From assembly GCF_005771495.1 (NCBI RefSeq), contig NZ_VAUW01000011.1:62001-126000 (forward strand): a stretch of 64,000 nt of DNA, written 5' to 3'. A model generated the notes under the pieces. It was not told the DNA's origin. It saw only the letters and a list, made by a program, of their open reading frames with translations, and did no database searches. Numbering within the stretch: the stretch's first letter is position 1; each line of letters begins with the position of its first letter. This document shows positions 1 through 64,000 of this stretch, in pieces. The stretch comes from Maribacter sp. ACAM166. Its GTDB lineage: Bacteria > Bacteroidota > Bacteroidia > Flavobacteriales > Flavobacteriaceae. The position numbers and the translations under genes are program-made.

Positions 1-702
1 ATAAAAAAAGCATTTGACAAGGCAAAAAGAAATAGCGTTTCACAAGCGAAAAGTACCCTGGCAAAATTGATTGCAGAAGAAATATCTGAGCGTTCTGATT
101 ATATAGCGGCTAGAACTATAGAGCGGGCATATGATAAATATGTTCTTAATGATACATCGAAAGGAGAACCAAACCCTGATACAATTCATCTTTTATGTAA
201 TTATTTAAGCTTTGAAAATTATGGTGATTTTATAAAGAACCAACCGGTAAATGCATTACCTGTAGGTGATGCTTCTATTTTTATAAATAGGAAGAATATT
301 ATTTGGTTCGTTGGTGTTGTGATTATAGGTCTTTCATTCTTCTGGTACAGGGGTAACGACACCCTTTCTGAAAGTACTAATACTAGTTGTATGGTTTGGA
401 GAGAAACACACTATAAAAAAATAACTTGTACTAATGCAGCTGACTTATACATAGAACCTTTAAATCTAGCAAAACTCACTAATTTTAAAAAGGTGAAAGT
501 CAATGTGGCTACTGCCTTTTTTGATGAGTCTACCCGTCAACCTATGATCTGGTATTATAAGAAGGATACAGATGAAATAGATTATTTTACTGCTCCTGGT
601 TTACATCCAATTAATGGAAAAACGCTTAAAGTTATTACACCTTATATTGTTAAAAAGTATGTACCCAAACATATTTATAATGAAAATTCTTTCACTGAAT
701 AA
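1..702 (+). CDS. Partial membrane-anchored protein of unknown function (5' end outside window)
   Basis: The reading frame is already open at base 1, and the only start-like codon near the edge is a TTG at base 67, so the gene most likely begins upstream of the window. The visible N-terminal part is charged and helical and carries a segment reading LSFENYGDFIKN. I have seen similar short segments in uncharacterised Bacteroidota proteins, placed before a single membrane helix. One hydrophobic helix (IIWFVGVVIIGLSFFW, about bases 297-345) separates this cytoplasmic part from a C-terminal domain of about 115 residues that is probably extracytoplasmic. That domain has two cysteines near its start (in TSCMVW and ITCTNA) that could pair. 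I do not recognise the family. A role as a small membrane-linked sensor or regulator would be a guess. Confidence 0.6.
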   Translation: MKKAFDKAKRNSVSQAKSTLAKLIAEEISERSDYIAARTIERAYDKYVLNDTSKGEPNPDTIHLLCNYLSFENYGDFIKNQPVNALPVGDASIFINRKNIIWFVGVVIIGLSFFWYRGNDTLSESTNTSCMVWRETHYKKITCTNAADLYIEPLNLAKLTNFKKVKVNVATAFFDESTRQPMIWYYKKDTDEIDYFTAPGLHPINGKTLKVITPYIVKKYVPKHIYNENSFTE

Positions 703-1013
703 TCATCATCATAATTTTCTGATTTAGGATTGTTCTCAATTAAAAATTTAAAAGAGAAATAAGTCGTATTGTGAACATACTATATTTGACTACGACACCA
801 AGTTAAGAGCATATTGGCTGTTTTATACAATATTTAAATAAAGGCGTTTAGTCAAAAAAGTTGCCGCTTTATTGTGGCTTACTTTATTGTTACGGGTCTA
901 AGATTTAACCGAGTTATAAGATACACTTATTTACTGTGGTGTGGGGGGAGCACACCGTCAATTAATGGTTCAAACATCCGCTCGACTATCTGAATTGATT
1001 TTTTTTCTTTCAA
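703..1013. other. Intergenic region without a supported gene
   Basis: I see no convincing coding frame here. It contains one copy of a degenerate repeat (794-823) shared with the insertion-sequence graveyard near base 2500. It also contains a small perfect hairpin with 6-bp arms GGTGTG and CACACC at 938-956, which has no T-run and is not a clear terminator. The genes on either side converge on this region. Confidence 0.5.
794..823 (+). repeat. Degenerate dispersed repeat, copy 1
   Basis: This 30-base segment matches 2501-2530 at 25 of 30 positions, and weaker similarity extends about 18 bases upstream of both copies. Both contain the core TAAGAGCA followed by TTGGCTGTTT. Copy 2 lies just upstream of an IS3-type OrfA relic, so the repeat may be an insertion-sequence end, with this copy a solo remnant. 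That origin is inferred. Confidence 0.4.
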
Positions 1014-1937
1014 TCAGTTACTCAATACTTTGTTTAAAATAGTTTCGCACAACTTATGGGTTTCCCAAATATCTTCAATTGATTCATGAGTGAATTTCCT
1101 TTCTTGTAAAACATTTATCCAATCTTCAATCATATTTACAAACCCTCTTTTGTGAAGAGTAGATTCCCAATTATCAAATTTCAATGTGTTCTCTTCTTCT
1201 TTTGTAAAATGAGTTCCCGAATCTAAATTATGAATCACCCATTTATTTCCTTCTGTGAAATACTCGGTTCTTTCTTCGGTAATACCACTAATTCTATTCA
1301 TTCCACCGAGTAAAAGTGTTTCTCCTTGCTGCCATTGAACTTGAATATTCTCGAGCTTTTCATTTTTAACTCTAGAAACAACATTTATATTCTGGATTGA
1401 TCCCTTTCCTAAAAAACGAAGACTATCAATTACATGAATGAAATCATCAAAAATAAAAATTCTTGGATTTCCAGCTAAATCGACTCTATTTTTTTGCCAT
1501 CCTATTTGAATAGGATTTGGTTCTTCTGATAACGATTTTATTAAAGGTGCAAACCTTCTGTTAAATCCTAAGTAAAGAGGCAATTTGTTTTTTGAGGCTA
1601 ATTCTAATATTTTTTCAGAGTCCTCAAGTGAATAGCTTAGTGGTTTATCTACAAAAACAGGAATCTTTGCTTTTAATAATTTAGATAAAATAAGTGCATG
1701 ACTTTCAGTTGAACTATGAACCATTACTCCATCTGGCTTTGCTAAAATTAGTTCATCTAAACTCGCATAGGCTTCAGTTATTCTGAATTGATTTGAAAGT
1801 TTCTTTAAAGTATGAGTATTTCTTGTGCAAAGAATCGGTTCGATTTTCGAGTGATTTGCTAAAATTGGCAAATAAGCTTTTTGAGCAATACTCCCTAATC
1901 CAACTAATGCAATTCTTATTTTTGGTTTATTTGACAT
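1014..1937 (-). CDS. Gfo/Idh/MocA family oxidoreductase
   Basis: This is a predicted cytoplasmic NAD(P)-dependent dehydrogenase of 307 residues, a little short for the family. The N-terminus has the Rossmann dinucleotide-binding start (IRIALVGLGSIAQKAYLPIL, residues 8-27). The family's conserved lysine lies in VFVDKPLSYS, where many members have EKP, and GFNRRFAPLI follows as the usual start of the substrate domain. The shortened C-terminal domain suggests a sugar- or inositol-like substrate, but the sequence does not say which. The gene stands alone: the upstream neighbour region is insertion-sequence debris, and the downstream gene converges from the other side. The ATG at 1935-1937 is preferred because the glycine motif follows at once. 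A 10-bp palindrome (GTAAATTTAC, 1968-1977) sits upstream and might be an operator. Confidence 0.85.
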   Translation of the reverse strand: MSNKPKIRIALVGLGSIAQKAYLPILANHSKIEPILCTRNTHTLKKLSNQFRITEAYASLDELILAKPDGVMVHSSTESHALILSKLLKAKIPVFVDKPLSYSLEDSEKILELASKNKLPLYLGFNRRFAPLIKSLSEEPNPIQIGWQKNRVDLAGNPRIFIFDDFIHVIDSLRFLGKGSIQNINVVSRVKNEKLENIQVQWQQGETLLLGGMNRISGITEERTEYFTEGNKWVIHNLDSGTHFTKEEENTLKFDNWESTLHKRGFVNMIEDWINVLQERKFTHESIEDIWETHKLCETILNKVLSN

Positions 1938-2015
1938 GTAACGAATCTAAAAAAATTAAACTGGTTTGTAAATTTACCATGATTTTTTTATTTGTTCATT
2001 TTTGCTAACGTTTAT

Positions 2016-2086
2016 GTATATACGCTGTGGCGGGTTTTAATACGAATTTCTCCAAATAGGAGCAGACCAAGCCATACGGTATATAC
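2016..2086. repeat. Imperfect inverted repeat (long hairpin) beside IS relics
   Basis: The arms are 2016-2031 and 2071-2086. They pair at 13 of 16 positions, including an unbroken 8-bp GTATATAC pairing, around a 39-base loop. The element starts just after GCTAACG and stands between the oxidoreductase gene and the IS1182-type relic. It could be an insertion-sequence end or one copy of a genome-wide intergenic palindrome. It lacks the paired conserved core sites that an integron attC site should have. Confidence 0.4.
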
Positions 2087-2141
2087 GGTGTGTCTGGTGC
2101 ACAAGTCTTTGCTGAAGACAGCACTAATAATCAATTTTAGG

Positions 2142-2484
2142 ATGCAGGGTAAAAAGGATTATCAACAGAAGCTTTTCAATATCTTTCAAATAAATAATGA
2201 TGTATCAGAGACCAATTTCTACCGACGATTACAAGGAGTGCTCGATTTATCATTTCTCTATAATCTGACCATTAATTAGTATGGGATAGCGTTCAAGATG
2301 AAACTTTCTTTAGTTATAATTTTTTAGATTTCTTCAAATTGTGCGTAGTGGGTTACTTGGGAGATATTAGTATAGATTGCTAACTTAGTGATTATTATTC
2401 GATGCGCTTGGAGCTACTATTTTCTGAGTCGATGCTATTGATGAAGAACTGCCTTAGCATTGTACAGTACCTAAAACACTGTAC
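2142..2484 (+). pseudogene. Decayed IS1182-type transposase (N-terminal part)
   Basis: The ATG at 2142 opens a 45-codon frame starting MQGKKDYQQKLFNIFQ, continuing NFYRRLQGVLDLSFLYNLT and ending at a TAG at 2277. This matches the start of Bacteroidota IS1182-family transposases. The next conserved block continues in other frames at about 2330-2430 (FFKLCVVGYLGD, then SMRLELL) with an in-frame TAA between them. A further block at about 2431-2484 reads DAIDEELP, stop, HCTVPKTLY. There the stop replaces the tryptophan of the usual LPWHST motif (TGG to TAG). Several frameshifts and stops plus the loss of the catalytic C-terminal half make it non-functional. The match is from family memory of the conserved blocks, not from a search. 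Confidence 0.75.
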
Positions 2485-2500
2485 GTATAACATTTGATTG

Positions 2501-2530
2501 GACGTCAAGGTAAGAGCACGTTGGCTGTTT
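2501..2530 (+). repeat. Degenerate dispersed repeat, copy 2
   Basis: This is the partner of 794-823, identical at 25 of 30 positions. It lies directly between the IS1182-type relic and the IS3-type OrfA relic, about 17 bases before the latter's recognisable frame. That is where an insertion-sequence left end would be expected. Confidence 0.4.
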
Positions 2531-2546
2531 AATTTAATTTTGAAAT

Positions 2547-2665
2547 ATATCTAAAAAAAGAGAATACACGACCGAATTCAAACAAAAGGGCAGTAAGCTT
2601 AGCTATGACAGAAGCTATACGGTGGAGGTATGTAGAGAATTGGAGCCTACCTTTCGATTTTGTTT
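2547..2665 (+). pseudogene. IS3-type transposase OrfA relic
   Basis: An open stretch without a start codon reads SKKREYTTEFKQKGSKLSYD and then continues RSYTVEVCRELEP. This resembles the helix-turn-helix N-terminus of IS3/IS911-type OrfA proteins, whose typical pattern is a basic start, YTxEFK, a short spacer, KLSY and EVCRELxP. The similarity stops near 2665, and neither the rest of OrfA nor the OrfB integrase can be seen. The start codon has been lost (an ATA stands where ATG is expected). Together with the IS1182-type relic just upstream it marks a region that has taken repeated insertions. Confidence 0.5.
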
Positions 2666-2916
2666 TAATGATTAACCCTTCGTATATTGTTTTTCAAGAT
2701 TTCATTAAGATTTTGGAGTAGGTGTACTACTGTATTCGTCTAGGGATAGTTGCCTTTTTTAAGTAATAAGTTTAAAGGTTAACCTTATATTCTTAAACAT
2801 AGGCAAGTTTACAAAGGATATGTTTTTTCGGTTGGGAGTTTCTACTTCTACTATTTATAAATTAATATACTATTATCCATTTTTTTTGATGTCTAGCCAC
2901 TACATTTTAGGCATCA

Positions 2917-4005
2917 TTAATTTGTTTTTGGAAGGTTGAAATAAAAGGTTGTTTCTTCTTTAGGGGTGCTTTTTACATATACTTTTCCTTTAAAATGAGA
3001 GATAATTTTCTGAACAATACTTAATCCAATGCCTGTAGATTTAGTTGATTCAATTGTTTGAAACATACTAAATATTTTTTCTTGGTATTTTAGATCTATT
3101 CCAATTCCATTATCTTTGATTGAAAAAACATAGTCTTTTTCCGTTGTTTCGCATCCTAATTCAATTAAACCATTTTCTTTATCACTATGGTCCAAAGCAT
3201 TCTGTATTAGAATTTCAAAAACTTTTTCAAACATAATTTCATCCGCAAACAGGGTGGGTAGTTCATTATTTATTTTAATAGTGATATGAGGAGGCTTATT
3301 TATTTCTTTAATAACCCGCTCTGCAATCGTATTCATGTTTATAGCGTTAGTCTTAAAAGAAGCAGGCGTTATATTTTTGTGCTGTTCGAGTTTTACTAAT
3401 AATAACTCCATTCTTTCAACCTTTTCTCCCATAAGTTGAATCTTACTAATAGAATTTTCAAAACTGCTAGTTTCTTCCAGTTCTTCTTGAGTCCAAGTTA
3501 ATAGGTCTGAAATATTTCTTAGTGAAGATTTTAATTCATGTGAAATAATATGTGAATAATTATCTAGTTCGTTTTTCTGGTTTGAAAGAATAGTAGATAA
3601 TTCTGTTGTTTTAAAAATAATTTTTTGATCTATAATTAATTTCTTTTTAATTTTATTTTCAACAGCATTCACTAAATCATTCACATTTACTGGTTTCGTT
3701 AAATAATCTTCAGCTCCTACATTCATTCCAATTCTAACATCTTCTTTTTCGCCTTTCGCAGAAAGAAAAATCAAAGGAATAGCTTTTGTTATTTTATGAC
3801 GTTGTAGTTTGTCAAACATTTCAAAGCCGCTAAGGGAGGGCATCAGTATATCTGAAATAATAAGATCTGGATTCACCTCTAAAGCCATTTCAAAACCAAT
3901 TCTTCCATTTTTAGCCTGAAAAACGGTATAGCCTTCCATTACGAGAATATCGCAAATTTCTTCCCTTATGGCCAATGTGTCTTCTACAACTAATACTTTA
4001 TACAT
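2917..4005 (-). CDS. Hybrid receiver-histidine kinase (REC-HisKA-HATPase)
   Basis: This is a soluble two-component protein of 362 residues. Residues 1-120 are a receiver with the acidic pair E8/D9, phospho-acceptor D52 (LIISDILMP), S82 and K104 (LTKP). After a charged linker (118-150) comes a dimerisation/phospho-acceptor helix with H156 in SHELKSS. A C-terminal ATPase domain follows, with an N-box (QNALDHS), G1 (DNGIGID), an F-box (IFSMFQ) and G2 (GIGLSIV). There is no membrane segment and no DNA-binding output domain, so it probably relays phosphate within a cytoplasmic network. It is the last and only intact one of three tandem receiver copies downstream of the large PAS kinase. Its receiver is very close to those at 4445-4984 and 5448-5945, but its ATPase half differs from the decayed ATPase fragments next to it. 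Confidence 0.88.
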   Translation of the reverse strand: MYKVLVVEDTLAIREEICDILVMEGYTVFQAKNGRIGFEMALEVNPDLIISDILMPSLSGFEMFDKLQRHKITKAIPLIFLSAKGEKEDVRIGMNVGAEDYLTKPVNVNDLVNAVENKIKKKLIIDQKIIFKTTELSTILSNQKNELDNYSHIISHELKSSLRNISDLLTWTQEELEETSSFENSISKIQLMGEKVERMELLLVKLEQHKNITPASFKTNAINMNTIAERVIKEINKPPHITIKINNELPTLFADEIMFEKVFEILIQNALDHSDKENGLIELGCETTEKDYVFSIKDNGIGIDLKYQEKIFSMFQTIESTKSTGIGLSIVQKIISHFKGKVYVKSTPKEETTFYFNLPKTN

Positions 4006-4019
4006 AATTTGTATTTAAT

Positions 4020-4345
4020 TTTTTGGAACCATTACTCGTGAAGAGGTTTCATTCTCGAGATTGCGATACACACATATGTTACCTCCAACTACTTCTTTTA
4101 CAATTGATACACCAAGTCGTGCTCCCAAAATTAAAGCAACATGTACTTTTCGTGTACTAGGCTGAAATATAATTTTAAGGGCTGATTTTGAATCTCAATT
4201 TAGTATGCTGTAATCAAAACAATGATGGAGCTTTTTCTTGGCGGAAATTCAATAGTAATCTTTTTAGCAGCTATTTTTTTGTGTTACTAATTATTTTGAT
4301 AAAATGTTTTAACCTAATTTTTTATTAATGAGAATGTTAGCGCTT
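4020..4345 (-). pseudogene. Decayed histidine kinase ATPase domain, copy B
   Basis: No frame is open here, but the DNA still aligns with the 3' end of the large PAS kinase gene and with 4990-5241. Shared stretches include AGGCTGAAATAT followed by TTTTAAGGGCTGATT, and TTCAATAGTAA followed by TTTTTAGCA. The order of blocks is the same as in the intact ATPase domain: the G2/F-box region at low coordinates and the N-box side at high coordinates. It directly follows the receiver gene at 4445-4984 in the direction of transcription, after a gap of about 100 bases with nothing recognisable. It is more decayed than the copy at 4990-5440. Confidence 0.65.
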
Positions 4346-4444
4346 AGTAACTAAACGTTCTCAGGTAGTAACATGTAGTATGATTTAGGCACAAAGGATA
4401 TATCTCTTAAATTATTTTAGGAATACAATAGACAATAGATACAT

Positions 4445-4984
4445 TTAAAGAGTTGAATCTAATTTATCGGCATCATCCTGATTTATCATTAAAATATCAT
4501 CTAATAATTTTGTCATATGTATAATCTGATTTTCTAGTCTATTTATTTCATTTTTATGAGATCTAAGCAGTTGAGATAACTCGGCCGTTTTATCAATAAT
4601 TTTTTGATCTATTATTAATTTCTTTTTAATTTTATTTTCAACGGCATTCACCAAATCATTTACATTTATTGGTTTCGTTAAGTAATCTTCAGCTCCTAGA
4701 TTCATTCCAACTCTAATATCTTCTTTTTCACCTTTCGCAGAAAGAAAAATCAAAGGAATCGACCTTGTGTTTTTATTGTTTTGTAGTTTCTTGAACATTT
4801 CAAAACCGTCAAGGGAGGGCATCAGTATATCTGAAATAATAAGATCAGGAGTCTCCTTTACACTCATTTCATACCCAATTCTTCCATTTCTAGCCTGAAA
4901 AACGTTATACCCTTCCATTTCGAGAATATCGCAAACTTCTTCTCTTATCGCCAATGTATCTTCTACAATTAATATTTTAGACAT
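4445..4984 (-). CDS. Response regulator receiver protein with a kinase-derived tail (copy B)
   Basis: This 179-residue protein begins with a complete receiver domain (E8/D9, D52 in LIISDILMP, S82, K104), almost identical in layout to its two paralogues. A helical linker runs over residues 118-150. The C-terminal segment MTKLLDDILMINQDDADK is clearly related to the second dimerisation helix of the PAS kinase (MTKLLDDILVVGQADAGK). The phospho-acceptor histidine helix is missing. The coding frame stops just before a decayed ATPase domain (4020-4345). It is therefore either the surviving receiver part of a broken hybrid kinase, or a receiver joined to kinase sequence by tandem duplication. With all phosphorylation residues kept, it may still work as a phosphate sink or single-domain relay. 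Confidence 0.82.
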   Translation of the reverse strand: MSKILIVEDTLAIREEVCDILEMEGYNVFQARNGRIGYEMSVKETPDLIISDILMPSLDGFEMFKKLQNNKNTRSIPLIFLSAKGEKEDIRVGMNLGAEDYLTKPINVNDLVNAVENKIKKKLIIDQKIIDKTAELSQLLRSHKNEINRLENQIIHMTKLLDDILMINQDDADKLDSTL

Positions 4985-4989
4985 AGTAT

Positions 4990-5440
4990 TTATTTATATT
5001 TTGGAGTTAAGGATGTTCCATTCCTTATAGTACTATTAACACGTATTTTTCCTCCCATTGCTTCTATTGCTTTTTTTACAATTGATAAACTAAGACCAGT
5101 TCCCTGAATTAAATCACCATTTTCTCCTCTTCTAAAAGGCTGAAATATATTTTTAAGGGCTGATTCAAAAATTTTAATATCGGTAACTAAAAAAATCACA
5201 TACCTTTTTGCAACACAATTCAATAGTAACTTATTTAGCATCTCGAGAAAAGTATATAGCCTTACTACGTATAGTAGTAGAAATACTCTGCCCTAACTTT
5301 TGATTAATGAGAATATCAGTACTTTTTAATTTTTTCTATGTTCCTTATAGGGATTATAAATATCTTCAATTCGGTCTTTAATAACGTTTCCTGTATTTGC
5401 ATTTAAAGAGGTAGTATCTTATGTGCCATTGTCAGGCTGG
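4990..5440 (-). pseudogene. Decayed histidine kinase ATPase domain, copy A
   Basis: The last part still has an open frame of 83 codons (4990-5241), with an F-box (NIFQPFRRGEN), G2 changed from GTGLGLSIV to GTGLSLSIV, and KAIEAMGGKI. These are nearly the same as the end of the large PAS kinase at 5970-9695. Upstream, to about 5440, the DNA still aligns with that gene (a run close to AATGAGAATATCAG is kept at about 5300-5320) but is broken by stops and small indels. The G1 box (DYGIGI in the parent) is lost. The 83-codon frame starts inside the domain fold and is unlikely to be a working gene. It lies 6 bases upstream of the receiver gene 4445-4984. Confidence 0.7.
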
Positions 5441-5447
5441 CCAATAT

Positions 5448-5945
5448 TTAAATCTTTTTGTTTAATAATTGTGTTATTTCTAAAACTTGATTTTCTAGTT
5501 TTTCTATTTGACTTTTTTGGTTTTCAACAAGATTTGATAATGCTGCTGTTTTATTAATATACTTTTGATCTAAAATCATTTTCTTTTTAATTTTATTTTC
5601 AACGGCATTCACCAAATCATTAATATTTATTGGTTTGCTTAAATAATCTTCAGCCCCTAGATTCATTCCAAATCTAATGTCTTCTTTCTCGCCTTTTGCA
5701 GAAAGAAAAATCAAAGGAATAGCCCTTGTTTCATCATTACTCAGTAGTTTTTGAAACATTTCATAACCGTCAAGGGGGGGCATGAGTATATCTGAAATGA
5801 TAAGGTCTGGATTCTCTTTAACAGCAATTTCAAAACCAATTTCTCCATTTCCAGCCTGAAAAACGGTATATCCTTCCATTTCAAGAATATCGCAAACTTC
5901 TTCTCTTATGGCCAATGTGTCTTCTACAATTAAAATTTTATTCAT
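5448..5945 (-). CDS. Response regulator receiver protein (copy A)
   Basis: This is a receiver protein of 165 residues, 24 bases downstream of the PAS kinase and probably in the same transcript. It has the acidic pair E8/D9, phospho-acceptor D52 (LIISDILMP), S82 and K104 (LSKP), so it should be phosphorylatable. The most likely donor is the adjacent PAS kinase. After residue 118 comes a basic linker and a coiled-coil-like tail (LENQVLEITQLLNKKI) with faint similarity to the kinase dimerisation helix. It has no DNA-binding or enzymatic output domain. It may be the original partner from which the two downstream receiver copies arose. Output through protein-protein contact or phosphorelay is inferred. 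Confidence 0.85.
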   Translation of the reverse strand: MNKILIVEDTLAIREEVCDILEMEGYTVFQAGNGEIGFEIAVKENPDLIISDILMPPLDGYEMFQKLLSNDETRAIPLIFLSAKGEKEDIRFGMNLGAEDYLSKPININDLVNAVENKIKKKMILDQKYINKTAALSNLVENQKSQIEKLENQVLEITQLLNKKI

Positions 5946-5969
5946 GATGATTTTTTAATTTTTTAATTT

Positions 5970-8900
5970 TTAATTCTTTGCAATTTTTACAATAAAACAT
6001 GTGCCATTCCCAATAGTACTAGTAACAATTATTTTTCCTCCCATTGCTTCTATTGCTTCCTTTACAATTGATAAACCAAGACCAGTTCCCTGAATTAAAT
6101 CAACATTTTCTCCTCGGGTAAAAGGCTGAAATATATTTTCAAACTCAGATTGGGGAATTCCAATTCCGTAATCTGTTATTGAAATAAGTACGTAGTTTTT
6201 TTCAGACGAAAACTCAATAGTAACCTTTTTGGCATCTGGAGAAAACTTTATAGCGTTACCCATTAAGTTGATAAATATATTTCGTCCTAATTTTTCATCA
6301 ATGAGAATATCAGAGTTTTTTAATTCTTCATGATCAATTAGCACTATTTCGTGTGATTTTTCGTGTGAACTATAAACTTCTTCAATTATTTCATTAATAA
6401 AATCTCCGAGGTTTACATATAAAGGTTTGTACCTCGTTTTACCAGCGTCGGCCTGACCAACAACTAAAATATCATCTAATAATTTTGTCATATGCTTCAC
6501 CTGATCTTCAATTTTATTCAGTTTTTTATCTACCATACTTGGCTCCATTTTAGCCCAGTATTTTTTAATGGAGCCTGCAGCAAAATTAATTGCTGATAAC
6601 GGAGTTCTAAATTCATGAGATGCTGTTGAAACAAATTTCGATTTTAGTTCGCTTAATTCTTTTTCCTTTTTTAAAGCTTCATTTAGCTCTAAGGTTCTTT
6701 CATCGACCTTTAACTCTAACTCAACTTTAGTATTGGCTAATTCATTTACCCACTTTTCTTTCTGTTTATTTTGAGCGTTTAGCTCTGTCACATCTCTGGC
6801 CGCTGCAAATACGCCTAGAACATTTCCTTTGTTATCTCTATAAACAGAGGCATTGTACAAAACATCTGTTAGTTTCCCTTTCTTATCTCTGATGGTTAAT
6901 GGATAATCGGAGACAGAGCCTTCGTCAAAAACTTTTTTATAGCCTGTTCTAGCTTTTTTAGGTTCAGTAAAATAATTGGAAAAATCCGTACCTATTAATG
7001 CATCTCTTGTAACACCTGTAATTTTTTCAGAAGCATCGTTTACATCGGTAATAATACCTTCAGGAGAAATAGTAACCAGGGGGTCAAGGGAAGCTTCAAT
7101 TAAACTACGGGCATATTGCGACGCTTGTTTTTGGGCGGTCACATCTCTAGCCGCAGCGAATACACCTAAAACATTTCCTTTGTCATCTCTATAAACAGAG
7201 GCATTATACAAAACATCGGTTAGTTTCCCTTTTTTATCTAGAATGGTTAATGGATAATCGGAGACGGAGCCTTCGTCAAAAACTTTTTTATAGCCTGTTC
7301 TAGCTTTTTCAGGTTCGGTAAAATAATTCGAAAAATCCGTACCTATTAATGCATCTCTTGGGACACCTGTAATTTTTTCAGAAGCGTCGTTTACATCGGT
7401 AATAACACCTTCAGGAGAAATAGTAACCAGGGGGTCAAGGGAAGCTTCAATTAAACTACGGGCATATTGCGACGCTTGTTTTTGAGCGGTCACATCTCTA
7501 GCCGCAGCGAATACACCTAAAACATTTCCTTTATCATCTCTGTAAACAGAGGCATTATATAGCACATCTGTTAGTTTCCCTTTCCTATCTCTGATGGTTA
7601 ATGGATAATCGGAGACAGAGCCTTCGTCAAAAACTTTTTTATAGCCTGTTCTAGCTTTTTCAGGTGCGGTAAAATAGTTGGAAAAATCCGTACCTATTAA
7701 TGCATCTCTTGTAACACCTGTAATTTTTTCAGAAGCATCGTTTACATCGGTAATAATGCCTTCAGGAGAAATAGTAACCAGAGGATCAAGGGAAGCTTCA
7801 ATTAAACTACGGGCATATTGCGACGCTTGTTTTTGTGCGGTCACATCTCTGGCCGCAGCGAATACACCTAAAACATTTCCTTTGTCATCTCTATAAACAG
7901 AGGCATTGTACAAAACATCTGTTAGTTTCCCTTTCTTATCTCTGATGGTTAATGGATAATCGGAGACGGAGCCTTCGTCAAAAACTTTTTTATAGCCTGT
8001 TCTAGCTTTTTTAGGTTCGGTAAAATAATTAGAAAAATCCGTCCCTATTAATGCATCTCTTGGGACACCTGTAATTTTTTCAGAAGCATCGTTTACATCG
8101 GTAATAATACCTTCAGGAGAAATAGTAACCAGGGGGTCAAGGGAAGCTTCAATTAAACTACGGGCATATTGCGACGCTTGTTTTTGAGCGGTCACATCTC
8201 TAGCCGCAGCAAATACGCCTAGAACATTTCCTTTGTCATCTCTATAAACAGAGGCATTGTACAAAACATCGGTTAATTTTCCTTTTTTATCTAGAATGGT
8301 TAATGGATAATCGGAGACAGAGCCTTCGTCAAAAACTTTTTTATAGCCTGTTCTAGCTTTTTCAGGTTCGGTAAAATAATTAGAAAAATCAGTACCTATT
8401 AATGCATCTCTTGGGACACCTGTAACTTTAACTGAGGCATTGTTTACATCGGTAATTTTCCCTTCAGGAGAAATAGTAACCAGGGGGTCAAGCGAAGCTT
8501 CAATTAAACTACGGGCATATTGCGATGCTTGTCTTTGCTCTGTTATATCTTGTCCTACTCCTAATACACCTGTAATTTCACCCTTAGCATCACGACGAGT
8601 ACTTGAATTTAATAAGACCAATACAGGCTGTCCATCTTTTGTAAATAACGGCAACTGGTAGTTGGCGGTTTCTTTACCAAGCAAAGCATCGTCTAATACT
8701 TTTTTTACGGATTCTCGGTGTTCTTCCGTGACATACGTTTGTACCAGATTTTTTCCTAATACATCGTCTTTTGTAAATCCAGTAATTTTTTCAGAAGCCC
8801 GATTCCATGTATTAACAAGTCCTTTACTATCTATACCAAAAATAGGAGCGTTGACCGTTTCAATAAGTAGCGTTAAATCATGAGCTATACTTTCCATTTC

Positions 8901-9695
8901 AGAACGATAACTAAGTTCTTTCTGGAAAGTGATTTCTGCGTTGGAAAGGACTAATTCATTTGCTTGTTTTTCTTTCTCTTTATTTTGAAAGGCAAGTTCT
9001 TTGTTGACAATAATTAACTCATCTGCTCGTTTTTCTTCCTCTTGATTTTGAAAGGCAAGCTCTTCATTGGCACTAATTAATTCATCTGCTCTTTTTTCTT
9101 CCTCTTCATTTTGAAGAGTAAGTTCTTTGTTGGCAAGAACTAACTCATCTGCTCGTTTTTCTTCCTCTTCATTTTGAAGGGCTCGTTCTGTAACATCTCG
9201 CCCTACTCCTAATACACCAGTGATTACGCCATTAGTATTACGACGTGTATTTAAGTTTAATAAAAGCACTAAACGCTTTCCTTCTTTGGTAAATACAGGC
9301 AGCTCATAGTTGGCAGTCTCTTTTCCAAGTAAAGCATCGTCCAATATTTTTAGTGCTGCTTCTTGGTAGTCTTCGGCAATATATTGTGTTAGACCTTTGC
9401 CTAACATTTCTGCTCTTTTAAATCCAGAAAGTTTTTCACTAGCCTGATTCCACTCATTTACAAGCCTTTTGCTATCGATACCAAAAACAGGAACGTTGGC
9501 CGTTTTAATAAACTGTCTTAATTCGGTTGCAATGGATTCTGATGCAGTTCTCAGTTTATCTATTTCTTCTAAAGATTGAATTGATTTGGAAAGCTCTATA
9601 CTTTTTTCTGTAGCTATACGCTCTGCCTCTTGCCTTGCTTCTTTCTCTATTTTTAGGGCTTTTTCAAGTAATTGTATCTTCAAACCAGTATTCAT
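5970..9695 (-). CDS. Large soluble multi-PAS sensor histidine kinase
   Basis: This kinase has 1241 residues and no signal peptide or membrane helix, so it should sense cytoplasmic signals. A coiled coil (residues 5-58) leads to PAS1 (about 61-170). A coiled coil of four 21-residue repeats (173-256) leads to PAS2 (about 272-385). Then come five near-identical 117-residue PAS repeats (389-973), each running from QASQYARSLIEASLDPL to RDVTAQK. A coiled coil connects to the HisKA helix with H1027 (SHEFRTPLS), and the ATPase domain follows with an N-box (NLMGNAIKFS), G1 (DYGIGI), an F-box (IFQPFTRGEN) and G2 (GTGLGLSIV). All kinase motifs are intact. It is first in a minus-strand run with receiver genes and has a good promoter at 9749-9779. 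The ligand or cofactor is not visible. Seven PAS domains, five of them almost copies, is unusual. Confidence 0.92.
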   Translation of the reverse strand: MNTGLKIQLLEKALKIEKEARQEAERIATEKSIELSKSIQSLEEIDKLRTASESIATELRQFIKTANVPVFGIDSKRLVNEWNQASEKLSGFKRAEMLGKGLTQYIAEDYQEAALKILDDALLGKETANYELPVFTKEGKRLVLLLNLNTRRNTNGVITGVLGVGRDVTERALQNEEEEKRADELVLANKELTLQNEEEEKRADELISANEELAFQNQEEEKRADELIIVNKELAFQNKEKEKQANELVLSNAEITFQKELSYRSEMESIAHDLTLLIETVNAPIFGIDSKGLVNTWNRASEKITGFTKDDVLGKNLVQTYVTEEHRESVKKVLDDALLGKETANYQLPLFTKDGQPVLVLLNSSTRRDAKGEITGVLGVGQDITEQRQASQYARSLIEASLDPLVTISPEGKITDVNNASVKVTGVPRDALIGTDFSNYFTEPEKARTGYKKVFDEGSVSDYPLTILDKKGKLTDVLYNASVYRDDKGNVLGVFAAARDVTAQKQASQYARSLIEASLDPLVTISPEGIITDVNDASEKITGVPRDALIGTDFSNYFTEPKKARTGYKKVFDEGSVSDYPLTIRDKKGKLTDVLYNASVYRDDKGNVLGVFAAARDVTAQKQASQYARSLIEASLDPLVTISPEGIITDVNDASEKITGVTRDALIGTDFSNYFTAPEKARTGYKKVFDEGSVSDYPLTIRDRKGKLTDVLYNASVYRDDKGNVLGVFAAARDVTAQKQASQYARSLIEASLDPLVTISPEGVITDVNDASEKITGVPRDALIGTDFSNYFTEPEKARTGYKKVFDEGSVSDYPLTILDKKGKLTDVLYNASVYRDDKGNVLGVFAAARDVTAQKQASQYARSLIEASLDPLVTISPEGIITDVNDASEKITGVTRDALIGTDFSNYFTEPKKARTGYKKVFDEGSVSDYPLTIRDKKGKLTDVLYNASVYRDNKGNVLGVFAAARDVTELNAQNKQKEKWVNELANTKVELELKVDERTLELNEALKKEKELSELKSKFVSTASHEFRTPLSAINFAAGSIKKYWAKMEPSMVDKKLNKIEDQVKHMTKLLDDILVVGQADAGKTRYKPLYVNLGDFINEIIEEVYSSHEKSHEIVLIDHEELKNSDILIDEKLGRNIFINLMGNAIKFSPDAKKVTIEFSSEKNYVLISITDYGIGIPQSEFENIFQPFTRGENVDLIQGTGLGLSIVKEAIEAMGGKIIVTSTIGNGTCFIVKIAKN
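6777..8531 (-). repeat. Five tandem 351-bp PAS-encoding repeats
   Basis: Five in-frame units of 351 bp (117 codons) lie end to end inside the PAS kinase gene, with unit starts at 8531, 8180, 7829, 7478 and 7127. At protein level the units differ at only a few positions: KIT/IIT/VIT, VPRD/VTRD, TEPE/TEPK/TAPE, ILDKK/IRDKK/IRDRK, and an asparagine for an aspartate in unit 5. Differences at DNA level are also sparse and are shuffled between units. That suggests recent duplication or gene conversion and a likely copy-number-variable site. Confidence 0.95.
8928..9179 (-). repeat. Four 63-bp coiled-coil repeats
   Basis: Four tandem 21-codon units encode the pattern LQNEEEEKRADELVLANKEL with small changes (residues 173-256 of the PAS kinase). 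Three heptads per unit predict a continuous coiled coil between PAS1 and PAS2, able to pass a rotation or register shift between the sensory domains of a dimer. Confidence 0.85.
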
Positions 9696-9748
9696 TTTAT
9701 TAACTATTAACTCGACGTTTTTACTATCAGTATCGTATTCATATGTAT

Positions 9749-9779
9749 CAATTATACGCTGAACTGTATTTAAGGCAAA
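9749..9779 (-). promoter_or_regulatory. Predicted promoter of the PAS kinase/receiver locus
   Basis: Read on the minus strand, TTTG (9776-9779) is followed after 19 bases by TATAATTG (9749-9756). This matches the Bacteroidota primary-sigma consensus TTTG-N19-TAnnTTTG with one mismatch in the -7 box. It lies 54 bases upstream of the kinase start codon. Confidence 0.5.
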
Positions 9780-9930
9780 CTTAATATTTTCGAAAAATAC
9801 AAAAATTAATATATATTTAAACCTTTATTTCTGTCAATATATGAAGAATTTTCTTACTCATAATAATAGAATACTATTTTAGGTATATCGTACCAGACCT
9901 GAAACTGTACTAGAAAGTAGGATAAAGCAT

Positions 9931-9970
9931 TAAAAAAACAAAAGCTCATCTACATTAGATGAGCTTTTGT
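9931..9970 (-). terminator. Rho-independent terminator of the hmuR-hmuY transcript
   Basis: A perfect 15-bp stem (arms 9938-9952 and 9956-9970) has a 3-base loop. On the minus strand it is followed by a run of seven T residues (A-run at 9932-9938 on the plus strand). It lies 25 bases beyond the HmuY stop codon, as expected for the end of that operon. Confidence 0.85.
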
Positions 9971-9995
9971 ACAAACAACTTAAACTAAAACAAAC

Positions 9996-10649
9996 TTATT
10001 TAAATGTCGTTTCCCCTTCATTTGGGTTATAGACATAATTAAAGGTATAATATAGAGATGCATCAATCATACCATCTGGCGTTGTCGGTGCATCTTCATA
10101 GTAGCTAAGTAACTCAACTTTTGAGAAGTTTCCTTCCGTAGTTTTAAAAACAAAAACTTTACCAGGAATGGCAGAAATTATATGCGTCTGAGGGTTGTAA
10201 TTGTACCATCCGTTATCACTCCCAGTTGGGATTGCGAATGATGCATCGGCATCTTGGTTAAATGTAAGTCCTTCTGCAGAGGTTACACTATCAAAAGTTC
10301 CGGTAACTATTGCGACACCAGCATTTCCATTACGGGCAGGCTCTTCGGCAGTACCAGATTCAGCGCCTCCATTTACGGCAATTGTAGTTCCTCTAAATGC
10401 GATGTCCCAATCGGTATCGCTGGTAGTTGGTAAGCCTGTCTCAAAATCAAACTTGGCAAATTCGCCACCTACGGGTTGCCCTTGTCCGCCAGTTTGTGGC
10501 GCATGTAAGTTGCTCACTTTTTCTGCTTGTATTAGCACTGCTGCTGGGGTGTTGTCATCGACATTACTGCAAGATGTGAATACTAGTGTTAAAAATGCTC
10601 CTAAAAAAATGTTCTTCGTCATGGGTTTTGGAATTGAAAACCTGCTCAT
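9996..10649 (-). CDS. hmuY: HmuY-like haem-binding lipoprotein
   Basis: This predicted outer-membrane lipoprotein has up to 217 residues. The N-terminus has a hydrophobic stretch and lipobox (LVFTSC, lipidated C27). The start could be the ATG at 10649 or, giving a more usual signal peptide (MTKNIFLGAFL), the ATG at 10622. The mature part has HmuY-family features: a WDIAFRGTTI block near residues 81-90, and a C-terminal HIISAIPGKVFVFKTTEG segment followed by FSKVELLSYY. In Porphyromonas, HmuY takes haem from host proteins and hands it to HmuR. The axial haem histidines of that protein cannot be placed with certainty here. It lies 11 bases after the HmuR-like receptor and ends at a strong terminator, so the pair forms an operon. 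Confidence 0.85.
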   Translation of the reverse strand: MSRFSIPKPMTKNIFLGAFLTLVFTSCSNVDDNTPAAVLIQAEKVSNLHAPQTGGQGQPVGGEFAKFDFETGLPTTSDTDWDIAFRGTTIAVNGGAESGTAEEPARNGNAGVAIVTGTFDSVTSAEGLTFNQDADASFAIPTGSDNGWYNYNPQTHIISAIPGKVFVFKTTEGNFSKVELLSYYEDAPTTPDGMIDASLYYTFNYVYNPNEGETTFK

Positions 10650-10660
10650 TGTCAGGTAGG

Positions 10661-12766
10661 TTAGAATTGATAATTTAATTTTAAGTATCCTTGAATTCCC
10701 GGCATGGTCGGGATATTGTTATCGGTATAGTCCAAAAGATTATTTGCTCCTACCTGTAGTGTGAAATTTTGATAAAAAGTTTTGCCAGCGGCTACATTTA
10801 TTGTTACGAATCCATCAATAAAACTGGTGTCGTATGTATCGATAAGCCCATTGCCATTGGTATCGAATTGAGCATATTTACTTCTATAAAGAAGCCGTAG
10901 ATTAAGGTTTGTTTTAGCGGAAGCGATATCATAAAACACTTTGAAGTTGGCATTGTGCCGCGAGCGATTTACGAGTCCGAAATAATCGGATTGGGAGACT
11001 GCTACGGCCTGACTTGTAGATGGATCACGTATAAATACTTGTCCATCGTCCACATCTTGTTTTTTCTTCTTATCGTAAGCATATAAAAGCTGATAGCCGG
11101 TACTTACATGTACAAAATCTGATACTTTATACCGCGAATTCACTTCGAACCCGGTGGTATAGATTTCATCAAAATTGATATAGCTGAATACATTTTGACC
11201 GTTTGTTTTACGAGCAATAATGCGTGTGTCGATAAGGTTCTTAAAATCGTTTCTAAAAAAATTCAATTCAACATTGCTTTTCCCTTCGGTATAGGCAAAA
11301 CCTATATTGTAGCCAATAGAACTTTCGGCTTCTAAAGGGGTGTTGAGATCATCTTCTGATGCAAGAATATCAAGAATCTGATTTTGTTTATCAAGCTCTT
11401 GTAATTTATCGAATACCACATTATACCCAAGAACGGTATAGCCTACTGCCGAGTTCGTGAAGTCGAAATACAACTGTCTAAAATCGGGAGCCTTAAAGCC
11501 ATAACCTACTGAAGCTTTTACGGCAAAAGCATTGGTTAATTTATAACGCATAGCCAATTTCGGACTAAATTGATTACTGTATTCTGAGTGATTGTCAAAG
11601 CGAGCACCAGTAATTATATTCAATCGTTCTATCAAATTAAAATCATACTGAGCATATAGGTATTGCGACGTAAATTGTACGGTTTCATCAAAATAGGTTC
11701 TGCTTAATTCATCATATTGAAAACCTAACCCTGTTGTAAGTGTTCCCGATTTCCAACCTACGGTTTCACTTTGTTCAATTGGGGTAAATTTATAGCTACC
11801 ACGAATTTCTGGGCGAAATAGTTTTTGGTAGAAATCACTATCACTTAAAATAGCTGTAGTAATAGGGTCTGCCAATAACTCTTTGGCGGTGTAATTGGTG
11901 TAATACAGTTCGTATGCAGTAGTAAGTTTCTTATTCCATTTGTGGTCGAGTCGTGCGTGTGCGTTCCATTCTCGTTCTTTTGTGTCACCCTCATACTGTA
12001 TACTATCTACCGGAAAGCCAGCATCTTGTTTTTGGTCATAAAATCGGGCAGAAGTGAATAGGGATAGCTTTTCATTAAAATCATAATACAAGCGTCCATT
12101 TAGTGTATAATTCTCAAACGGATTAACAGTCTGTCCTTTAGTATCATTATCTCGGTCATAGCCGTTACTTGAAAATCGATTGGCAAAAAAGCCATACCTA
12201 AATTTTTTAAAAACTTGTTTTAGGTCTAGATTAATATCTTGTTGCGTGTAACTACCAATACGGTATGATACATTTCCGTTCAATACATTCGATGTTGGTT
12301 TTTCGGTAATAATATTGATGACACCGCCCAAAGCCTCAGAACCGTAAAGACTACTTGACGGGCCTTTGACAACTTCAATCTGTTTGATGTTGCCTATAGT
12401 AAGTCGACTTAAATCAAAATTACCAGCACTTCTACCTACAAGGGGAACACCATTCATTAGTATAAGTATGTAGTCGGATGCGATACCTTGAATCTGTACA
12501 CCTTTAAATCCGCTTTCATCGGTGACAGTTATAATACCAGTCTGTTCATTTAAAATTTCATCTAATCGGATGCTACCTGACTGTAGAATCTTCTTTTTTC
12601 CAATTAGGGTCACAGGTAGTGGTAGAGATGATAGTTGTCTACGCGTTCGTGTTGCTGTTACAATTACCTCTTCTAGCACTTGTGAGGGAGTATTTTCATC
12701 TTCTGCTTGAGCAGTGACAAACTGAAAGCCTATAATTAGTAAGAGGGACGTAAAGCGAAATTGCAT
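10661..12766 (-). CDS. hmuR: TonB-dependent outer-membrane receptor, HmuR-like (haem/iron)
   Basis: This receptor has 701 residues, a signal peptide (cleavage near VTAQAED) and the TonB-box-like segment VIVTATRTRR. The plug runs over about residues 45-160 (VTLIGKKKI, LMNGVPLVGRSAG, IEVVKGPSSSLYGSEALGGV), followed by a 22-strand-type barrel ending in LKLNYQF. A GFKAPDFRQLYF segment in the barrel resembles the FRAP region of haem receptors. The adjacent HmuY gene supports haem or haem-protein as substrate, taken up with energy from TonB. Another iron chelate is possible. It is first in its operon, with a TATATTTG -7 box at 12799-12806 (minus strand) and a palindrome upstream that fits iron-dependent repression. 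Confidence 0.88.
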   Translation of the reverse strand: MQFRFTSLLLIIGFQFVTAQAEDENTPSQVLEEVIVTATRTRRQLSSLPLPVTLIGKKKILQSGSIRLDEILNEQTGIITVTDESGFKGVQIQGIASDYILILMNGVPLVGRSAGNFDLSRLTIGNIKQIEVVKGPSSSLYGSEALGGVINIITEKPTSNVLNGNVSYRIGSYTQQDINLDLKQVFKKFRYGFFANRFSSNGYDRDNDTKGQTVNPFENYTLNGRLYYDFNEKLSLFTSARFYDQKQDAGFPVDSIQYEGDTKEREWNAHARLDHKWNKKLTTAYELYYTNYTAKELLADPITTAILSDSDFYQKLFRPEIRGSYKFTPIEQSETVGWKSGTLTTGLGFQYDELSRTYFDETVQFTSQYLYAQYDFNLIERLNIITGARFDNHSEYSNQFSPKLAMRYKLTNAFAVKASVGYGFKAPDFRQLYFDFTNSAVGYTVLGYNVVFDKLQELDKQNQILDILASEDDLNTPLEAESSIGYNIGFAYTEGKSNVELNFFRNDFKNLIDTRIIARKTNGQNVFSYINFDEIYTTGFEVNSRYKVSDFVHVSTGYQLLYAYDKKKKQDVDDGQVFIRDPSTSQAVAVSQSDYFGLVNRSRHNANFKVFYDIASAKTNLNLRLLYRSKYAQFDTNGNGLIDTYDTSFIDGFVTINVAAGKTFYQNFTLQVGANNLLDYTDNNIPTMPGIQGYLKLNYQF

Positions 12767-12798
12767 TGTATTTATTTAGAATTAATCTTAATAGCGAG

Positions 12799-12848
12799 CA
12801 AATATAATAACTATTCTTATTTAGAATAAATAAAAATAGTTATTTTTG
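12799..12848. promoter_or_regulatory. Divergent promoter region with nested palindromic operator
   Basis: Two exact TAnnTTTG -7 boxes face away from each other: TATATTTG on the minus strand (12799-12806) for hmuR and TATTTTTG on the plus strand (12841-12848) for the gene at 12881. Between them lies a perfect outer inverted repeat (TAACTATT 12808-12815, AATAGTTA 12835-12842) enclosing a second one (TATTCT 12812-12817, AGAATA 12823-12828). A regulator bound here would cover the upstream promoter parts of both genes at once. A Fur-like iron repressor is the natural candidate from the gene content. That identity is inferred. Confidence 0.6.
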
Positions 12849-12880
12849 GCACCGAACCTAAAAAAAATAAATCATACCTA

Positions 12881-13786
12881 ATGAGAACACCTTTACATAC
12901 ACTATTGGCACTATTGGTTTCGATAAGTGTCTTTTCACAAAAACAAAAATTGAAAGAAGACCGCAACGCAATTAAGAATATGTGTGGTTGTTATGAAGTA
13001 ACCTTCAACTTCGCAGAAACCTTCAACTATAGTAATGATTCTCTGTATAAACCATCAAAAATGAAAATTGATAAAGGTTTAGAATGGGCGCAATTAATTA
13101 TCGATGAAGATGATAAGCTTTCTATTCAGCATTTACTTCAAGTGGGGAATCCTGCAGAGCCCTATATTGTTAAACACTGGCGCCAAGATTGGTTGTTTGA
13201 GAACACAGATCAATATTCTTATAATTCAGATAACACGTGGACATATTCTAAATTACCTGCGGCTGAAGTAAAAGGGCAATGGACACAAAAAGTGTATCAA
13301 GTAGATGACAGTCCGCGGTACGAAGGTTCATCAACTTGGGTACATGTAGATGGAAAAAGCTATTGGGAAAATACGGCCGATGCACCAATGCCTAGACGTG
13401 AATACACTACAAGAAGTGATTATAATTTGACCGTTCGTGGCAACCGTCAAGAAATTACTGATTATGGTTGGTTGCATGATCAAGATAATGCTAAAGTAAT
13501 TCGTGAGCCTGGTAAAGAAGATGTTCTACTGGCAAAGGAAAAAGGATATAATACGTATGTAAAGGTGGATGACAGTACATGTGCCGCTGCGGCTAATTGG
13601 TGGAAAGAGAATACTGATAAATGGACATTGGTGCGTTCAAAATGGGATGATGTCTATGGTCGTAACCAAAATTTAACTCTAGAAGAAAAGGTGGATAATA
13701 AAGTGTTGTACAAATATCTTTTTGATGATGAGTATGACGAACAAACCGAAATTGAAACTGTTATCGAATCTTTTGTAAAAAAATAA
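12881..13786 (+). CDS. DUF6607-like secreted protein
   Basis: This exported protein has 301 residues and a signal peptide (MRTPLHTLLALLVSISVFSQ). It is followed by the characteristic MCGCYEVTFNFAETF block near residue 34, then a Trp-rich body (HWRQDWLFEN, TYSKLPAAEVKGQW, GWLHDQDNAKV). I associate this pattern with DUF6607, seen in Bacteroidota and gammaproteobacteria near TonB-linked iron genes. The family's biochemical role is not known to me. The two cysteines of MCGCY could bind metal or form a disulfide. It is the first gene of a rightward set with the ankyrin, DUF2271 and PepSY-flavoprotein genes. It shares a control region with hmuR, so an accessory role in haem/iron use is likely. Confidence 0.75.
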   Translation: MRTPLHTLLALLVSISVFSQKQKLKEDRNAIKNMCGCYEVTFNFAETFNYSNDSLYKPSKMKIDKGLEWAQLIIDEDDKLSIQHLLQVGNPAEPYIVKHWRQDWLFENTDQYSYNSDNTWTYSKLPAAEVKGQWTQKVYQVDDSPRYEGSSTWVHVDGKSYWENTADAPMPRREYTTRSDYNLTVRGNRQEITDYGWLHDQDNAKVIREPGKEDVLLAKEKGYNTYVKVDDSTCAAAANWWKENTDKWTLVRSKWDDVYGRNQNLTLEEKVDNKVLYKYLFDDEYDEQTEIETVIESFVKK

Positions 13787-13790
13787 GAAA

Positions 13791-15290
13791 ATGAATAGAG
13801 TAAAACAAATAGCGGTAGTCGCTTTATTAGTTGTGAGCTTTGTAAGTACAGCCCAACAAAAGAATGAATTACATAATCGAGATTTTTGGAAAGGGAATCC
13901 AGATATAGCAGCTGTAAAACAAAAAATTTCAGAAGGTAATAATCCAACGGCATTTAATGACAATGCTTTTGATGCAACAACCTTTGCCTTGTTGGGAAAA
14001 GTAGATGTTGAGGTGTTAAAGTATTTAGTATCCTTAGAAGGGAATTCTATTGACAAGAAAACGCACGATAGCCGAATTTATTTACATTGGGCAGGTTATG
14101 CTGGCAATGTTGATTTGGTTAAGTATCTGCTTGACGAAGGTTCTTCAGTAACGGCCTTAGATAGTCACCGATATACACCGCTTGCGTTTGCAGCAAACGC
14201 AGGTTCAACAAATCCTGTTGTATATGAAACATTTGAAAAGAAAGGGGTAAATCTAGCTAATGAGAAAAATAATCATGGCGCAAACTTATTGCTGATGGTG
14301 GCTTCTTCGCTTGAAAATGAGAAAGAATTAGATTTCTTTTTGTCTAAAGGGATGGAACTAGATAGTAAAGATGACGATGGAAATGGAATATTTAATTATG
14401 CTTCCAAAAAAGGCAACATAGATTTCTTAAAACTACTCGTTAATAAAGGGGTTGATTATAAGTCTCTAAACAATAAAGGTGGTAATGCTTTTCTTTTTGC
14501 AACGCAAGGTGGTCGTGGGTCTAGTAATCCATTAGCAGTTTATGACTATTTAAAAAGTCTAGGTTTAGAACCAAATATCGTTACCAAAGAAGGTAGTACA
14601 CCTTTGCATAGACTAGCGAGCAATAATAAGGATACAGCTATTTTTGAACTCTTTCTTTCTGCTGGTGCAGATGTGAATCAAAAGGACGAAGAAGGAAATA
14701 CACCATTTCTTAATGCCGCTTCTCGAAATGAATTGGCTCAAGTGAAACTACTTTCTAAGGATGTAAAAGATTTCAACGTAGCGAATACAAATGGTCAGAC
14801 GGCTTTAATGCTTGCCGTGGAGAATAATCAAGCTGATGTGGTTGAATTTTTACTACAAAATGAAGCTGATATTTTAGTAAAGGATGCTAAAGGCAATACA
14901 CTTGCGTATTATTTGGCAGAATCATTTGATACTAGAAAGACGGAAGCTTTTGATGCCAAATTGAAGTTACTTCAAGAAAAAGGGGTTGCATTCAATACCG
15001 CACAGTCTGAAGGAAATATATTGTACCATATTGCTGCCAAAAACAATGATTTTGCGTTGTTAAAAAGGATTTCTGATATTGATATTGATATCAATACTAA
15101 AAATGACGACGGACTAACGGCATTGCATTTGGCAGCCATGAAAGCCGAGAATGATGAGATGTTGAAATACCTTATTTCAAAAGGAGCTGATACAAAAGTA
15201 ACGACCGATTTTGAAGAAACGGTTTATGATTTGGCAAGTGAAAATGAATTATTAAAAAATGGGCAAATCTCATTGAGCTTTTTAAAGTAG
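13791..15290 (+). CDS. Secreted ankyrin-repeat protein
   Basis: This protein has 499 residues and a cleavable signal peptide (VALLVVSFVSTAQQ, residues 9-22), so the repeats should lie in the periplasm, which is less usual than cytoplasmic ankyrins. About ten ankyrin-type units run from residue 50 to the C-terminus, for example IYLHWAGYAGNVDLVKYLL, GSTPLHRLAS, GQTALMLAVENNQADVVEFL and GLTALHLAAMKAENDEMLKY. It starts 4 bases after the DUF6607-like gene and must be co-transcribed with it. Its likely job is binding a protein partner of the iron-uptake machinery. No catalytic motif is visible. A gap of 113 bases to the next gene may hold an internal regulatory or processing signal. Confidence 0.85.
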   Translation: MNRVKQIAVVALLVVSFVSTAQQKNELHNRDFWKGNPDIAAVKQKISEGNNPTAFNDNAFDATTFALLGKVDVEVLKYLVSLEGNSIDKKTHDSRIYLHWAGYAGNVDLVKYLLDEGSSVTALDSHRYTPLAFAANAGSTNPVVYETFEKKGVNLANEKNNHGANLLLMVASSLENEKELDFFLSKGMELDSKDDDGNGIFNYASKKGNIDFLKLLVNKGVDYKSLNNKGGNAFLFATQGGRGSSNPLAVYDYLKSLGLEPNIVTKEGSTPLHRLASNNKDTAIFELFLSAGADVNQKDEEGNTPFLNAASRNELAQVKLLSKDVKDFNVANTNGQTALMLAVENNQADVVEFLLQNEADILVKDAKGNTLAYYLAESFDTRKTEAFDAKLKLLQEKGVAFNTAQSEGNILYHIAAKNNDFALLKRISDIDIDINTKNDDGLTALHLAAMKAENDEMLKYLISKGADTKVTTDFEETVYDLASENELLKNGQISLSFLK

Positions 15291-15403
15291 TCTGAAAGTC
15301 AATAACTTGCCAGCCGAAAGGCGAGTGGGTATTTAATTTAATAATGGCAATACCAGCCGATATAATCAGATATATTTTAACTGGTTAGCGAATTTTTATA
15401 TAG

Positions 15404-15889
15404 ATGAAAAAATTAATCAAATTTATTCCAGTAATTTTATTAGCAGGGTCATTATTGACTGCATTTACCACAGTAGATAAGCAACCCGTTAAATGTCTTA
15501 TTCAATTAACGAATTATAGTGGCGAAGGTGCTTATATAGTGGTTTCGATTGTTAATGCCGAAGAGAACTATGAAGAGACTTTGTATGTCATAGGGAAAGA
15601 TAGCGAGTGGTATAGTGAGATAACCGAATGGTGGAAGTTTTACGGAAAGAACCGTCCGAATATAGATGCTATTTCTGGCGAAACCATAAGCGGGGGCGAA
15701 CGTACTTTGTCTGTATTACAAATACCAATCGATAAAATCGATAAAGGATACAGTCTGCGATTTGAAACTTCTGTTGAAGATCAAGGGTACTTCGCAGATG
15801 ATATTCAATTTGAGTTGACTTCGGATAATTTAAAAACAAAAGTAGAAGGAAAAGGATTCATTCGTTACGTGCGTATGCTTCCACAATAG
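15404..15889 (+). CDS. DUF2271-like periplasmic protein
   Basis: This exported protein has 161 residues with an N-terminal signal (FIPVILLAGSLLTAFTTV). The body is a predicted beta-sandwich with the DUF2271-like region INAEENYEETLYV to SGETISGGERTLSVLQIP and FETSVEDQGYFADDIQFEL near the C-terminus. DUF2271 proteins are usually encoded beside PepSY-TM reductases, and this one precedes such a gene. A role in presenting or binding the substrate of that reductase is plausible but unproven. The N-terminal KCLIQLTNYSG contains the only cysteine of the mature part. Confidence 0.75.
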   Translation: MKKLIKFIPVILLAGSLLTAFTTVDKQPVKCLIQLTNYSGEGAYIVVSIVNAEENYEETLYVIGKDSEWYSEITEWWKFYGKNRPNIDAISGETISGGERTLSVLQIPIDKIDKGYSLRFETSVEDQGYFADDIQFELTSDNLKTKVEGKGFIRYVRMLPQ

Positions 15890-15910
15890 AAAGAACAATT
15901 AAAGTAGTGA

Positions 15911-15954
15911 TACATGTTTCGGAATAGCTATGAAATGATATTTCGGAACATGTA
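15911..15954 (+). other. Intergenic RNA hairpin
   Basis: Arms 15911-15925 and 15940-15954 form a 15-bp stem (two G-U wobbles as RNA) with outer sequences TACATGTT and AACATGTA and a 14-base loop. No T-run follows, so it is not a simple terminator. It stands between the DUF2271 and PepSY-flavoprotein genes and could be an attenuator, a processing site or an operator. Confidence 0.4.
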
Positions 15955-16038
15955 AATTATAACGGACTATTTCTTTTCTAAGAGTATGCTTAAAAGGAAA
16001 ATTTAATACCAACAGCACAACTAATATAACTTCTTTTT

Positions 16039-18234
16039 ATGACCATTTCCATCTGGCGGTATAGTCATCTTGCCCTTGCCCTTGTTTCCTCTCTATTTTT
16101 AATAGTAGCTTCTGTTACCGGTATTATTTTAGCCGTTGAGCCTATTTCTCATCAGGCAAAAGGGTACGCAGCCGAGAATCTTAATGAAGTTTCACTAGCC
16201 ACTACTATTGCTGCATTAAAGAATTCGTATGATGAGGTTTTAGCGCTTGAAGTAGAATCATCTGGTTTTGTAAAGGTTTCCGTACTTACGATGGATATGG
16301 AAACGCTTGATATTTATATAAACCCTACCACGGGTGAGCAGTTAGGTGAAGTGCAAGAGCGACCCTATATCTATAGTTTTGCGACCAATGTTCACCGTTC
16401 TTTATTCCTGAAAAGTATGGGTCGGTTTTTCGTCGGACTTATTTCATTACTTCTTTTTATAATTGTTAGTACAGGTTTGTTCTTACTTGCCAAAAGACAG
16501 GGTGGTTTCACTAAATTATTTTTTAAAGTTCAGCAAGATTATTTTGAGTTGCGTTACCATGTAATTTTGAGTAGGTGGTTTTTTATTCCGATTATCATTC
16601 TATCACTTACCGGAGTTTATCTATCGGCGGAAAAATTTGACTTGCTTCCTAATACTGCACTTACGCAACAAGAAATTAATAATGAATATTCAGACAAAGT
16701 TTATGAGCATATTAAGGACGTTCCATTTTTTCATGAAACTACACTCGATGATGTTCGCCAAGTCGATTTTCCTTTTTCCGAAGACCCAGAAGATTATTAT
16801 CAAATTGCCATGACGGATAGGGAGATTCAAGTGAATCAACAAACGGGGGCTATAGTGAGTAGTGGAGATTATCCTTTTGTAGTACTAGTATCCCGATTAA
16901 GCTGGGTAGTACATACTGGGGAAGGAAATGTTCTATGGTCTATCGTTCTACTCCTCGCCACCGCTTCGATTCTGTTCTTTATATATTCTGGTTTTGTGAT
17001 GACGCTGAAACGAAGAAAAAAAGGGAAAGTCAGTTCAAATATGCCGGATAAAGACGTTTGTGAATTCATCATTTTGGTTGGTTCAGAAACGGGTACTTCT
17101 TTTGATTTTGCACAACGTTTCTATAATGCATTGAGTAAAGCTGGTAAAAAAGTCTATTTGACTGAATTGAATAAGTATACTACTTATGCGAAGGCGAAAC
17201 ACATTATTGTATGTACGGCAACGTATGGTGAAGGTGAGCCACCTACCAATGCACGGAAATTTGAAGCAATTTTTCCAAGCTTTAAGCAACCGAATAAAAT
17301 AGAATATGCAGTAGTAGGATTTGGTTCGTTAGACTATCCTGATTATTGCAAGTTTGCTATTAAAGTGGATGGCCAGTTACAAGTAAATTCAAATTTTCAA
17401 CCACTAATACCGCTTTGTAAAATAAACAATGCGGATTTTGATGCTCTCGAACTTTGGGTTGCTCAATGGAGTAATCAGGTTGGTATTCAAGTATCAATTG
17501 AACGTCCGTTAGTAAAGATAAAGAAGCGTAAAAAAATACCTTTTGAATTAATTGAGCGTATTGAAGCAAACCTAGATAATACGTTTCTACTTCGCTTTAA
17601 ACCAAAGCGAAAGATAGCATTTACCTCAGGGGATTTACTTGTCATTTTCCCGGATGGAAATGCATTGGCGCGACACTATTCAATTGCTAGAATGGGAGAT
17701 GAGGTTTTGTTAAGCATTAAAAAACACAAATTAGGTCGTGGATCTACGTATCTATTTGCTTTGAAAATAGGAGAAAGTATTGAAGCTGCCATTTATGTTA
17801 ATCCACATTTTCATTTTCCGAAAAATTCTAATACTGCGGTACTTATCGCCAACGGAACCGGTATTGCTCCGTTTTTAGGGATGATGGAGCAAAATAATAT
17901 GAAGAAAATTTCTTTATTCTGGGGAGGCCGAACTTTAGCATCAGCAGCTATTTATAATGATATTCTAAAAAACGGAATTGCCACAAACGAACATATAACA
18001 ATTCATAATTGCTTTTCTAGAGAAGAGAATAAACAGTACGTGCAAGACTTAGTCACTGAACAAAAAGAAACCATACTTAACACGATTAATATAGGTGGTA
18101 CCGTTATGATTTGTGGCTCACTGGCAATGCAGCATGATGTTCTTGATATGTTAGAAAAGGTACTGGAAGAAAATAGTACCGTTAATTTTGCTGAGCTTGA
18201 GCATAACGGACAATTAAAAATGGATTGTTATTAG
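16039..18234 (+). CDS. PepSY-TM / flavodoxin / FAD-NAD(P)H reductase fusion (likely iron or haem reductase)
   Basis: This inner-membrane flavoprotein has 731 residues. Residues 1-330 are a PepSY-associated part with about four membrane helices and conserved histidines (YSHLALAL, NVHRSLFL, LRYHVILSRW, VVHTGEG) able to hold haem. Residues 345-490 are a flavodoxin domain (GSETGTS for the FMN phosphate, TATYGEGEPP). Residues 500-731 resemble the reductase half of sulfite reductase, with an FAD site (RHYSI), an NAD(P) site (GTGIAPF) and MICGSLAMQ. Electrons should pass from NAD(P)H through FAD and FMN to the membrane part. By analogy with FoxB/PiuB-type proteins, the likely target is a ferric chelate or haem in the periplasm. 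It is the last gene of the rightward iron set and ends before a strong hairpin. Confidence 0.88.
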   Translation: MTISIWRYSHLALALVSSLFLIVASVTGIILAVEPISHQAKGYAAENLNEVSLATTIAALKNSYDEVLALEVESSGFVKVSVLTMDMETLDIYINPTTGEQLGEVQERPYIYSFATNVHRSLFLKSMGRFFVGLISLLLFIIVSTGLFLLAKRQGGFTKLFFKVQQDYFELRYHVILSRWFFIPIIILSLTGVYLSAEKFDLLPNTALTQQEINNEYSDKVYEHIKDVPFFHETTLDDVRQVDFPFSEDPEDYYQIAMTDREIQVNQQTGAIVSSGDYPFVVLVSRLSWVVHTGEGNVLWSIVLLLATASILFFIYSGFVMTLKRRKKGKVSSNMPDKDVCEFIILVGSETGTSFDFAQRFYNALSKAGKKVYLTELNKYTTYAKAKHIIVCTATYGEGEPPTNARKFEAIFPSFKQPNKIEYAVVGFGSLDYPDYCKFAIKVDGQLQVNSNFQPLIPLCKINNADFDALELWVAQWSNQVGIQVSIERPLVKIKKRKKIPFELIERIEANLDNTFLLRFKPKRKIAFTSGDLLVIFPDGNALARHYSIARMGDEVLLSIKKHKLGRGSTYLFALKIGESIEAAIYVNPHFHFPKNSNTAVLIANGTGIAPFLGMMEQNNMKKISLFWGGRTLASAAIYNDILKNGIATNEHITIHNCFSREENKQYVQDLVTEQKETILNTINIGGTVMICGSLAMQHDVLDMLEKVLEENSTVNFAELEHNGQLKMDCY

Positions 18235-18255
18235 TCTGTAAAAGCTTGTTAAAAA

Positions 18256-18293
18256 AATGGTGTTAAGTCAAGATATATAGACTTAACACCATT
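18256..18293 (-). terminator. Terminator between convergent genes
   Basis: A perfect 14-bp stem (18256-18269 with 18280-18293) has a 10-base loop. On the minus strand it is followed by seven T residues (A-run 18251-18257), so it ends the metal ATPase transcript. The strong stem may also stop the opposing transcript of the PepSY-flavoprotein gene. Confidence 0.8.
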
Positions 18294-18313
18294 AACTTAT
18301 AGTTTCGAAAATA

Positions 18314-20281
18314 TCAATCCCACTTCATTTTTTGTAATCGTACGGCATTTAAAATAGCCAGTAAAGCGACACCAACATCTGCAAAAACGGCTTCCCACAT
18401 GGTTGCTAGTCCGCCTGCTCCCAAAATAAGAACGATAATTTTCACTCCGAAGGCTAGTCCGATATTTTGCCAGACGATTCTTCGGGTAGACTTACCTATT
18501 TTGATTGCCCTTGCAACTTTAGAAGGTTGATCAGTCTGTATAATTACATCTGCCGTTTCAATGGCCACATCACTTCCTAGGCCACCCATTGCGATACCAA
18601 CGTCACTAACAGCAAGTACGGGTGCATCATTAATACCATCACCAATAAATACTACTTTTGTGCCTGGTTCTTTTTTGAGCTTTTCAACTTCTTCGAGCTT
18701 ATCTTCAGGTAGTAATCCGCCTTTTGCCCAATCAATACCCAATTGTTTTGCTACCTCTTGGGTAATGGAATCTTTATCTCCCGATAGCATGATAATTTTG
18801 GTGATACCAGCTGCACGGATTTCCTTTATAGCTTGATGCGCATCATCTTTTAGTTCATCAGCAATTGTTACATAGCCAGCAAATTGGCTATCAATGGCTA
18901 CCATTACAATAGATTCTACTATGTTATCCATTTCTGATAAAACCTCAATCTGGTTTGACGTCATTAGTGCTTTATTGCCCACTAAAACAGTCTTGCCATT
19001 TACAGTTCCTCTCAATCCTTTACCTGCAATTTCCGTAACATCGGTTGCTTTATAATCGGTGCCTTCAGACTTATATTCCATAATAGCTTTGGCAATAGGA
19101 TGGGTAGATTGCGCTTCTATAGCCATCACGTACTTCATCAAATCTGCCTTGCTAAAATCTTGATATGTAACAAGATCTTTAATTTTAAAAACACCTTTGG
19201 TTACCGTACCGGTCTTATCCATTACCACGGTATTTATCTTGGTCATACTATCTAAAAACGAGGCACCTTTAAACAAGATTCCGTTGCGCGATGCAGCGCC
19301 TAAACCTCCGAAATATCCCAACGGAATAGAAATTACTAAGGCACACGGACAAGAAATTACGAGGAAAATCAATGCCCTATACAACCAATCTCGAAACACA
19401 TAATCATCTACAATAAAGTAGGGGAGTAGCGTTAAACCTATCGCAAGATAAACTACAATAGGCGTGTAAACTCTAGCAAATTTTCGAATGAACAACTCTG
19501 TTTTTGACTTTCGAGCTGTTGCATTTTGGACCAAATCTAGAATACGGGAAATTGAACTATTTTTAAATTCTTTGGTGGTTTCTATTTCTATTACACCTTC
19601 AAGATTGATACTACCGGCAAATACAGAATCGCCTTTTTTAAGGGTATCCGGTTTACTTTCTCCCGTTAATGCAGCGGTATTGAATGTTCCCTTATCGGAA
19701 AGTAAAACACCATCTAAAGGGACTTTTTCACCTACTCTAACTTGAATTTTTTCTCCTATTTCTACTTTTTCTGGATCTTCAGAAATAAAAGCGTTATTGC
19801 GATAAACTAACGCTTCATTCGGTCGAACATCAAGTAAAGCTTTAATATTGCTTTTAGCTCGGGTAACGGCAGCACTTTGAAAAAGTTCCCCTACGGCATA
19901 AAAGACCATTACAGCAACACCTTCGGGATATTCGCCAATTACAAAAGCACCTAATGTAGCTATTGACATTAATAGAAACTCGGTAAAGAAGTCACCATTT
20001 TTGATGCTTTTCCATCCTTCTTTTATAACTGGGAATCCTACAGGGATATAAGCAACTATATACCAAGCAAGACGTATCCATCCATCAAAAAATGTAAATG
20101 TGTCAAAATAATCTAATGCGATACCTACGATCAACATTATAAAACTGAAAATGGCTGGTAGGTAGGTTTTTAAGTCTGTAGCACTACCTGAGTTATCATG
20201 ATTATGCCCATCGTCGTGACTGTGAATGCCAGCATGTTTTTGGGTATCAATATCCCGCAAGTTTACTTTTTTCTTTTTCAT
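18314..20281 (-). CDS. Heavy-metal P1B-type ATPase (Zn/Cd/Co/Pb class)
   Basis: This metal-exporting ATPase has 655 residues. The motifs in order are the actuator TGES (207-210), the membrane metal site SCPCALVIS (CPC at 311-313), phosphorylation D355 in DKTGT, a nucleotide-domain HP-containing stretch (THPIAKAI) and GDGINDAP near the C-terminal membrane pair. The N-terminus has no CxxC metal-binding domain. Instead it has a short His-rich stretch (HAGIHSHDDGHNHD, residues 16-29), which suits zinc-like ions. CPC plus the His-rich start suggest export of Zn, Cd or Co rather than copper. It starts 44 bases after the Fur-family gene and is presumably in its transcript. It ends at the terminator at 18256-18293. 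Confidence 0.92.
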   Translation of the reverse strand: MKKKKVNLRDIDTQKHAGIHSHDDGHNHDNSGSATDLKTYLPAIFSFIMLIVGIALDYFDTFTFFDGWIRLAWYIVAYIPVGFPVIKEGWKSIKNGDFFTEFLLMSIATLGAFVIGEYPEGVAVMVFYAVGELFQSAAVTRAKSNIKALLDVRPNEALVYRNNAFISEDPEKVEIGEKIQVRVGEKVPLDGVLLSDKGTFNTAALTGESKPDTLKKGDSVFAGSINLEGVIEIETTKEFKNSSISRILDLVQNATARKSKTELFIRKFARVYTPIVVYLAIGLTLLPYFIVDDYVFRDWLYRALIFLVISCPCALVISIPLGYFGGLGAASRNGILFKGASFLDSMTKINTVVMDKTGTVTKGVFKIKDLVTYQDFSKADLMKYVMAIEAQSTHPIAKAIMEYKSEGTDYKATDVTEIAGKGLRGTVNGKTVLVGNKALMTSNQIEVLSEMDNIVESIVMVAIDSQFAGYVTIADELKDDAHQAIKEIRAAGITKIIMLSGDKDSITQEVAKQLGIDWAKGGLLPEDKLEEVEKLKKEPGTKVVFIGDGINDAPVLAVSDVGIAMGGLGSDVAIETADVIIQTDQPSKVARAIKIGKSTRRIVWQNIGLAFGVKIIVLILGAGGLATMWEAVFADVGVALLAILNAVRLQKMKWD

Positions 20282-20325
20282 AATACGTGCAAGGTCTTAA
20301 AAATAGTAATGCAACGATAGTGCAA

Positions 20326-20742
20326 TTATTGACTACTACACTTGTCACAGATACCTTTAATAACCAAATTTACGTCTTCAGCGATATAGCCTACCGGAAG
20401 ATTAATATGTGGTATTTTATGCTCGGTCAAGCAAACCGTTTTGTCACAATTACTGCAATGGAAATGTAGGTGTAAATCTTGGTCGATTTCACAGTTACAA
20501 CCAGGTTCACACAATGCGAATTTTGAAATATTTGTGCCATCGTCTATTTGATGTACAATTCCTTTATTCTCAAAAGTTTTGAGTGTTCTATATAGTGTAG
20601 TGCGCTCTGCTTTATCGAAAGCATTCTCAATATCTGTTAAGGCGACTGCGATTTCCTTTTCGGCCATATACTTATAAACCAGGATGCGCATTGCAGTTGG
20701 GCGAACATTTTTATTTTCTAAGGTTTTTTCTATTTTAGTCAT
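20326..20742 (-). CDS. Fur-family metalloregulator (Zur/PerR-like)
   Basis: This cytoplasmic repressor has 138 residues. A winged-helix domain (residues 10-70; AMRILVYKYM, ERTTLYRTLKTFENKGIV) is followed by the dimerisation domain. The latter carries LHLHFHCSNC (C96, C99) and ICDKC (C132, C135), the two CxxC pairs that hold structural zinc in many Fur proteins. The histidines between them (H91, H93, H95) suit the regulatory metal site. Additional cysteines C78, C82 and C84 (CEPGCNC) are unusual. It is the first gene before the P1B ATPase, so it probably senses zinc or a related ion and controls efflux. A -7 box, TAAATTTG, lies on the minus strand at 20803-20810. Confidence 0.88.
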   Translation of the reverse strand: MTKIEKTLENKNVRPTAMRILVYKYMAEKEIAVALTDIENAFDKAERTTLYRTLKTFENKGIVHQIDDGTNISKFALCEPGCNCEIDQDLHLHFHCSNCDKTVCLTEHKIPHINLPVGYIAEDVNLVIKGICDKCSSQ

Positions 20743-20824
20743 TCCATTTTTACTAAAAATATTGGGTTAAAATTTAAGCAATGCGGTTATGGTTTGTATA
20801 ATCAAATTTATTTTAACATCATTC

Positions 20825-22009
20825 TTAATGACTATGTTCGGCATCACCTTTTTTAAATTCTGCCATTAGATAGTACGCATTATTGTAGGCAAATCGTTCG
20901 TTTTGTTTTTGTTCGCTCATTAAGCGTATCGAAACCCAATCGCCATCTTTTTCTCCTGTAATTACTTCAACCGGTCTAAAACTCCAATCATCACCTTCGG
21001 GTACGGCCTTAAAAATAAAGGACTTATTTCCATCGATACTTATAGCACTTTCGGGCATTGCATTGGTTTGAATATTGTCAACTTCGATACGACCCTGTAT
21101 GAACATACCAGGTATTAAGTTACTATCTTTATTTTCAATTTCAGCATGCACATGTACAGCTTTTGGGTCTTGTTCAAAGGTTTTACTGACTGAATAAATT
21201 TCGGCTGTTAAATCTTCATTGGGTCTAGATTGTAGTACGAACCGTACCATTTGACCCTTTTTAATTTTATCCACGTCTCTTTCAAACACCATCAAATCGG
21301 CATGTACATGGTGTGTGTTTACAATATCTATTATATCTGTTTGGGGCTGCACAAATTGACCTGTTTTAACCTTCACTTTTTGTACATATCCTTCGATGGG
21401 ACTGAGTAAAGCGACTCGTTGATATATTGTGCCCTTGCGAACACCGCTCACGTTAATGCTATACTGCTTCAACTGTGCTTCTAATCCATTGACCATTGCT
21501 TTAGATGCCTGATAATCTGCTGTAGCCTTTTGGTAATTCATTCCAGACGCTACACCAGCTTCATATAGTTTCAGCTGTCTTTGGTATTCCTTATCCAAAT
21601 ATTGGCTATTGCTATATGCATTCAAATAATCGCTTTGTAGTTGTACAATACTGGGATGCGATACATAGGCTACAGTTTGATTTTTATCGACTTTGTCGCC
21701 TTCGATAACTTCTATTGAAACCACTTTTGCACCTGTTATAGTGGTAATTGTGGCTTCATTTTGCGGTGGGACTTCAAGTTGACCATTTGCTTCCACATAA
21801 CCACTCATTTTTCGTTGTTTTAGCGTGTCAATTTGCATCTTTAGTGCACTAAATTGTTGGCCAGAAATCATAACTTCTTGAAATTGAACAGCATCATCTT
21901 TATGGTTATCAACTGTTTTGGCGATATCTGATTTTGAGTTTCCACAGGATGAGATGCTGAGGTTTATTAGCAGTAATCCGATCCATTTATAGGTTTGTAT
22001 TAGTTTCAT
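20825..22009 (-). CDS. czcB: RND periplasmic adaptor subunit, CzcB/CusB-like lipoprotein
   Basis: This membrane-fusion protein has 394 residues and a lipoprotein signal (LINLSISSC, lipidated C22). A barrel-sandwich half-motif (ATITTITGAKVVSIEVIEGD) comes before a helical hairpin (about residues 120-195). The second half-motif (LSPIEGYVQKVKVKTGQFV) and a beta-barrel and membrane-proximal domain follow. The C-terminal EFKKGDAEHSH ends in histidines that may bind metal. It links the CzcA pump to the outer-membrane channel for export of divalent metal ions. Its start codon is separated from the stop of the pump gene by a single base, so translation is probably coupled. Because the channel is fused to the pump here, these two genes make a complete tripartite system. 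Confidence 0.9.
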   Translation of the reverse strand: MKLIQTYKWIGLLLINLSISSCGNSKSDIAKTVDNHKDDAVQFQEVMISGQQFSALKMQIDTLKQRKMSGYVEANGQLEVPPQNEATITTITGAKVVSIEVIEGDKVDKNQTVAYVSHPSIVQLQSDYLNAYSNSQYLDKEYQRQLKLYEAGVASGMNYQKATADYQASKAMVNGLEAQLKQYSINVSGVRKGTIYQRVALLSPIEGYVQKVKVKTGQFVQPQTDIIDIVNTHHVHADLMVFERDVDKIKKGQMVRFVLQSRPNEDLTAEIYSVSKTFEQDPKAVHVHAEIENKDSNLIPGMFIQGRIEVDNIQTNAMPESAISIDGNKSFIFKAVPEGDDWSFRPVEVITGEKDGDWVSIRLMSEQKQNERFAYNNAYYLMAEFKKGDAEHSH

Positions 22010-22010
22010 T

Positions 22011-25000
22011 TTATAGAGTATAATAGTGTAGTTTAAATAATGAGTTTAAGTAGTTGTCAAGTGTATCGAGAGCATCCATTTCCGTCTGTATAGCATCACG
22101 AATTATTTGTGTAAAAGAAGCGTAATCTACTGCGCCTTCTTTATAAGCAAGTAAGGCTCCGTTTCGTTGTTCTAAGGCAAGGGGTATTGCTTTGTCTTTA
22201 TAGAAGAACCAACTCTGCTGCCAAATTTCAAAATTCTGTTCTGCTTGGATATATTCAGATTGTAACTGGCGCTCTTTAAAGGCGGCATCGTTTTCTATAA
22301 TCTGTCTATCTAAATCGGCTGCTTTCACGCGACTTCGCTCAGGACCCGAAAATAACGGAACAGAAATACCCGCTTGATAGCTGTTAAATCCACTTTCGCC
22401 ATTTACACGTTGTAGTCCGCCTTGAATATTGAATTTAGGAAGTAAATCGGCTTTAGCAGCACTGTAGGTGGCATCTGCTTCATCTACCCGTTTTTGAGAA
22501 AGTAGAAATTCTGGATGTTCGTTACTGTTGAAATCATGAACCAAACCAGTTATTTCAAATGGTTTAAATTCATCAGTCACGGTGTACATCGTTTCTGGAA
22601 CAAGCCACAAATTTAATTTCTGTAACGCTATATGATAATTACCAATCGCTTGCCGAAGGGTATTGTTTATTTGAAGTGCCTGATTTTTTGCAGAGGCATA
22701 CTCCAATCTTGAAATTGCTTCCACTTCATAATTGAGTTCTACAGTTAGGGAGAACTGAGCATAGATGCTATCCAATTCTTTATACAACCTAAACTTTCGT
22801 TTTGCTTGATAGGCATGTGACCACGCTTCTTTTACTTCCAACTCAACTTGTAATTCGGATAGACTGTATGCGGTTTTAGCTAATTCTACCCGTTGCTTTT
22901 GAAGTCGTTTTTTAGCTCGAATACCAAGCAGGTCAATTTTTTGCTGTCCGAAACCTATTACTGTATAGATGCCTTTCTCAGCTGAAATTTCTTCACCACC
23001 AGTAAAAACTTGGGTAGTTCCGAAATCATATGTATTACCAGAAAGGGCATTTTGCCTATCTATTGCTAACCGGGTCGATTTAAGTGATGGATAATTTTCT
23101 TTTGCCAACTGAGTTGCTTGTTCTAAGGTAATAGGAGGAAGGTTATCAGTACCTTCTATTTGTTGTGCCTCTGCTATAATAAAGGAAAACAAGAATATAA
23201 CTACCGAGGTAACAGTTACAAATTTAGAATTGATCTTGGTCTTTATCTTTTCACGGTTTTCAACCCACTGGTAAAAAACGGGTAGTATGAATAACGTGAG
23301 CAGGGTAGACGTAACTAAACCACCTATTACAACGGTTGCAAGTGGCCGTTGTACTTCGGCACCTGCGGATAATGAAATAGCCATAGGTAAGAATCCTAAA
23401 ATATCTGTAAATGCAGTAAGCATTATAGGCCTTATCCTGCGTTTGGTTCCTTCTATAATTCTATCCGATAGATTAGTGACACCTTCTTCTTTTAATTCAT
23501 TCAAGCCGCTTATCATGACTAAACCGTTTAATACTGCCACACCGAATAATACGATAAAACCAACACCTGCCGAGATGCTAAATGGCATGTCACGTAGCCA
23601 TAGGGCGAAAACTCCACCAATGGTAGCCATTGGTATGGCCAAATAAATCATTAACGTTTGAGGAAATGATTTCAATGCAAAATAAATCAAGATGAAAATA
23701 AGTAGTAGTGCAATGGGTACTACTGTTTGAAGTCGATTACTGGCTCTTTCAAGATTTTCAAATGCACCACCATAGCGAATGAAATATCCTGGGGGTAATT
23801 TAAAATCAGCATCTAATCTTGCCTGTATATCTTCTACCACAGATTTTACGTCCCTACCACGAATATTGATACCAACGTAGGTTCTTCTATTCGTATTATC
23901 ACGACTTATCTGCATCGGTCCTGATTCATAATCAATAGTTGCCAACTCACGTAAGGGAATTTGCGCACCACTTGGGAGATTAATGTACAGATTTTGAATG
24001 TCATCTATACTGGTACGATTCTCTTCTTTAAGTCGCACTACCAAATCAAATCGCTTTTCCCCTTCAAAAATGACGCCTGCTTGAGCACCCGCAAAAGCAG
24101 CCTGTATGACGTCGTTCAGTTGATTGATACTTAAACCATACTGGGCTAGTTTGTTGCGGTTATAGTCAATAGTTATTTGTGGTAGACCGTCTATTGCTTC
24201 TACCTTCATATCTGCCACACCAGGGACTTTTGCGATGATTTTACCCATTTCTGTGGCCTTGCTTGCCAATACGTTTAAATCTTCACCAAATAATTTGATG
24301 GCAACGTCTTCACGAACACCCGTGATTAGTTCATTGAACCGCATTTCGATGGGTTGTGTAAACTCATAATTTACACCAGGTATGATACTTATTTCTTTTT
24401 TTATCAGTTCTACTAATTCACTTTTTGAACTTGCAGAGGTCCATTCATCGCTTGGTTTTAGAATTGCAAAAACATCAGCGATATCCATTGGCATCGGGTC
24501 GGTAGGTACATCAGCAACACCAATACGACTAATGACAGTTTTTACTTCGGGAAATTTAGCTTTAACAATTTGTTCAATTTTGGTAGTTGTCTCAATCGTT
24601 TCAGAAAGGGAACTACCTGGTTTTAAAATCGCGTGGAAAGCAATATCACCTTCATCTAACTTAGGTATGAATTCACCTCCCATTCGTGTAAAGGCAACTA
24701 CTGCAACTATAAAAAGTACAATTGCCGTACCCACAATAACTTTACCTTTTTTAAGCGATAGTATCAGTAACGGCTCATATTTGTTTTCTACCCATTTTAC
24801 GATACGGTCGCCATATGATTTTTTATCTGTTTTTGGCGCGCGCAGAAATAATGCTGAAATCATCGGTACATACGTCAAACAAAGTAGCATTGCACCGATC
24901 ATTGCAAAAATAAATGTAAGTGCCATGGGGCGAAACATTTTTCCTTCAACACCTTCTAGTGCTAGAATAGGTAGAAAGACGATTAAGATAATGAGCTGAC

Positions 25001-26354
25001 CAAAAAAGGCGGCGTTCATCATTTTCTTAGACGCCTTAGCAGCGATATCATCTCTTGTTTCGGTCGTAACTGTTTTCTTTTTGACCACATAGCTATACAT
25101 TAAGAAGACGGTGGACTCCACAATGATAACGGCCCCATCTACGATGATTCCGAAATCAATGGCGCCTAAGCTCATTAGATTGACCCATACATCGAATACA
25201 TTCATTAGAATGAAGGCAAACAATAAGGATAGTGGGATTGTAGACGCCACAATTAAACCGCCACGCCAGTTTCCTAAAAGTAGAACTAAGATAAAAATCA
25301 CGATTAACCCACCTTCGAGTAAGTTGCCTGTTACAGTGCTGGTCGTGTCTGCAATAAGTTCGCTACGGTCAAGAAAAGGTTTAATCGTTACCCCTTCTGG
25401 TAATGATTTTTGAATTTGCTTCACTCGCTCGGTGACCTTCTCGATTACTTCATTTGTATTGGCACCTTTTAGCATTAAAATCATTCCGCCAACGGCCTCT
25501 CCTTTTCCATCTTTGGTCATTGCACCATAACGCACCGCACTACCGATATTTACATCACCAACATCCTTAATTTTTATTGGAATACCGTTTACGTTTTTGA
25601 CAAGGATATTTTCAATATCTGAAACGGTACGTGCCAAACCTTCGCCACGTATAAAGTTAGCTTGATGGTTTCGTTCAATGTATGCCCCACCGGTATTCTG
25701 ATTGTTGTTTTCTAAAGCTGTAAATACTTCAGAAATAGAAATTCCAATCGCTTGTAAATCATCTGGATCTACTGCAACTTCATATTGTTTTTGATTTCCG
25801 CCAAAAGCGTTTACTTCAACCACTCCCGGCACCATGGCCATTTGCCTACGAACAATCCAGTCTTGCATGGTCCTTAGTTCTGTTATTGAATATGTATTCT
25901 GGAATTCAGTATCAACTTCTAGCGTGTATTGATAAATTTCACCTAGGCCTGTTGAAATTGGCCCCATAGAGGGTTCGCCAAATCCGGATGGAATTTGTTT
26001 TTGAACTTCGGGTAGTTTTTCGGCTACTAACTGTCGTGGTAAATAAGTGCCCATGTCGTCGTCGAATACAATGGTGACAACAGAAAGGCCAAAACGAGAT
26101 ACCGAACGAATCTCTGTTACGCTTGGTAGATTGCTCATCGCCACCTCTACAGGGTAGGTTACAAATTGTTCGATGTCTTCTGTACCCAGGTTGGGTGATT
26201 GGGTGATTACTTGTACCTGATTATTTGTAATATCGGGTACAGCATCAACAGGTACTTGGGTCATACTCCATATTCCTGCTCCTATTAGAGCAAGGGTGAA
26301 TAGACCAATAATAAATTTGTTATTGATTGAAAAATCAATGATTTTGTTAATCAT
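22011..26354 (-). CDS. czcA: CzcA-type heavy-metal RND pump fused to a CzcC/TolC-like outer-membrane channel
   Basis: This protein has 1447 residues. Residues 1-1035 are a heavy-metal RND pump: MTQVPVDAVPDITNNQVQV at the N-terminus, two porter domains and twelve membrane helices. The fourth helix carries DFGIIVDGAVIIVES, which matches the divalent-metal (Zn/Co/Cd/Ni) pattern DFGx3DGAx3VE rather than the Cu/Ag pattern. Residues about 1045-1065 form an extra hydrophobic helix ending in AEAQ, which looks like a former signal peptide. Residues about 1070-1447 are an outer-membrane efflux protein (two repeats, LEQATQLAKENYPSL and QKRVDEADATYSAAKADLLP). Such fusions occur in Bacteroidota. Whether the product stays joined or is cut at the internal signal is not known. 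It is first in the operon with czcB. Confidence 0.9.
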   Translation of the reverse strand: MINKIIDFSINNKFIIGLFTLALIGAGIWSMTQVPVDAVPDITNNQVQVITQSPNLGTEDIEQFVTYPVEVAMSNLPSVTEIRSVSRFGLSVVTIVFDDDMGTYLPRQLVAEKLPEVQKQIPSGFGEPSMGPISTGLGEIYQYTLEVDTEFQNTYSITELRTMQDWIVRRQMAMVPGVVEVNAFGGNQKQYEVAVDPDDLQAIGISISEVFTALENNNQNTGGAYIERNHQANFIRGEGLARTVSDIENILVKNVNGIPIKIKDVGDVNIGSAVRYGAMTKDGKGEAVGGMILMLKGANTNEVIEKVTERVKQIQKSLPEGVTIKPFLDRSELIADTTSTVTGNLLEGGLIVIFILVLLLGNWRGGLIVASTIPLSLLFAFILMNVFDVWVNLMSLGAIDFGIIVDGAVIIVESTVFLMYSYVVKKKTVTTETRDDIAAKASKKMMNAAFFGQLIILIVFLPILALEGVEGKMFRPMALTFIFAMIGAMLLCLTYVPMISALFLRAPKTDKKSYGDRIVKWVENKYEPLLILSLKKGKVIVGTAIVLFIVAVVAFTRMGGEFIPKLDEGDIAFHAILKPGSSLSETIETTTKIEQIVKAKFPEVKTVISRIGVADVPTDPMPMDIADVFAILKPSDEWTSASSKSELVELIKKEISIIPGVNYEFTQPIEMRFNELITGVREDVAIKLFGEDLNVLASKATEMGKIIAKVPGVADMKVEAIDGLPQITIDYNRNKLAQYGLSINQLNDVIQAAFAGAQAGVIFEGEKRFDLVVRLKEENRTSIDDIQNLYINLPSGAQIPLRELATIDYESGPMQISRDNTNRRTYVGINIRGRDVKSVVEDIQARLDADFKLPPGYFIRYGGAFENLERASNRLQTVVPIALLLIFILIYFALKSFPQTLMIYLAIPMATIGGVFALWLRDMPFSISAGVGFIVLFGVAVLNGLVMISGLNELKEEGVTNLSDRIIEGTKRRIRPIMLTAFTDILGFLPMAISLSAGAEVQRPLATVVIGGLVTSTLLTLFILPVFYQWVENREKIKTKINSKFVTVTSVVIFLFSFIIAEAQQIEGTDNLPPITLEQATQLAKENYPSLKSTRLAIDRQNALSGNTYDFGTTQVFTGGEEISAEKGIYTVIGFGQQKIDLLGIRAKKRLQKQRVELAKTAYSLSELQVELEVKEAWSHAYQAKRKFRLYKELDSIYAQFSLTVELNYEVEAISRLEYASAKNQALQINNTLRQAIGNYHIALQKLNLWLVPETMYTVTDEFKPFEITGLVHDFNSNEHPEFLLSQKRVDEADATYSAAKADLLPKFNIQGGLQRVNGESGFNSYQAGISVPLFSGPERSRVKAADLDRQIIENDAAFKERQLQSEYIQAEQNFEIWQQSWFFYKDKAIPLALEQRNGALLAYKEGAVDYASFTQIIRDAIQTEMDALDTLDNYLNSLFKLHYYTL

Positions 26355-26474
26355 AGATTAAGGCATTAATTCAGTTTAAAAAAAGAGTGTTTGCTTTCGA
26401 GAATACAAAACAGCATTGATGCTTTCAGAATTGAAAACATCAAATCAGGATATAGTTATCCTAAAAAAAAAGAA

Positions 26475-26786
26475 TTATGCCCTTGGGGGTTGTAATAAAG
26501 AAATCGGAAAGTTTTTACCAGCATTCTGTGAATATGCAAATACCTCGTTTGAAATATATGGCTGAAAAGGTACATAAGGAATTAATCCAAAATCGATAGT
26601 ATGCATGTGGCAACAGTGGCATTGGCAAAAAGGCGAGCAAAGATCGCTTGAATTGTGATTATGGTCACCGTCTGTAGCTTGTGAATATTCTGTTTGTACA
26701 TCATCATTATCTGCAATCGTATCACTGCAAGGGGCAAAATTGAGCCCTAGCAAATAAATTGCGAGTATGATGGTAAGATTTTTCAC
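26475..26786 (-). CDS. DUF6660-like small His/Cys-rich exported protein
   Basis: This protein has 103 residues and a signal sequence (LTIILAIYLLGLNFAPC), possibly lipidated. An acidic stretch is followed by the metal-like cluster DGDHNHNSSDLCSPFCQCHC and CHMHTID, with six cysteines and several histidines within 25 residues. I know this pattern as DUF6660, small proteins beside Bacteroidota metal-efflux genes. It lies 120 bases upstream of the CzcA-CzcC gene on the same strand and probably leads that operon. A role as a periplasmic metal buffer, sensor or chaperone for the efflux system is inferred from composition and place. Confidence 0.75.
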   Translation of the reverse strand: MKNLTIILAIYLLGLNFAPCSDTIADNDDVQTEYSQATDGDHNHNSSDLCSPFCQCHCCHMHTIDFGLIPYVPFQPYISNEVFAYSQNAGKNFPISLLQPPRA

Positions 26787-26977
26787 AAAGCAAAGATAAT
26801 AGTTTCTAAATGCAAATGGTGTGCGTTGTCTATTTTATGAATGCTTTAAGTAGTATTGACGGTGATGCCCTGTATAACGTTCTCATAATATGAATAGTAT
26901 GCCTTAATTCATTTCAATACCTTAAACATCTAGAATCATAGAAATGAATTTCTTATTCAGACTTAAATAAAAAACTG

Positions 26978-27949
26978 TTAGTCAATATCATGGGCAATAT
27001 GAAAAATAGCATCTCCTTGATTTACAATTGGGGATTCATTGATGCATATAATATAACCAGTATCACTGGCTTTTATTTTACGTTCAAAATAACCAAACGG
27101 ACCTGAAATACTACCCATTTCAGTGCCTTTTTCCACTTTTTGACCCACCTTTACAAGTGGGTGGAACATGCCAGAGTGTTTGGCCCTTAGCCATTTAGAG
27201 GCATTTACCAATTTAGGGATAATTTGTTTTGTGGTCAATTCAGCGAGTTCTTCACTAAAATCGCGCATGCCCAAATGGTGCATTACGCGTAAAGCCCCAA
27301 CAATACCTGTATCGGTAATCTCGCTATCAATGTGTAGCGATTTACCACCCTCGTAGAGCAATACCAACTTATTTAGTTGATGTAATGTTTCCCGAAATGA
27401 TTTTTCTCTTCCAGCTGATTTAACAATAAATTCAGCACCAAAAATTTTTGCCAATGCGAGCCCATCCTGATCATTTTTATCAATTCTTATTTGAGGTGCG
27501 TTGAAACGACTGTCGCCGCCCGTATGATAATCGATACAGCAATCGATGATTGGAGCAATATCTTTAACGAGATGAAAAGCAAACCTACTAGCTAATGAAC
27601 CTCGTAAGCTTCCAGGAAAAACCCTGTTTAAATCCCTGCCATCGGGAAATTGTCTACTTTGATTTAGGAATCCGAATATGTTTACCACAGGAATACAGAT
27701 GACCATTCCACATGCTGGTTTGTTATATTTTTTGGATACGAGTTGCCGTACAATTTCTACTCCGTTAATTTCATTACCATGAATACCTCCAGTAATCAAT
27801 AAGGTAGGACCGTCCTTTTTACCTCGTTGAACAATTACAGGAACTTCTATTTTAGTTCTGGTATGTAATTTGGCTATATCTAAATTTAGTTGGGCGCCTT
27901 TGCCTTTTTCAATGGCATGACCTAAAACCGTGTATTTATTACTCGACAT
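26978..27949 (-). CDS. Succinylglutamate desuccinylase/aspartoacylase family zinc hydrolase
   Basis: This cytoplasmic zinc enzyme of the M14-like AspA/AstE family has 323 residues. Zinc ligands are predicted at H57 and E60 ([10 protein letters not shown]) and H142 (DYHTGG). The substrate-binding arginine region reads [11 protein letters not shown] (residues 104-114), and LLYEGGKS precedes the C-terminal domain, which has a lipoyl-like beta-fold ([19 protein letters not shown]). Its start overlaps the end of rimK by 11 bases, so the two are translated together. RimK adds glutamates to a protein or small molecule, and this partner may remove or trim such amide-linked groups. The true substrate is not visible. 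Confidence 0.85.
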
Positions 27950-28814
27950 TTCGTTCTACGTACTTAATAATTTTTCCTGCTATATTTTTACCTGTGGCAG
28001 TCTCAATTCCCTCCAAACCTGGTGATGAATTTACTTCTAGAATTAATGGTCCTCTAGCTGACTGTAGCATATCTACACCGGCTACGCCTAAGCCCAGACA
28101 TTTTGCTGCCTTTATTGCTGCATTTTCTTCCTCATCGGTAAGTTCAATAATTTCTGCCGAACCTCCTCTATGAAGATTAGACCTGAATTCTCCTTCTTGA
28201 CCTTGTCGTTTCATTGAACCCACGACTACACCGTCAATCACAAAAGCCCTAATATCAGCACCTTTTGCTTCTTTTATAAACTCTTGTACAATTACTCTTG
28301 CTTGTAATCCATTAAAAGCTTCTAAAATAGATTCCGCCGAATTACGGTTATCGGCAAGTACGACACCTAACCCTTGTGTGCCTTCCAGCAGTTTAATGAC
28401 CACTGGTGCACCACCTGCTTTATCGATTATAGCTCCAACATTTTTAGAATAATTACTAAAAATAGTCTTTGGTAGACCTAAACCAGCTCGTGACAGTATT
28501 TGTAAACTTCTTAATTTATCTCGTGAACGAACTAAAGCCTGTGACTCTACCGAACTGAAAATTTTCATCATCTCGAATTGACGCACTACTGCGGTACCAT
28601 AAAAAGTAATAGAGGCGCCGATACGGGGTATAACACCATCAAAACCCTCTATTTCTTTACCTTGATAAATAAGTCCTGGTTTTTTCTTCTCTATAATCAA
28701 ATCACATTTAGAGTGATCAATTATATGCATATCATGACCTTTAGCTTCACCAGCCTCAACGAGACGTTTGGTTGAATATAAATTAGGGTTTTGAGATAAT
28801 ATGGCAATTTTCAT
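27939..28814 (-). CDS. rimK: RimK-like ATP-grasp ligase (ribosomal protein S6 glutamate ligase family)
   Basis: This 291-residue ligase is close to the length of E. coli RimK (300). The N-terminus ([20 protein letters not shown]) is of pre-ATP-grasp type. The ATP-grasp part has [14 protein letters not shown] (nucleotide and glycine loop, about residues 141-155), [18 protein letters not shown] and the metal-binding [11 protein letters not shown] near residue 263. RimK forms gamma- or alpha-linked glutamate additions to S6 or related targets. In this family the substrate can also be a small amino-acid conjugate, so the name is by similarity. It is the first gene of a pair with the zinc hydrolase. 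Confidence 0.88.
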
Positions 28815-29121
28815 TTAAGCATTAGATTAAATAGTGTTATTATTTATATTCTTAATATGTACTTGTCAAGTAGAATATTTTAAAATGTCACAAGAATTAT
28901 ATTGCAGTATTGACTACAATTTATTTGAACAATAGTACACTAAATATTTGATGTATGAACTTTGAAATCTATATACTACGTTATATTATAAGATTATTAT
29001 CTGAAGAACTTGCTCCTTTCGGTGATGCAAAAACCAAAATTTTTAATGTTCCAATATAGTTTGATTATTAGCTTTTCTAAAGTAACATATATTCTTTAGG
29101 ACTGTATTTCTATTTTGATAT

Positions 29122-29280
29122 TTATTTATTAGCAGTTTTATAATTAACCACCGTATTTATGGGCCCAAGTAGTCCAGGCACTCGAATTGGAGTCAGTGCT
29201 ATGTCTCCGGTATGTTGTCTAAACGTACTTTTACCATCTATAAGGGTATTCCTGTCATAAGAAATTCTATTGCGTTTAAT
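29122..29280 (-). pseudogene. Possible 3' remnant of an unidentified gene
   Basis: A frame of 52 codons on the minus strand, closed upstream by TAG and without a start codon, reads ISYDRNTLIDGKSTFRQHTG, then DIALTPIRVPGLLGP, then INTVVNYKTANK, and stops at 29122-29124. The composition (prolines and glycines in a patterned stretch, few low-complexity residues) looks protein-like compared with the flanking AT-rich DNA. I do not recognise the family. It may be a truncated gene or chance. Confidence 0.3.
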
Positions 29281-29415
29281 CTATTCTAGCTAGTAATAGA
29301 TAAACGTTTCCTTAAGGTCTACTAGCAATAAAAATTCCTTTAGCGTCAACCCAATTAACTTTTAAGAAATTAAAAGTCTATGAGCGATGTAAAAAGGATT
29401 GGTTTAAAATAAATT

Positions 29416-29423
29416 TATATTTG
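29416..29423 (+). promoter_or_regulatory. Predicted -7 box for the DUF255 lipoprotein gene
   Basis: TATATTTG matches the Bacteroidota -7 consensus TAnnTTTG exactly and lies 36 bases before the start codon. A TTG sits 14 bases upstream, nearer than the usual spacing, so the -33 element is uncertain. Confidence 0.4.
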
Positions 29424-29458
29424 ATGAATCTATTTATATTTTATTTCCTTTTAATTAT

Positions 29459-31624
29459 ATGAAAATTATTAAGCAAGTATTGGTTGTTATTTATTTAGTT
29501 TTTTTAGGTTCCTGTGGGAACGATGGTTCTAAAATGGTTGAGAACAATGGGCAAGAGAAAATTGCTATAGAAGATTTCGATTATACGAATGACCTTATAC
29601 ATGAAACGAGTCCTTATTTATTACAACATGCCCATAATCCTGTTGATTGGAAACCTTGGGCGGATAGCACCTTTAAAAACGCCGCAAAGAAAAACCGCTT
29701 AGTTGTGTTAAGTATAGGATATTCTACGTGTCATTGGTGCCATGTAATGGAAGAGGAATCTTTTGAAGATTTAGAGGTGGCACGCTTGATGAATGAGAAA
29801 TTTGTGAGCATAAAGGTAGATCGCGAAGAACGGCCAGATTTAGATATGGTCTATCAAACAGCATTGCAGTTGGTGAATGGAACAGGAGGATGGCCGATGA
29901 ACGCTATTATATTGCCAAATGGGAGTCCAGTTTATTTAGGAACATATCACACCAAAGAAGAATGGAAATCTATTCTGATTAAATTCAGTACTGAGTTTGA
30001 GAAGAATCCAGATAAGATGAAGGAGTATGCAACCATGTTGGCAAATGGTGTTCAAGAGGTTTATGAACAACCGGCAAAACAGCTTGCAAATTCGGTCACA
30101 CCTGATAAAATTAGTAAGGGAGTTAAGGCATGGTCTAAATCATGGGATTTAGAATGGGGTGGAACTATAGGGCAACAGAAGTTTATTATCCCGACTAATT
30201 TGAATATGCTTTTGGAGTATTCAGTTTTACAGCAAAATGAAGATGTGATGAGTTATGTTTTTAAAACACTTAATAAAGTCTCGCAAGGTGGTATTTATGA
30301 TCACGTTGGAGGAGGGTTTTTTAGATACAGCACAGATTCTAAATGGAAAGTACCACACTTTGAAAAAATGCTGTACGACAATGCCCAGATGATGGGGATA
30401 TTATCAAAGGCATTTAAAATTAATGGAGATAAAGCGTATGGGAAGATGGTTGAAGAAACGTTTGCGTTTTTAAAAACCGAAATGCGAAATGAAGAAGGGG
30501 GTTATTTTAGTGCCATGGATGCAGATACCAATGGGGAAGAGGGGCTATATTATGTTTGGAAAAAGAATGAACTGCAATCCATATTAGGAGATGATTTTGA
30601 ATTATTCTCAACGTTTTATGAAATCAAGACTAGTGAAGTTTGGGAAAACGAGAATTTTGTGCTATTTAATACCTTGTCTGTTGCTGATTTTTCAAAACAG
30701 GAATCAATTTCAAAAGAAGTTTTAGAAAATAAAATCAAAAATTGGAAAACGATACTATATGAAGCTCGTCAGAAAAGGCTGAAACCATCCAAAGATTATA
30801 AGATAATCACTTCATGGAATGCCTTATTAATTGATGGATTAGTGGAAGCATTTAAAACTTTTAAAGATGAAAATTATCTAACTGAAGCAAAGTTAATTTT
30901 TGAGTACTTAGAATCGAATAATTATAAAAACAAACAATTAGTGCACTCCTACACAACAGATAGTAAGCAAAAAGAAGTCTTTTTAGAAGATTATGCCTTG
31001 TTAGCCAAAAGTGCCATTAGTCTATATGAGGTGACCTTAGATGTGTCATATTTAAATAGTGCAAAAGAATTAATGAATAGCGCGATTTCAAAATATAGCA
31101 GTGATTCTGGGTTGTTTTATTATAATGTGGCTAGTAAATTAGTACCAAAAATCATAAATACATCCGATGGGGTAGTACCATCAGCTAATGCAATTATGGC
31201 ACAGAATCTTTTTAAATTAGGTCATCTTGAGTATAATACCGAATATTTAGAAGATGCAAAATTGATGGGTTCATTACTGATAGAAAATTTTGAAAATCAA
31301 GCTGTTAGTTATGGAACTTGGGGTTCATTATTGTTAAATCAAGCATATCCATTCTATGAAATTGCGATAGTCGGTACTACTGCTAATAATCTGATAGCAG
31401 AAATGGGTAGTATGTATTTGGCAAACTCGCTGTTGGTAGGTAGTGCAATTTCGAGTGATATAGCGTTATTTAAAGATCGTTATTCCGTTGATGGAACCTT
31501 TATATATGTGTGTCAAAACAATACGTGTAAGTTGCCTGTAAGAACAGTTAAGGAAGCTTATGAACAAATGAAATCATTTGGTTATAAAGGTTTTGATTCA
31601 ACACAATTCAATGTGTCATTTTAA
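29459..31624 (+). CDS. DUF255/YyaL-type thioredoxin-domain lipoprotein
   Basis: This protein has 721 residues and a lipoprotein signal ([10 protein letters not shown], lipidated C19), while most relatives I know are cytoplasmic without a signal. Residues 43-190 are the DUF255 thioredoxin-like domain ([14 protein letters not shown], then [18 protein letters not shown] with C91/C94, then [12 protein letters not shown] and [15 protein letters not shown]). The rest is an alpha/alpha toroid related to N-acylglucosamine epimerases ([44 protein letters not shown]). The usual GGTYFP loop reads [10 protein letters not shown] here. The molecular function of the family is not settled. The fold suggests sugar or thiol chemistry, here at the cell envelope. 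No clear operon partner lies upstream. Confidence 0.88.
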
Positions 31625-31713
31625 TGATTTTATTTTAAAAGGATCGACCCTTTTCTTGTAGCATCAAACCATAAACTTAAATTCAATAGTAAATTTCCTT
31701 ATACCTTAGTTTT

Positions 31714-32469
31714 ATGGAAGAATGGTACGCATACCCCTTATTAATTCTCGTTGGTTTTATAGTTGGTTTTATTAATACAGTTGCCGGTGGAGGTTCTTTG
31801 CTTTCACTACCTATTCTAATTTTTCTAGGCTTACCATCTACCTTGGCCAATGGTACCAATAGGGTAGCCATAATATTTCAGACAGCAATAGCAACTGCAG
31901 GTTTTAAAAGTAAAGGGGTAAGTACATTTCCATTTAATATATATTTAGGTAGTTCTGCTTTTTTTGGCTCAATAATAGGTGCACAATTGGCCGTAGATAT
32001 AAGTGGTGCATTATTTAATCGAATATTGGCTATTGTCATGTTTTGTGTGGTAGCTATTATAGCCTTCGCACCCAAAATAGGAATCAAAGAAGTAGAAGAG
32101 CGTCTTACAGGTAAATACTTGTGGCTTGGTATCATTGTATTTTTCTTTTTCGGAATTTATGGAGGTTTTATTAACGCCGGTTTGGGATTTATAATGATTC
32201 TATTCTTGCATTATATAAATAGAATGACACTAGTACGTTCTAATGCCACTAAGGTAGCAGTGGTATTTATGTATATGGTATCTGCATTAATTGTGTTTGC
32301 AGTAAACGATCAGGTAAATTGGAAAATCGGATTGATATTAGCTATTGGTAACGGCAGCGGTGCTTGGTTAGCGAGTAGAATATCGGTAAATAAAGGAGAC
32401 GGATTCGTTAAGAAATTCTTGATTGTTATGGTGCTGATACTGGCCATAAAACTTTGGTTTTATCAATAA
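31714..32469 (+). CDS. TauE/SafE-family membrane exporter
   Basis: This inner-membrane protein has 251 residues and about eight helices. The first carries the family signature LVGFIVGFINTVAGGGSLLS and the duplicated copy reads IYGGFINAGLGFIMI (about residues 147-161). Members export sulfite, sulfoacetate or related organosulfur anions. The substrate here cannot be told. The gene starts 89 bases after the DUF255 lipoprotein and 38 bases before the DegT aminotransferase on the same strand. These three may share a transcript, but no functional link is obvious. A weak hairpin (AAAAGG with CCTTTT, around 31638-31655) lies upstream. Confidence 0.9.
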   Translation: MEEWYAYPLLILVGFIVGFINTVAGGGSLLSLPILIFLGLPSTLANGTNRVAIIFQTAIATAGFKSKGVSTFPFNIYLGSSAFFGSIIGAQLAVDISGALFNRILAIVMFCVVAIIAFAPKIGIKEVEERLTGKYLWLGIIVFFFFGIYGGFINAGLGFIMILFLHYINRMTLVRSNATKVAVVFMYMVSALIVFAVNDQVNWKIGLILAIGNGSGAWLASRISVNKGDGFVKKFLIVMVLILAIKLWFYQ

Positions 32470-32507
32470 TTTAAACAAGATTTGTATAACTACTAAAATA
32501 AGAAAGA

Positions 32508-33701
32508 ATGCCAGGGTTTGAATTGTTCGGGGAAAGTGAAAAAAGTCAGGTTCAGGATGTGTTGGATACCGGAGTACTTATGCGCTATGGGTTTGATGGA
32601 ATGCGAAATAATCAATGGAAGGCATTAGAACTAGAAAAAGCTTTGGCCCTTAGAATGAACACAAAGCATGCGCAACTTGTAAGTAGTGGTACCGCAGCAC
32701 TCACTGTGGCTCTTGCAAGTGCAGGAGTGGGAGCAGGTGATGAAGTTATTATGCCGACATTTACCTTTGTGGCAAGTTTCGAATCTATATTGGCTATAGG
32801 TGCTGTGCCAATTTTAGTAGATGTTGATGATACGTTAACGTTAAATCCGGCGGCAGTAGAAAAAGCCATTACAAGTAAAACCAAAGTGGTGATGCCAGTA
32901 CATATGTGCGGTTCTATGGCAGACCTTAAAGCATTGAAAGATATATGTGATCGGCATAACTTGCTTTTAGTAGAAGATGCTTGTCAGGCGATTGGCGGTA
33001 GTTACGAAGGTAAACCTTTAGGTAGTTATGGCGATTTGGGTTGCTTTTCTTTTGATTATGTAAAGACCATCACTTGTGGTGAAGGTGGGGCTATCATAAC
33101 CAATAATGATACGTACATCAGTAATGCAGACCATTATTCGGATCACGGTCATGACCATGTTGGTACCGATAGGGGAGCGGAAACGCATCCTTTTTTGGGA
33201 TATAATTTTAGAATATCAGAATTGAACGCAGCCGTTGGTTGTGCCCAAATTCAGCGTTTAGATGAGTTTTTAGAAATTCAGAAAAACCATTATACCATAT
33301 TAAAATCTGCTATTGAACCAATTTCTAATATTGCATTTAGAAGGGTGCCTACTGGTGGTGTGGAGAATTATTCTTTTTTAAGTTTCTTTTTGCCTACTGA
33401 GCAATTAGCTAAAAAAGCATACACTGCATTAATAGCGGCCGGTGTAGATGCTTGTTTTTATTGGTTTGACAATAATTGGCATTATTATAAAAAATGGGAA
33501 CATTTGACTAATGTTAAATCACTTGGAAAACTTCCTCAAGAAGTATTAAATCAATTACCAGATTATTCAAAAGCGGATTTCTCAAAATCAGATGCATGGA
33601 TTGGTAGAACTATTTCATGTTTGATAAAATTGAGCTGGACAGATGAACAGGTGAATGAACGTGCCGTTAAAATGAAAGAAGTATTGGCTAAATTAGTATA
33701 G
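32508..33701 (+). CDS. DegT/DnrJ/EryC1/StrS-family PLP aminotransferase
   Basis: This protein has 397 residues and the usual fold and length of sugar aminotransferases of this family. VSSGTAALTVAL (residues 58-69) binds the cofactor phosphate, D157 in LVEDACQA contacts the PLP ring nitrogen, and K186 in CFSFDYVKT should form the Schiff base. The following CGEGGAI is conserved. Such enzymes transfer an amino group to keto-sugars for polysaccharide or secondary-metabolite synthesis. A His-rich HYSDHGHDHVGTDRGAETH stretch marks the active-site loop. No other sugar-nucleotide genes are nearby, so the pathway cannot be assigned. The 3' end meets the convergent ribB gene with a 4-base gap. Confidence 0.9.
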   Translation: MPGFELFGESEKSQVQDVLDTGVLMRYGFDGMRNNQWKALELEKALALRMNTKHAQLVSSGTAALTVALASAGVGAGDEVIMPTFTFVASFESILAIGAVPILVDVDDTLTLNPAAVEKAITSKTKVVMPVHMCGSMADLKALKDICDRHNLLLVEDACQAIGGSYEGKPLGSYGDLGCFSFDYVKTITCGEGGAIITNNDTYISNADHYSDHGHDHVGTDRGAETHPFLGYNFRISELNAAVGCAQIQRLDEFLEIQKNHYTILKSAIEPISNIAFRRVPTGGVENYSFLSFFLPTEQLAKKAYTALIAAGVDACFYWFDNNWHYYKKWEHLTNVKSLGKLPQEVLNQLPDYSKADFSKSDAWIGRTISCLIKLSWTDEQVNERAVKMKEVLAKLV

Positions 33702-33705
33702 TCGC

Positions 33706-34842
33706 CTAATAGGAAACATATTCTATAATCTCTAAACCATAACCTACGATACCTACTCTTTTAGTTTGTAGACTATTGGTCATGAGTTTCATTTTGTGAA
33801 TGCCAAGATCGTGTAATATTTGGGCGCCAATACCAAAATCTCGATTGTCCATTTCAATTTTAGGAGCTTTATGTATACCCTGTTTTTGTAGCTCTTTAAG
33901 TTCTTTTAAACGAGAAAGTAGGTTGAGAGATTCAGCATCTTGATTGATAAATACAATAGCACCTTTACCTTCTTGATTAATTTTATTGAACATATCCTCT
34001 AATTTTTCGTCAGGGTTATGCGTTAACGTTCCCAATATATCATTGTTAATCAACGTAGAATTGATACGTGTTAATATTTTTTCATCCGAAGACCAAGAAC
34101 CTTTAGTCAAGGCAAGATGAATATGGTTATTGGTAGTTTGTTTATATGCTCGTAATCTAAAATCGCCAAATCGTGTAACAATATTAAAATCGGTTTCTTT
34201 TTTAATCAAACTGTCATGTTCCATTCTATAGGCAACAAGATCTTCTATCGATACAATTTTCAAGTCAAATTTTTTGGCCACTTTCACTAATTGGGGAAGC
34301 CGAGCCATACTTCCATCCTCATTCATTATTTCTACGATAAACCCAGCAGGTTTTAACCCTGCCAGTCGTGCGAAATCAATTGCTGCTTCAGTATGCCCCG
34401 TTCTACGTAAAACACCACCCTCTTTAGCAACCAAAGGAAATATATGACCTGGTCTTACTAAATCATGAGGTTTGGTAGTTTTATCTGTCAAAGCAAAAAC
34501 TGTTTTAGAGCGATCGGAGGCTGAAATACCAGTGGTTACACCATTTCCTCTCAAATCCACAGATACGGTAAAAGCCGTTTCAAAGGGGTCGGTATTAGTG
34601 CTAACCATCATGTGTAATCCTAAATCTTTACACCTTCCTTCTGTTAATGGAGCGCAAATGAGACCCTTGCCGTGGGTAGCCATAAAGTTTATGGTCTCAG
34701 GTGTTGCTAATTCAGCTGCTGCCAGAAAATCTCCTTCATTTTCACGATTTTCATCATCAACAACGATAATTACTTTACCTAAACGAATGTCTTCAATCGC
34801 TTCTTCTATGGTATTCAATTGTATTTTCTTAAGATCTGTCAT
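33706..34842 (-). CDS. ribB: 3,4-dihydroxy-2-butanone-4-phosphate synthase with degenerate GTP cyclohydrolase II domain
   Basis: This riboflavin-pathway enzyme has 378 residues. The N-terminal domain (1-205) has all RibB marks: VVDDENRENEGDF (metal-binding acidic residues), THGKGLICAPL, TDPFETAFTVSVD, TTGISASDRS and RPGHIFPL to RTGHTEAAIDFA. It converts ribulose 5-phosphate to the four-carbon unit of riboflavin. The C-terminal domain (210-378) keeps the ends of GTP cyclohydrolase II (FGIGAQILHDLGI, YGLEIIEYVSY). The zinc-binding cysteine region is replaced by THNPDEKLEDMFNKIN with no cysteine, so cyclohydrolase activity should be absent. A separate RibA would be needed elsewhere. It is the last gene of a minus-strand run and starts 10 bases after the LptF/G-like permease gene. 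Confidence 0.92.
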   Translation of the reverse strand: MTDLKKIQLNTIEEAIEDIRLGKVIIVVDDENRENEGDFLAAAELATPETINFMATHGKGLICAPLTEGRCKDLGLHMMVSTNTDPFETAFTVSVDLRGNGVTTGISASDRSKTVFALTDKTTKPHDLVRPGHIFPLVAKEGGVLRRTGHTEAAIDFARLAGLKPAGFIVEIMNEDGSMARLPQLVKVAKKFDLKIVSIEDLVAYRMEHDSLIKKETDFNIVTRFGDFRLRAYKQTTNNHIHLALTKGSWSSDEKILTRINSTLINNDILGTLTHNPDEKLEDMFNKINQEGKGAIVFINQDAESLNLLSRLKELKELQKQGIHKAPKIEMDNRDFGIGAQILHDLGIHKMKLMTNSLQTKRVGIVGYGLEIIEYVSY

Positions 34843-34852
34843 GTTTGAACAA

Positions 34853-36367
34853 TCAGCTTTTATCTTTTTTTTGAAATAGTTTCTTAAATAGTATTTTAAA
34901 GAAATCGGTAATAAATCCGAAATTCACCATTCCCTTGTCTTCTGTAGCCCTTTTGGTTAGAAATATACCCATAGGTAGCATGATTAATGTTGAAAGCCAT
35001 GCCCCAAGCATAGGGTGAATATTTCCTTCTTTAGCGTAATTACCAGCGAATACTCCAATAAAATAGAAGATAAGAAAAAGTACTATTGCAATAACCATTG
35101 GTAAACCTAAACCTCCTTTTCTTATGATGGCGCCTAGTGGAGCACCAACAAAAAATAGAATTATACAAGAGAATGCCAGTGCATATTTGCTATGTAAAGA
35201 AAGGATATGCATGTTGTAGATTTTGTATCTTTTTTCCAGCTCTTCTTTTTTACCACTTACTGTACCTAAAATACTACTTGTTGCATTTTTAGCGCTACTC
35301 AAAATTTGTAATTGCTGCCACTCTGGGAATAGAACAAGAAAGTTTTCCTTAATTGAATCTTGTAGGGCAATATTAGCTTTTGCTTTGATGGACTTTATTC
35401 TAGAAATAGAATCTTTTTTGGAGACCATATCGGCCATAGTAGAATCGGTATTCTTTGTGATTAACGGTACAAATAATCCAATCCTACTCTCTATATTCTT
35501 GGAAAATGCACGAACAATTCTATAATTATCACTTCGTAACGAGTCTATATCTTTAGAAAGCCGTGAAATATTTTTCATCTTATCAGTACTAATATCCCGC
35601 TCCTCCTCTAAGTCATCATTATTGATTTCAGGAATTTCAATATTCATGGTATAGGTATCGAAATCGGCCTGAGCAAAAGGAAATTTCATTTTACTATCGT
35701 TACTTTTTGTAGTAACATCTTCATAGAAATGTCCATTCTTTAAAACCAATTGAATAATATCGGAATCTTCACTACTAATCAATTCTCCAGTTTCTGATTT
35801 AATAACTGTGGTGTTAATATTAGATTCAGACTTTTTATGAATAATCACGTTCCTTAAAAAACGATCATTGTCCCCATACTTCTCATCAACCTTGATGTTC
35901 ATTCCTTCAAAATCACTAAAAACGCCTTCTGAAATTACTGCGGCAGGTTTCACCTTCGCAATATTTCTACGAAGATTATATATTTTACGTTGCGATAGCG
36001 GAATCACATTATTTGCGAAGAAGAAGGTTACACCACCTAAAATGGTTACAAATACTATTAAGCTCACCATTGATCGTTGTAACGATATACCTGAAGCCTT
36101 CATTGCCGCAAATTCGTAGTTTTCAGCAATGGAACCAAAGGTTAAAATAGAAGATAAAAGTACCGTTAGTGGAAGTACTTTTTCGGTAAGATCAGGTATT
36201 AAATAAAATAGGAACTTACCGATGATTACAATATCTAGACCTTTACCCGCTAAATCATCAATAAAAAGCCAAATTGTTTGGAATATGAAGATGAACATCA
36301 ATATTACAAACGAACTGACAAAATTAAAGACGAACCTTGATAGGATATAGCGGTCTAGAATTCTCAA
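34853..36367 (-). CDS. LptF/LptG-family lipopolysaccharide export permease
   Basis: This inner-membrane protein has 504 residues. Three helices at the N-terminus (FNFVSSFVILMFIFIFQTIW, ILLSSILTFGSIAENYE and MVSLIVFVTILGGVTFFFAN) come before a large periplasmic domain (about residues 105-365). Three helices follow near the C-terminus (LAFSCIILFFVGAPLGAIIR, ending with LSTLIMLPMGIFLTKRA). This is the YjgP/YjgQ layout. With LptB and its paired permease it lifts LPS from the inner membrane to the Lpt bridge. The periplasmic domain is longer than in E. coli, which is common in Bacteroidota. It starts 5 bases after lolA, linking LPS and lipoprotein transport genes in one transcript. Confidence 0.9.
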   Translation of the reverse strand: MRILDRYILSRFVFNFVSSFVILMFIFIFQTIWLFIDDLAGKGLDIVIIGKFLFYLIPDLTEKVLPLTVLLSSILTFGSIAENYEFAAMKASGISLQRSMVSLIVFVTILGGVTFFFANNVIPLSQRKIYNLRRNIAKVKPAAVISEGVFSDFEGMNIKVDEKYGDNDRFLRNVIIHKKSESNINTTVIKSETGELISSEDSDIIQLVLKNGHFYEDVTTKSNDSKMKFPFAQADFDTYTMNIEIPEINNDDLEEERDISTDKMKNISRLSKDIDSLRSDNYRIVRAFSKNIESRIGLFVPLITKNTDSTMADMVSKKDSISRIKSIKAKANIALQDSIKENFLVLFPEWQQLQILSSAKNATSSILGTVSGKKEELEKRYKIYNMHILSLHSKYALAFSCIILFFVGAPLGAIIRKGGLGLPMVIAIVLFLIFYFIGVFAGNYAKEGNIHPMLGAWLSTLIMLPMGIFLTKRATEDKGMVNFGFITDFFKILFKKLFQKKDKS

Positions 36368-36372
36368 TAGTT

Positions 36373-37038
36373 CTAATTTCTTAGAATGAAATAGCCTTCA
36401 TCCTTATATTTAGCTTCGTCAAAAGTAAATAAGGTTTTGGACAAATCTTGATCTGTTTTAAAAGAATTAACAGTGATTGTGGTCTTTGTGCTATTCTTAC
36501 CGGTTTCAATTAACTTATATATATGCTTTGTGCCCATATCTATACCCAATAATCTAGATTTTATTTCAGTATCTGAATCGATAGGCGTCAATTTTACAAA
36601 TTGAATTTTTCGTCCTTGAATATCTTGCAAAATATCCCATGCATAATTGTGACCCTCTTTATAAAAAGTAAGCATTTTTGAAGGTGTCATCGCATTTTCA
36701 TCTTCAGACTTATTTTCTATGGTCACTTCTTCATTTTCTGGCACAATGGTGTACACCTTTTTACCATCGAACATCTGTTGAGAACCTAAATAGTTAAACA
36801 TATATTTTTCCCCAGAAAGAGTAACATCTCCTCTAGTTTCTTGGTTAATACCAGCTTCTGCATTTTTTAGGTCGAATTTGAAATCCACAAAAATGTTATT
36901 ATAGCTTTTTACTTTGGTATATACTTCATCTAAAAGAGCCTTTGCTTTGTCTGAACTTTGGGCATTTGCCATTGTTACGGTAAACAGTATCGTTAAAACA
37001 ATAATAATTTTTTTCATTTCTTCTTTCATATCATTCAT
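36373..37038 (-). CDS. lolA: LolA outer-membrane lipoprotein carrier
   Basis: This periplasmic carrier has up to 221 residues. The likely true start is the ATG at 37017 (MKKIIIVLTILFTVTMANAQ), which gives a clean signal peptide. Starting at 37038 would add seven residues and overlap ftsK by 8 bases. The mature part is a half-barrel with the LolA pattern ALLDEVYTKVKSYNNIFVDF, GDVTLSGEKYMF and LTFYKEGHNYAW, and ends in GYFILRN. It moves lipoproteins released by LolCDE across the periplasm, which matters in a genome rich in outer-membrane lipoproteins. Its place after ftsK is conserved in many Flavobacteria as far as I know. Confidence 0.9.
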   Translation of the reverse strand: MNDMKEEMKKIIIVLTILFTVTMANAQSSDKAKALLDEVYTKVKSYNNIFVDFKFDLKNAEAGINQETRGDVTLSGEKYMFNYLGSQQMFDGKKVYTIVPENEEVTIENKSEDENAMTPSKMLTFYKEGHNYAWDILQDIQGRKIQFVKLTPIDSDTEIKSRLLGIDMGTKHIYKLIETGKNSTKTTITVNSFKTDQDLSKTLFTFDEAKYKDEGYFILRN

Positions 37039-39394
37039 TATCCAATATTTGTTGAAGGGCTACCATGTCTGAAACATATACCTGTCTAGCTTTGCTGCCC
37101 TCAAACGGACCTACGATTCCAGCAGCTTCCAGTTGGTCAATTATTCGACCAGCGCGATTGTACCCTAATTTTAATTTTCTCTGAATTAAGGAGGCAGAAC
37201 CTTGTTGCGCAATGACAATTACCTCTGCAGCTTCCCGGAACTTTTGATCTCGCTCCGATACATTATTATCAACACTCGTGCCAGAATCTTCCCCAACATA
37301 TTCTGGAAGCTCATGTGCTTCTGGATATGCACGCTGACTACCAATAAACTCAACGATTTTAGCAACCTCTGGTGTGTCTACAAAAGCACATTGAATACGT
37401 GTCACATCATTACCCTGCGTAAATAGCATATCTCCTCTACCAATCAATTGATCCGCTCCTGCAGTATCTAAAATGGTTCTTGAATCAATTTTAGACGTTA
37501 CTCTAAACGCTAACCTAGCGGGGAAGTTAGCTTTGATGATACCCGTTATAACATTCACTGAAGGTCTTTGAGTCGCAATAATCAAATGGATGCCAATTGC
37601 CCTAGCCAATTGAGCTAGTCTCGCAACAGGTGTTTCCACTTCCTTACCGGCAGTCATAATTAAATCTGCAAACTCATCGATTACAAGAACGATATAGGGT
37701 AAAAATTTATGTCCGTCGTTAGGATTTAATTTACGTGCCTTGAATTTTGTATTGTATTCTTTCAGGTTACGTACCATCGCTAGCTTCAATAACTCATAGC
37801 GATTGTCCATTTCTATACAAAGGGAATTTAAGGTGTGTATTACCTTCGTATTGTCAGTTATTATTGCTTCTGCGGAATCGGGTAGTTTTGCTAAGAAATG
37901 ACGCTCAATTTTATTATAAAGCGTTAGTTCAACTTTCTTGGGATCTACAAGAATAAATTTAACTTCTGCTGGATGCTTTTTATACAGTAGGGAAGTTAAC
38001 ACGGCATTTAGACCCACAGATTTTCCTTGTCCGGTGGCACCTGCCATTAACATGTGAGGCATTTTAGCCAAATCAACTACAAATGTTTCGTTGCTAATGG
38101 TTTTACCGAAAGCGATTGGTAATTCCATTTCCGCTTTTTGAAATTTGCTAGAGGCAATGACAGAACGCATAGATACGATGGTCGCATTCTTATTGGGAAC
38201 TTCTATACCAATAGTTCCTTTGCCTGGAATAGGAGCGATGATACGTATGCCCAATGCTGCCAATGATAAAGCAATATCATCCTCAAGGTTTTTGATTTTG
38301 GATATTCGAACTCCTGCTTCAGGAACAATCTCATATAAGGTAACGGTAGGCCCTATTGTTGCTTTTATTTGTGCAATGCCAATCTTATAATTTTTGAGGG
38401 TTTCAACTATTTTATTTTTATTCTCCTCTAATTCTTCTTGGTTAATGGTTATTCCACCCGTAACACCATGTTGGTCTAAAAGTTCAATAGTTGGGAATTT
38501 ATAGTTACCTAATTCTAATGTAGGGTCAAATTCACCAAAATCATCCACCAATTTATTGGCAAGAATATCAATTTCTTCAGGTTCCTCAATCACCTGCTCA
38601 ACCTCCATAGACAGTGTTTCTTCAGGTGCTGTAGAAGTAATTTCTAATTCGTTAGTATCCTTAACCGTTTCTAAATGCGGAATTTCTGTTTTATGGGTGT
38701 ATGTGTCTACAACGATAGGAGTTTCTTTCTCCATCGAAGTAGTCATTACTTTCTCTTTATCGCTAGCTTTTCTTTGTTTGCTGGCTTTAAACTCTGAGGA
38801 AATTACTTCTTTTTTCGATTTAAAAAATGATGAAATACCTTCTGGAGTTATTTCAAATAGTCTTACTAGAATAAATATCAGACCAAAAATCAATAATAAG
38901 AGTACGCCAATTTTTCCTGCATAATCTTGAAGGAAATCATTCATTTCAAATCCTACCAAGCCCCCTAATAAAGGACTGCTTGTGGCAAAAAAGCCCAAAG
39001 CAATTGAAATCCAGATTACGAAAAGTAAACCCCAAATCCATTTTTTGAAAAGTGCTTTCAATGGAAGTCCTAAAAAGAGATATATTCCAGTAATACAAAT
39101 TAAAAAGGGAAGTATGAGCGATGCTAAGCCAAAGCCTTTATACATGAAAAAGTGACTTATGCTAGCACCAAATTTGTTCAATAGGTTTTTGGCCAGCTCG
39201 TTACGATTCCTGAATTCTGATAGCAGACTTTGATCATCTTGCCAATTAAAATAAAATGATATAAATGAAAAGAACAGAGCGATACTAAAAAGCATCAACA
39301 AGCTACCCAAAATAATTTTATTCTGTTTGGATACTTTAAACGATGATCCTTTTTTAGTAGGTTTTGGCTTTGATTTAGTTGCCTTCTTTGCCAT
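37031..39394 (-). CDS. ftsK: FtsK/SpoIIIE DNA translocase
   Basis: This septal DNA pump has 787 residues. Four membrane helices lie in the first 190 residues, followed by an acidic, low-complexity linker (about 195-290), much shorter than that of E. coli FtsK. The alpha/beta motor domain has Walker A ATGQGKSV (K458) and Walker B YIVLVIDEFADLI. It also has the LARAIGIHLIIATQRPS block. The C-terminal gamma winged helix (SASLIQRKLKLGYNRAGRII, DQLEAAGIVGP) reads the orienting DNA sequences. It clears chromosome ends from the division septum and helps XerCD act on dimers. It begins 64 bases after the diacylglycerol kinase gene and overlaps or abuts lolA. Confidence 0.95.
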   Translation of the reverse strand: MAKKATKSKPKPTKKGSSFKVSKQNKIILGSLLMLFSIALFFSFISFYFNWQDDQSLLSEFRNRNELAKNLLNKFGASISHFFMYKGFGLASLILPFLICITGIYLFLGLPLKALFKKWIWGLLFVIWISIALGFFATSSPLLGGLVGFEMNDFLQDYAGKIGVLLLLIFGLIFILVRLFEITPEGISSFFKSKKEVISSEFKASKQRKASDKEKVMTTSMEKETPIVVDTYTHKTEIPHLETVKDTNELEITSTAPEETLSMEVEQVIEEPEEIDILANKLVDDFGEFDPTLELGNYKFPTIELLDQHGVTGGITINQEELEENKNKIVETLKNYKIGIAQIKATIGPTVTLYEIVPEAGVRISKIKNLEDDIALSLAALGIRIIAPIPGKGTIGIEVPNKNATIVSMRSVIASSKFQKAEMELPIAFGKTISNETFVVDLAKMPHMLMAGATGQGKSVGLNAVLTSLLYKKHPAEVKFILVDPKKVELTLYNKIERHFLAKLPDSAEAIITDNTKVIHTLNSLCIEMDNRYELLKLAMVRNLKEYNTKFKARKLNPNDGHKFLPYIVLVIDEFADLIMTAGKEVETPVARLAQLARAIGIHLIIATQRPSVNVITGIIKANFPARLAFRVTSKIDSRTILDTAGADQLIGRGDMLFTQGNDVTRIQCAFVDTPEVAKIVEFIGSQRAYPEAHELPEYVGEDSGTSVDNNVSERDQKFREAAEVIVIAQQGSASLIQRKLKLGYNRAGRIIDQLEAAGIVGPFEGSKARQVYVSDMVALQQILDNE

Positions 39395-39458
39395 TAAATC
39401 TTTTATTCTGTTGCTAAATTACAAATTTACGATGAGCTATTGTAAATGATAAAACGAC

Positions 39459-39824
39459 CTAGATTATTTTAGGCAGGTAAATAATAAGACCAATTATGGC
39501 AGATGCTATTGAAACAAGCATAACTGCACCGGCGGAAATATCCTTTATAAATCCGATTTTCGTATCGAATTCGGGCTGTACGTAATCAGATAGTTTTTCA
39601 ACGGCCGTATTCATGCCTTCAACACCTAATACCAAAGCAATTGCAAATATTTGAAGAATCCATTCTATATTGGAAATCTCAAAGTAAAAGCCTGCAATTG
39701 TCATTACAATAGCAATAAAAACCTGAATTTTTATACTTGCTTCTGTGCGTATCAACAAAAAGGCACCTTTAAAGGCAAAACCAACACTTTTGATACGATT
39801 GACCAAAAAGGATTCCTTAGGCAT
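39459..39824 (-). CDS. Diacylglycerol kinase-family membrane protein (DgkA-like)
   Basis: This small inner-membrane enzyme has 121 residues and three predicted helices. The motifs are FAFKGAFLLIRTEASIKIQV near the N-terminus, then helix two (FEISNIEWILQIFAIALVLG) running into VEGMNTAVEKLSDYV, which corresponds to the catalytic E(A/G)xNTAIE region. FIKDISAGAVMLVSIASAII begins helix three. It phosphorylates diacylglycerol or undecaprenol at the membrane. The Gram-positive type uses undecaprenol, and the sequence alone does not decide. It follows tpx by 15 bases and precedes ftsK in one minus-strand run. Confidence 0.88.
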   Translation of the reverse strand: MPKESFLVNRIKSVGFAFKGAFLLIRTEASIKIQVFIAIVMTIAGFYFEISNIEWILQIFAIALVLGVEGMNTAVEKLSDYVQPEFDTKIGFIKDISAGAVMLVSIASAIIGLIIYLPKII

Positions 39825-39839
39825 GAGAGTCGTTTATAA

Positions 39840-40343
39840 TTAATTCATTAACGCCTCTAATGCCGCTTTATAATTTGGTTCCTCAGTAATCTCTGTCACT
39901 TGCTCAGTATACAGAATAGTGCCTTTCTCGTCAACCACAACGACAGCTCTTGAATGCAAAGGAGCCAATGGCCCATCGGAAAAATCAACATGGTACGACT
40001 TCCCAAAATTGCCATCCTTAAAGTCAGATAACATTTCAACGTTTTCAATTCCCTCAGCACCACAAAATCGTGCTTGTGCAAAAGGAAGGTCTTTTGAGAC
40101 ACAAAGTACTATGGTATTATCTAATTCTGCAGCCTCTTGGTTAAACTGTCTTACTGATTGGGCACATGTACCTGTATCTACGCTTGGAAATATATTCAAT
40201 ACAACCCTTGAACCTTCATAATCAGAAAGTTTAACGGTAGATAAATCATTTTTCGTTAATTGAAAATCTGGTGCTTTTTCACCTGAAGCAGGTAAAGAAC
40301 CTACTGTATGTACTGCACTACCCTTTAAAGTTATAGAAGCCAT
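39840..40343 (-). CDS. tpx: Thiol peroxidase (Tpx)
   Basis: This atypical 2-Cys peroxiredoxin has 167 residues, the normal length. The peroxidatic cysteine is C60 in SVDTGTCAQS and the resolving cysteine is C94 in QARFCGAEG. VGSLPASGEKAPDF at the N-terminus and FSDGPLAPLHSRAVVVVDE near the C-terminus are typical. It reduces hydrogen and lipid peroxides with thioredoxin. The gene leads the tpx-dgkA-ftsK-lolA-permease-ribB run, and a terminator from the opposite group (peroxiredoxin-thioredoxin-DUF6952) lies just upstream. Two peroxide-removal systems are thus neighbours. Confidence 0.95.
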   Translation of the reverse strand: MASITLKGSAVHTVGSLPASGEKAPDFQLTKNDLSTVKLSDYEGSRVVLNIFPSVDTGTCAQSVRQFNQEAAELDNTIVLCVSKDLPFAQARFCGAEGIENVEMLSDFKDGNFGKSYHVDFSDGPLAPLHSRAVVVVDEKGTILYTEQVTEITEEPNYKAALEALMN

Positions 40344-40411
40344 TTTCTTAGTTTAAAATTAGAAGATGTGAAATTATAAAATATAAAGATAAAACGTGAA
40401 GTAATGTGATA

Positions 40412-40443
40412 AAAAAGTCCTCTCAATTTTGAAAGGACTTTTT
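40412..40443 (-). terminator. Terminator of the peroxiredoxin-thioredoxin-DUF6952 operon
   Basis: Arms AAAAAGTCCT (40412-40421) and AGGACTTTTT (40434-40443) pair perfectly, and the stem extends inward past one mismatch (TCAA with TTGA). Reading leftward the 3' arm ends in a T-run. It lies 18 bases beyond the stop codon of the DUF6952 gene and separates it from tpx. Confidence 0.8.
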
Positions 40444-40460
40444 AATTTTAAATAAGAATA

Positions 40461-40718
40461 TTACTTGTCTATCGAGCCTAAAACGCGCTGCATGAACTGG
40501 TTCATCGCTTCTTTTTTGGGTGTTCCTTCTTGTATGCTTTTAGCTACATCTAAGGCGCCGTACATATTTGAAATCAGCTCTCCGATTACATCTAATTCTT
40601 CATCTTTTAATGAAGGTAGCTCTGTTAGCGCTTCTAAAGTATCTATTGTCTCTAGTACGTAATCGCTGTCTTTTTTTTCTATGAACTCTGTAAGGAGTTT
40701 AATTATTGGTAACCTCAC
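40461..40718 (-). CDS. DUF6952-like small protein
   Basis: This helical cytoplasmic protein has 85 residues and strong family features: RLPIIKLLTEFIE, LETIDTLEALTELPSLKDEE, LDVIGELISNMYGALDV and PKKEAMNQFMQRVLGSI. I know this as DUF6952, found in Flavobacteriia directly after a peroxiredoxin and a small thioredoxin, as here. Its start overlaps the end of the thioredoxin gene by 20 bases, so it is made together with it. Its function is unknown. It has no cysteine, so it is not itself a redox protein, and a regulatory or docking role is possible. Confidence 0.8.
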   Translation of the reverse strand: MRLPIIKLLTEFIEKKDSDYVLETIDTLEALTELPSLKDEELDVIGELISNMYGALDVAKSIQEGTPKKEAMNQFMQRVLGSIDK

Positions 40719-41013
40719 TTATCAATTCTTTTAAAAGGTCATACTTATTGGTTTGCACCTGATTTTTTAATTTACCATTTACAAATGAGGCAAAAGTGGG
40801 CAAATTGTCTACGTTGGCAAGCTTTCTTGATTCAGAAAATTTCTCAGCATCGGCAATTACAAAAGTAATATCCTCATTTACTGAAGCTTCTTTCTTGAAT
40901 TTAGGCTTCATAATACGGCAATTACCGCACCAGGTTGCTGAATATTGAACTATAACATTTTTATTTTTTTCTATTATTTCCTGTAAATTATCCTCTTCCA
41001 ATTCTACTAACAT
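40699..41013 (-). CDS. Small thioredoxin with CGNC active site
   Basis: This cytoplasmic thioredoxin has 104 residues. The active site is C29 and C32 in SATWCGNCRIM, with asparagine in place of the usual proline (CGPC), a change that alters redox potential. The cis-proline region reads VDNLPTFASF. It lies 76 bases downstream of the peroxiredoxin and overlaps the DUF6952 gene. It is probably the dedicated reductant of that peroxiredoxin, recycling it after peroxide removal. Confidence 0.9.
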   Translation of the reverse strand: MLVELEEDNLQEIIEKNKNVIVQYSATWCGNCRIMKPKFKKEASVNEDITFVIADAEKFSESRKLANVDNLPTFASFVNGKLKNQVQTNKYDLLKELISEVTNN

Positions 41014-41089
41014 AATTGTAGTTGTTTATATATTAAACGAGGAGCATGGAGTGTTTAAACCCAATGCTACTCGTCATTAAAATAGTTGA

Positions 41090-41734
41090 TTAATTGGAGT
41101 GTGCCGACAAGTAACTCGCAACACCTTCTCTATTGGCCGACATTGCGTCTTTGCCTTCTTCCCAGTTTGCAGGACATACTTCACCTTTTTCTTGAACATG
41201 TGTATAGGCATCTATTAAACGAAGATATTCGTTTACGTTTCTACCTAATGGCATATGGTTTATGCCTTCATGAAAAACGGTACCTTCTTCATCGATTAAA
41301 TAGGTAGCACGATATGTTACATTGTCGCCCTCAACCGTAATGATGTCATTTTCTTCATCATAGGTTTTGTTGGTAATATCAAGAATATCTAAAGTAGCGG
41401 CTAAATTTCTATTGCTATCTGCCAAAATTGGATAGGTTACGCCTTCAATTCCGCCATTGTCCTTATCTGTACTTAACCAAGCAAAATGTACTTCGGGGGT
41501 GTCACAAGAGGCACCGATAACCACAGTGTTTCTTTTTTCGAACTCACCTAAAGCAGCTTGAAAAGCATGAAGTTCAGTAGGGCATACAAAAGTGAAATCT
41601 TTTGGGTACCAGAACAGAACCACCTTTTTATTGTTTTTTTGAGCTTCTTCTAAAACATTAAGTTTAAAAGTATCGCCCATGTCATTCATTGCGTTAACAC
41701 TGATATTTGGAAATTTTTTTCCGACAAATGCCAT
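41090..41734 (-). CDS. 2-Cys peroxiredoxin (AhpC/Prx type)
   Basis: This enzyme has 214 residues. The peroxidatic cysteine is C51 in FTFVCPTELHAF and the resolving cysteine lies near the C-terminus in GEVCPANWEEG. SCDTPEVHFAWLSTDKDNG and the conserved arginine region (TYRATYLIDEEGTVFHE) complete the site. It reduces hydrogen peroxide and organic peroxides using the adjacent thioredoxin. It leads the three-gene operon. A TAnnTTTG -7 box (TAATTTTG, minus strand, 41766-41773) overlaps a 32-bp perfect palindrome just before the start codon, which suggests operator control in response to peroxide. Confidence 0.93.
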   Translation of the reverse strand: MAFVGKKFPNISVNAMNDMGDTFKLNVLEEAQKNNKKVVLFWYPKDFTFVCPTELHAFQAALGEFEKRNTVVIGASCDTPEVHFAWLSTDKDNGGIEGVTYPILADSNRNLAATLDILDITNKTYDEENDIITVEGDNVTYRATYLIDEEGTVFHEGINHMPLGRNVNEYLRLIDAYTHVQEKGEVCPANWEEGKDAMSANREGVASYLSAHSN

Positions 41735-41739
41735 AATAT

Positions 41740-41773
41740 ATTTTGCTTTATAATTAATTATAAAGCAAAATTA
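41740..41773 (-). promoter_or_regulatory. Peroxiredoxin promoter with 32-bp perfect palindrome
   Basis: Bases 41740-41771 are their own reverse complement (half-site ATTTTGCTTTATAATT). The -7 box TAATTTTG on the minus strand (41766-41773) overlaps one end, so the palindrome covers the predicted transcription start and ends 5 bases before the coding region. It could act as an operator for a dimeric redox repressor or, in the RNA, as a hairpin over the start. Confidence 0.6.
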
Positions 41774-41948
41774 AGATTTGAATAAGCGTTAAGTAACTTT
41801 CTGAATTAGTATTTTCAATAGGGTAATAGCTATTTTGAATAGCTAAAAAAATAAGCCTACTATACTGCTAAAGGTTTAGTTATTTGGCTGTATCATTATC
41901 AGATTAATAGAATTAGAAAAGAAGAGGTCAAATTTTAAAAATTAAAAG

Positions 41949-43433
41949 TTAACTATTTTTAGTAGTTAATCTTTTGATCTTAATATTTAAAGCAGCAAAA
42001 ATAAATGTCATTATTGGGCTTAGCCAGTTGAAAATAGCATAGACGAAATATTCTGCAACGCCAACACCCAAAACTCCACTGTGGTAAGCTCCACAGGTAT
42101 TGTAAGGGATTAGAACTGAAGTTACCGTACCAGTATCTTCTAGGGTTCTGCTTAAATTTTCAGGAGCCAATCCTTTGTCCTTAAACGCTTTAGAAAACAT
42201 CTTTCCGGGCACTACAATTGCCAAATACTGGTCAGACGCAGTACCATTAAGTACCATACAACTTATACCGGTACTAAAAAATAAACCAAATGTTGATTTG
42301 GCTAAACTTAATAATGCTTTTGTAATTCTTGATAATGCACCAATACCATCCATAATACCGCCAAATACCATAGCACATACTATAAGCCAAATTGTACCTA
42401 GCATACCTGCCATGCCTTTCGCTGAAAACAAATCACTCAGTACCTCGTTGTCAGTTGGTATTTCTGTATTTACTGTGATTGCTTTTAGTATTCCTTTATA
42501 GCCAGAATAAAAATCTAACTGCTTAGTACCTGTAAGACCTGCTACCACTTCTGGTTGAAAAACAACAGCAAAAAGGGCGCCCAGCAAGGTGCCAATTAAG
42601 AGGGCGGCCAATGGAGGTGTTTTTTTTACGATTAATACAACCACAGCAATGGGAACAATAAAGAGCCACCCATTGATATTAAAAGAAGTGTCAATTGAGG
42701 CTAAAATAGCATCAATGTCAGCTACACCACTTGTTTCTATGTTCAATCCGATTATAATAAAAACTAATAAGGTTATAGAAATGGTCGGTACGGTGGTCCA
42801 CAACATATATTTAATATGCGTAAACAATTCTCCGCCTGCCATTGCAGGGGCTAAATTAGTGGTATCACTTAAGGGAGATAATTTATCTCCGAAATAGGCT
42901 CCAGATAATACGGCACCTGCAGTCATACCAAGCGAAACCCCAAGAGCTTCCCCAATACCTATTAAAGCAATACCTACTGTAGCCGAGGTTGTCCAGCTGC
43001 TTCCTGTTGCTACTGATATTATGGCACATATAATTACACATGCAGCTAAAAATATGGTGGGGTTTAAAATTTGCAGACCATAGTATATCATAGCAGGAAT
43101 GATACCGCTCACAAGCCAAGTTCCAGCTAAGGCACCAACCATTAGTAAAATAAGTAGCGCCCCTGTTGTGGCTTTAATATTTTCGGCTACCTCTGCTAAC
43201 ATTTGTTTGTAGGAGACTTTATTGAAAAAACCAACGATGGCAGCAACCGCTCCTCCTAATAATAATATGAATTGATTTGAACCGCTCAATGCGTCATCAC
43301 CAAAAACATAGACATTATAAGCTAGCATTCCTACAAGAGCTACAACGGGAATCAGTGCTTCAATAATGCTTAGTTCTTTATTGTCGACAATATGCTCGTT
43401 CTCCCTATGTTCATTGGTATTTTGGTTAGCCAT
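41949..43433 (-). CDS. nhaC: NhaC-family Na+/H+ antiporter
   Basis: This inner-membrane protein has 494 residues and eleven or twelve helices. Family features include IISVATGSSWTTSATVGIAL (about residues 137-156), GMTAGAVLSGAYFGDKLSPL, SDTTNLAPAMAGGELFTHI and, in the second half, SCMVLNGTASDQYLAIVVPG and LEDTGTVTSVLIPYNTCGAY. It exchanges sodium for protons, fitting a marine lifestyle. Some relatives couple sodium to malate or lactate instead. The N-terminus is charged and soluble (NQNTNEHRENEHIV). It follows the methionine gamma-lyase-like gene by 76 bases on the same strand and may share its transcript, but a palindrome between them could give separate control. Confidence 0.92.
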   Translation of the reverse strand: MANQNTNEHRENEHIVDNKELSIIEALIPVVALVGMLAYNVYVFGDDALSGSNQFILLLGGAVAAIVGFFNKVSYKQMLAEVAENIKATTGALLILLMVGALAGTWLVSGIIPAMIYYGLQILNPTIFLAACVIICAIISVATGSSWTTSATVGIALIGIGEALGVSLGMTAGAVLSGAYFGDKLSPLSDTTNLAPAMAGGELFTHIKYMLWTTVPTISITLLVFIIIGLNIETSGVADIDAILASIDTSFNINGWLFIVPIAVVVLIVKKTPPLAALLIGTLLGALFAVVFQPEVVAGLTGTKQLDFYSGYKGILKAITVNTEIPTDNEVLSDLFSAKGMAGMLGTIWLIVCAMVFGGIMDGIGALSRITKALLSLAKSTFGLFFSTGISCMVLNGTASDQYLAIVVPGKMFSKAFKDKGLAPENLSRTLEDTGTVTSVLIPYNTCGAYHSGVLGVGVAEYFVYAIFNWLSPIMTFIFAALNIKIKRLTTKNS

Positions 43434-43455
43434 AAAAAAAATGCGTTTGGTTATT

Positions 43456-43469
43456 TCGTAATATTACGA
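43456..43469. promoter_or_regulatory. Palindrome upstream of nhaC
   Basis: TCGTAATATTACGA is a perfect 14-bp palindrome 22 bases upstream of the nhaC start codon. The position suits an operator. No regulator can be named. Confidence 0.35.
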
Positions 43470-43509
43470 TTTATGCAACGAATGTGCAACTACATGCATA
43501 AATAGGAAA

Positions 43510-44730
43510 TTAAGCGTTTATGCCCATGTTATCCAATATTTTAAGGTCTGTTAAACATTTTTTCATGATGGAATAAGTTCTTTGAATATCATCATCTAGC
43601 CCAATGGAAAAACGTATAAGTCCATTTCCAAGTCCCATTTCTTCTTGTTCTTTCAAGGGAATTTCAGAAGAAGTAGAGCTGCCAGGTGCACTGAACAGCG
43701 TTTTGTAAAAACCTAGACTAACTGCTAAGTACCCTAATTTGCGTTCTTGCATCAATTCCATAAGGGCATTGGCATTTTCTAATGTGCCAACATCCATAGT
43801 CATTAATCCTCCATAGCCATATTCCGGATTCATTTGATCTCCCATAATCAAATGACCTGGGTGTGAAGGAAGACCTGGATAGACAATTCTCAGTCCATCT
43901 TTCTCAAAATTCTTGGCCAAGAACATCGCATTTTCACTATGTTGTTTCATACGTATATGAAGGGTACGCATATTCTTTAATATAGATGCGCCACGCAAAC
44001 TATCTAACGTACTACCTAATAACATTCCAGCACCATTATTCACATCTTTAAGGCCCAGGCAAAATTCTGTTGTTCCACAAACGACGCCTGCAACGCAATC
44101 ACTAGTGCCGTTTATAAATTTGGTAAGACTATGAATGACGATGTTTGCACCTAATTTTGCTGGTGTAACAGAAAGAGGTGAAAAGGTATTATCAACTATC
44201 AGCGGAAGTTCATTTTTCTTAGAAATACGAGAAAGAGCAGAGATATCGGCTACTTCTAATAATGGGTTGCTTACGCTCTCACAATAGATCATTTTTGTCT
44301 TTGGGCCAATAGCTTTTGCGACTGCATCAAGATCGGTAATATCTAAAAAAGTGGTTTCGATTCCGAATTTGATTAAAAAATTCTTCATGAAGGCATATGT
44401 GCCACCATAAATAGTTCTACTGCTAATAATATGATCACCGGCATTGCAAAGTTGTAAAATTACCGCTGTAATGGCTCCCATACCACTGGCCGTAACATTA
44501 GCGCTCTCGGTTCCTTCTAAAGCAGCAAGTGCTTCCCCCAAATATAAATTTGAAGGTGAGGAATGTCTGCTATATAGATAACACCCTTCTGTATTTCCTT
44601 CAAATGTATCGAACATGGTTTTTGCCGATATAAAGGTATAGGTAGATGAATCGGATATGGATGGGTTTACGCCACCATATTCTCCGAAATATTGTAAATC
44701 CTGTAAATCGTTACTGTTTTTTTGACTCAT
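43510..44730 (-). CDS. Cys/Met-metabolism PLP enzyme (methionine gamma-lyase-like)
   Basis: This PLP enzyme of the trans-sulfuration family has 406 residues. The cofactor lysine is K204 in HSLTKFINGTSD. Other motifs are GCYLYSRHSSPSNLYLGEAL (phosphate-contact Tyr/Arg region), TASGMGAITAV, IYCESVSNPLLEVADI and a C-terminal FSAPGSSTSSEIP. Members split methionine, cystathionine or homocysteine, or make cystathionine. The residue that usually marks a true methionine gamma-lyase could not be placed with certainty. The divergent Lrp/AsnC gene, across a large inverted repeat, suggests amino-acid-controlled breakdown. That favours a lyase over a biosynthetic role. Confidence 0.85.
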   Translation of the reverse strand: MSQKNSNDLQDLQYFGEYGGVNPSISDSSTYTFISAKTMFDTFEGNTEGCYLYSRHSSPSNLYLGEALAALEGTESANVTASGMGAITAVILQLCNAGDHIISSRTIYGGTYAFMKNFLIKFGIETTFLDITDLDAVAKAIGPKTKMIYCESVSNPLLEVADISALSRISKKNELPLIVDNTFSPLSVTPAKLGANIVIHSLTKFINGTSDCVAGVVCGTTEFCLGLKDVNNGAGMLLGSTLDSLRGASILKNMRTLHIRMKQHSENAMFLAKNFEKDGLRIVYPGLPSHPGHLIMGDQMNPEYGYGGLMTMDVGTLENANALMELMQERKLGYLAVSLGFYKTLFSAPGSSTSSEIPLKEQEEMGLGNGLIRFSIGLDDDIQRTYSIMKKCLTDLKILDNMGINA

Positions 44731-44748
44731 GGAATAAAAATTTAAGTA

Positions 44749-44844
44749 AATCTAACGTACGATAGAGTAATTGTCAATACTAATTGAATAATTTAGATTT
44801 AAAATCTAAAATTATTCAATTGGCAGATTTATTATCGTTAGATT
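44749..44844. promoter_or_regulatory. Nested inverted repeats between the lyase and the Lrp/AsnC gene
   Basis: An outer pair (AATCTAACG 44749-44757, CGTTAGATT 44836-44844) is a perfect 9-bp inverted repeat. Inside it lies a 40-bp inverted repeat (44782-44821) with arms starting AATTGAATAATTT and a single-base bulge. Their centres differ by only 5 bases. Lrp-type octamers wrap DNA with several spaced sites, so this is a good candidate operator for the divergently encoded regulator. Confidence 0.6.
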
Positions 44845-44880
44845 ACTAGACTAACAGCGTGTGATAGAATTACAATCAGT

Positions 44881-45339
44881 ATGAAACTAGATGAAACGGA
44901 CGTAAAGCTATTGGAGCTTTTACAGGCCAATAGTAAAAGAACCACGAAAGAGTATGCATTAAAGCTAGGGTTGTCAACAACTGCTATTTACGAACGTATA
45001 AAAAGGTTGGAAAGGACAGGCGCTATTAGAAATTATGTAGCCTTGGTAGATAAAACAATAGTTGACAGAAACTTTACTGTATTTTGCCATGTGAAATTGG
45101 TACAGCACGTGAAAGATAATATTGCTCAGTTTGAAGCTCAGGTAATGCGATTACAAGAAGTAGTAGAATGTCATCATCTTAGTGGAGATTATGATTACTT
45201 ATTAAAAATTCATGTTCAAGATATGGAGGGTTACCGTAATTTTATGGTTAATAAGCTTACAGCAATGAAACATATAGGTAGTACACAAAGTTCGTTTACT
45301 ATAAAAGAGGTTAAGCATTCGACGGCTATACCATTGTAA
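44881..45339 (+). CDS. Lrp/AsnC-family transcriptional regulator
   Basis: This protein has 152 residues. An N-terminal winged helix (DVKLLELLQANSKRTTKEYA, GLSTTAIYERIKRLERTGAI) is followed by the RAM ligand domain (CHVKLVQHVKDNIAQFEAQV, GDYDYLLKIHVQDMEGYRNF and IGSTQSSFTIKEVK). It binds an amino acid and controls its own gene and neighbours. The divergent PLP lyase is the natural target, with methionine or a related compound the likely ligand by position. It is followed by the separate promoter of lpdA, which overlaps its 3' end. Confidence 0.92.
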   Translation: MKLDETDVKLLELLQANSKRTTKEYALKLGLSTTAIYERIKRLERTGAIRNYVALVDKTIVDRNFTVFCHVKLVQHVKDNIAQFEAQVMRLQEVVECHHLSGDYDYLLKIHVQDMEGYRNFMVNKLTAMKHIGSTQSSFTIKEVKHSTAIPL

Positions 45340-45362
45340 AACTAAAAATAGTATTAATTTTG
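45333..45362 (+). promoter_or_regulatory. Predicted promoter of lpdA
   Basis: ATTG (45333-45336) followed after 18 bases by TAATTTTG (45355-45362) fits the Bacteroidota consensus TTTG-N19-TAnnTTTG with an exact -7 box. It lies 25 bases before the lpdA start and overlaps the stop of the upstream regulator gene. Confidence 0.6.
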
Positions 45363-45387
45363 TATCACATTAGAAAACAAATATTTT

Positions 45388-46794
45388 ATGGATCAATATG
45401 ATGTAGCCATTATTGGCTCAGGACCTGGAGGATACGTAGCAGCAATACGTTGTGCTCAATTAGGAATGAAAACGGCAATAATTGAAAAATATTCCACATT
45501 GGGTGGAACCTGTTTAAATGTAGGATGTATTCCGTCTAAAGCCTTGTTAGATTCTTCACATCATTATGAAGATGCAATCACCCATTTCGAGGAACATGGA
45601 ATCGATATTTCAGGAGAGATTAAGGTGAACTTAGAAAAAATGATTGGGCGTAAACAAGGTGTTGTTGACCAAACCACAAAGGGTATCCAATTTTTAATGG
45701 ACAAAAATAAAATTACCGTTTATGAGGGGCTTGGTAGTTTTAAAGACGCTACCCATGTAAACATTAAAAAGAATGATGGTGATACTGAGGAAATTGAAGC
45801 GAAAAATATAATAATCGCTACCGGATCTAAACCATCAAGTTTGCCATTTATAAAAATAGATAAGGAACGTATTATTACTTCTACCGAAGCTTTAAAACTT
45901 AAGGAGATTCCTAAACATATGATTGTTATAGGTGGTGGTGTGATTGGGCTGGAATTAGGTCAGGTATATAAAAGATTAGGTGCAGATGTTACGGTTGTAG
46001 AATTTATGGACCGTATTATTCCAGGAATGGATGGCGCACTTTCTAAAGAACTAATGAAAGTGATGAAAAAGCAAAAAGTAAAGTTTGCTTTATCTCACAA
46101 AGTGAAGTCTGTCGAAAGAAAAGGCGACAAAGTCATTGTTAAGGCAGATGATAAAAAAGGGAAAGAGATTATATTTGAAGGTGACTATTGCTTAGTTGCA
46201 GTTGGTAGAAGGCCTTACACCGATGGGTTGAAATTAGATGCTGCCGGTGTGAAATTAGATGATAGGGGTAAGGTTGTTGTAGATAATCATTTGAAAACCA
46301 ATGTTGATACAATCTATGCAATCGGTGATGTTATAAAAGGAGCTATGTTGGCGCACAAAGCAGAGGAGGAAGGTGCTTTAGTTGCTGAACAATTGGCAGG
46401 TCAAAAACCACATATCGATTATAACTTGATACCAGGTGTTGTTTACACATGGCCGGAGGTTGCCGCTGTTGGAAAAACGGAAGATGAACTAAAAGAAGCT
46501 GGTATTGATTATAAGGTAGGGCAATTTCCTATGCGTGCTTTAGGACGTTCTAGAGCTAGTATGGATACCGATGGTTTCGTTAAAATATTGGCTGATAAAA
46601 AGACCGATGAAGTTTTAGGGGTTCATATGATTGGTGCACGCTGTGCAGATTTAATTGCCGAAGCTGTAACCGCTATGGAATTTAGGGCTTCTGCTGAAGA
46701 TATTTCACGTATGAGCCATGCACACCCGACATATGCTGAAGCTGTGAAAGAAGCTGCATTAGCCGCAACTGATGATCGTGCTTTGCATATTTAA
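45388..46794 (+). CDS. lpdA: Dihydrolipoyl dehydrogenase (E3)
   Basis: This FAD enzyme has 468 residues, the usual length. The FAD-binding start is IIGSGPGGYVAAI (8-20), the redox disulfide is C42/C47 in GGTCLNVGCIPSKALL, the NAD site is VIGGGVIGLELG, and AIGDVIKGAMLAHKAEEEG binds FAD. The catalytic HAHPTYAEA lies near the C-terminus. It reoxidises lipoamide in pyruvate, 2-oxoglutarate, branched-chain and glycine-cleavage complexes. No E1/E2 genes are adjacent, so it is probably the shared E3 of the cell. Its own promoter and a strong terminator make it a single-gene unit. Confidence 0.96.
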   Translation: MDQYDVAIIGSGPGGYVAAIRCAQLGMKTAIIEKYSTLGGTCLNVGCIPSKALLDSSHHYEDAITHFEEHGIDISGEIKVNLEKMIGRKQGVVDQTTKGIQFLMDKNKITVYEGLGSFKDATHVNIKKNDGDTEEIEAKNIIIATGSKPSSLPFIKIDKERIITSTEALKLKEIPKHMIVIGGGVIGLELGQVYKRLGADVTVVEFMDRIIPGMDGALSKELMKVMKKQKVKFALSHKVKSVERKGDKVIVKADDKKGKEIIFEGDYCLVAVGRRPYTDGLKLDAAGVKLDDRGKVVVDNHLKTNVDTIYAIGDVIKGAMLAHKAEEEGALVAEQLAGQKPHIDYNLIPGVVYTWPEVAAVGKTEDELKEAGIDYKVGQFPMRALGRSRASMDTDGFVKILADKKTDEVLGVHMIGARCADLIAEAVTAMEFRASAEDISRMSHAHPTYAEAVKEAALAATDDRALHI

Positions 46795-46813
46795 GAATAT
46801 TGTATTATGAAAG

Positions 46814-46840
46814 AAAAGCAGCCTATTAGGCTGCTTTTTT
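46814..46840 (+). terminator. Terminator after lpdA
   Basis: An 11-bp stem (AAAAGCAGCCT 46814-46824 with AGGCTGCTTTT 46828-46838) with a 3-base loop ends in six T residues. It is 19 bases after the lpdA stop and, because both flanks are A/T-rich, may also stop the convergent acyltransferase transcript. Confidence 0.85.
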
Positions 46841-46884
46841 ATATTATAAGATATTTTCAGAGGTAACTTTTAACCTTTATATAC

Positions 46885-48069
46885 TTAGTTTTTTATTAAT
46901 CTTAAAACCCGTAATATTTTTTCTGTTGCGCTTCTTGCAGCTTCAAATAGAATAATTGCAATATGCTCCAAATACATTTTGGTAGCAGATAAAAATAATA
47001 ATACGCCAGATTTAATATCCGCTTTATTACGTTCATACCCCAACGCCAAGAAAGAACTAGAAATCATAAATAAAATAGCACCGGGTATCGCTATCCAAGG
47101 ATTTAGGGAGTGATGAAAAAAGCTATAAAGGCCTAGACCGGTAAAACTTCCATAAAGAATAATGAAATGGATGATATATATTGATAAAGTACTTTGACCT
47201 AGTTTCAACCAAGTAGTATTTACAAGAAACTTTCGAAGGATTATAAATATTGAAAAAACCAATAGAACATCACCTAATCGAATGAATAGGTAATTATTGT
47301 TGAATATCGATCGAAATAACGGTATGCCTGTTACTTCGAAAATAGAATAGAAAAAATCTGAAGAAAAAAAGATTAAAATCAATCCTGTAGCCATGTAAAT
47401 AGGCACGATGTAATAATAAATATTTTTATTCTCTTGATATGTTGAGAACAGAATAGACATAAAACCACCTATTGTTGCGTAGCCTAACCAAGGTATAATT
47501 GTAAAAACAGATCCATTCGATTTTGTTAGATAGTTTGCTAAAAACTGAGGTAAATATTCAAAACTAGATGCTTTATACCCAGGCTCCAACAAGAACAGTA
47601 AAAGGGTCGTAAATGCCAAGACGGTAGGGAAAATCCACTTTTGTTTAGCATTAGTTAGTAAGTAAAACCCTGTAATAAATAAAAGGGAAAGACCAATACA
47701 GTGTAATACATCTACTAAATAAAAAGAATCATATATTTCACCTTTAAAAATACCGAATAAGTTCATTCTTAAGAGGTAGGCTATGACTAATAGTTCTAAA
47801 CCTCTTCGTATACCTTTCTTTACACGAGGATTGTCAAATCCTGATTGTGGTGATTTTATGAGTAGAAATGTAAAAATGAATCCAGAAACTGTAAAAAAAA
47901 CAGGAGCAGTAATACCTCTAAAATATTTCCAAGTGCTGTATAGTAAATTAGAATCATCCCTAAAGGCATTATCCAATAAGCCATCGATAAAATGACCTTG
48001 TAGCATCATTAAGATAGCCCAAGCGCGAATAGCGTCTAAAAAATACAGTCTAGCCTTAGCGTTGCTCAT
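46885..48069 (-). CDS. HGSNAT-like membrane acyltransferase (DUF1624 type)
   Basis: This protein has 394 residues and about ten or eleven membrane helices. The start LYFLDAIRAWAILMMLQGHF (residues 8-27), TWKYFRGITAPVFFTVSGFI and LHCIGLSLLFITGF match the catalytic family of heparan-alpha-glucosaminide N-acetyltransferase and related bacterial proteins. Members move an acyl group across the membrane onto an extracytoplasmic sugar. The substrate here is unknown. The C-terminal tail (ILFEAARSATEKILRVLRLI) is amphipathic. The gene stands alone: lpdA converges on one side, and the FMN reductase diverges on the other. Confidence 0.82.
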   Translation of the reverse strand: MSNAKARLYFLDAIRAWAILMMLQGHFIDGLLDNAFRDDSNLLYSTWKYFRGITAPVFFTVSGFIFTFLLIKSPQSGFDNPRVKKGIRRGLELLVIAYLLRMNLFGIFKGEIYDSFYLVDVLHCIGLSLLFITGFYLLTNAKQKWIFPTVLAFTTLLLFLLEPGYKASSFEYLPQFLANYLTKSNGSVFTIIPWLGYATIGGFMSILFSTYQENKNIYYYIVPIYMATGLILIFFSSDFFYSIFEVTGIPLFRSIFNNNYLFIRLGDVLLVFSIFIILRKFLVNTTWLKLGQSTLSIYIIHFIILYGSFTGLGLYSFFHHSLNPWIAIPGAILFMISSSFLALGYERNKADIKSGVLLFLSATKMYLEHIAIILFEAARSATEKILRVLRLIKN

Positions 48070-48197
48070 GGTACAAATTATATCCTATATACTTATAAAA
48101 CAGTATGTTTGGATGTTTAAAGCGGCAAAACTAGATAAAATAAATTAAGGTTAATCCTATTTACATTAAATTCGTAATCTTATTAAAAATAGGGTCT

Positions 48198-48734
48198 ATG
48201 GGGTATGTTTTAGCATTTGCGGGTAGTAATTCTTCAACTTCTATCAATTATAAATTGGCAAGGTATACCGCTTCGTTGGTAAAGGGTCACGAAGTTAGCT
48301 TACGAGACATGGCAAAGCATCCATTTCCAATGTATAGTGAAGATTATGAAAATGGACATGGGTTTTCAAATTCACTTATAGAATTCAAGAATGAAATAGG
48401 TAACGCCGAAGCTTTAATTATTGCGGTAAATGAGCATAACAGTTATCCGTCTGCCTATTTTAAAAATGTAATCGACTGGCTTTCAAGATTGGATTCTAAA
48501 TTTTTGGTAGATAAGAAGATTTTATTAATGGCAACTTCAAATGGAAATCGTGGTGCTATGGGTGCTTTAGATGTGGCTGAAAAAATGCTTACTAGATTTA
48601 AGGGTGACGTTGTTGCGTCCTTCTCTCTAGCAAATTACAGTGTAAATTTTGATGAGGAGAAGGGAATTACCCATGCAGCTTTAGCTAAAATTCATAACGA
48701 AAAAGTAAATTCTTTTTTGAAATCGATTTCATAG
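48198..48734 (+). CDS. NADPH-dependent FMN reductase-family protein
   Basis: This flavodoxin-fold oxidoreductase has 178 residues. The N-terminal VLAFAGSNSSTSINYKLARY holds the FMN phosphate loop (GSNSSTS), and EALIIAVNEHNSYPSAYFKN, VIDWLSRLD and LLMATSNGNRGAMGALDVAE complete the flavin site. It probably reduces FMN, quinones or other small acceptors with NADPH. The physiological target is not visible. It lies 76 bases upstream of tilS on the same strand. Confidence 0.9.
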   Translation: MGYVLAFAGSNSSTSINYKLARYTASLVKGHEVSLRDMAKHPFPMYSEDYENGHGFSNSLIEFKNEIGNAEALIIAVNEHNSYPSAYFKNVIDWLSRLDSKFLVDKKILLMATSNGNRGAMGALDVAEKMLTRFKGDVVASFSLANYSVNFDEEKGITHAALAKIHNEKVNSFLKSIS

Positions 48735-48810
48735 TAATTGGTTAAATAGCCTATATAAAATATGTAGCTTACATCCCTAATAACTTAGGGGACTTCTTTA
48801 CCTTTATTCC

Positions 48811-50121
48811 ATGTTAGAAGCATTCAAAAAACATATTGAAAATACCTTTCCTGAGTTAGGTACAAATCACTTCTTGATTGCTTGTAGTGGTGGTTTGGAT
48901 AGTATGGTGCTTACCGAACTTTGTCATGAAGCCGGTTTGCATTTCTCATTGGCGCATTGTAATTTTAGATTGCGTGGACAAGAAAGTAAAGGCGATGAGG
49001 CTTTCGTAAGAGAACAAGCTAAAGAATTAAACAAGATTATATACGTAACCCATTTTGATACTATGGGGTATGTAAATCAGCACAAAGTGTCTGTTCAAAT
49101 GGCTGCCCGAGAGCTTCGATACGTTTGGTTTGAGCACTTATTATCTCAGCATAAAATTCCATTTTTATTGACTGCCCATCATGCCAATGATAATCTGGAA
49201 ACTTTTTTAATCAACCTTTCGAGAGGTACAGGAATTGATGGATTAACTGGTATACCTGCTAAAACCGAAGTGTTAAGAAGACCTTTATTACCATTCACTA
49301 GAAAGCAATTAGAGGGGTATGCCCAAAAGCAACAGCTACAATGGCGTGAAGATGTTAGTAATACCGACACCAAATATTTACGAAATAAAATACGATTAGA
49401 GGTGATTCCACTACTAAATCAGTTGCATCCTACGTTTTCAGATAATTTTAAAAACACATTAGATTATTTAGGGCAGACAGAGGCAATAGCTTCGACTTAT
49501 TTAAAAAACTTGAAAGAAGACCTTTTTGTTCAGAAAGATGAAAAGCTTGAAATTTCTATAGAGAAGCTTAAAGAATTAAGTCCGCTATCAGTTTATTTAC
49601 ATGGTCTTTTTAAAGAATACGGATTTAAGGAACTGGATAACCTTGAAGACTTATTGGATGGGTTGAGTGGTAAACAATTAGTGTCCAATACACATGTTTT
49701 GGTTAAGAATCGTGAATTCTTAGTATTGTCACCGTTGAAAGAGAATAATCAAAATGAGCAAATTTTTTATGTTCAGAAAGAGGTCGAGCAAATAGATTCT
49801 CCAATAGCACTGAAATTTTCAGTTGTGCAAGAACGTTACGATAATACCAGTAAGGTTATTTATATTCAAAAAGATACGTTAAAGTATCCGTTAAAGATAA
49901 GGAAATGGAAAAATGGCGACTATTTTTACCCGATAGGTCTAAAAGGCAAAAAGAAATTGTCAAAGTACTTTAAGGATGAAAAAATAGACATTGTGTCAAA
50001 AGATGAAGTATGGTTATTATATTCAAATGAACAAATAGTTTGGGTCGTTGGAATGCGTGCAGACGAACGTTTTATAGTGACCGACAATAGTCAGGAGATT
50101 TTAAAAATAGAAATTACATGA
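48811..50121 (+). CDS. tilS: tRNA(Ile)-lysidine synthase
   Basis: This enzyme has 436 residues. The PP-loop ATP site is SGGLDS (26-31). AHCNFRLRGQESKGDEAF, TAHHANDNLETFLINLSRGT and REDVSNTDTKYLRNKIRLEV form the N-terminal catalytic domain. TilS substrate-binding domains (YPLKIRKWKNGDYFYPIGLK, KYFKDEKI) follow to the C-terminus. It converts the wobble cytidine of the AUA-reading isoleucine tRNA to lysidine, which is essential. Its stop overlaps the dsbD start by 4 bases (ATGA), so the two are translationally coupled. Confidence 0.95.
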   Translation: MLEAFKKHIENTFPELGTNHFLIACSGGLDSMVLTELCHEAGLHFSLAHCNFRLRGQESKGDEAFVREQAKELNKIIYVTHFDTMGYVNQHKVSVQMAARELRYVWFEHLLSQHKIPFLLTAHHANDNLETFLINLSRGTGIDGLTGIPAKTEVLRRPLLPFTRKQLEGYAQKQQLQWREDVSNTDTKYLRNKIRLEVIPLLNQLHPTFSDNFKNTLDYLGQTEAIASTYLKNLKEDLFVQKDEKLEISIEKLKELSPLSVYLHGLFKEYGFKELDNLEDLLDGLSGKQLVSNTHVLVKNREFLVLSPLKENNQNEQIFYVQKEVEQIDSPIALKFSVVQERYDNTSKVIYIQKDTLKYPLKIRKWKNGDYFYPIGLKGKKKLSKYFKDEKIDIVSKDEVWLLYSNEQIVWVVGMRADERFIVTDNSQEILKIEIT

Positions 50122-52082
50122 TGAGAATTATTGCTTTACTACTTTTTATGGTTGTAGTACCACTTGGTGTTTACAGTCAAACTGAAAAGAACCCTGTAGT
50201 TTGGGAGCAGCAAATTAATAAAATTTCTGACACCGAATATGAATTGGTAATGCAAGCCTCAATATTTGATGGGTGGCATATGTACTCTCAATTCACATCA
50301 GAATTTGGTTCGTTGCCTAGTGAGTTCACGTATAATAGTAACGGAACAATGTATGAATTAGTTGACGGTACGATAGAAAGTGAAACTATAACAGAGTACA
50401 GTGAAATTTTTGAAGTTGAGGAAACCTATTTTAAGGATAATGCTATTTTTACTCAACGCATTAAAGTTTCAGACCCTTCAATCAATCAAATTGATGTGGA
50501 TTTGTTTTTTCAGGTTTGTAAGGAGGTTTGTATCCCAATGGATAAGAAGTTCATTTTCACCTTAGATGGCTCAGCCGCCAAGGATTTAATTACCACCGTA
50601 GATGGTAGAAGCTTAGAGCTAGGACAACAGTTACGTTTAGATTTAAAAAATAAAGAGCTGCTGACCAAAGGGTTGGAAGATATAAATGCAGCAACTAATA
50701 TTTGGGTCATATTTGGTTTAGGTTTTCTTGGTGGACTTATTGCGCTACTAACCCCTTGTGTCTTCCCTATGATACCTTTAACCGTATCATTCTTTACGAA
50801 ACAGTCAAAGAAAAAATCAACAGGAATTATAAACGCAATCCTCTATGGGTTTTTTATAATTCTCATCTACTTTTTGTTAAGTCTACCATTTCATTTGTTT
50901 GATTCGGTCGATTCTCAAATTCTCAATTCAATAGCCACCAACGTGTGGTTGAATCTTCTGTTCTTTGTGATATTTATGTTTTTTGCTTTTTCCTTTTTCG
51001 GATATTATGAGTTGACATTACCAAGCTCTTGGGCGAATAAAATGGATGCAGCTTCATCAAAAGTAGGTGGTGTTATTGGTATCTTCTTTATGGCGGTTAC
51101 TTTGGCAATAGTATCTTTTTCATGTACTGGTCCAATATTGGGTGGTCTATTAGGTGGAACAACCTTAGCTGAAGGCGAAGTTGCAACCAACCTTACCGCA
51201 GGTATGACTGGGTTCGGGGTAGCATTGGCATTACCGTTCGCACTTTTTGCATTATTCCCAGCATGGTTAAACTCCTTACCCAAATCGGGTGGATGGATGA
51301 CCACTGTAAAAGTGGTTTTAGGATTTTTGGAAATAGGTTTAGCCTTAAAATTCTTATCTAATGCAGATCTAGTAGGGCATTGGGGCATATTAAAGCGTGA
51401 AATATTCTTGGGAATATGGATTATTTTAGCAATCGCCATGACGCTTTATCTTTTCGGACTTTATAAATTTCCGCATGATAGCCCTATTAAAAAATTATCT
51501 GTCGGACGTAAACTAACCGCTTTTCTTAGCTTGGTATTCACTATTTACCTCGTATTGGGGATAACTAAAATAATGCCCTTAAAATTATTAAGTGGTTTTC
51601 CTCCACCAGAATTTTATAGCATTTTTGAACAGGAAACTGATTGCCCTTTAGGTATTGATTGCTTTAAGGATTTTGATGCCGGGTTAGCCTATGCCAAAGA
51701 AGTAAATAAGCCTATTTTACTAGATTTTACAGGCTGGGCATGTGTTAATTGTAGAAAAATGGAGGAAAATGTATGGAGTGATGCCGAAGTGTTTCCAATT
51801 ATCAAAAATAAGTACGTCTTAATTTCATTATATACCGATGACAGAGAGGAACTACCCGAATCTGAGAAATTCAATTTTCAGTTTGAAAGTGGCAGAGTAA
51901 AGCCCATCACTAATATCGCCCAAAAATGGGGAACGTTCCAAGAGATTAACTTCAATTCTATTTCTCAACCGTTTTATGTATTGTTATCACCAGATTTAGA
52001 AGTACTGAATGTTGCTATTCAAAATTCTGATATACCGACCTACAAAAATTGGTTGTTAGAAGGGCTAAGTAACAATCAATAA
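50118..52082 (+). CDS. dsbD: DsbD-like thiol:disulfide interchange protein
   Basis: This protein has 654 residues. A signal peptide (IIALLLFMVVVPLGVYSQ) precedes the periplasmic N-terminal domain with the pair CKEVC (about residues 133-137). The CcdA-like membrane domain (about 195-490) follows with eight helices, a cysteine in LTPCVFPMIPLT and another in FSCTGPILGG. The C-terminal thioredoxin domain carries GWACVNCRKME (about residue 543). It carries reducing power from cytoplasmic thioredoxin to periplasmic partners such as cytochrome c assembly proteins. Either of two adjacent ATGs (50118 and 50121) could be the start; the first overlaps tilS by 4 bases. Confidence 0.93.
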   Translation: MMRIIALLLFMVVVPLGVYSQTEKNPVVWEQQINKISDTEYELVMQASIFDGWHMYSQFTSEFGSLPSEFTYNSNGTMYELVDGTIESETITEYSEIFEVEETYFKDNAIFTQRIKVSDPSINQIDVDLFFQVCKEVCIPMDKKFIFTLDGSAAKDLITTVDGRSLELGQQLRLDLKNKELLTKGLEDINAATNIWVIFGLGFLGGLIALLTPCVFPMIPLTVSFFTKQSKKKSTGIINAILYGFFIILIYFLLSLPFHLFDSVDSQILNSIATNVWLNLLFFVIFMFFAFSFFGYYELTLPSSWANKMDAASSKVGGVIGIFFMAVTLAIVSFSCTGPILGGLLGGTTLAEGEVATNLTAGMTGFGVALALPFALFALFPAWLNSLPKSGGWMTTVKVVLGFLEIGLALKFLSNADLVGHWGILKREIFLGIWIILAIAMTLYLFGLYKFPHDSPIKKLSVGRKLTAFLSLVFTIYLVLGITKIMPLKLLSGFPPPEFYSIFEQETDCPLGIDCFKDFDAGLAYAKEVNKPILLDFTGWACVNCRKMEENVWSDAEVFPIIKNKYVLISLYTDDREELPESEKFNFQFESGRVKPITNIAQKWGTFQEINFNSISQPFYVLLSPDLEVLNVAIQNSDIPTYKNWLLEGLSNNQ

Positions 52083-52151
52083 TTAGAAGGTCTACGAAGT
52101 ATTTAATATTGAAAATAACTATAAATTAGGAGCTAATCCTCCCTAATAAAA

Positions 52152-54545
52152 ATGAGAACATTTAAAAAAACAGGAGTCTTCTTATTAGCATTTCTAGCCC
52201 TTTTACTCTTGGTGATTGGAATTTTCCTATATACGTTAACGCCCGATTATTCTGGTGAGAAAGAGCTCGTTGATTTAGAACAACAAGTAAAGGTGTATTA
52301 TGACACCTTTGGAATTCCACATATTTATGGTGAAAATGAAAAAGATGCTTTTCGGGCGTTAGGATATGTACATGCTCAAGATCGTTTATGGCAAATGGAG
52401 GTGTTACGAAGAATTGCTAGTGGCGGCCTATCTGAAATTTTTGGTGCGGATTTAGTAGAAACAGATAAGTTCTTCCTTTCTCTAGGTATAGCAGATGCTT
52501 CTAAAATTACGGTTGCTAATAACGATAAGGCAGATACAAGTACTCTTTTGGCAGAAGCTTATTTAGATGGTATCAACCAGTTTATAACTGAAGGGTCTAC
52601 ACCCATTGAATTTTATTTAACGGGTATTGACAAGGAAAAGTTCATTTTAGAAGATGTATACAATACGATAGGGTACATGGCATTTAGTTTTGCCATGGCA
52701 CATAAAACAGATCCTCTCTTAACGAGCATTAATTCAAAATTAGGTCCGGAATATTTAAAAGATTTTCATATTGGGTCTGATATAGATACAGAATGGATAA
52801 AAAATTATAATCCATCTTTAAATGATTCCATACAGAACAATCTTACCGCAGTTGTTGATAAAGCTTTGGGAGCATTAAATATTCCTTTATTTGAAGGAAG
52901 CAATAGCTGGGTCATCGCTCCAGAGAAAACAAAAAACGGAAAAGTTATTTTTGCGAATGACCCTCACATTGGTTTCGCACAGCCATCAGTTTGGTATGAA
53001 GCACATTTAGAAACCCCGACCTATTCAAAGTATGGGTATCATATAGCAGGAATACCGTTTCCATTGTTAGGGCATAATAGAGAATTGGCATATGGCCTTA
53101 CCATGTTTGAAAATGATGATGTAGATTTTTATTACGAGCAAAACAATCCAGAAAATGATAATCAATACTTAACATTGAATGGGTATGTAGATTATGAAAT
53201 TATAAATAAAACGATTAAGGTTAAAGATTCAGCTGATGTTGAATTCACGTATAAAAAATCGGTACACGGACCAATACTAAATGGTATAGCCGACCAGATT
53301 CAAGGTAATCGCCCTATAGCCATGTCTTGGATTTATACCCAAATGGATAATAGGGTTATTGATGCGTTGTTTGGATTAAGCCATGCTAATAATCTTAATG
53401 AATTTAAAGCATCGTTACCTAAAATTCATGCACCTGGTTTAAATGTTATGTATGGTGATGCTAAAGGAAATGTAGCGTGGTTTGCCACAGCGCAGCTTTA
53501 TAATATTCCAGATTCGATACATACAAAATTCATATATGAAGTAGGCGAGGGGCTTCCTGTAGAAAAGGAATTACTCGACTTTAATCAAAATCCTCAGGCA
53601 ATCAATCCTCCAAGTCATTATGTATATTCTGCGAATAACCAACCCGATTCAATAGCGGGCATGCTTTATCCTGGATATTATTTACCGGAAAATAGGGCGA
53701 AGAGAATTGTAGCCTTGTTAGAGCCTAAAAATGATTGGGATTCAGCATCTGCGAGTCAAATGATAACGGATGTAAAATCTCCGGTAAACACAACCATTAT
53801 TAACGATTTGGTTAAACTTATAGACATTTCAGTTTTGAGTAAAAACGGATTGAAAATTGTGGACCGGTTAAATCTTTGGGATGGCAATTACGACCTATCT
53901 TCAACAGAGGCAACAGTATACCATAGATGGATTTACTACTATCTAAAAAACACCTTTAAAGATGAATTGGGAGAACAATTATTTACCCAGTTTTTAGACA
54001 CTCATCTCATGAAACGATTAATTGCGCCATTGTCTAAAAACGAAAATTCGGTTTGGTGGGATGATATAACCACTGAAACTGTTACAGAAAGCATGACGTA
54101 TATTGTGAATACTTCGTTTGTTCAAGCCTTAGCATCATTGGAAAAGGATTTTGGAAATAACTGTGATAATTGGATTTGGGAAAAGGTACACACAATAGAG
54201 CATGAACACCCGATTGGACAGATTGCAGCGTTGCGTTCGTTTTTCAATGTAGGCCCTTATCCAATAGAAGGAACTAGAGAGGTTATTAATAATATGGCTT
54301 TCCCATATGATGAAACAGGATTATATAAAACAAGCTCAGGACCATCGACCCGAAGAATAATTGATTTTTCAGATGTTGAAAACAGCATTAGTATTTTGCC
54401 AACTGGACAATCTGGGAATCCTTTAAGTAAGCATTATCGAGATCAGGCTGAGATGTATAATAATGGGCAATTTCGAAAAATGATGATGAATAGTGAAGAA
54501 ATTAGGAACACAGCCAAATCTTTACTCCTATTTTCTCCTAAATAA
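52152..54545 (+). CDS. Penicillin acylase-family Ntn hydrolase
   Basis: This protein has 797 residues with an N-terminal membrane anchor or signal (VFLLAFLALLLLVIGIFLYTL). As in the family, an alpha chain and linker are followed by the new N-terminus after autocleavage: catalytic S250 in EGSNSWVIAPEKT. FANDPHIGFAQPSVWYEAHL and GHNRELAYGLTMFENDDVDF follow, and the conserved Asn/Arg region is near SANNQPDSIAG and YLPENRAKRIVALLE. It cleaves amide bonds in beta-lactams, acyl-homoserine lactones or related acyl amides in the periplasm or at its membrane. The natural substrate cannot be read from the sequence. A small hairpin (TTAGGAG with CTCCCTAA) just before the start may affect translation. 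Confidence 0.92.
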   Translation: MRTFKKTGVFLLAFLALLLLVIGIFLYTLTPDYSGEKELVDLEQQVKVYYDTFGIPHIYGENEKDAFRALGYVHAQDRLWQMEVLRRIASGGLSEIFGADLVETDKFFLSLGIADASKITVANNDKADTSTLLAEAYLDGINQFITEGSTPIEFYLTGIDKEKFILEDVYNTIGYMAFSFAMAHKTDPLLTSINSKLGPEYLKDFHIGSDIDTEWIKNYNPSLNDSIQNNLTAVVDKALGALNIPLFEGSNSWVIAPEKTKNGKVIFANDPHIGFAQPSVWYEAHLETPTYSKYGYHIAGIPFPLLGHNRELAYGLTMFENDDVDFYYEQNNPENDNQYLTLNGYVDYEIINKTIKVKDSADVEFTYKKSVHGPILNGIADQIQGNRPIAMSWIYTQMDNRVIDALFGLSHANNLNEFKASLPKIHAPGLNVMYGDAKGNVAWFATAQLYNIPDSIHTKFIYEVGEGLPVEKELLDFNQNPQAINPPSHYVYSANNQPDSIAGMLYPGYYLPENRAKRIVALLEPKNDWDSASASQMITDVKSPVNTTIINDLVKLIDISVLSKNGLKIVDRLNLWDGNYDLSSTEATVYHRWIYYYLKNTFKDELGEQLFTQFLDTHLMKRLIAPLSKNENSVWWDDITTETVTESMTYIVNTSFVQALASLEKDFGNNCDNWIWEKVHTIEHEHPIGQIAALRSFFNVGPYPIEGTREVINNMAFPYDETGLYKTSSGPSTRRIIDFSDVENSISILPTGQSGNPLSKHYRDQAEMYNNGQFRKMMMNSEEIRNTAKSLLLFSPK

Positions 54546-54691
54546 AATTTACAATTAATAATTTATCTAATTTTTGAGGGTATATCAATTACTTAGGAGT
54601 TACTGATAAATTCTTAAAATTGATTTATAAAAAGCTGATTTGTAGAACTGTGTTATGAATTTTTGCTATTTTTAAATCCATAACCACACGT

Positions 54692-55432
54692 ATGAAATCC
54701 AACAAACTAGTACTTGCACTAGTTATGACTATAATTACCTACCATTATGTGAATAGTCAAAATGTGCAAAAGAAACCTGAATTTTATAATTGGTTCGATA
54801 ATCAAATAAATAAATACAATACTTCCCTTTTTAATGGACTTGAATATATAGAGTTGTACAGGACCATTAATGAACGGCATAAGTTTTTTAAAAGCAGTGA
54901 ATTCTTAACAGGCTCAATTAACTACGATGGTCAGTTTTATGATAAGGTGCCTTTAAAATATGATTTAGACGCAGATGAACTTCTTTTTAATGTTGGGTAT
55001 AACTATCCCTACCCAACATTGATACTGTTCAAATCTAAAACACAAAGCTTTAGCCTTGGTGGAAGTGAATTTATTCAGATAAACAATACTGTTGGTGAAG
55101 CCCAAATGACTGGTTTTTATGAACTATTAATGGAAAGTAGGTCTATAATCCTCTTAAAGAAAAATAATAAGAGAAGGTTCAAAAGAATAAAAGGTAGAAC
55201 GGTGTATTACGAGTTTGATTATGAAAATAGTTATTTCATAAAGTATGAAGGTGATTTTCATAAAATAAATTCTAAAAGCGATATTATACGAATTTGGCCA
55301 GATAAGAAAGAATATATAAACGAGCACTTTAATCCTGCATTACGCAAAATCAATGAAGATAATTTTTGGACTAGTTTCTTTTCCAAATTAGCAGATACGT
55401 TCAACACCAAAAAAGAAGGAGAACAGCTATGA
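54692..55432 (+). CDS. Secreted protein of unknown function, first gene of the TonB/DUF4249 cluster
   Basis: This protein has 246 residues and a signal peptide (LVLALVMTIITYHYVNSQ). The body is rich in aromatic and charged residues: YNWFDNQINKYNTSLFNGLE, TGSINYDGQFYDKVPLKYDL, LILFKSKTQSF and RFKRIKGRTVYYEFDYENSY. It looks beta-rich. I do not recognise the family. Its stop overlaps the start of the TonB receptor gene by 4 bases (ATGA), so the two products are made in step and probably act together at the outer membrane. A plug-interacting or ligand-binding accessory role is a guess from position. Confidence 0.7.
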   Translation: MKSNKLVLALVMTIITYHYVNSQNVQKKPEFYNWFDNQINKYNTSLFNGLEYIELYRTINERHKFFKSSEFLTGSINYDGQFYDKVPLKYDLDADELLFNVGYNYPYPTLILFKSKTQSFSLGGSEFIQINNTVGEAQMTGFYELLMESRSIILLKKNNKRRFKRIKGRTVYYEFDYENSYFIKYEGDFHKINSKSDIIRIWPDKKEYINEHFNPALRKINEDNFWTSFFSKLADTFNTKKEGEQL

Positions 55433-58200
55433 GAGAATATGTACAAATGCTCCTGCTTCTTTTAAGTGTTAGTGTCTTTGGACAGGAAAATGATAAAGAA
55501 TTTAATTTTCAATTTGAAAATAAAGATGTTTTAGAACTCCTTAATGAAATTGAAGAAGAAGCTAACGTCACAGTTTATTTAGATGAAAAATGGGTGGTAG
55601 GAAAAAGCTACTCGGGTAATTTCAACAATCAAACTCTCGATGCTATTTTAGAAGAGGTTTTTAAGGAGACTAATTTGAACTTTTTTAAACTGAACGACAC
55701 CAAAATAATTTTAACCCAGAACAATATCATCTATAAAGATTTACCAGAAGGTTTCTTTGGAAAGCAAGAGGTAGATTCAATCATTGAAAACACCAATTAT
55801 ACTAGAATTTCAAGTAATCCAGTATTCTCAAATATTGAGGCTTCAAAGAAGAATTCAGTCACTAGAACCGTAAGAATTGGTAAGGAAAATTTAGCAAATA
55901 CTAAAAGTAGCTATACCATTAGTGGTTATGCTAAAACTGCAGAGCAAGGTCAACCAATTTCTAATTTATCTTTAATTCTTAACGAAAAAAATTCTGGGGC
56001 AGTCACCAATGATGACGGATTTTATGAATTAGAGGTGCCAATGGGAACAAGCATCCTTCAAACAAGTTCTATGGGTATAGAGGCAAGCACTACTAGGATT
56101 ATTGTATTTAACGATGGGGAGTTAAATTTTAACCTGAATGAGAGTGTAGAATTTTTGGATGAGGTCATTGTAGAAGCCAATGCCGCTAGGAATGTGGAAG
56201 AAGCCTTGTCCGGTAGCACTGAATTGGTGGTAGAAGAAACCAAGAATATACCCTTGGTGCTAGGAGAACGAGATGTGTTAAAAGTTGCAACGACTCTACC
56301 AGGTATTTCTACAGCTGGTGAAGGTGCAGCCGGGTTTAACGTACGTGGTGGTAGCACAGATCAAAATCTTATCTTATTAGATAATGCCGTTATTTATAAT
56401 CCTTCCCACTTTTTTGGAATTTTTCAGGCATTGAATCCTTTTACAACAAAAGACCTTAAAATTTTAAAAGGAGGTATACCTGCTGAATATGGCGGGCGTT
56501 TATCTTCTGTTTTCGATATAACATCTAAAGATGCCAACAATGAGAAATTTTCGGGTGAGGCGGCTGTAGGTCCCGTTACATCTAATGTGGCTTTGGAAAT
56601 ACCTGTAGTAAAAGATAAATCTGGACTGCTAGTTGGTGGTCGGGGAACATATTCTGGATGGATATTACGATCTCTTAAAGATGAATCACTTAATAATAGT
56701 AAAGCTTCCTTTTATGATGCAATAGCAAAGTATACCCATGTTATCAATGACAAAAATACGGTTAGGGCCATGGGATATTATAGTGATGATGCCTTCAGCA
56801 TCACCTCAGATTCGGTATATGGCTATAATAATAGATTACTTTCATTTCAATGGGATCATCAATTCAATGAAAAGAATACGGGAAGTTTAATTATGGCCAA
56901 TAGTAATTATAAATTCAATATTGGCTATGAAGGAAATTCAGATAGTAATTTTGATTTAGGTTTTGCAGTAGAAGAAACCGAGGCCAAATTTAAATTCACC
57001 TATTTGCACAATTCGGCCCATAAATTTGATTACGGCCTTTCTGCAAAATTATATAATGTAAAGCCTGGTAATTTAGAACCAAATGGAAGTAGTTCAATAG
57101 TAGATTCTAAAATGATACCTACCGAAAAAGCGGTAGAGGCAGCACTTTATGTATCAGATAATTTTAAGGTTAACGATAAACTACTGATCGATGTAGGTGT
57201 TAGGTATTCTATGTTCGCAACCCTAGGCACTGCAGATGCACGTATTTACGAGGAAAACATGACGAAAAATGACGAAACGTTGGTAGAGACTGTTTCTTAT
57301 GACAACAATGAAGTTGTAGAAACCTATGGAGGTCCAGAAGTACGGCTTTCGGCACGGTATTTCCTGGGTCCTGATTTATCCGTCAAGGCCAGTTATAATA
57401 GTACGTACCAGTATATTCATAGATTATCTAATACGACTACTATTAGTCCTATCGATACCTGGAAACTATCAGATAATAATATCAAGCCTCAAAAGGGAAG
57501 ACAAGTAGGACTCGGATTTTATAAAAATTTAGTAGGCAATCAATATGAGATTAGTTTAGAAGGGTACTATAAAGAAGCGGATAATTTATTGGATTTTAAA
57601 GTAGGTTCTGAGCTCTTACTAAATGAAACCATTGAGACGGAGACCCTACAAGGTGATGGTCAGGCATATGGTATTGAGTTTTTAATTCGTAAGAACTCTG
57701 GTAAGCTAAATGGTTGGCTAGGCTATACGTATTCACGTTCTTTTCTAAAGTTAGATAGTGAATTTGCAGAAGAACGGGTAAATAATGGAGAATTTTTCCC
57801 AACCAATTATGATAAGCCACATGACTTTAGTGCGGTTTTAAATTATAAGCTTACCAAAAGGTATAGTCTTTCGGCAAACTTATCATACCAAACTGGGCGA
57901 CCTGTTACGTATCCTGTAGCACGCTATAATTTCAATAATTCAGAGTATGTAGTCTATAGTAACCGTAATGAGTTTAGGATTCCAGATTATTACCGATTAG
58001 ATCTTGGGATTAACATAGAAGGCAACCACAAGATTAAAAAATTGGCACATAGTTTTTGGAATATATCCGTATATAATGTGCTAGGTAGAAACAACCCATA
58101 TTCAGTATTTTTTGTTACAGAAAATGGAGAATTAAAAGCTTTTCAAAGCTCTATCTTCTCAATTCCTGTGCCTACTATAACGTATAATTTTAAATTTTAA
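55429..58200 (+). CDS. TonB-dependent receptor with STN and carboxypeptidase-like N-terminal domains
   Basis: This receptor has 923 residues with a signal peptide (MLLLLLSVSVFGQ). Residues 20-105 form an STN domain (FNFQFENKDVLELLNEIEEE, TLDAILEEVFKETNLNFFKL). Residues about 160-240 form a carboxypeptidase-regulatory-like domain (ISGYAKTAEQGQPISNLSLI). A TonB-box-like VIVEANAARN leads to the plug (VLGERDVLKVATTLPGIST, GAAGFNVRGGSTDQNLILLD, LKILKGGIPAEYGGRLSSVF). The barrel ends in TITYNFKF. The STN domain usually signals to an anti-sigma factor, but no sigma/FecR pair lies in this cluster. The 16-base gap to a DUF4249 lipoprotein and the rest of the cluster suggest uptake of an unknown large or peptide-like substrate. 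Confidence 0.92.
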   Translation: MREYVQMLLLLLSVSVFGQENDKEFNFQFENKDVLELLNEIEEEANVTVYLDEKWVVGKSYSGNFNNQTLDAILEEVFKETNLNFFKLNDTKIILTQNNIIYKDLPEGFFGKQEVDSIIENTNYTRISSNPVFSNIEASKKNSVTRTVRIGKENLANTKSSYTISGYAKTAEQGQPISNLSLILNEKNSGAVTNDDGFYELEVPMGTSILQTSSMGIEASTTRIIVFNDGELNFNLNESVEFLDEVIVEANAARNVEEALSGSTELVVEETKNIPLVLGERDVLKVATTLPGISTAGEGAAGFNVRGGSTDQNLILLDNAVIYNPSHFFGIFQALNPFTTKDLKILKGGIPAEYGGRLSSVFDITSKDANNEKFSGEAAVGPVTSNVALEIPVVKDKSGLLVGGRGTYSGWILRSLKDESLNNSKASFYDAIAKYTHVINDKNTVRAMGYYSDDAFSITSDSVYGYNNRLLSFQWDHQFNEKNTGSLIMANSNYKFNIGYEGNSDSNFDLGFAVEETEAKFKFTYLHNSAHKFDYGLSAKLYNVKPGNLEPNGSSSIVDSKMIPTEKAVEAALYVSDNFKVNDKLLIDVGVRYSMFATLGTADARIYEENMTKNDETLVETVSYDNNEVVETYGGPEVRLSARYFLGPDLSVKASYNSTYQYIHRLSNTTTISPIDTWKLSDNNIKPQKGRQVGLGFYKNLVGNQYEISLEGYYKEADNLLDFKVGSELLLNETIETETLQGDGQAYGIEFLIRKNSGKLNGWLGYTYSRSFLKLDSEFAEERVNNGEFFPTNYDKPHDFSAVLNYKLTKRYSLSANLSYQTGRPVTYPVARYNFNNSEYVVYSNRNEFRIPDYYRLDLGINIEGNHKIKKLAHSFWNISVYNVLGRNNPYSVFFVTENGELKAFQSSIFSIPVPTITYNFKF

Positions 58201-58216
58201 TAACAATTAATGAGGT

Positions 58217-59428
58217 ATGAAAAGGCAAATGGGAATATACTTCTTGTTGATTTTGTTGCCCTTTTTGGTGGTTAATTGCATTGAACCTTTTGAACCAGAA
58301 GCAGTAGATTTTGAAAGTGCGTTAGTGATTGAAGCAACAATTACAGACGAAAATAAAAACCAAGAGATACTGGTTTCCAGAACTTTTGCGTTAGACACTA
58401 CTGGACTCTATGGCGAACGTGGCGCACAAGTATCGGTTACTGACACAAACGGTGACGTTTATGATTTCGTAGAAGCTAAAGAGGGTAAATATGTCTCGAG
58501 CATATCATTTGCAGCGCAAACGGGAGTAGGCTATAGTCTTTCAATTAACACAAAAGATGGCAGTACGTATTCATCTGAACAAGTTATAGCCACCCAGCCA
58601 ACCAAAATTGATAGTCTTTACACAGAAATAAACTTTAAGGATGGCGAGGTTAATGAGGGTATATTCGTCTATGTAGATAGTGTCGACCCTACAAAAAGTA
58701 ATGAATATTATCGCTATGTATATGAGGAGACCTATAAAATTATTGCTCCTTACTGGAGCCCTTTAGATGCCTATGTAATATCAAGAGTTCCTTTCGATTA
58801 TAAGGTTGGAACATTTGACAGGGAACAATATGAACGAATATGTTACAATACGGTAATCTCTAAAGATGTAATTCAGATAAAAGCATCAAATTTTATTGAT
58901 AATAGAATTAGTAAATTTTCTATTCGTTTTATTAATAGGGATAACTGGATTCTTGCCAATCGATATAGTATTCTAGTAAAACAATATGTAGAATCTAGGG
59001 CTGCTTACAACTATTATGATACTTTAAAATCTTTATCCGATTCAGAAAGTTCGTTATATCAAATACAGACGGGATTCTTGGAAGGAAATATACATTCGGT
59101 GACCTACAAAAATGAAAATGTAGTTGGGTATTTTCAAGTAAGTTCAGTTTCTGAGAAGAGAATTTTCTTTGATTATGAAGATTATTTTCCTGGCGAGGAG
59201 TCACCAGGTTATGAAAGTGAGTGCGAATTATTAACGCCTAATTTAAATGATATTGGTGGAGGTTCTTATTTAGCTACTGGAATAGATTGGGATTTATTTA
59301 CCTTTTATGAAGAAAATGGTGATAAACTTGATTCAAATCATCCTTTTGTAATGGCTTCGCCTAATTCTTGTGGAGATTGTACAGTGTTGGGTAGTAATGT
59401 AAAACCAGATTTTTGGGTAGAAGATTAA
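58217..59428 (+). CDS. DUF4249 outer-membrane lipoprotein, copy 1
   Basis: This protein has 403 residues with a lipoprotein signal (LLPFLVVNC, lipidated near residue 21) followed at once by the DUF4249 start IEPFEPEAVDFESALVIEAT. ITDENKNQEILVSRTFALDT, VSVTDTNGDVYDF and GKYVSSISFAAQTGVGYSLS form the N-terminal beta-rich part. The middle EYYRYVYEETYKIIAPYWSP is shared with copy 2. The family is known next to carboxypeptidase-like TonB receptors, where it may act like SusD-type partners, but no substrate is established. It is the tandem paralogue of the next gene (18-base gap). Confidence 0.88.
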   Translation: MKRQMGIYFLLILLPFLVVNCIEPFEPEAVDFESALVIEATITDENKNQEILVSRTFALDTTGLYGERGAQVSVTDTNGDVYDFVEAKEGKYVSSISFAAQTGVGYSLSINTKDGSTYSSEQVIATQPTKIDSLYTEINFKDGEVNEGIFVYVDSVDPTKSNEYYRYVYEETYKIIAPYWSPLDAYVISRVPFDYKVGTFDREQYERICYNTVISKDVIQIKASNFIDNRISKFSIRFINRDNWILANRYSILVKQYVESRAAYNYYDTLKSLSDSESSLYQIQTGFLEGNIHSVTYKNENVVGYFQVSSVSEKRIFFDYEDYFPGEESPGYESECELLTPNLNDIGGGSYLATGIDWDLFTFYEENGDKLDSNHPFVMASPNSCGDCTVLGSNVKPDFWVED

Positions 59429-59446
59429 GAAAATATAAAAATAAAA

Positions 59447-60679
59447 ATGAGAATGACGAGTTATTTGACAACCATAAAGCAACTAATAATGGCATTGACC
59501 ATTGGCCTTATGCTGCAAAGCTGTATTGATCCATTTGAACCAGAAGCAACAGAATTTAAAAGTGCTTTGGTAATAGAGGGTACCATTACCGATCGTGAGG
59601 AAACCCAACGTGTTATGGTTTCTAGAACATTTCCTTTAGATACTGTTTTAATGACGGGTTTAAGTTCGGCCAAGGTATCAGTTTTGGACAGTAATGGAGG
59701 TGTTTATGTATTTAGCGAAACTTCCCCGGGCGATTATCGTTCCAATACTTCTTTCGCTGCCATAGCTGGACTATCCTATAGTTTAAGAGTGGAGACTTCG
59801 GATGGAAACAGCTATACTTCAGATGAAACAGCGGTACCGGCACAAACAAATATAGATGAATTATATGCTGCTAGAGATTTTAAGGATAACGGTGCAGAAG
59901 AAGGTATGTTCATTTATGTAGATAGTTATGATTCCTCAGGGCAATCTAAGTACTACCGGTATGAATATGAAGAGACCTATAAAATAATAGCACCGTTTTG
60001 GAGTGCTGCCGATGCGTATATCGTTTCCCCATTACCCAATCCGGAAGTTGCTACAAGGGCCAGAACAAATGAGGAACGGGTTGCATATAATACAGATGCT
60101 TCAAATACTATCATACAAGAGAATACAACGGAATTTGGTGAAGATCGTGTAAATAAATTTCCGGTACGTTTCATCAATAGGGAGAATTTTATACTATCGC
60201 ATCGCTATAGTATTCTCGTAAAGCAATTTGTGCAGAATAGAGCCGCATTTTCTTATTATGAAACCTTAGAATCACTGTCAGGCACAGAAAGTCTCTTTTC
60301 GCAGAGACAGTCAGGGTTTTTAGAAGGAAATATAAAATCTGATACAAACCCTGAAGAAGATGTAGTTGGCTTTTTTCAAGTATGTACAGTTTCTGAGAAA
60401 CGGATATTTTTCAACTATACCGATTTTTTTCAAGGTGAAAGTTTACCTAAATATCCAACAGACTGTTTTTTGGTGTCTCCTCCTATAATCACTGAAACTG
60501 GCGCCTCACCATTGCTAATCGCAATAGAGCTGGAAACACTTAAATACGTAGAGGATTATGATCAAGAAACGAACCCCAAAAATTTCAGTGAATCAGGACC
60601 TTTCTTGATGGTGGCTACTCCATGTGGGGATAGTACCTTTTATGGTAGTAATTTAGTGCCTGAATTTTGGGAAGAATAA
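59447..60679 (+). CDS. DUF4249 outer-membrane lipoprotein, copy 2
   Basis: This protein has 410 residues with a lipoprotein signal (MALTIGLMLQSC) and the same head as copy 1 (IDPFEPEATEFKSALVIEGT, then VSRTFPLDT). The shared EETYKIIAPFWSAADAY region and HRYSILVKQFVQNRAAFSYY follow, and PSNGDST-like ends differ (TPCGDSTFYGSNLVPEFWEE). The two DUF4249 proteins clearly arose by tandem duplication and have since diverged, so they may bind different ligands or form a complex together. A 12-base gap leads to the MG2/plug-like gene. Confidence 0.88.
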   Translation: MRMTSYLTTIKQLIMALTIGLMLQSCIDPFEPEATEFKSALVIEGTITDREETQRVMVSRTFPLDTVLMTGLSSAKVSVLDSNGGVYVFSETSPGDYRSNTSFAAIAGLSYSLRVETSDGNSYTSDETAVPAQTNIDELYAARDFKDNGAEEGMFIYVDSYDSSGQSKYYRYEYEETYKIIAPFWSAADAYIVSPLPNPEVATRARTNEERVAYNTDASNTIIQENTTEFGEDRVNKFPVRFINRENFILSHRYSILVKQFVQNRAAFSYYETLESLSGTESLFSQRQSGFLEGNIKSDTNPEEDVVGFFQVCTVSEKRIFFNYTDFFQGESLPKYPTDCFLVSPPIITETGASPLLIAIELETLKYVEDYDQETNPKNFSESGPFLMVATPCGDSTFYGSNLVPEFWEE

Positions 60680-60691
60680 AGAGATTTAAAT

Positions 60692-62449
60692 ATGAAGAAA
60701 AAGATAAATTTAATTCTGTTATTGGTTGTTCATTTTACTTTCCTACAAATGAATGCACAAGATGTAGCCACTAGTCAAATGAATAATGATGGGCTAGTTC
60801 CACATCAAGAACAGGTGTACGTACATGCAAATTCAACTTTGGTTTTTGTGGGGGAGTACCTTTATTACACCATGTATTGTTTAAAGGATACTACAGGTCA
60901 ATTAAGTGATGTTAGCAAGATTGCCTATCTGAAATTGGTGAACGAAAATAAGGAGGTCGTTTTAAACCAAAAAATTAAATTGACCAATGGTATTGGAGAT
61001 AGTAACTTTTTCATTCCGTCAAGTATTCCTTCGGGAAATTATAAAGTGATTGCTTATACACAATGGATGCTTAATAACGGTAAAAATTATTTCTACAGTA
61101 ATGATATCACAGTTTTGAATCCATACACTAATGATCAAGCTGTATTTAGAATAAAAGACAAAAATGATTCAGTGGGTTCTACTTCTAAATTGGTTACCAA
61201 TGGTAGTAATACTTCTTTAGATAATATGCCCCTGCGATTAGAATTAAATGAAACTACCTATGCGACACGTCAACCCATTTCACTACAAATAGCTGCCACT
61301 ACTTTAGAAGGTTTAGGGAATTATTCAGTTTCGGTTAGGAAAGTTGACGAAATGGAGACCCAGATTACTACTTCTGCTTTAGACTATAAAAGTGTGTACC
61401 CAAAAAAAGGAAAAATTAAAAAACTCTTATTACCAGAATTAAGAGGAGAGCTTTTAATAGGGGAATTAACTGCCACAAATGATATTGGCAATAATCAAAA
61501 TAAAGTGGTAGCCGCTTCATTTCCTGGAGAGGATTATCTATTTAAATTGGCGACTACAGATTCTAAAGGGCAGTTCTATATAAATGTAGCCGAAGACTAT
61601 ACTGCTAATGAGGTATATGTTCAGGTAATAAATGATGGGGATGAAGAATATGAAATCAAATTGAAACCAGAAAAAGATTTAGATTTTGCCGATTTGAAAT
61701 TTGAAATCTTTAAATTGGATAGGAAAATGGAATCCTTAATCAAAGAACGAAGTATATATAATCAAATTGAGAATGCATACTATAGCAGTAAACCAGATAC
61801 CATTTTAATAGGAAAACCTAACAGTAGATTTTATGGAAAGGGTACTATGAACTATGTACTTGATGAGTACACTAGATTTCCATCCATCAGGGAAACCTTT
61901 GTAGAGGTCGTTGAACATGTATGGATACAACAAAATAAAGAAGGAAAAACCGAATTTCATGTACGGCCAATAGCCCCTTACATAGAATCTGGTAAGTTAC
62001 CTTTGGTATTTGTAGACGGTTTATTAGTTATAGAGCATGAAAGGCTTATTAACTTATCTTCTGTTCAAGTAGAATCCATTAACATATCAAGAAATCAGCA
62101 TTTTTATGGAACAAAGTCGTTTCAAGGTGTGGTCGATGTAACCACGATTAAATCTAATTTTTATGAAAATTACTATACAGACAATATGTTGTCTCATAAA
62201 CTTTTCAAACCCAATGAAAGTAAGAATTACTATCATCAATCGTATGACGGAGCTTTAAGTGAAGAGTACAAGAGATTACCAGATTTTAGATATCAGCTAA
62301 TTTGGTTCCCGAATTTTCAAATGACAGCCAAAGAAGGAAATATAGAATTTTATAGTTCAGACATCACAGGTGAATATGAAGTATCACTTGAAGGCTTTAC
62401 TAAAACAGGTATACCAGTATCCTTAAGAAAGAACTTTTGGGTTAAATAA
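60692..62449 (+). CDS. Secreted MG2-like protein with a C-terminal TonB-plug-like segment
   Basis: This protein has 585 residues and a signal peptide (LILLLVVHFTFLQMNAQ). Residues about 35-145 resemble the MG2 beta-sandwich of alpha-2-macroglobulin-like proteins (QVYVHANSTLVFVGEYLYYT, FFIPSSIPSGNYKVIAYTQW, then MLNNG). A middle beta-rich part follows (LRLELNETTYATRQPISLQI). Residues about 435-485 look like a TonB receptor plug (LPLVFVDGLLVIEHERLINL, VESINISRNQHFYGTKSFQG, VVDVTTI), though no barrel follows. Proteins of this make-up occur beside DUF4249 clusters. It may be a periplasmic or surface lid that meets the receptor of the cluster. This is inferred from domain likeness only. Confidence 0.78.
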   Translation: MKKKINLILLLVVHFTFLQMNAQDVATSQMNNDGLVPHQEQVYVHANSTLVFVGEYLYYTMYCLKDTTGQLSDVSKIAYLKLVNENKEVVLNQKIKLTNGIGDSNFFIPSSIPSGNYKVIAYTQWMLNNGKNYFYSNDITVLNPYTNDQAVFRIKDKNDSVGSTSKLVTNGSNTSLDNMPLRLELNETTYATRQPISLQIAATTLEGLGNYSVSVRKVDEMETQITTSALDYKSVYPKKGKIKKLLLPELRGELLIGELTATNDIGNNQNKVVAASFPGEDYLFKLATTDSKGQFYINVAEDYTANEVYVQVINDGDEEYEIKLKPEKDLDFADLKFEIFKLDRKMESLIKERSIYNQIENAYYSSKPDTILIGKPNSRFYGKGTMNYVLDEYTRFPSIRETFVEVVEHVWIQQNKEGKTEFHVRPIAPYIESGKLPLVFVDGLLVIEHERLINLSSVQVESINISRNQHFYGTKSFQGVVDVTTIKSNFYENYYTDNMLSHKLFKPNESKNYYHQSYDGALSEEYKRLPDFRYQLIWFPNFQMTAKEGNIEFYSSDITGEYEVSLEGFTKTGIPVSLRKNFWVK

Positions 62450-62504
62450 TTGAAATATATCCTTTATAATAAAAAGGGTTACATTTAAAATCCAATAGAT
62501 AGAT

Positions 62505-64000
62505 ATGCTTACAAAGGTTTATGGTAGTGCAGTTTTTGGTGTAGAGGCAACAACAATAATTGTTGAAGTGAATATAGACAAGGGTATTGGTTATCATTTG
62601 GTAGGTCTCCCAGATAATGCTATCAAAGAAAGTAATTACCGTATCGCTGCTGCATTACAGAACAACGGCTATAAAATTCCGGGTAAAAAGATTACCATTA
62701 ATATGGCTCCGGCAGATCTTCGTAAAGAAGGGTCTGCTTATGACCTTACATTGGCTATTGGTATTCTTACAGCTTCCAATCAGATTAAATCCGAGGATAT
62801 TGAGAAATACATTATTATGGGCGAACTTTCCCTTGATGGTGGCCTTCAGCCTATAAAAGGGGCGTTACCAATTGCTATAAAAGCCAAAGAAGAAGGCTAT
62901 AAAGGTTTTATATTACCTAAAGACAATGCTAGAGAGGCAGCAATTGTAAGTGGTCTTGAAGTATTCGGAATTGATAATATTAAAGAGGTAATTAACTTTT
63001 TTGATATTGGAACTCCATTGGAGCAAACTATAATAGATACAAGAGCAGAATTTTATAAAACGTTAGATTTTCCTGAATTTGATTTTTCTGATGTAAAAGG
63101 TCAAGAAAGTATTAAGCGTTGCATGGAGATTGCGGCGGCGGGTGGTCATAATGTTATTTTGATTGGCCCGCCAGGAGCAGGTAAAACGATGTTAGCTAAA
63201 CGATTACCTTCCATTTTGCCTCCTATGACGCTACATGAAGCTTTGGAAACTACAAAAATTCATAGTGTGGTCGGTAAGATTAAAAATATGGGTTTGATGA
63301 GCCAACGGCCATTTAGAAGTCCCCATCATACAATATCAGATGTCGCACTTGTCGGTGGTGGCTCATATCCACAGCCAGGTGAAATTTCCCTTTCGCATAA
63401 TGGCGTATTATTTTTAGATGAATTGCCGGAATTCAAACGCGGCGTATTAGAGGTTCTACGACAGCCTTTAGAAGATAGGGAGGTGACTATATCACGAGCT
63501 AGATTTACAGTGACCTATCCCAGTAGTTTTATGTTAGTGGCTAGTATGAATCCCAGTCCAGGTGGGTATTTCAATGATCCAGATGCGCCAGTAACTTCGT
63601 CACCAGCAGAAATGCAGCGGTATTTAAGTAAGATTTCTGGACCGTTATTAGATCGAATCGATATTCATATAGAAGTAACCCCAGTTCCTTTTGAAAAACT
63701 TTCGGAAGAGCGAAAAGGAGAAGGAAGTGTTGAAATTAGAAAACGGGTAACTGCGTCGCGTGAGTTACAAACATTACGTTTCGCTGAATTGAATAATATT
63801 CATTACAATGCCCAAATGAATACAAAGCAAATTCGAGCACATTGCAAACTAGATGATAAATCGAAGTCTTTATTGAAAAATGCGATGGAACGATTAAATC
63901 TTTCTGCACGTGCTTACGACCGTATTTTAAAGGTTGCAAGAACAATTGCAGATCTTGCTGGTGATTCTAATTTAAACGGAGACCATATTTCAGAAGCGAT
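62505..64000 (+). CDS. comM: ComM/YifB-family Mg-chelatase-like AAA ATPase (3' end outside window)
   Basis: The frame starts at the ATG 62505 and runs open to the window end, giving 498 residues; the family has about 510, so only the last few are missing. The N-terminal ChlI-like domain reads VEVNIDKGIGYHLVGLPDNA, KITINMAPADLRKEGSAYDL and MGELSLDGGLQPIKG. The AAA motor has Walker A GPPGAGKTML (about residue 222) and Walker B LFLDELPEF, then MNPSPGGYFND. The C-terminal Mg-chelatase part has LSARAYDRILKVARTIADLA. In naturally competent bacteria ComM is a branch-migration helicase that integrates taken-up DNA. The same role is likely here. It follows the MG2/plug-like gene by 55 bases, but a functional link is not evident. 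Confidence 0.93.
   Translation, partial: MLTKVYGSAVFGVEATTIIVEVNIDKGIGYHLVGLPDNAIKESNYRIAAALQNNGYKIPGKKITINMAPADLRKEGSAYDLTLAIGILTASNQIKSEDIEKYIIMGELSLDGGLQPIKGALPIAIKAKEEGYKGFILPKDNAREAAIVSGLEVFGIDNIKEVINFFDIGTPLEQTIIDTRAEFYKTLDFPEFDFSDVKGQESIKRCMEIAAAGGHNVILIGPPGAGKTMLAKRLPSILPPMTLHEALETTKIHSVVGKIKNMGLMSQRPFRSPHHTISDVALVGGGSYPQPGEISLSHNGVLFLDELPEFKRGVLEVLRQPLEDREVTISRARFTVTYPSSFMLVASMNPSPGGYFNDPDAPVTSSPAEMQRYLSKISGPLLDRIDIHIEVTPVPFEKLSEERKGEGSVEIRKRVTASRELQTLRFAELNNIHYNAQMNTKQIRAHCKLDDKSKSLLKNAMERLNLSARAYDRILKVARTIADLAGDSNLNGDHISEA

Follow-up and report, generated by a model that had tools for sequence, protein, structure and literature searches.

Two stand-alone receiver genes lie between the genes of a PAS histidine kinase and of a receiver-histidine kinase (REC-HK) in the window, a 64,000-nucleotide stretch of the genome of Maribacter sp. 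ACAM166. They very probably arose by tandem duplication of a unit comprising the end of the kinase gene and a receiver, the kinase part of which decayed afterwards. The unit is inferred to have measured about 0.97 kb and to have contained half of DHp helix 2, the ATPase, the receiver and a linker. Such a duplication followed by kinase loss had been proposed in the original prediction, and is strongly supported by DNA homology, by decay of a neutral type and by the unduplicated gene order in a genome of the same genus.

Results and Discussion

Organization of the Locus

The features of the locus are listed in Table 1; the previously given coordinates of the four open reading frames were exact.

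Table 1. Features of the kinase-receiver locus in the window.
Feature	Position	Strand	Remarks
PAS histidine kinase	5970..9695	-	1241 aa; catalytic part intact; phospho-acceptor His codon (SHEFRTP) 6615-6617
Tandem PAS array in PAS kinase, five 351-bp copies	6787..8537	-	
63-bp coiled-coil repeat in PAS kinase, 3.8 copies	8952..9189	-	
Stand-alone receiver 1	5448..5945	-	165 aa; phospho-Asp codon 5790-5792
Remnant 1, decayed ATPase from PAS kinase 3′ end	4990..5447	-	4 indels, 2 premature in-register stops
Stand-alone receiver 2	4445..4984	-	179 aa; phospho-Asp codon 4829-4831
Remnant 2, decayed ATPase	4006..4444	-	6 indels, 4 premature in-register stops
Receiver-histidine kinase (REC-HK)	2917..4005	-	362 aa; phospho-Asp codon 3850-3852; H-box His codon 3538-3540

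At a threshold of E 0.001, Pfam reported PAS, HisKA and HATPase_c domains in the PAS kinase, and Response_reg alone in receivers 1 and 2, an output domain being absent. Response_reg and HATPase_c were found in REC-HK; the last receiver does bear a different kinase of its own, as had been claimed. HisKA was not reported in REC-HK and its phospho-acceptor His was assigned from the alignment with relatives; with this residue, a receiver and the ATP-binding N and G boxes, the protein was classified as a receiver-histidine kinase. REC-HK is present in the unduplicated sister loci and is presumed to be the original partner of the PAS kinase.

Decayed ATPase Remnants

Both spacers following the stand-alone receivers aligned at the DNA level with the 3′-terminal part of the PAS kinase gene, to which the ATPase fragments had been likened from the start: 78% over 331 bp for spacer 4985-5447 (E = 1e-72) and 72% over 253 bp for spacer 4006-4444 (E = 3.5e-34). 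Neither alignment score was reached by any of 200 dinucleotide-preserving shuffles (z = 106 and 64), which rules out chance similarity. Measured against the PAS kinase, the first, second and third codon positions differed by 0.31/0.22/0.33 in remnant 1 and by 0.33/0.26/0.34 in remnant 2; the corresponding values of five intact relatives were 0.10–0.24/0.06–0.10/0.33–0.38. The divergence of both remnants is thus nearly flat, which is decay of a neutral type. Showing parental homology beyond chance, disabling lesions and a neutral substitution pattern, both were classed as probable duplicated pseudogenes. The proposed decay is confirmed by the stops, the frameshifts and the flat divergence, and the starts were refined: kinase homology begins inside the receiver tails, near 5496 and 4541, further upstream than the formerly given 5440 and 4345. 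An 83-aa open reading frame with a HATPase_c match persists at 4990-5241, within remnant 1.

In the DNA tree the remnants were sisters (81.7/92), and their position among the kinases had weak support (0.9/13 and 19.8/53 at the neighbouring nodes). Decay had seemed older in the distal copy. This copy carries more lesions, yet the branch lengths of the two remnants are equal (0.469 and 0.460), which does not support an older decay of remnant 2.

The Locus in Related Genomes

The comparison with sister species suggested in the original prediction was carried out. In M. antarcticus, of the same genus, the order is unduplicated: the PAS kinase gene (12478-14814 in locus L031) overlaps that of REC-HK (14807-15922) with nothing between them. 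On this single copy, three window stretches can be aligned colinearly to parts that overlap one another. The kinase was followed directly by REC-HK, without a stand-alone receiver, in eight of the twelve distinct related loci compared; from the contig scan, six loci (L035–L040) were used among at least 80 listed, the other 74 being set aside from the listing alone. Among the 397 genomes drawn from the family, a draw that did not include M. antarcticus, the window genome was the only one with a REC-HK match at E ≤ 1e-60.

The order in Polaribacter sp. IC073 is kinase, receiver 1, receiver 2, REC-HK. A 46-bp scrap of the ATPase (78%, E = 4e-6) is left ahead of REC-HK, and no significant ATPase remnant was detected in the first spacer (best E 0.03). 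In IC073 and in genome G455, ATP-binding residues have been lost from REC-HK, and its receiver is still intact. No intact fused intermediate (receiver, helix 2, ATPase) was found in the genomes compared or among the database proteins searched; the candidates P0194 and P0198 lack a receiver start and otherwise look like ordinary REC-HK proteins with an SHELK or SHQLK motif.

Both extra receivers have relatives in IC073 and among database sequences. This rules out a recent duplication confined to the window genome; the origin of these receivers seems to precede the separation from the IC073-type locus. Grouping in the receiver tree was moderate (0/52 for the receiver 2 pair of the window and IC073). 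P0135 fell among the REC-HK receivers, and in a shorter receiver alignment P0130 was no longer firmly placed with receiver 1 (33/59 with P0127). Nucleotide identity and dN favour a transfer of the locus. The dS values do not, as dS is lower between the window and M. antarcticus (0.546) than between the window and IC073 (0.738).

Conservation and Tails of the Stand-Alone Receivers

The acidic pair, phospho-Asp, Ser and Lys are present in all three receivers of the window, as had been noted. For comparison, 13 tailed stand-alone receivers were taken, namely the first 12 database matches in order (two being the window's own) and P0135; P0133, which runs on into REC-HK, P0134, with an unrelated end, and the remaining listed matches were left out. 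E8, D9, D52, S82 and K104 are kept in all 13. Receivers 1 and 2, having these residues and Response_reg only, were classified as single-domain response regulators. Residues 57 and 103 consistently separate receiver-1-like (4/4) from receiver-2-like (7/7) proteins, with P0127 and P0135 assigned to neither group.

The C-terminal tail of receiver 1, LENQVLEITQLL, resembles DHp helix 2. In the tail of receiver 2, LENQIIHMTKLLDDIL, 30 nt match the PAS kinase gene exactly, and MTKLLDDIL within this match is identical to the kinase. This is the motif by which the original prediction recognised a truncated helix without phospho-His; receiver 1 has the diverged counterpart ITQLLNKK. The short receiver tail probably descends from helix 2 of the PAS kinase DHp.

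The dN/dS ratios were 0.05–0.19 across the three window/IC073 receiver pairs, 0.05–0.125 for receivers 1 and 2 against their IC073 orthologues, and higher among the window paralogues (0.20–0.43, NG86); for several pairs only NG86 values, and no YN00 values, are given. The receivers evolve under purifying selection, and their conservation argues for some function.

Proposed Origin

In the ancestral locus the PAS kinase gene would have stood immediately upstream of REC-HK. We infer a tandem duplication that spanned from the interior of DHp helix 2 to the linker past the receiver. Its first round would have put one unit, made up of half helix 2, the ATPase and the receiver, between the two genes, and another round would have brought the number of units to two. 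Such a unit accounts for the stub that has no phospho-His and for the fact that the last receiver alone has a different kinase of its own. Each extra receiver would thus have been joined from birth to a kinase half without phospho-His. Since such halves could not work as a kinase, the ATPase parts would have decayed, remaining readable in the window and almost erased in IC073. The receivers with their short tail, probably from helix 2, would have been retained by purifying selection, and the repeats would have kept recombining, by gene conversion and renewal of the PAS array.

The remnants could also stem from whole additional kinases, alternating with receivers, that lost their 5′ parts. P. 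glomeratus, with two complete PAS kinases, a receiver and a third complete kinase before REC-HK, and genome G574, with a tandem pair of kinases in that place, lend this some substance, and the intact whole kinase between stand-alone receiver and REC-HK in P. glomeratus means that other routes exist in this locus family. For the window it is very unlikely: kinase homology starts in helix 2 within the receiver frame, so that neither PAS nor DHp helix 1 would fit in, the position of the tail joint is, by eye, shared by five receivers of three genomes, and the tree did not join the remnants to the third kinase of P. glomeratus, although their placement is weakly supported.

Possible Functions of the Receivers

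In the likeliest way of working, a tentative proposal which seems to us quite possible but falls short of an even chance, the PAS kinase would phosphorylate both stand-alone receivers and the receiver of REC-HK, and competition of the stand-alone receivers for phosphoryl groups would set the drive on REC-HK. The stand-alone receivers may be phosphate sinks. That they are dispensable leftovers, also heading to decay, would suit their place among pseudogene remnants and the lack in the window genome of a full match to the downstream REC-PAS-HK known from some relatives. The low dN/dS against the IC073 orthologues, the phosphorylation residues of all 13 tailed receivers and the distinguishing residues 57 and 103 (two of the 13 assigned to neither group) make this highly improbable.

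More doubtful than the competition proposal is that the receivers act mainly by binding rather than as phosphate sinks, the helical tail pairing with a kinase DHp, either that of the PAS kinase or that of REC-HK, and thereby controlling the kinase. DHp helix 2 looks like the source of the tail, the C-terminus lies at 164–166 aa in 12 of the 13 tailed receivers taken, and a single continuous helix was predicted for residues 108–178 (block pLDDT 82–94 over 121–170) in a model built on 13 sequences and poor at residues 84–90 and 92–104. However, long helices often get confident predictions, the phosphorylation residues are all conserved, and 47 of the 52 matches P0140–P0191 are receiver-only proteins of 120–133 aa without the tail. 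The 16 untailed receivers placed in the tree fell among the REC-HK receivers, away from receivers 1 and 2. Finally, the breakpoint inside the dimerisation helix might have created a new kind of regulator, a receiver with half a kinase helix acting as both kinase-binding modulator and phosphate acceptor, which we regard as unlikely. Selection would then preserve the receiver with its tail as the ATPase is lost, and the tail would pair with the kinase DHp bundle.

Comparison with Known Systems

Single-domain response regulators can serve as alternative phosphoacceptors. The window receivers share with them a receiver standing alone, all phosphorylation residues and an adjoining kinase; they differ in the tail, apparently from helix 2 of the neighbouring kinase's DHp, and in being flanked by decayed ATPase, probably a former fusion partner. 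As described for CheA3/CheS3/CheY3 of Rhodospirillum centenum, a second kinase, itself bearing a receiver, is inhibited when the first phosphorylates this receiver, and receivers are able to act as phosphate sinks (PMC3868531). That system is chemotaxis-like with the sink receiver tethered to CheA3 (PMC3868531), whereas the window has a PAS kinase and extra untethered receivers, the putative phosphate acceptors. In myxobacteria, two-component genes have been altered by duplication, indel and frameshift, among them a tandem duplication and fusion (PMC4603909). Duplication, domain loss and pseudogene formation in kinase and regulator genes are common to both; the passages on myxobacteria describe neither a kinase-end/receiver repeat unit nor a graded series of one remnant in several species (PMC4603909).

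As a process, duplication followed by partial decay is known; what is unusual is the series of stages and the receiver tail, which apparently comes from the kinase. The gain of extra receivers in two-component systems is usually inferred from finished products only; this locus family displays unduplicated loci, duplicated loci with readable remnants and loci with remnants almost erased. The loss of ATP-binding residues even in REC-HK of IC073 and G455 suggests an asymmetry in which receivers outlast kinases. With this family it can be clearly tested whether the retention of spare receivers serves to buffer or tune a kinase.

Possible Gene Conversion and Repeat Renewal

The dS between window receivers 2 and 3 was 0.26, and 0.66 for the receiver 2 pair of the window and IC073; gene conversion is inferred to have blurred the grouping in the receiver tree. 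Partial gene conversion may also explain the fresher look of remnant 1. The site count for remnant 2 (46 vs 32) was not significant (p = 0.14), and the case for conversion therefore depends on remnant 1 together with the exact matches of 30 and 29 nt.

The five PAS copies of the window are mutually more alike (0.895–0.965) than they are to the three copies of IC073 (0.810–0.871), and the array looks renewed since the split from the IC073-type locus. The earlier description of the locus as expanding finds no support in the receivers, which seem to predate that split. The 63-bp coiled-coil repeat has 8.2 copies in the M. antarcticus orthologue, as against 3.8 in the window.

Organization of the Locus and the Duplicated Unit

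The locus is a real, well-resolved tandem duplication with differential decay. On the minus strand the order is PAS histidine kinase, stand-alone receiver R1, spacer, stand-alone receiver R2, spacer and a receiver-histidine kinase (REC-HK). The domains found by Pfam were PAS, HisKA, HATPase_c and Response_reg, HisKA not being reported in REC-HK. Start-to-start distances from the ORF coordinates are 961 bp (R1 to R2) and 979 bp (R2 to REC-HK).

Features of the locus (window coordinates)
Feature	Position	Strand	Evidence or similarity
PAS histidine kinase, 1241 aa	5970-9695	minus	ORF; Pfam
Five tandem 351-bp PAS copies	6787-8537		about 90-97% alike
R1 receiver, 165 aa	5448-5945	minus	ORF; Pfam
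Spacer/remnant 1	4985-5447	minus	78% over 331 bp to PAS kinase 3' end, E=1e-72
R2 receiver, 179 aa	4445-4984	minus	ORF; Pfam
Spacer/remnant 2	4006-4444	minus	72% over 253 bp to PAS kinase 3' end, E=3.5e-34
REC-HK, 362 aa	2917-4005	minus	ORF; Pfam

In the receiver tails, REC-HK linker sequence is followed directly by a stretch resembling helix 2 of the PAS kinase dimerisation domain (DHp). By eye, the R2 tail LENQIIHMTKLLDDIL and the PAS kinase IEDQVKHMTKLLDDIL are identical at 12 of 16 positions, and the joint has one common position in R1 and R2 from both the window and Polaribacter sp. IC073, and in the P. glomeratus receiver. This tail structure and common joint are consistent with a tandem duplication that would have spanned from inside PAS kinase helix 2 to the REC-HK linker; such limits explain why a dimerisation stub lacking phospho-His is found on the receivers, and why the last receiver alone has a kinase of its own, of a different kind.

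The original prediction that ATPase fragments resembling the PAS kinase 3' end follow the first two receivers was confirmed by DNA-level alignment, which gave significant similarity and a divergence for each copy (Table); the scores far exceed those of 200 shuffles (z=106 for remnant 1, 64 for remnant 2). The predicted decay was also found, remnant 1 having 4 indels and 2 premature in-register stops, and remnant 2 having 6 and 4, respectively. Differences from the PAS kinase by codon position are 0.31/0.22/0.33 (remnant 1) and 0.33/0.26/0.34 (remnant 2), those of intact relatives (n=5) ranging from 0.10/0.06/0.33 (IC073) to 0.24/0.10/0.33 (Maribacter antarcticus), with a top third-position value of 0.38 (genome G519). 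From the lesions and codon-position pattern of both spacers, their ATPase parts are therefore pseudogene remnants. The suggestion that decay is older in the copy nearer the end is not supported, since the remnants are sisters in the tree (81.7/92) with nearly equal branches (0.469 and 0.460).

Unduplicated State in Relatives

In M. antarcticus DSM 21422, of the same genus as the window genome, a PAS kinase of 778 aa overlaps by 8 bp a REC-HK of 371 aa (69% identity to that of the window), with no gene in between. Three window segments (5500-6722, 4574-5173 and 2930-4548) match this single copy in colinear order, over parts of it that overlap. DNA homology, lesions and this unduplicated order uphold the idea that a kinase-end/receiver unit was duplicated and its kinase part lost. 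The comparison with relatives, which had been suggested as a check, covered 12 distinct related loci. The kinase adjoins REC-HK without a stand-alone receiver in eight (in one, L148, the kinase is broken over two frames), and stand-alone receivers occur in two (IC073 and P. glomeratus); in L040, what is left of REC-HK is a receiver ORF plus a fragment of the ATPase (2454-3037), and in P. irgensii the receiver sits in another, longer hybrid kinase. The locus is patchy, with matches at E<=1e-60 in 2 of 36 genomes of the window genus, window genome included, and at E<=1e-50 in 11 of 166 genomes of the genus of P. irgensii (E below 1e-120 in eight).

Whole kinases are also multiplied at this locus, with three complete PAS kinases in P. 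glomeratus (L145) and two in genome G574 (L147). An end fragment of a second same-type kinase lies directly upstream of the PAS kinase in locus L035 (1-554, at the contig start and partly N). Upstream of the M. antarcticus locus (L031, 10983-12341) a receiver domain is fused to another protein, presumably glycosyltransferase-like.

Duplication with decay in two-component genes was already known (PMC4603909). Distinctive here are the particular unit, the apparently kinase-derived tail and the graded stages.

Conservation and Age of the Receivers

Against the IC073 orthologues, dN/dS (NG86) was 0.10 for R1 (0.05 by YN00), 0.125 for R2 and 0.19 for the REC-HK receiver; window paralogues among themselves gave 0.20-0.43 (NG86). 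As predicted, phosphorylation residues are retained: E8, D9, D52, S82 and K104 are kept in all 13 tailed stand-alone receivers taken, 12 of which end at 164-166 aa, the exception being window R2 (179). Among database matches P0140-P0191, 47 of 52 are receiver-only (120-133 aa) and untailed; some resemble truncated REC-HK of the kind seen in L040, although fragmented assemblies may also play a part.

Kinase loss with the receiver kept is also seen in L040 and in the REC-HK of IC073 and genome G455. In the best 120 of 1247 REC-HK proteins, that of the window included, the catalytic His is present in 119, Asn in 117 and Asp in 120, four proteins being flagged. The IC073 protein has lost the His, Asn, Asp and Gly positions and the G455 protein (L150/L037) the Asn, Asp and Gly positions, while all four residues checked are retained in both receivers; these ORFs are probable pseudokinases.

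In IC073 the kinase, R1, R2 and REC-HK are separated by short spacers. A 46-bp kinase scrap is left upstream of REC-HK (78%, E=4e-6), and no significant match to a kinase remnant was found in the R1-R2 spacer (best E 0.03). In the nucleotide tree, window R1 pairs with IC073 R1 (92.5/97); the R2 pair is weak (0/52) and groups with the third window receiver (82.4/87). A protein tree of window, IC073 and database sequences contains R1-like and R2-like groups (89.9/82 and 89.5/92). A second tree used a shorter part of the receivers and included 16 untailed ones (P0136 and 15 of P0140-P0191); in it, the R2-like group was retained (79.8/91) and the firm R1-like group came down to P0125, P0126 and P0129 (83.6/93). 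A split in this tree (85.6/79) put all 16 untailed receivers and P0135 with REC-HK, apart from the remaining 12 tailed receivers. At residue 57, 4/4 R1-like receivers have P and 7/7 R2-like receivers S, and at residue 103 the same sequences have S and T, respectively, P0127 (57 P, 103 C) and P0135 (57 E, 103 T) being left out of the counts. From the IC073 layout, the receiver trees and these residues, the extra receivers therefore look older than the window genome.

Possible Function

In R. centenum, one kinase acts on another that has a receiver of its own: phosphorylation of this receiver inhibits the second receiver-kinase, and phosphoryl groups can be drained by a receiver (PMC3868531). 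This cascade is a precedent for the window locus, in which, by analogy, the PAS kinase would probably address the REC-HK receiver, and R1 and R2 might compete for phosphoryl groups. Alternatively, the tail may have a binding role: in the R2 structure model, the receiver fold continues into a single long helix (residues 108-178), modelled confidently in the tail (block pLDDT 82-94, residues 121-170) and poorly at residues 84-90 and 92-104. One relative (L035) carries, downstream, a REC-PAS-HK and a regulator that we take to be LuxR-type; in a search of the window genome, matches to this REC-PAS-HK were confined to its receiver part.

Probable Recombination and Transfer

At sites differing between the window and IC073 kinases, remnant 1 matches the window kinase at 46 and the IC073 kinase at 23 (p=0.008), the bias being strongest at the 3' end (18 vs 5, p=0.01); the counts for remnant 2 are 46 and 32 (p=0.14). 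Exact matches extend over 29 and 30 nt against the window kinase, but just 21 and 20 nt against that of IC073. Receiver dS (NG86) is 0.26-0.44 within the window, below the 0.47-0.66 obtained when R1, R2 and the REC-HK receiver are each paired with their IC073 counterparts. Gene conversion is the simplest reading.

The IC073 PAS array has three copies and is split from the window array with support 97; the two arrays were renewed separately. For M. antarcticus, no match to the 351-bp unit was reported. Of the five tandem-repeat rows of the 64-kb window (periods <=500), four lie within 5952-9189, and two of these four are one array.

Sequence comparison suggests that the locus was likely transferred between lineages. 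By rpoB, the nearer of the two relatives to the window genome is M. antarcticus (0.831, against 0.776 for IC073), whereas by the kinase end it is IC073 (0.849, dN 0.069, against 0.803, dN 0.161, for M. antarcticus). Kinase-end dS contradicts the latter order (0.738 for IC073, 0.546 for M. antarcticus), and both values are well under the saturated rpoB dS of 1.6-1.8.
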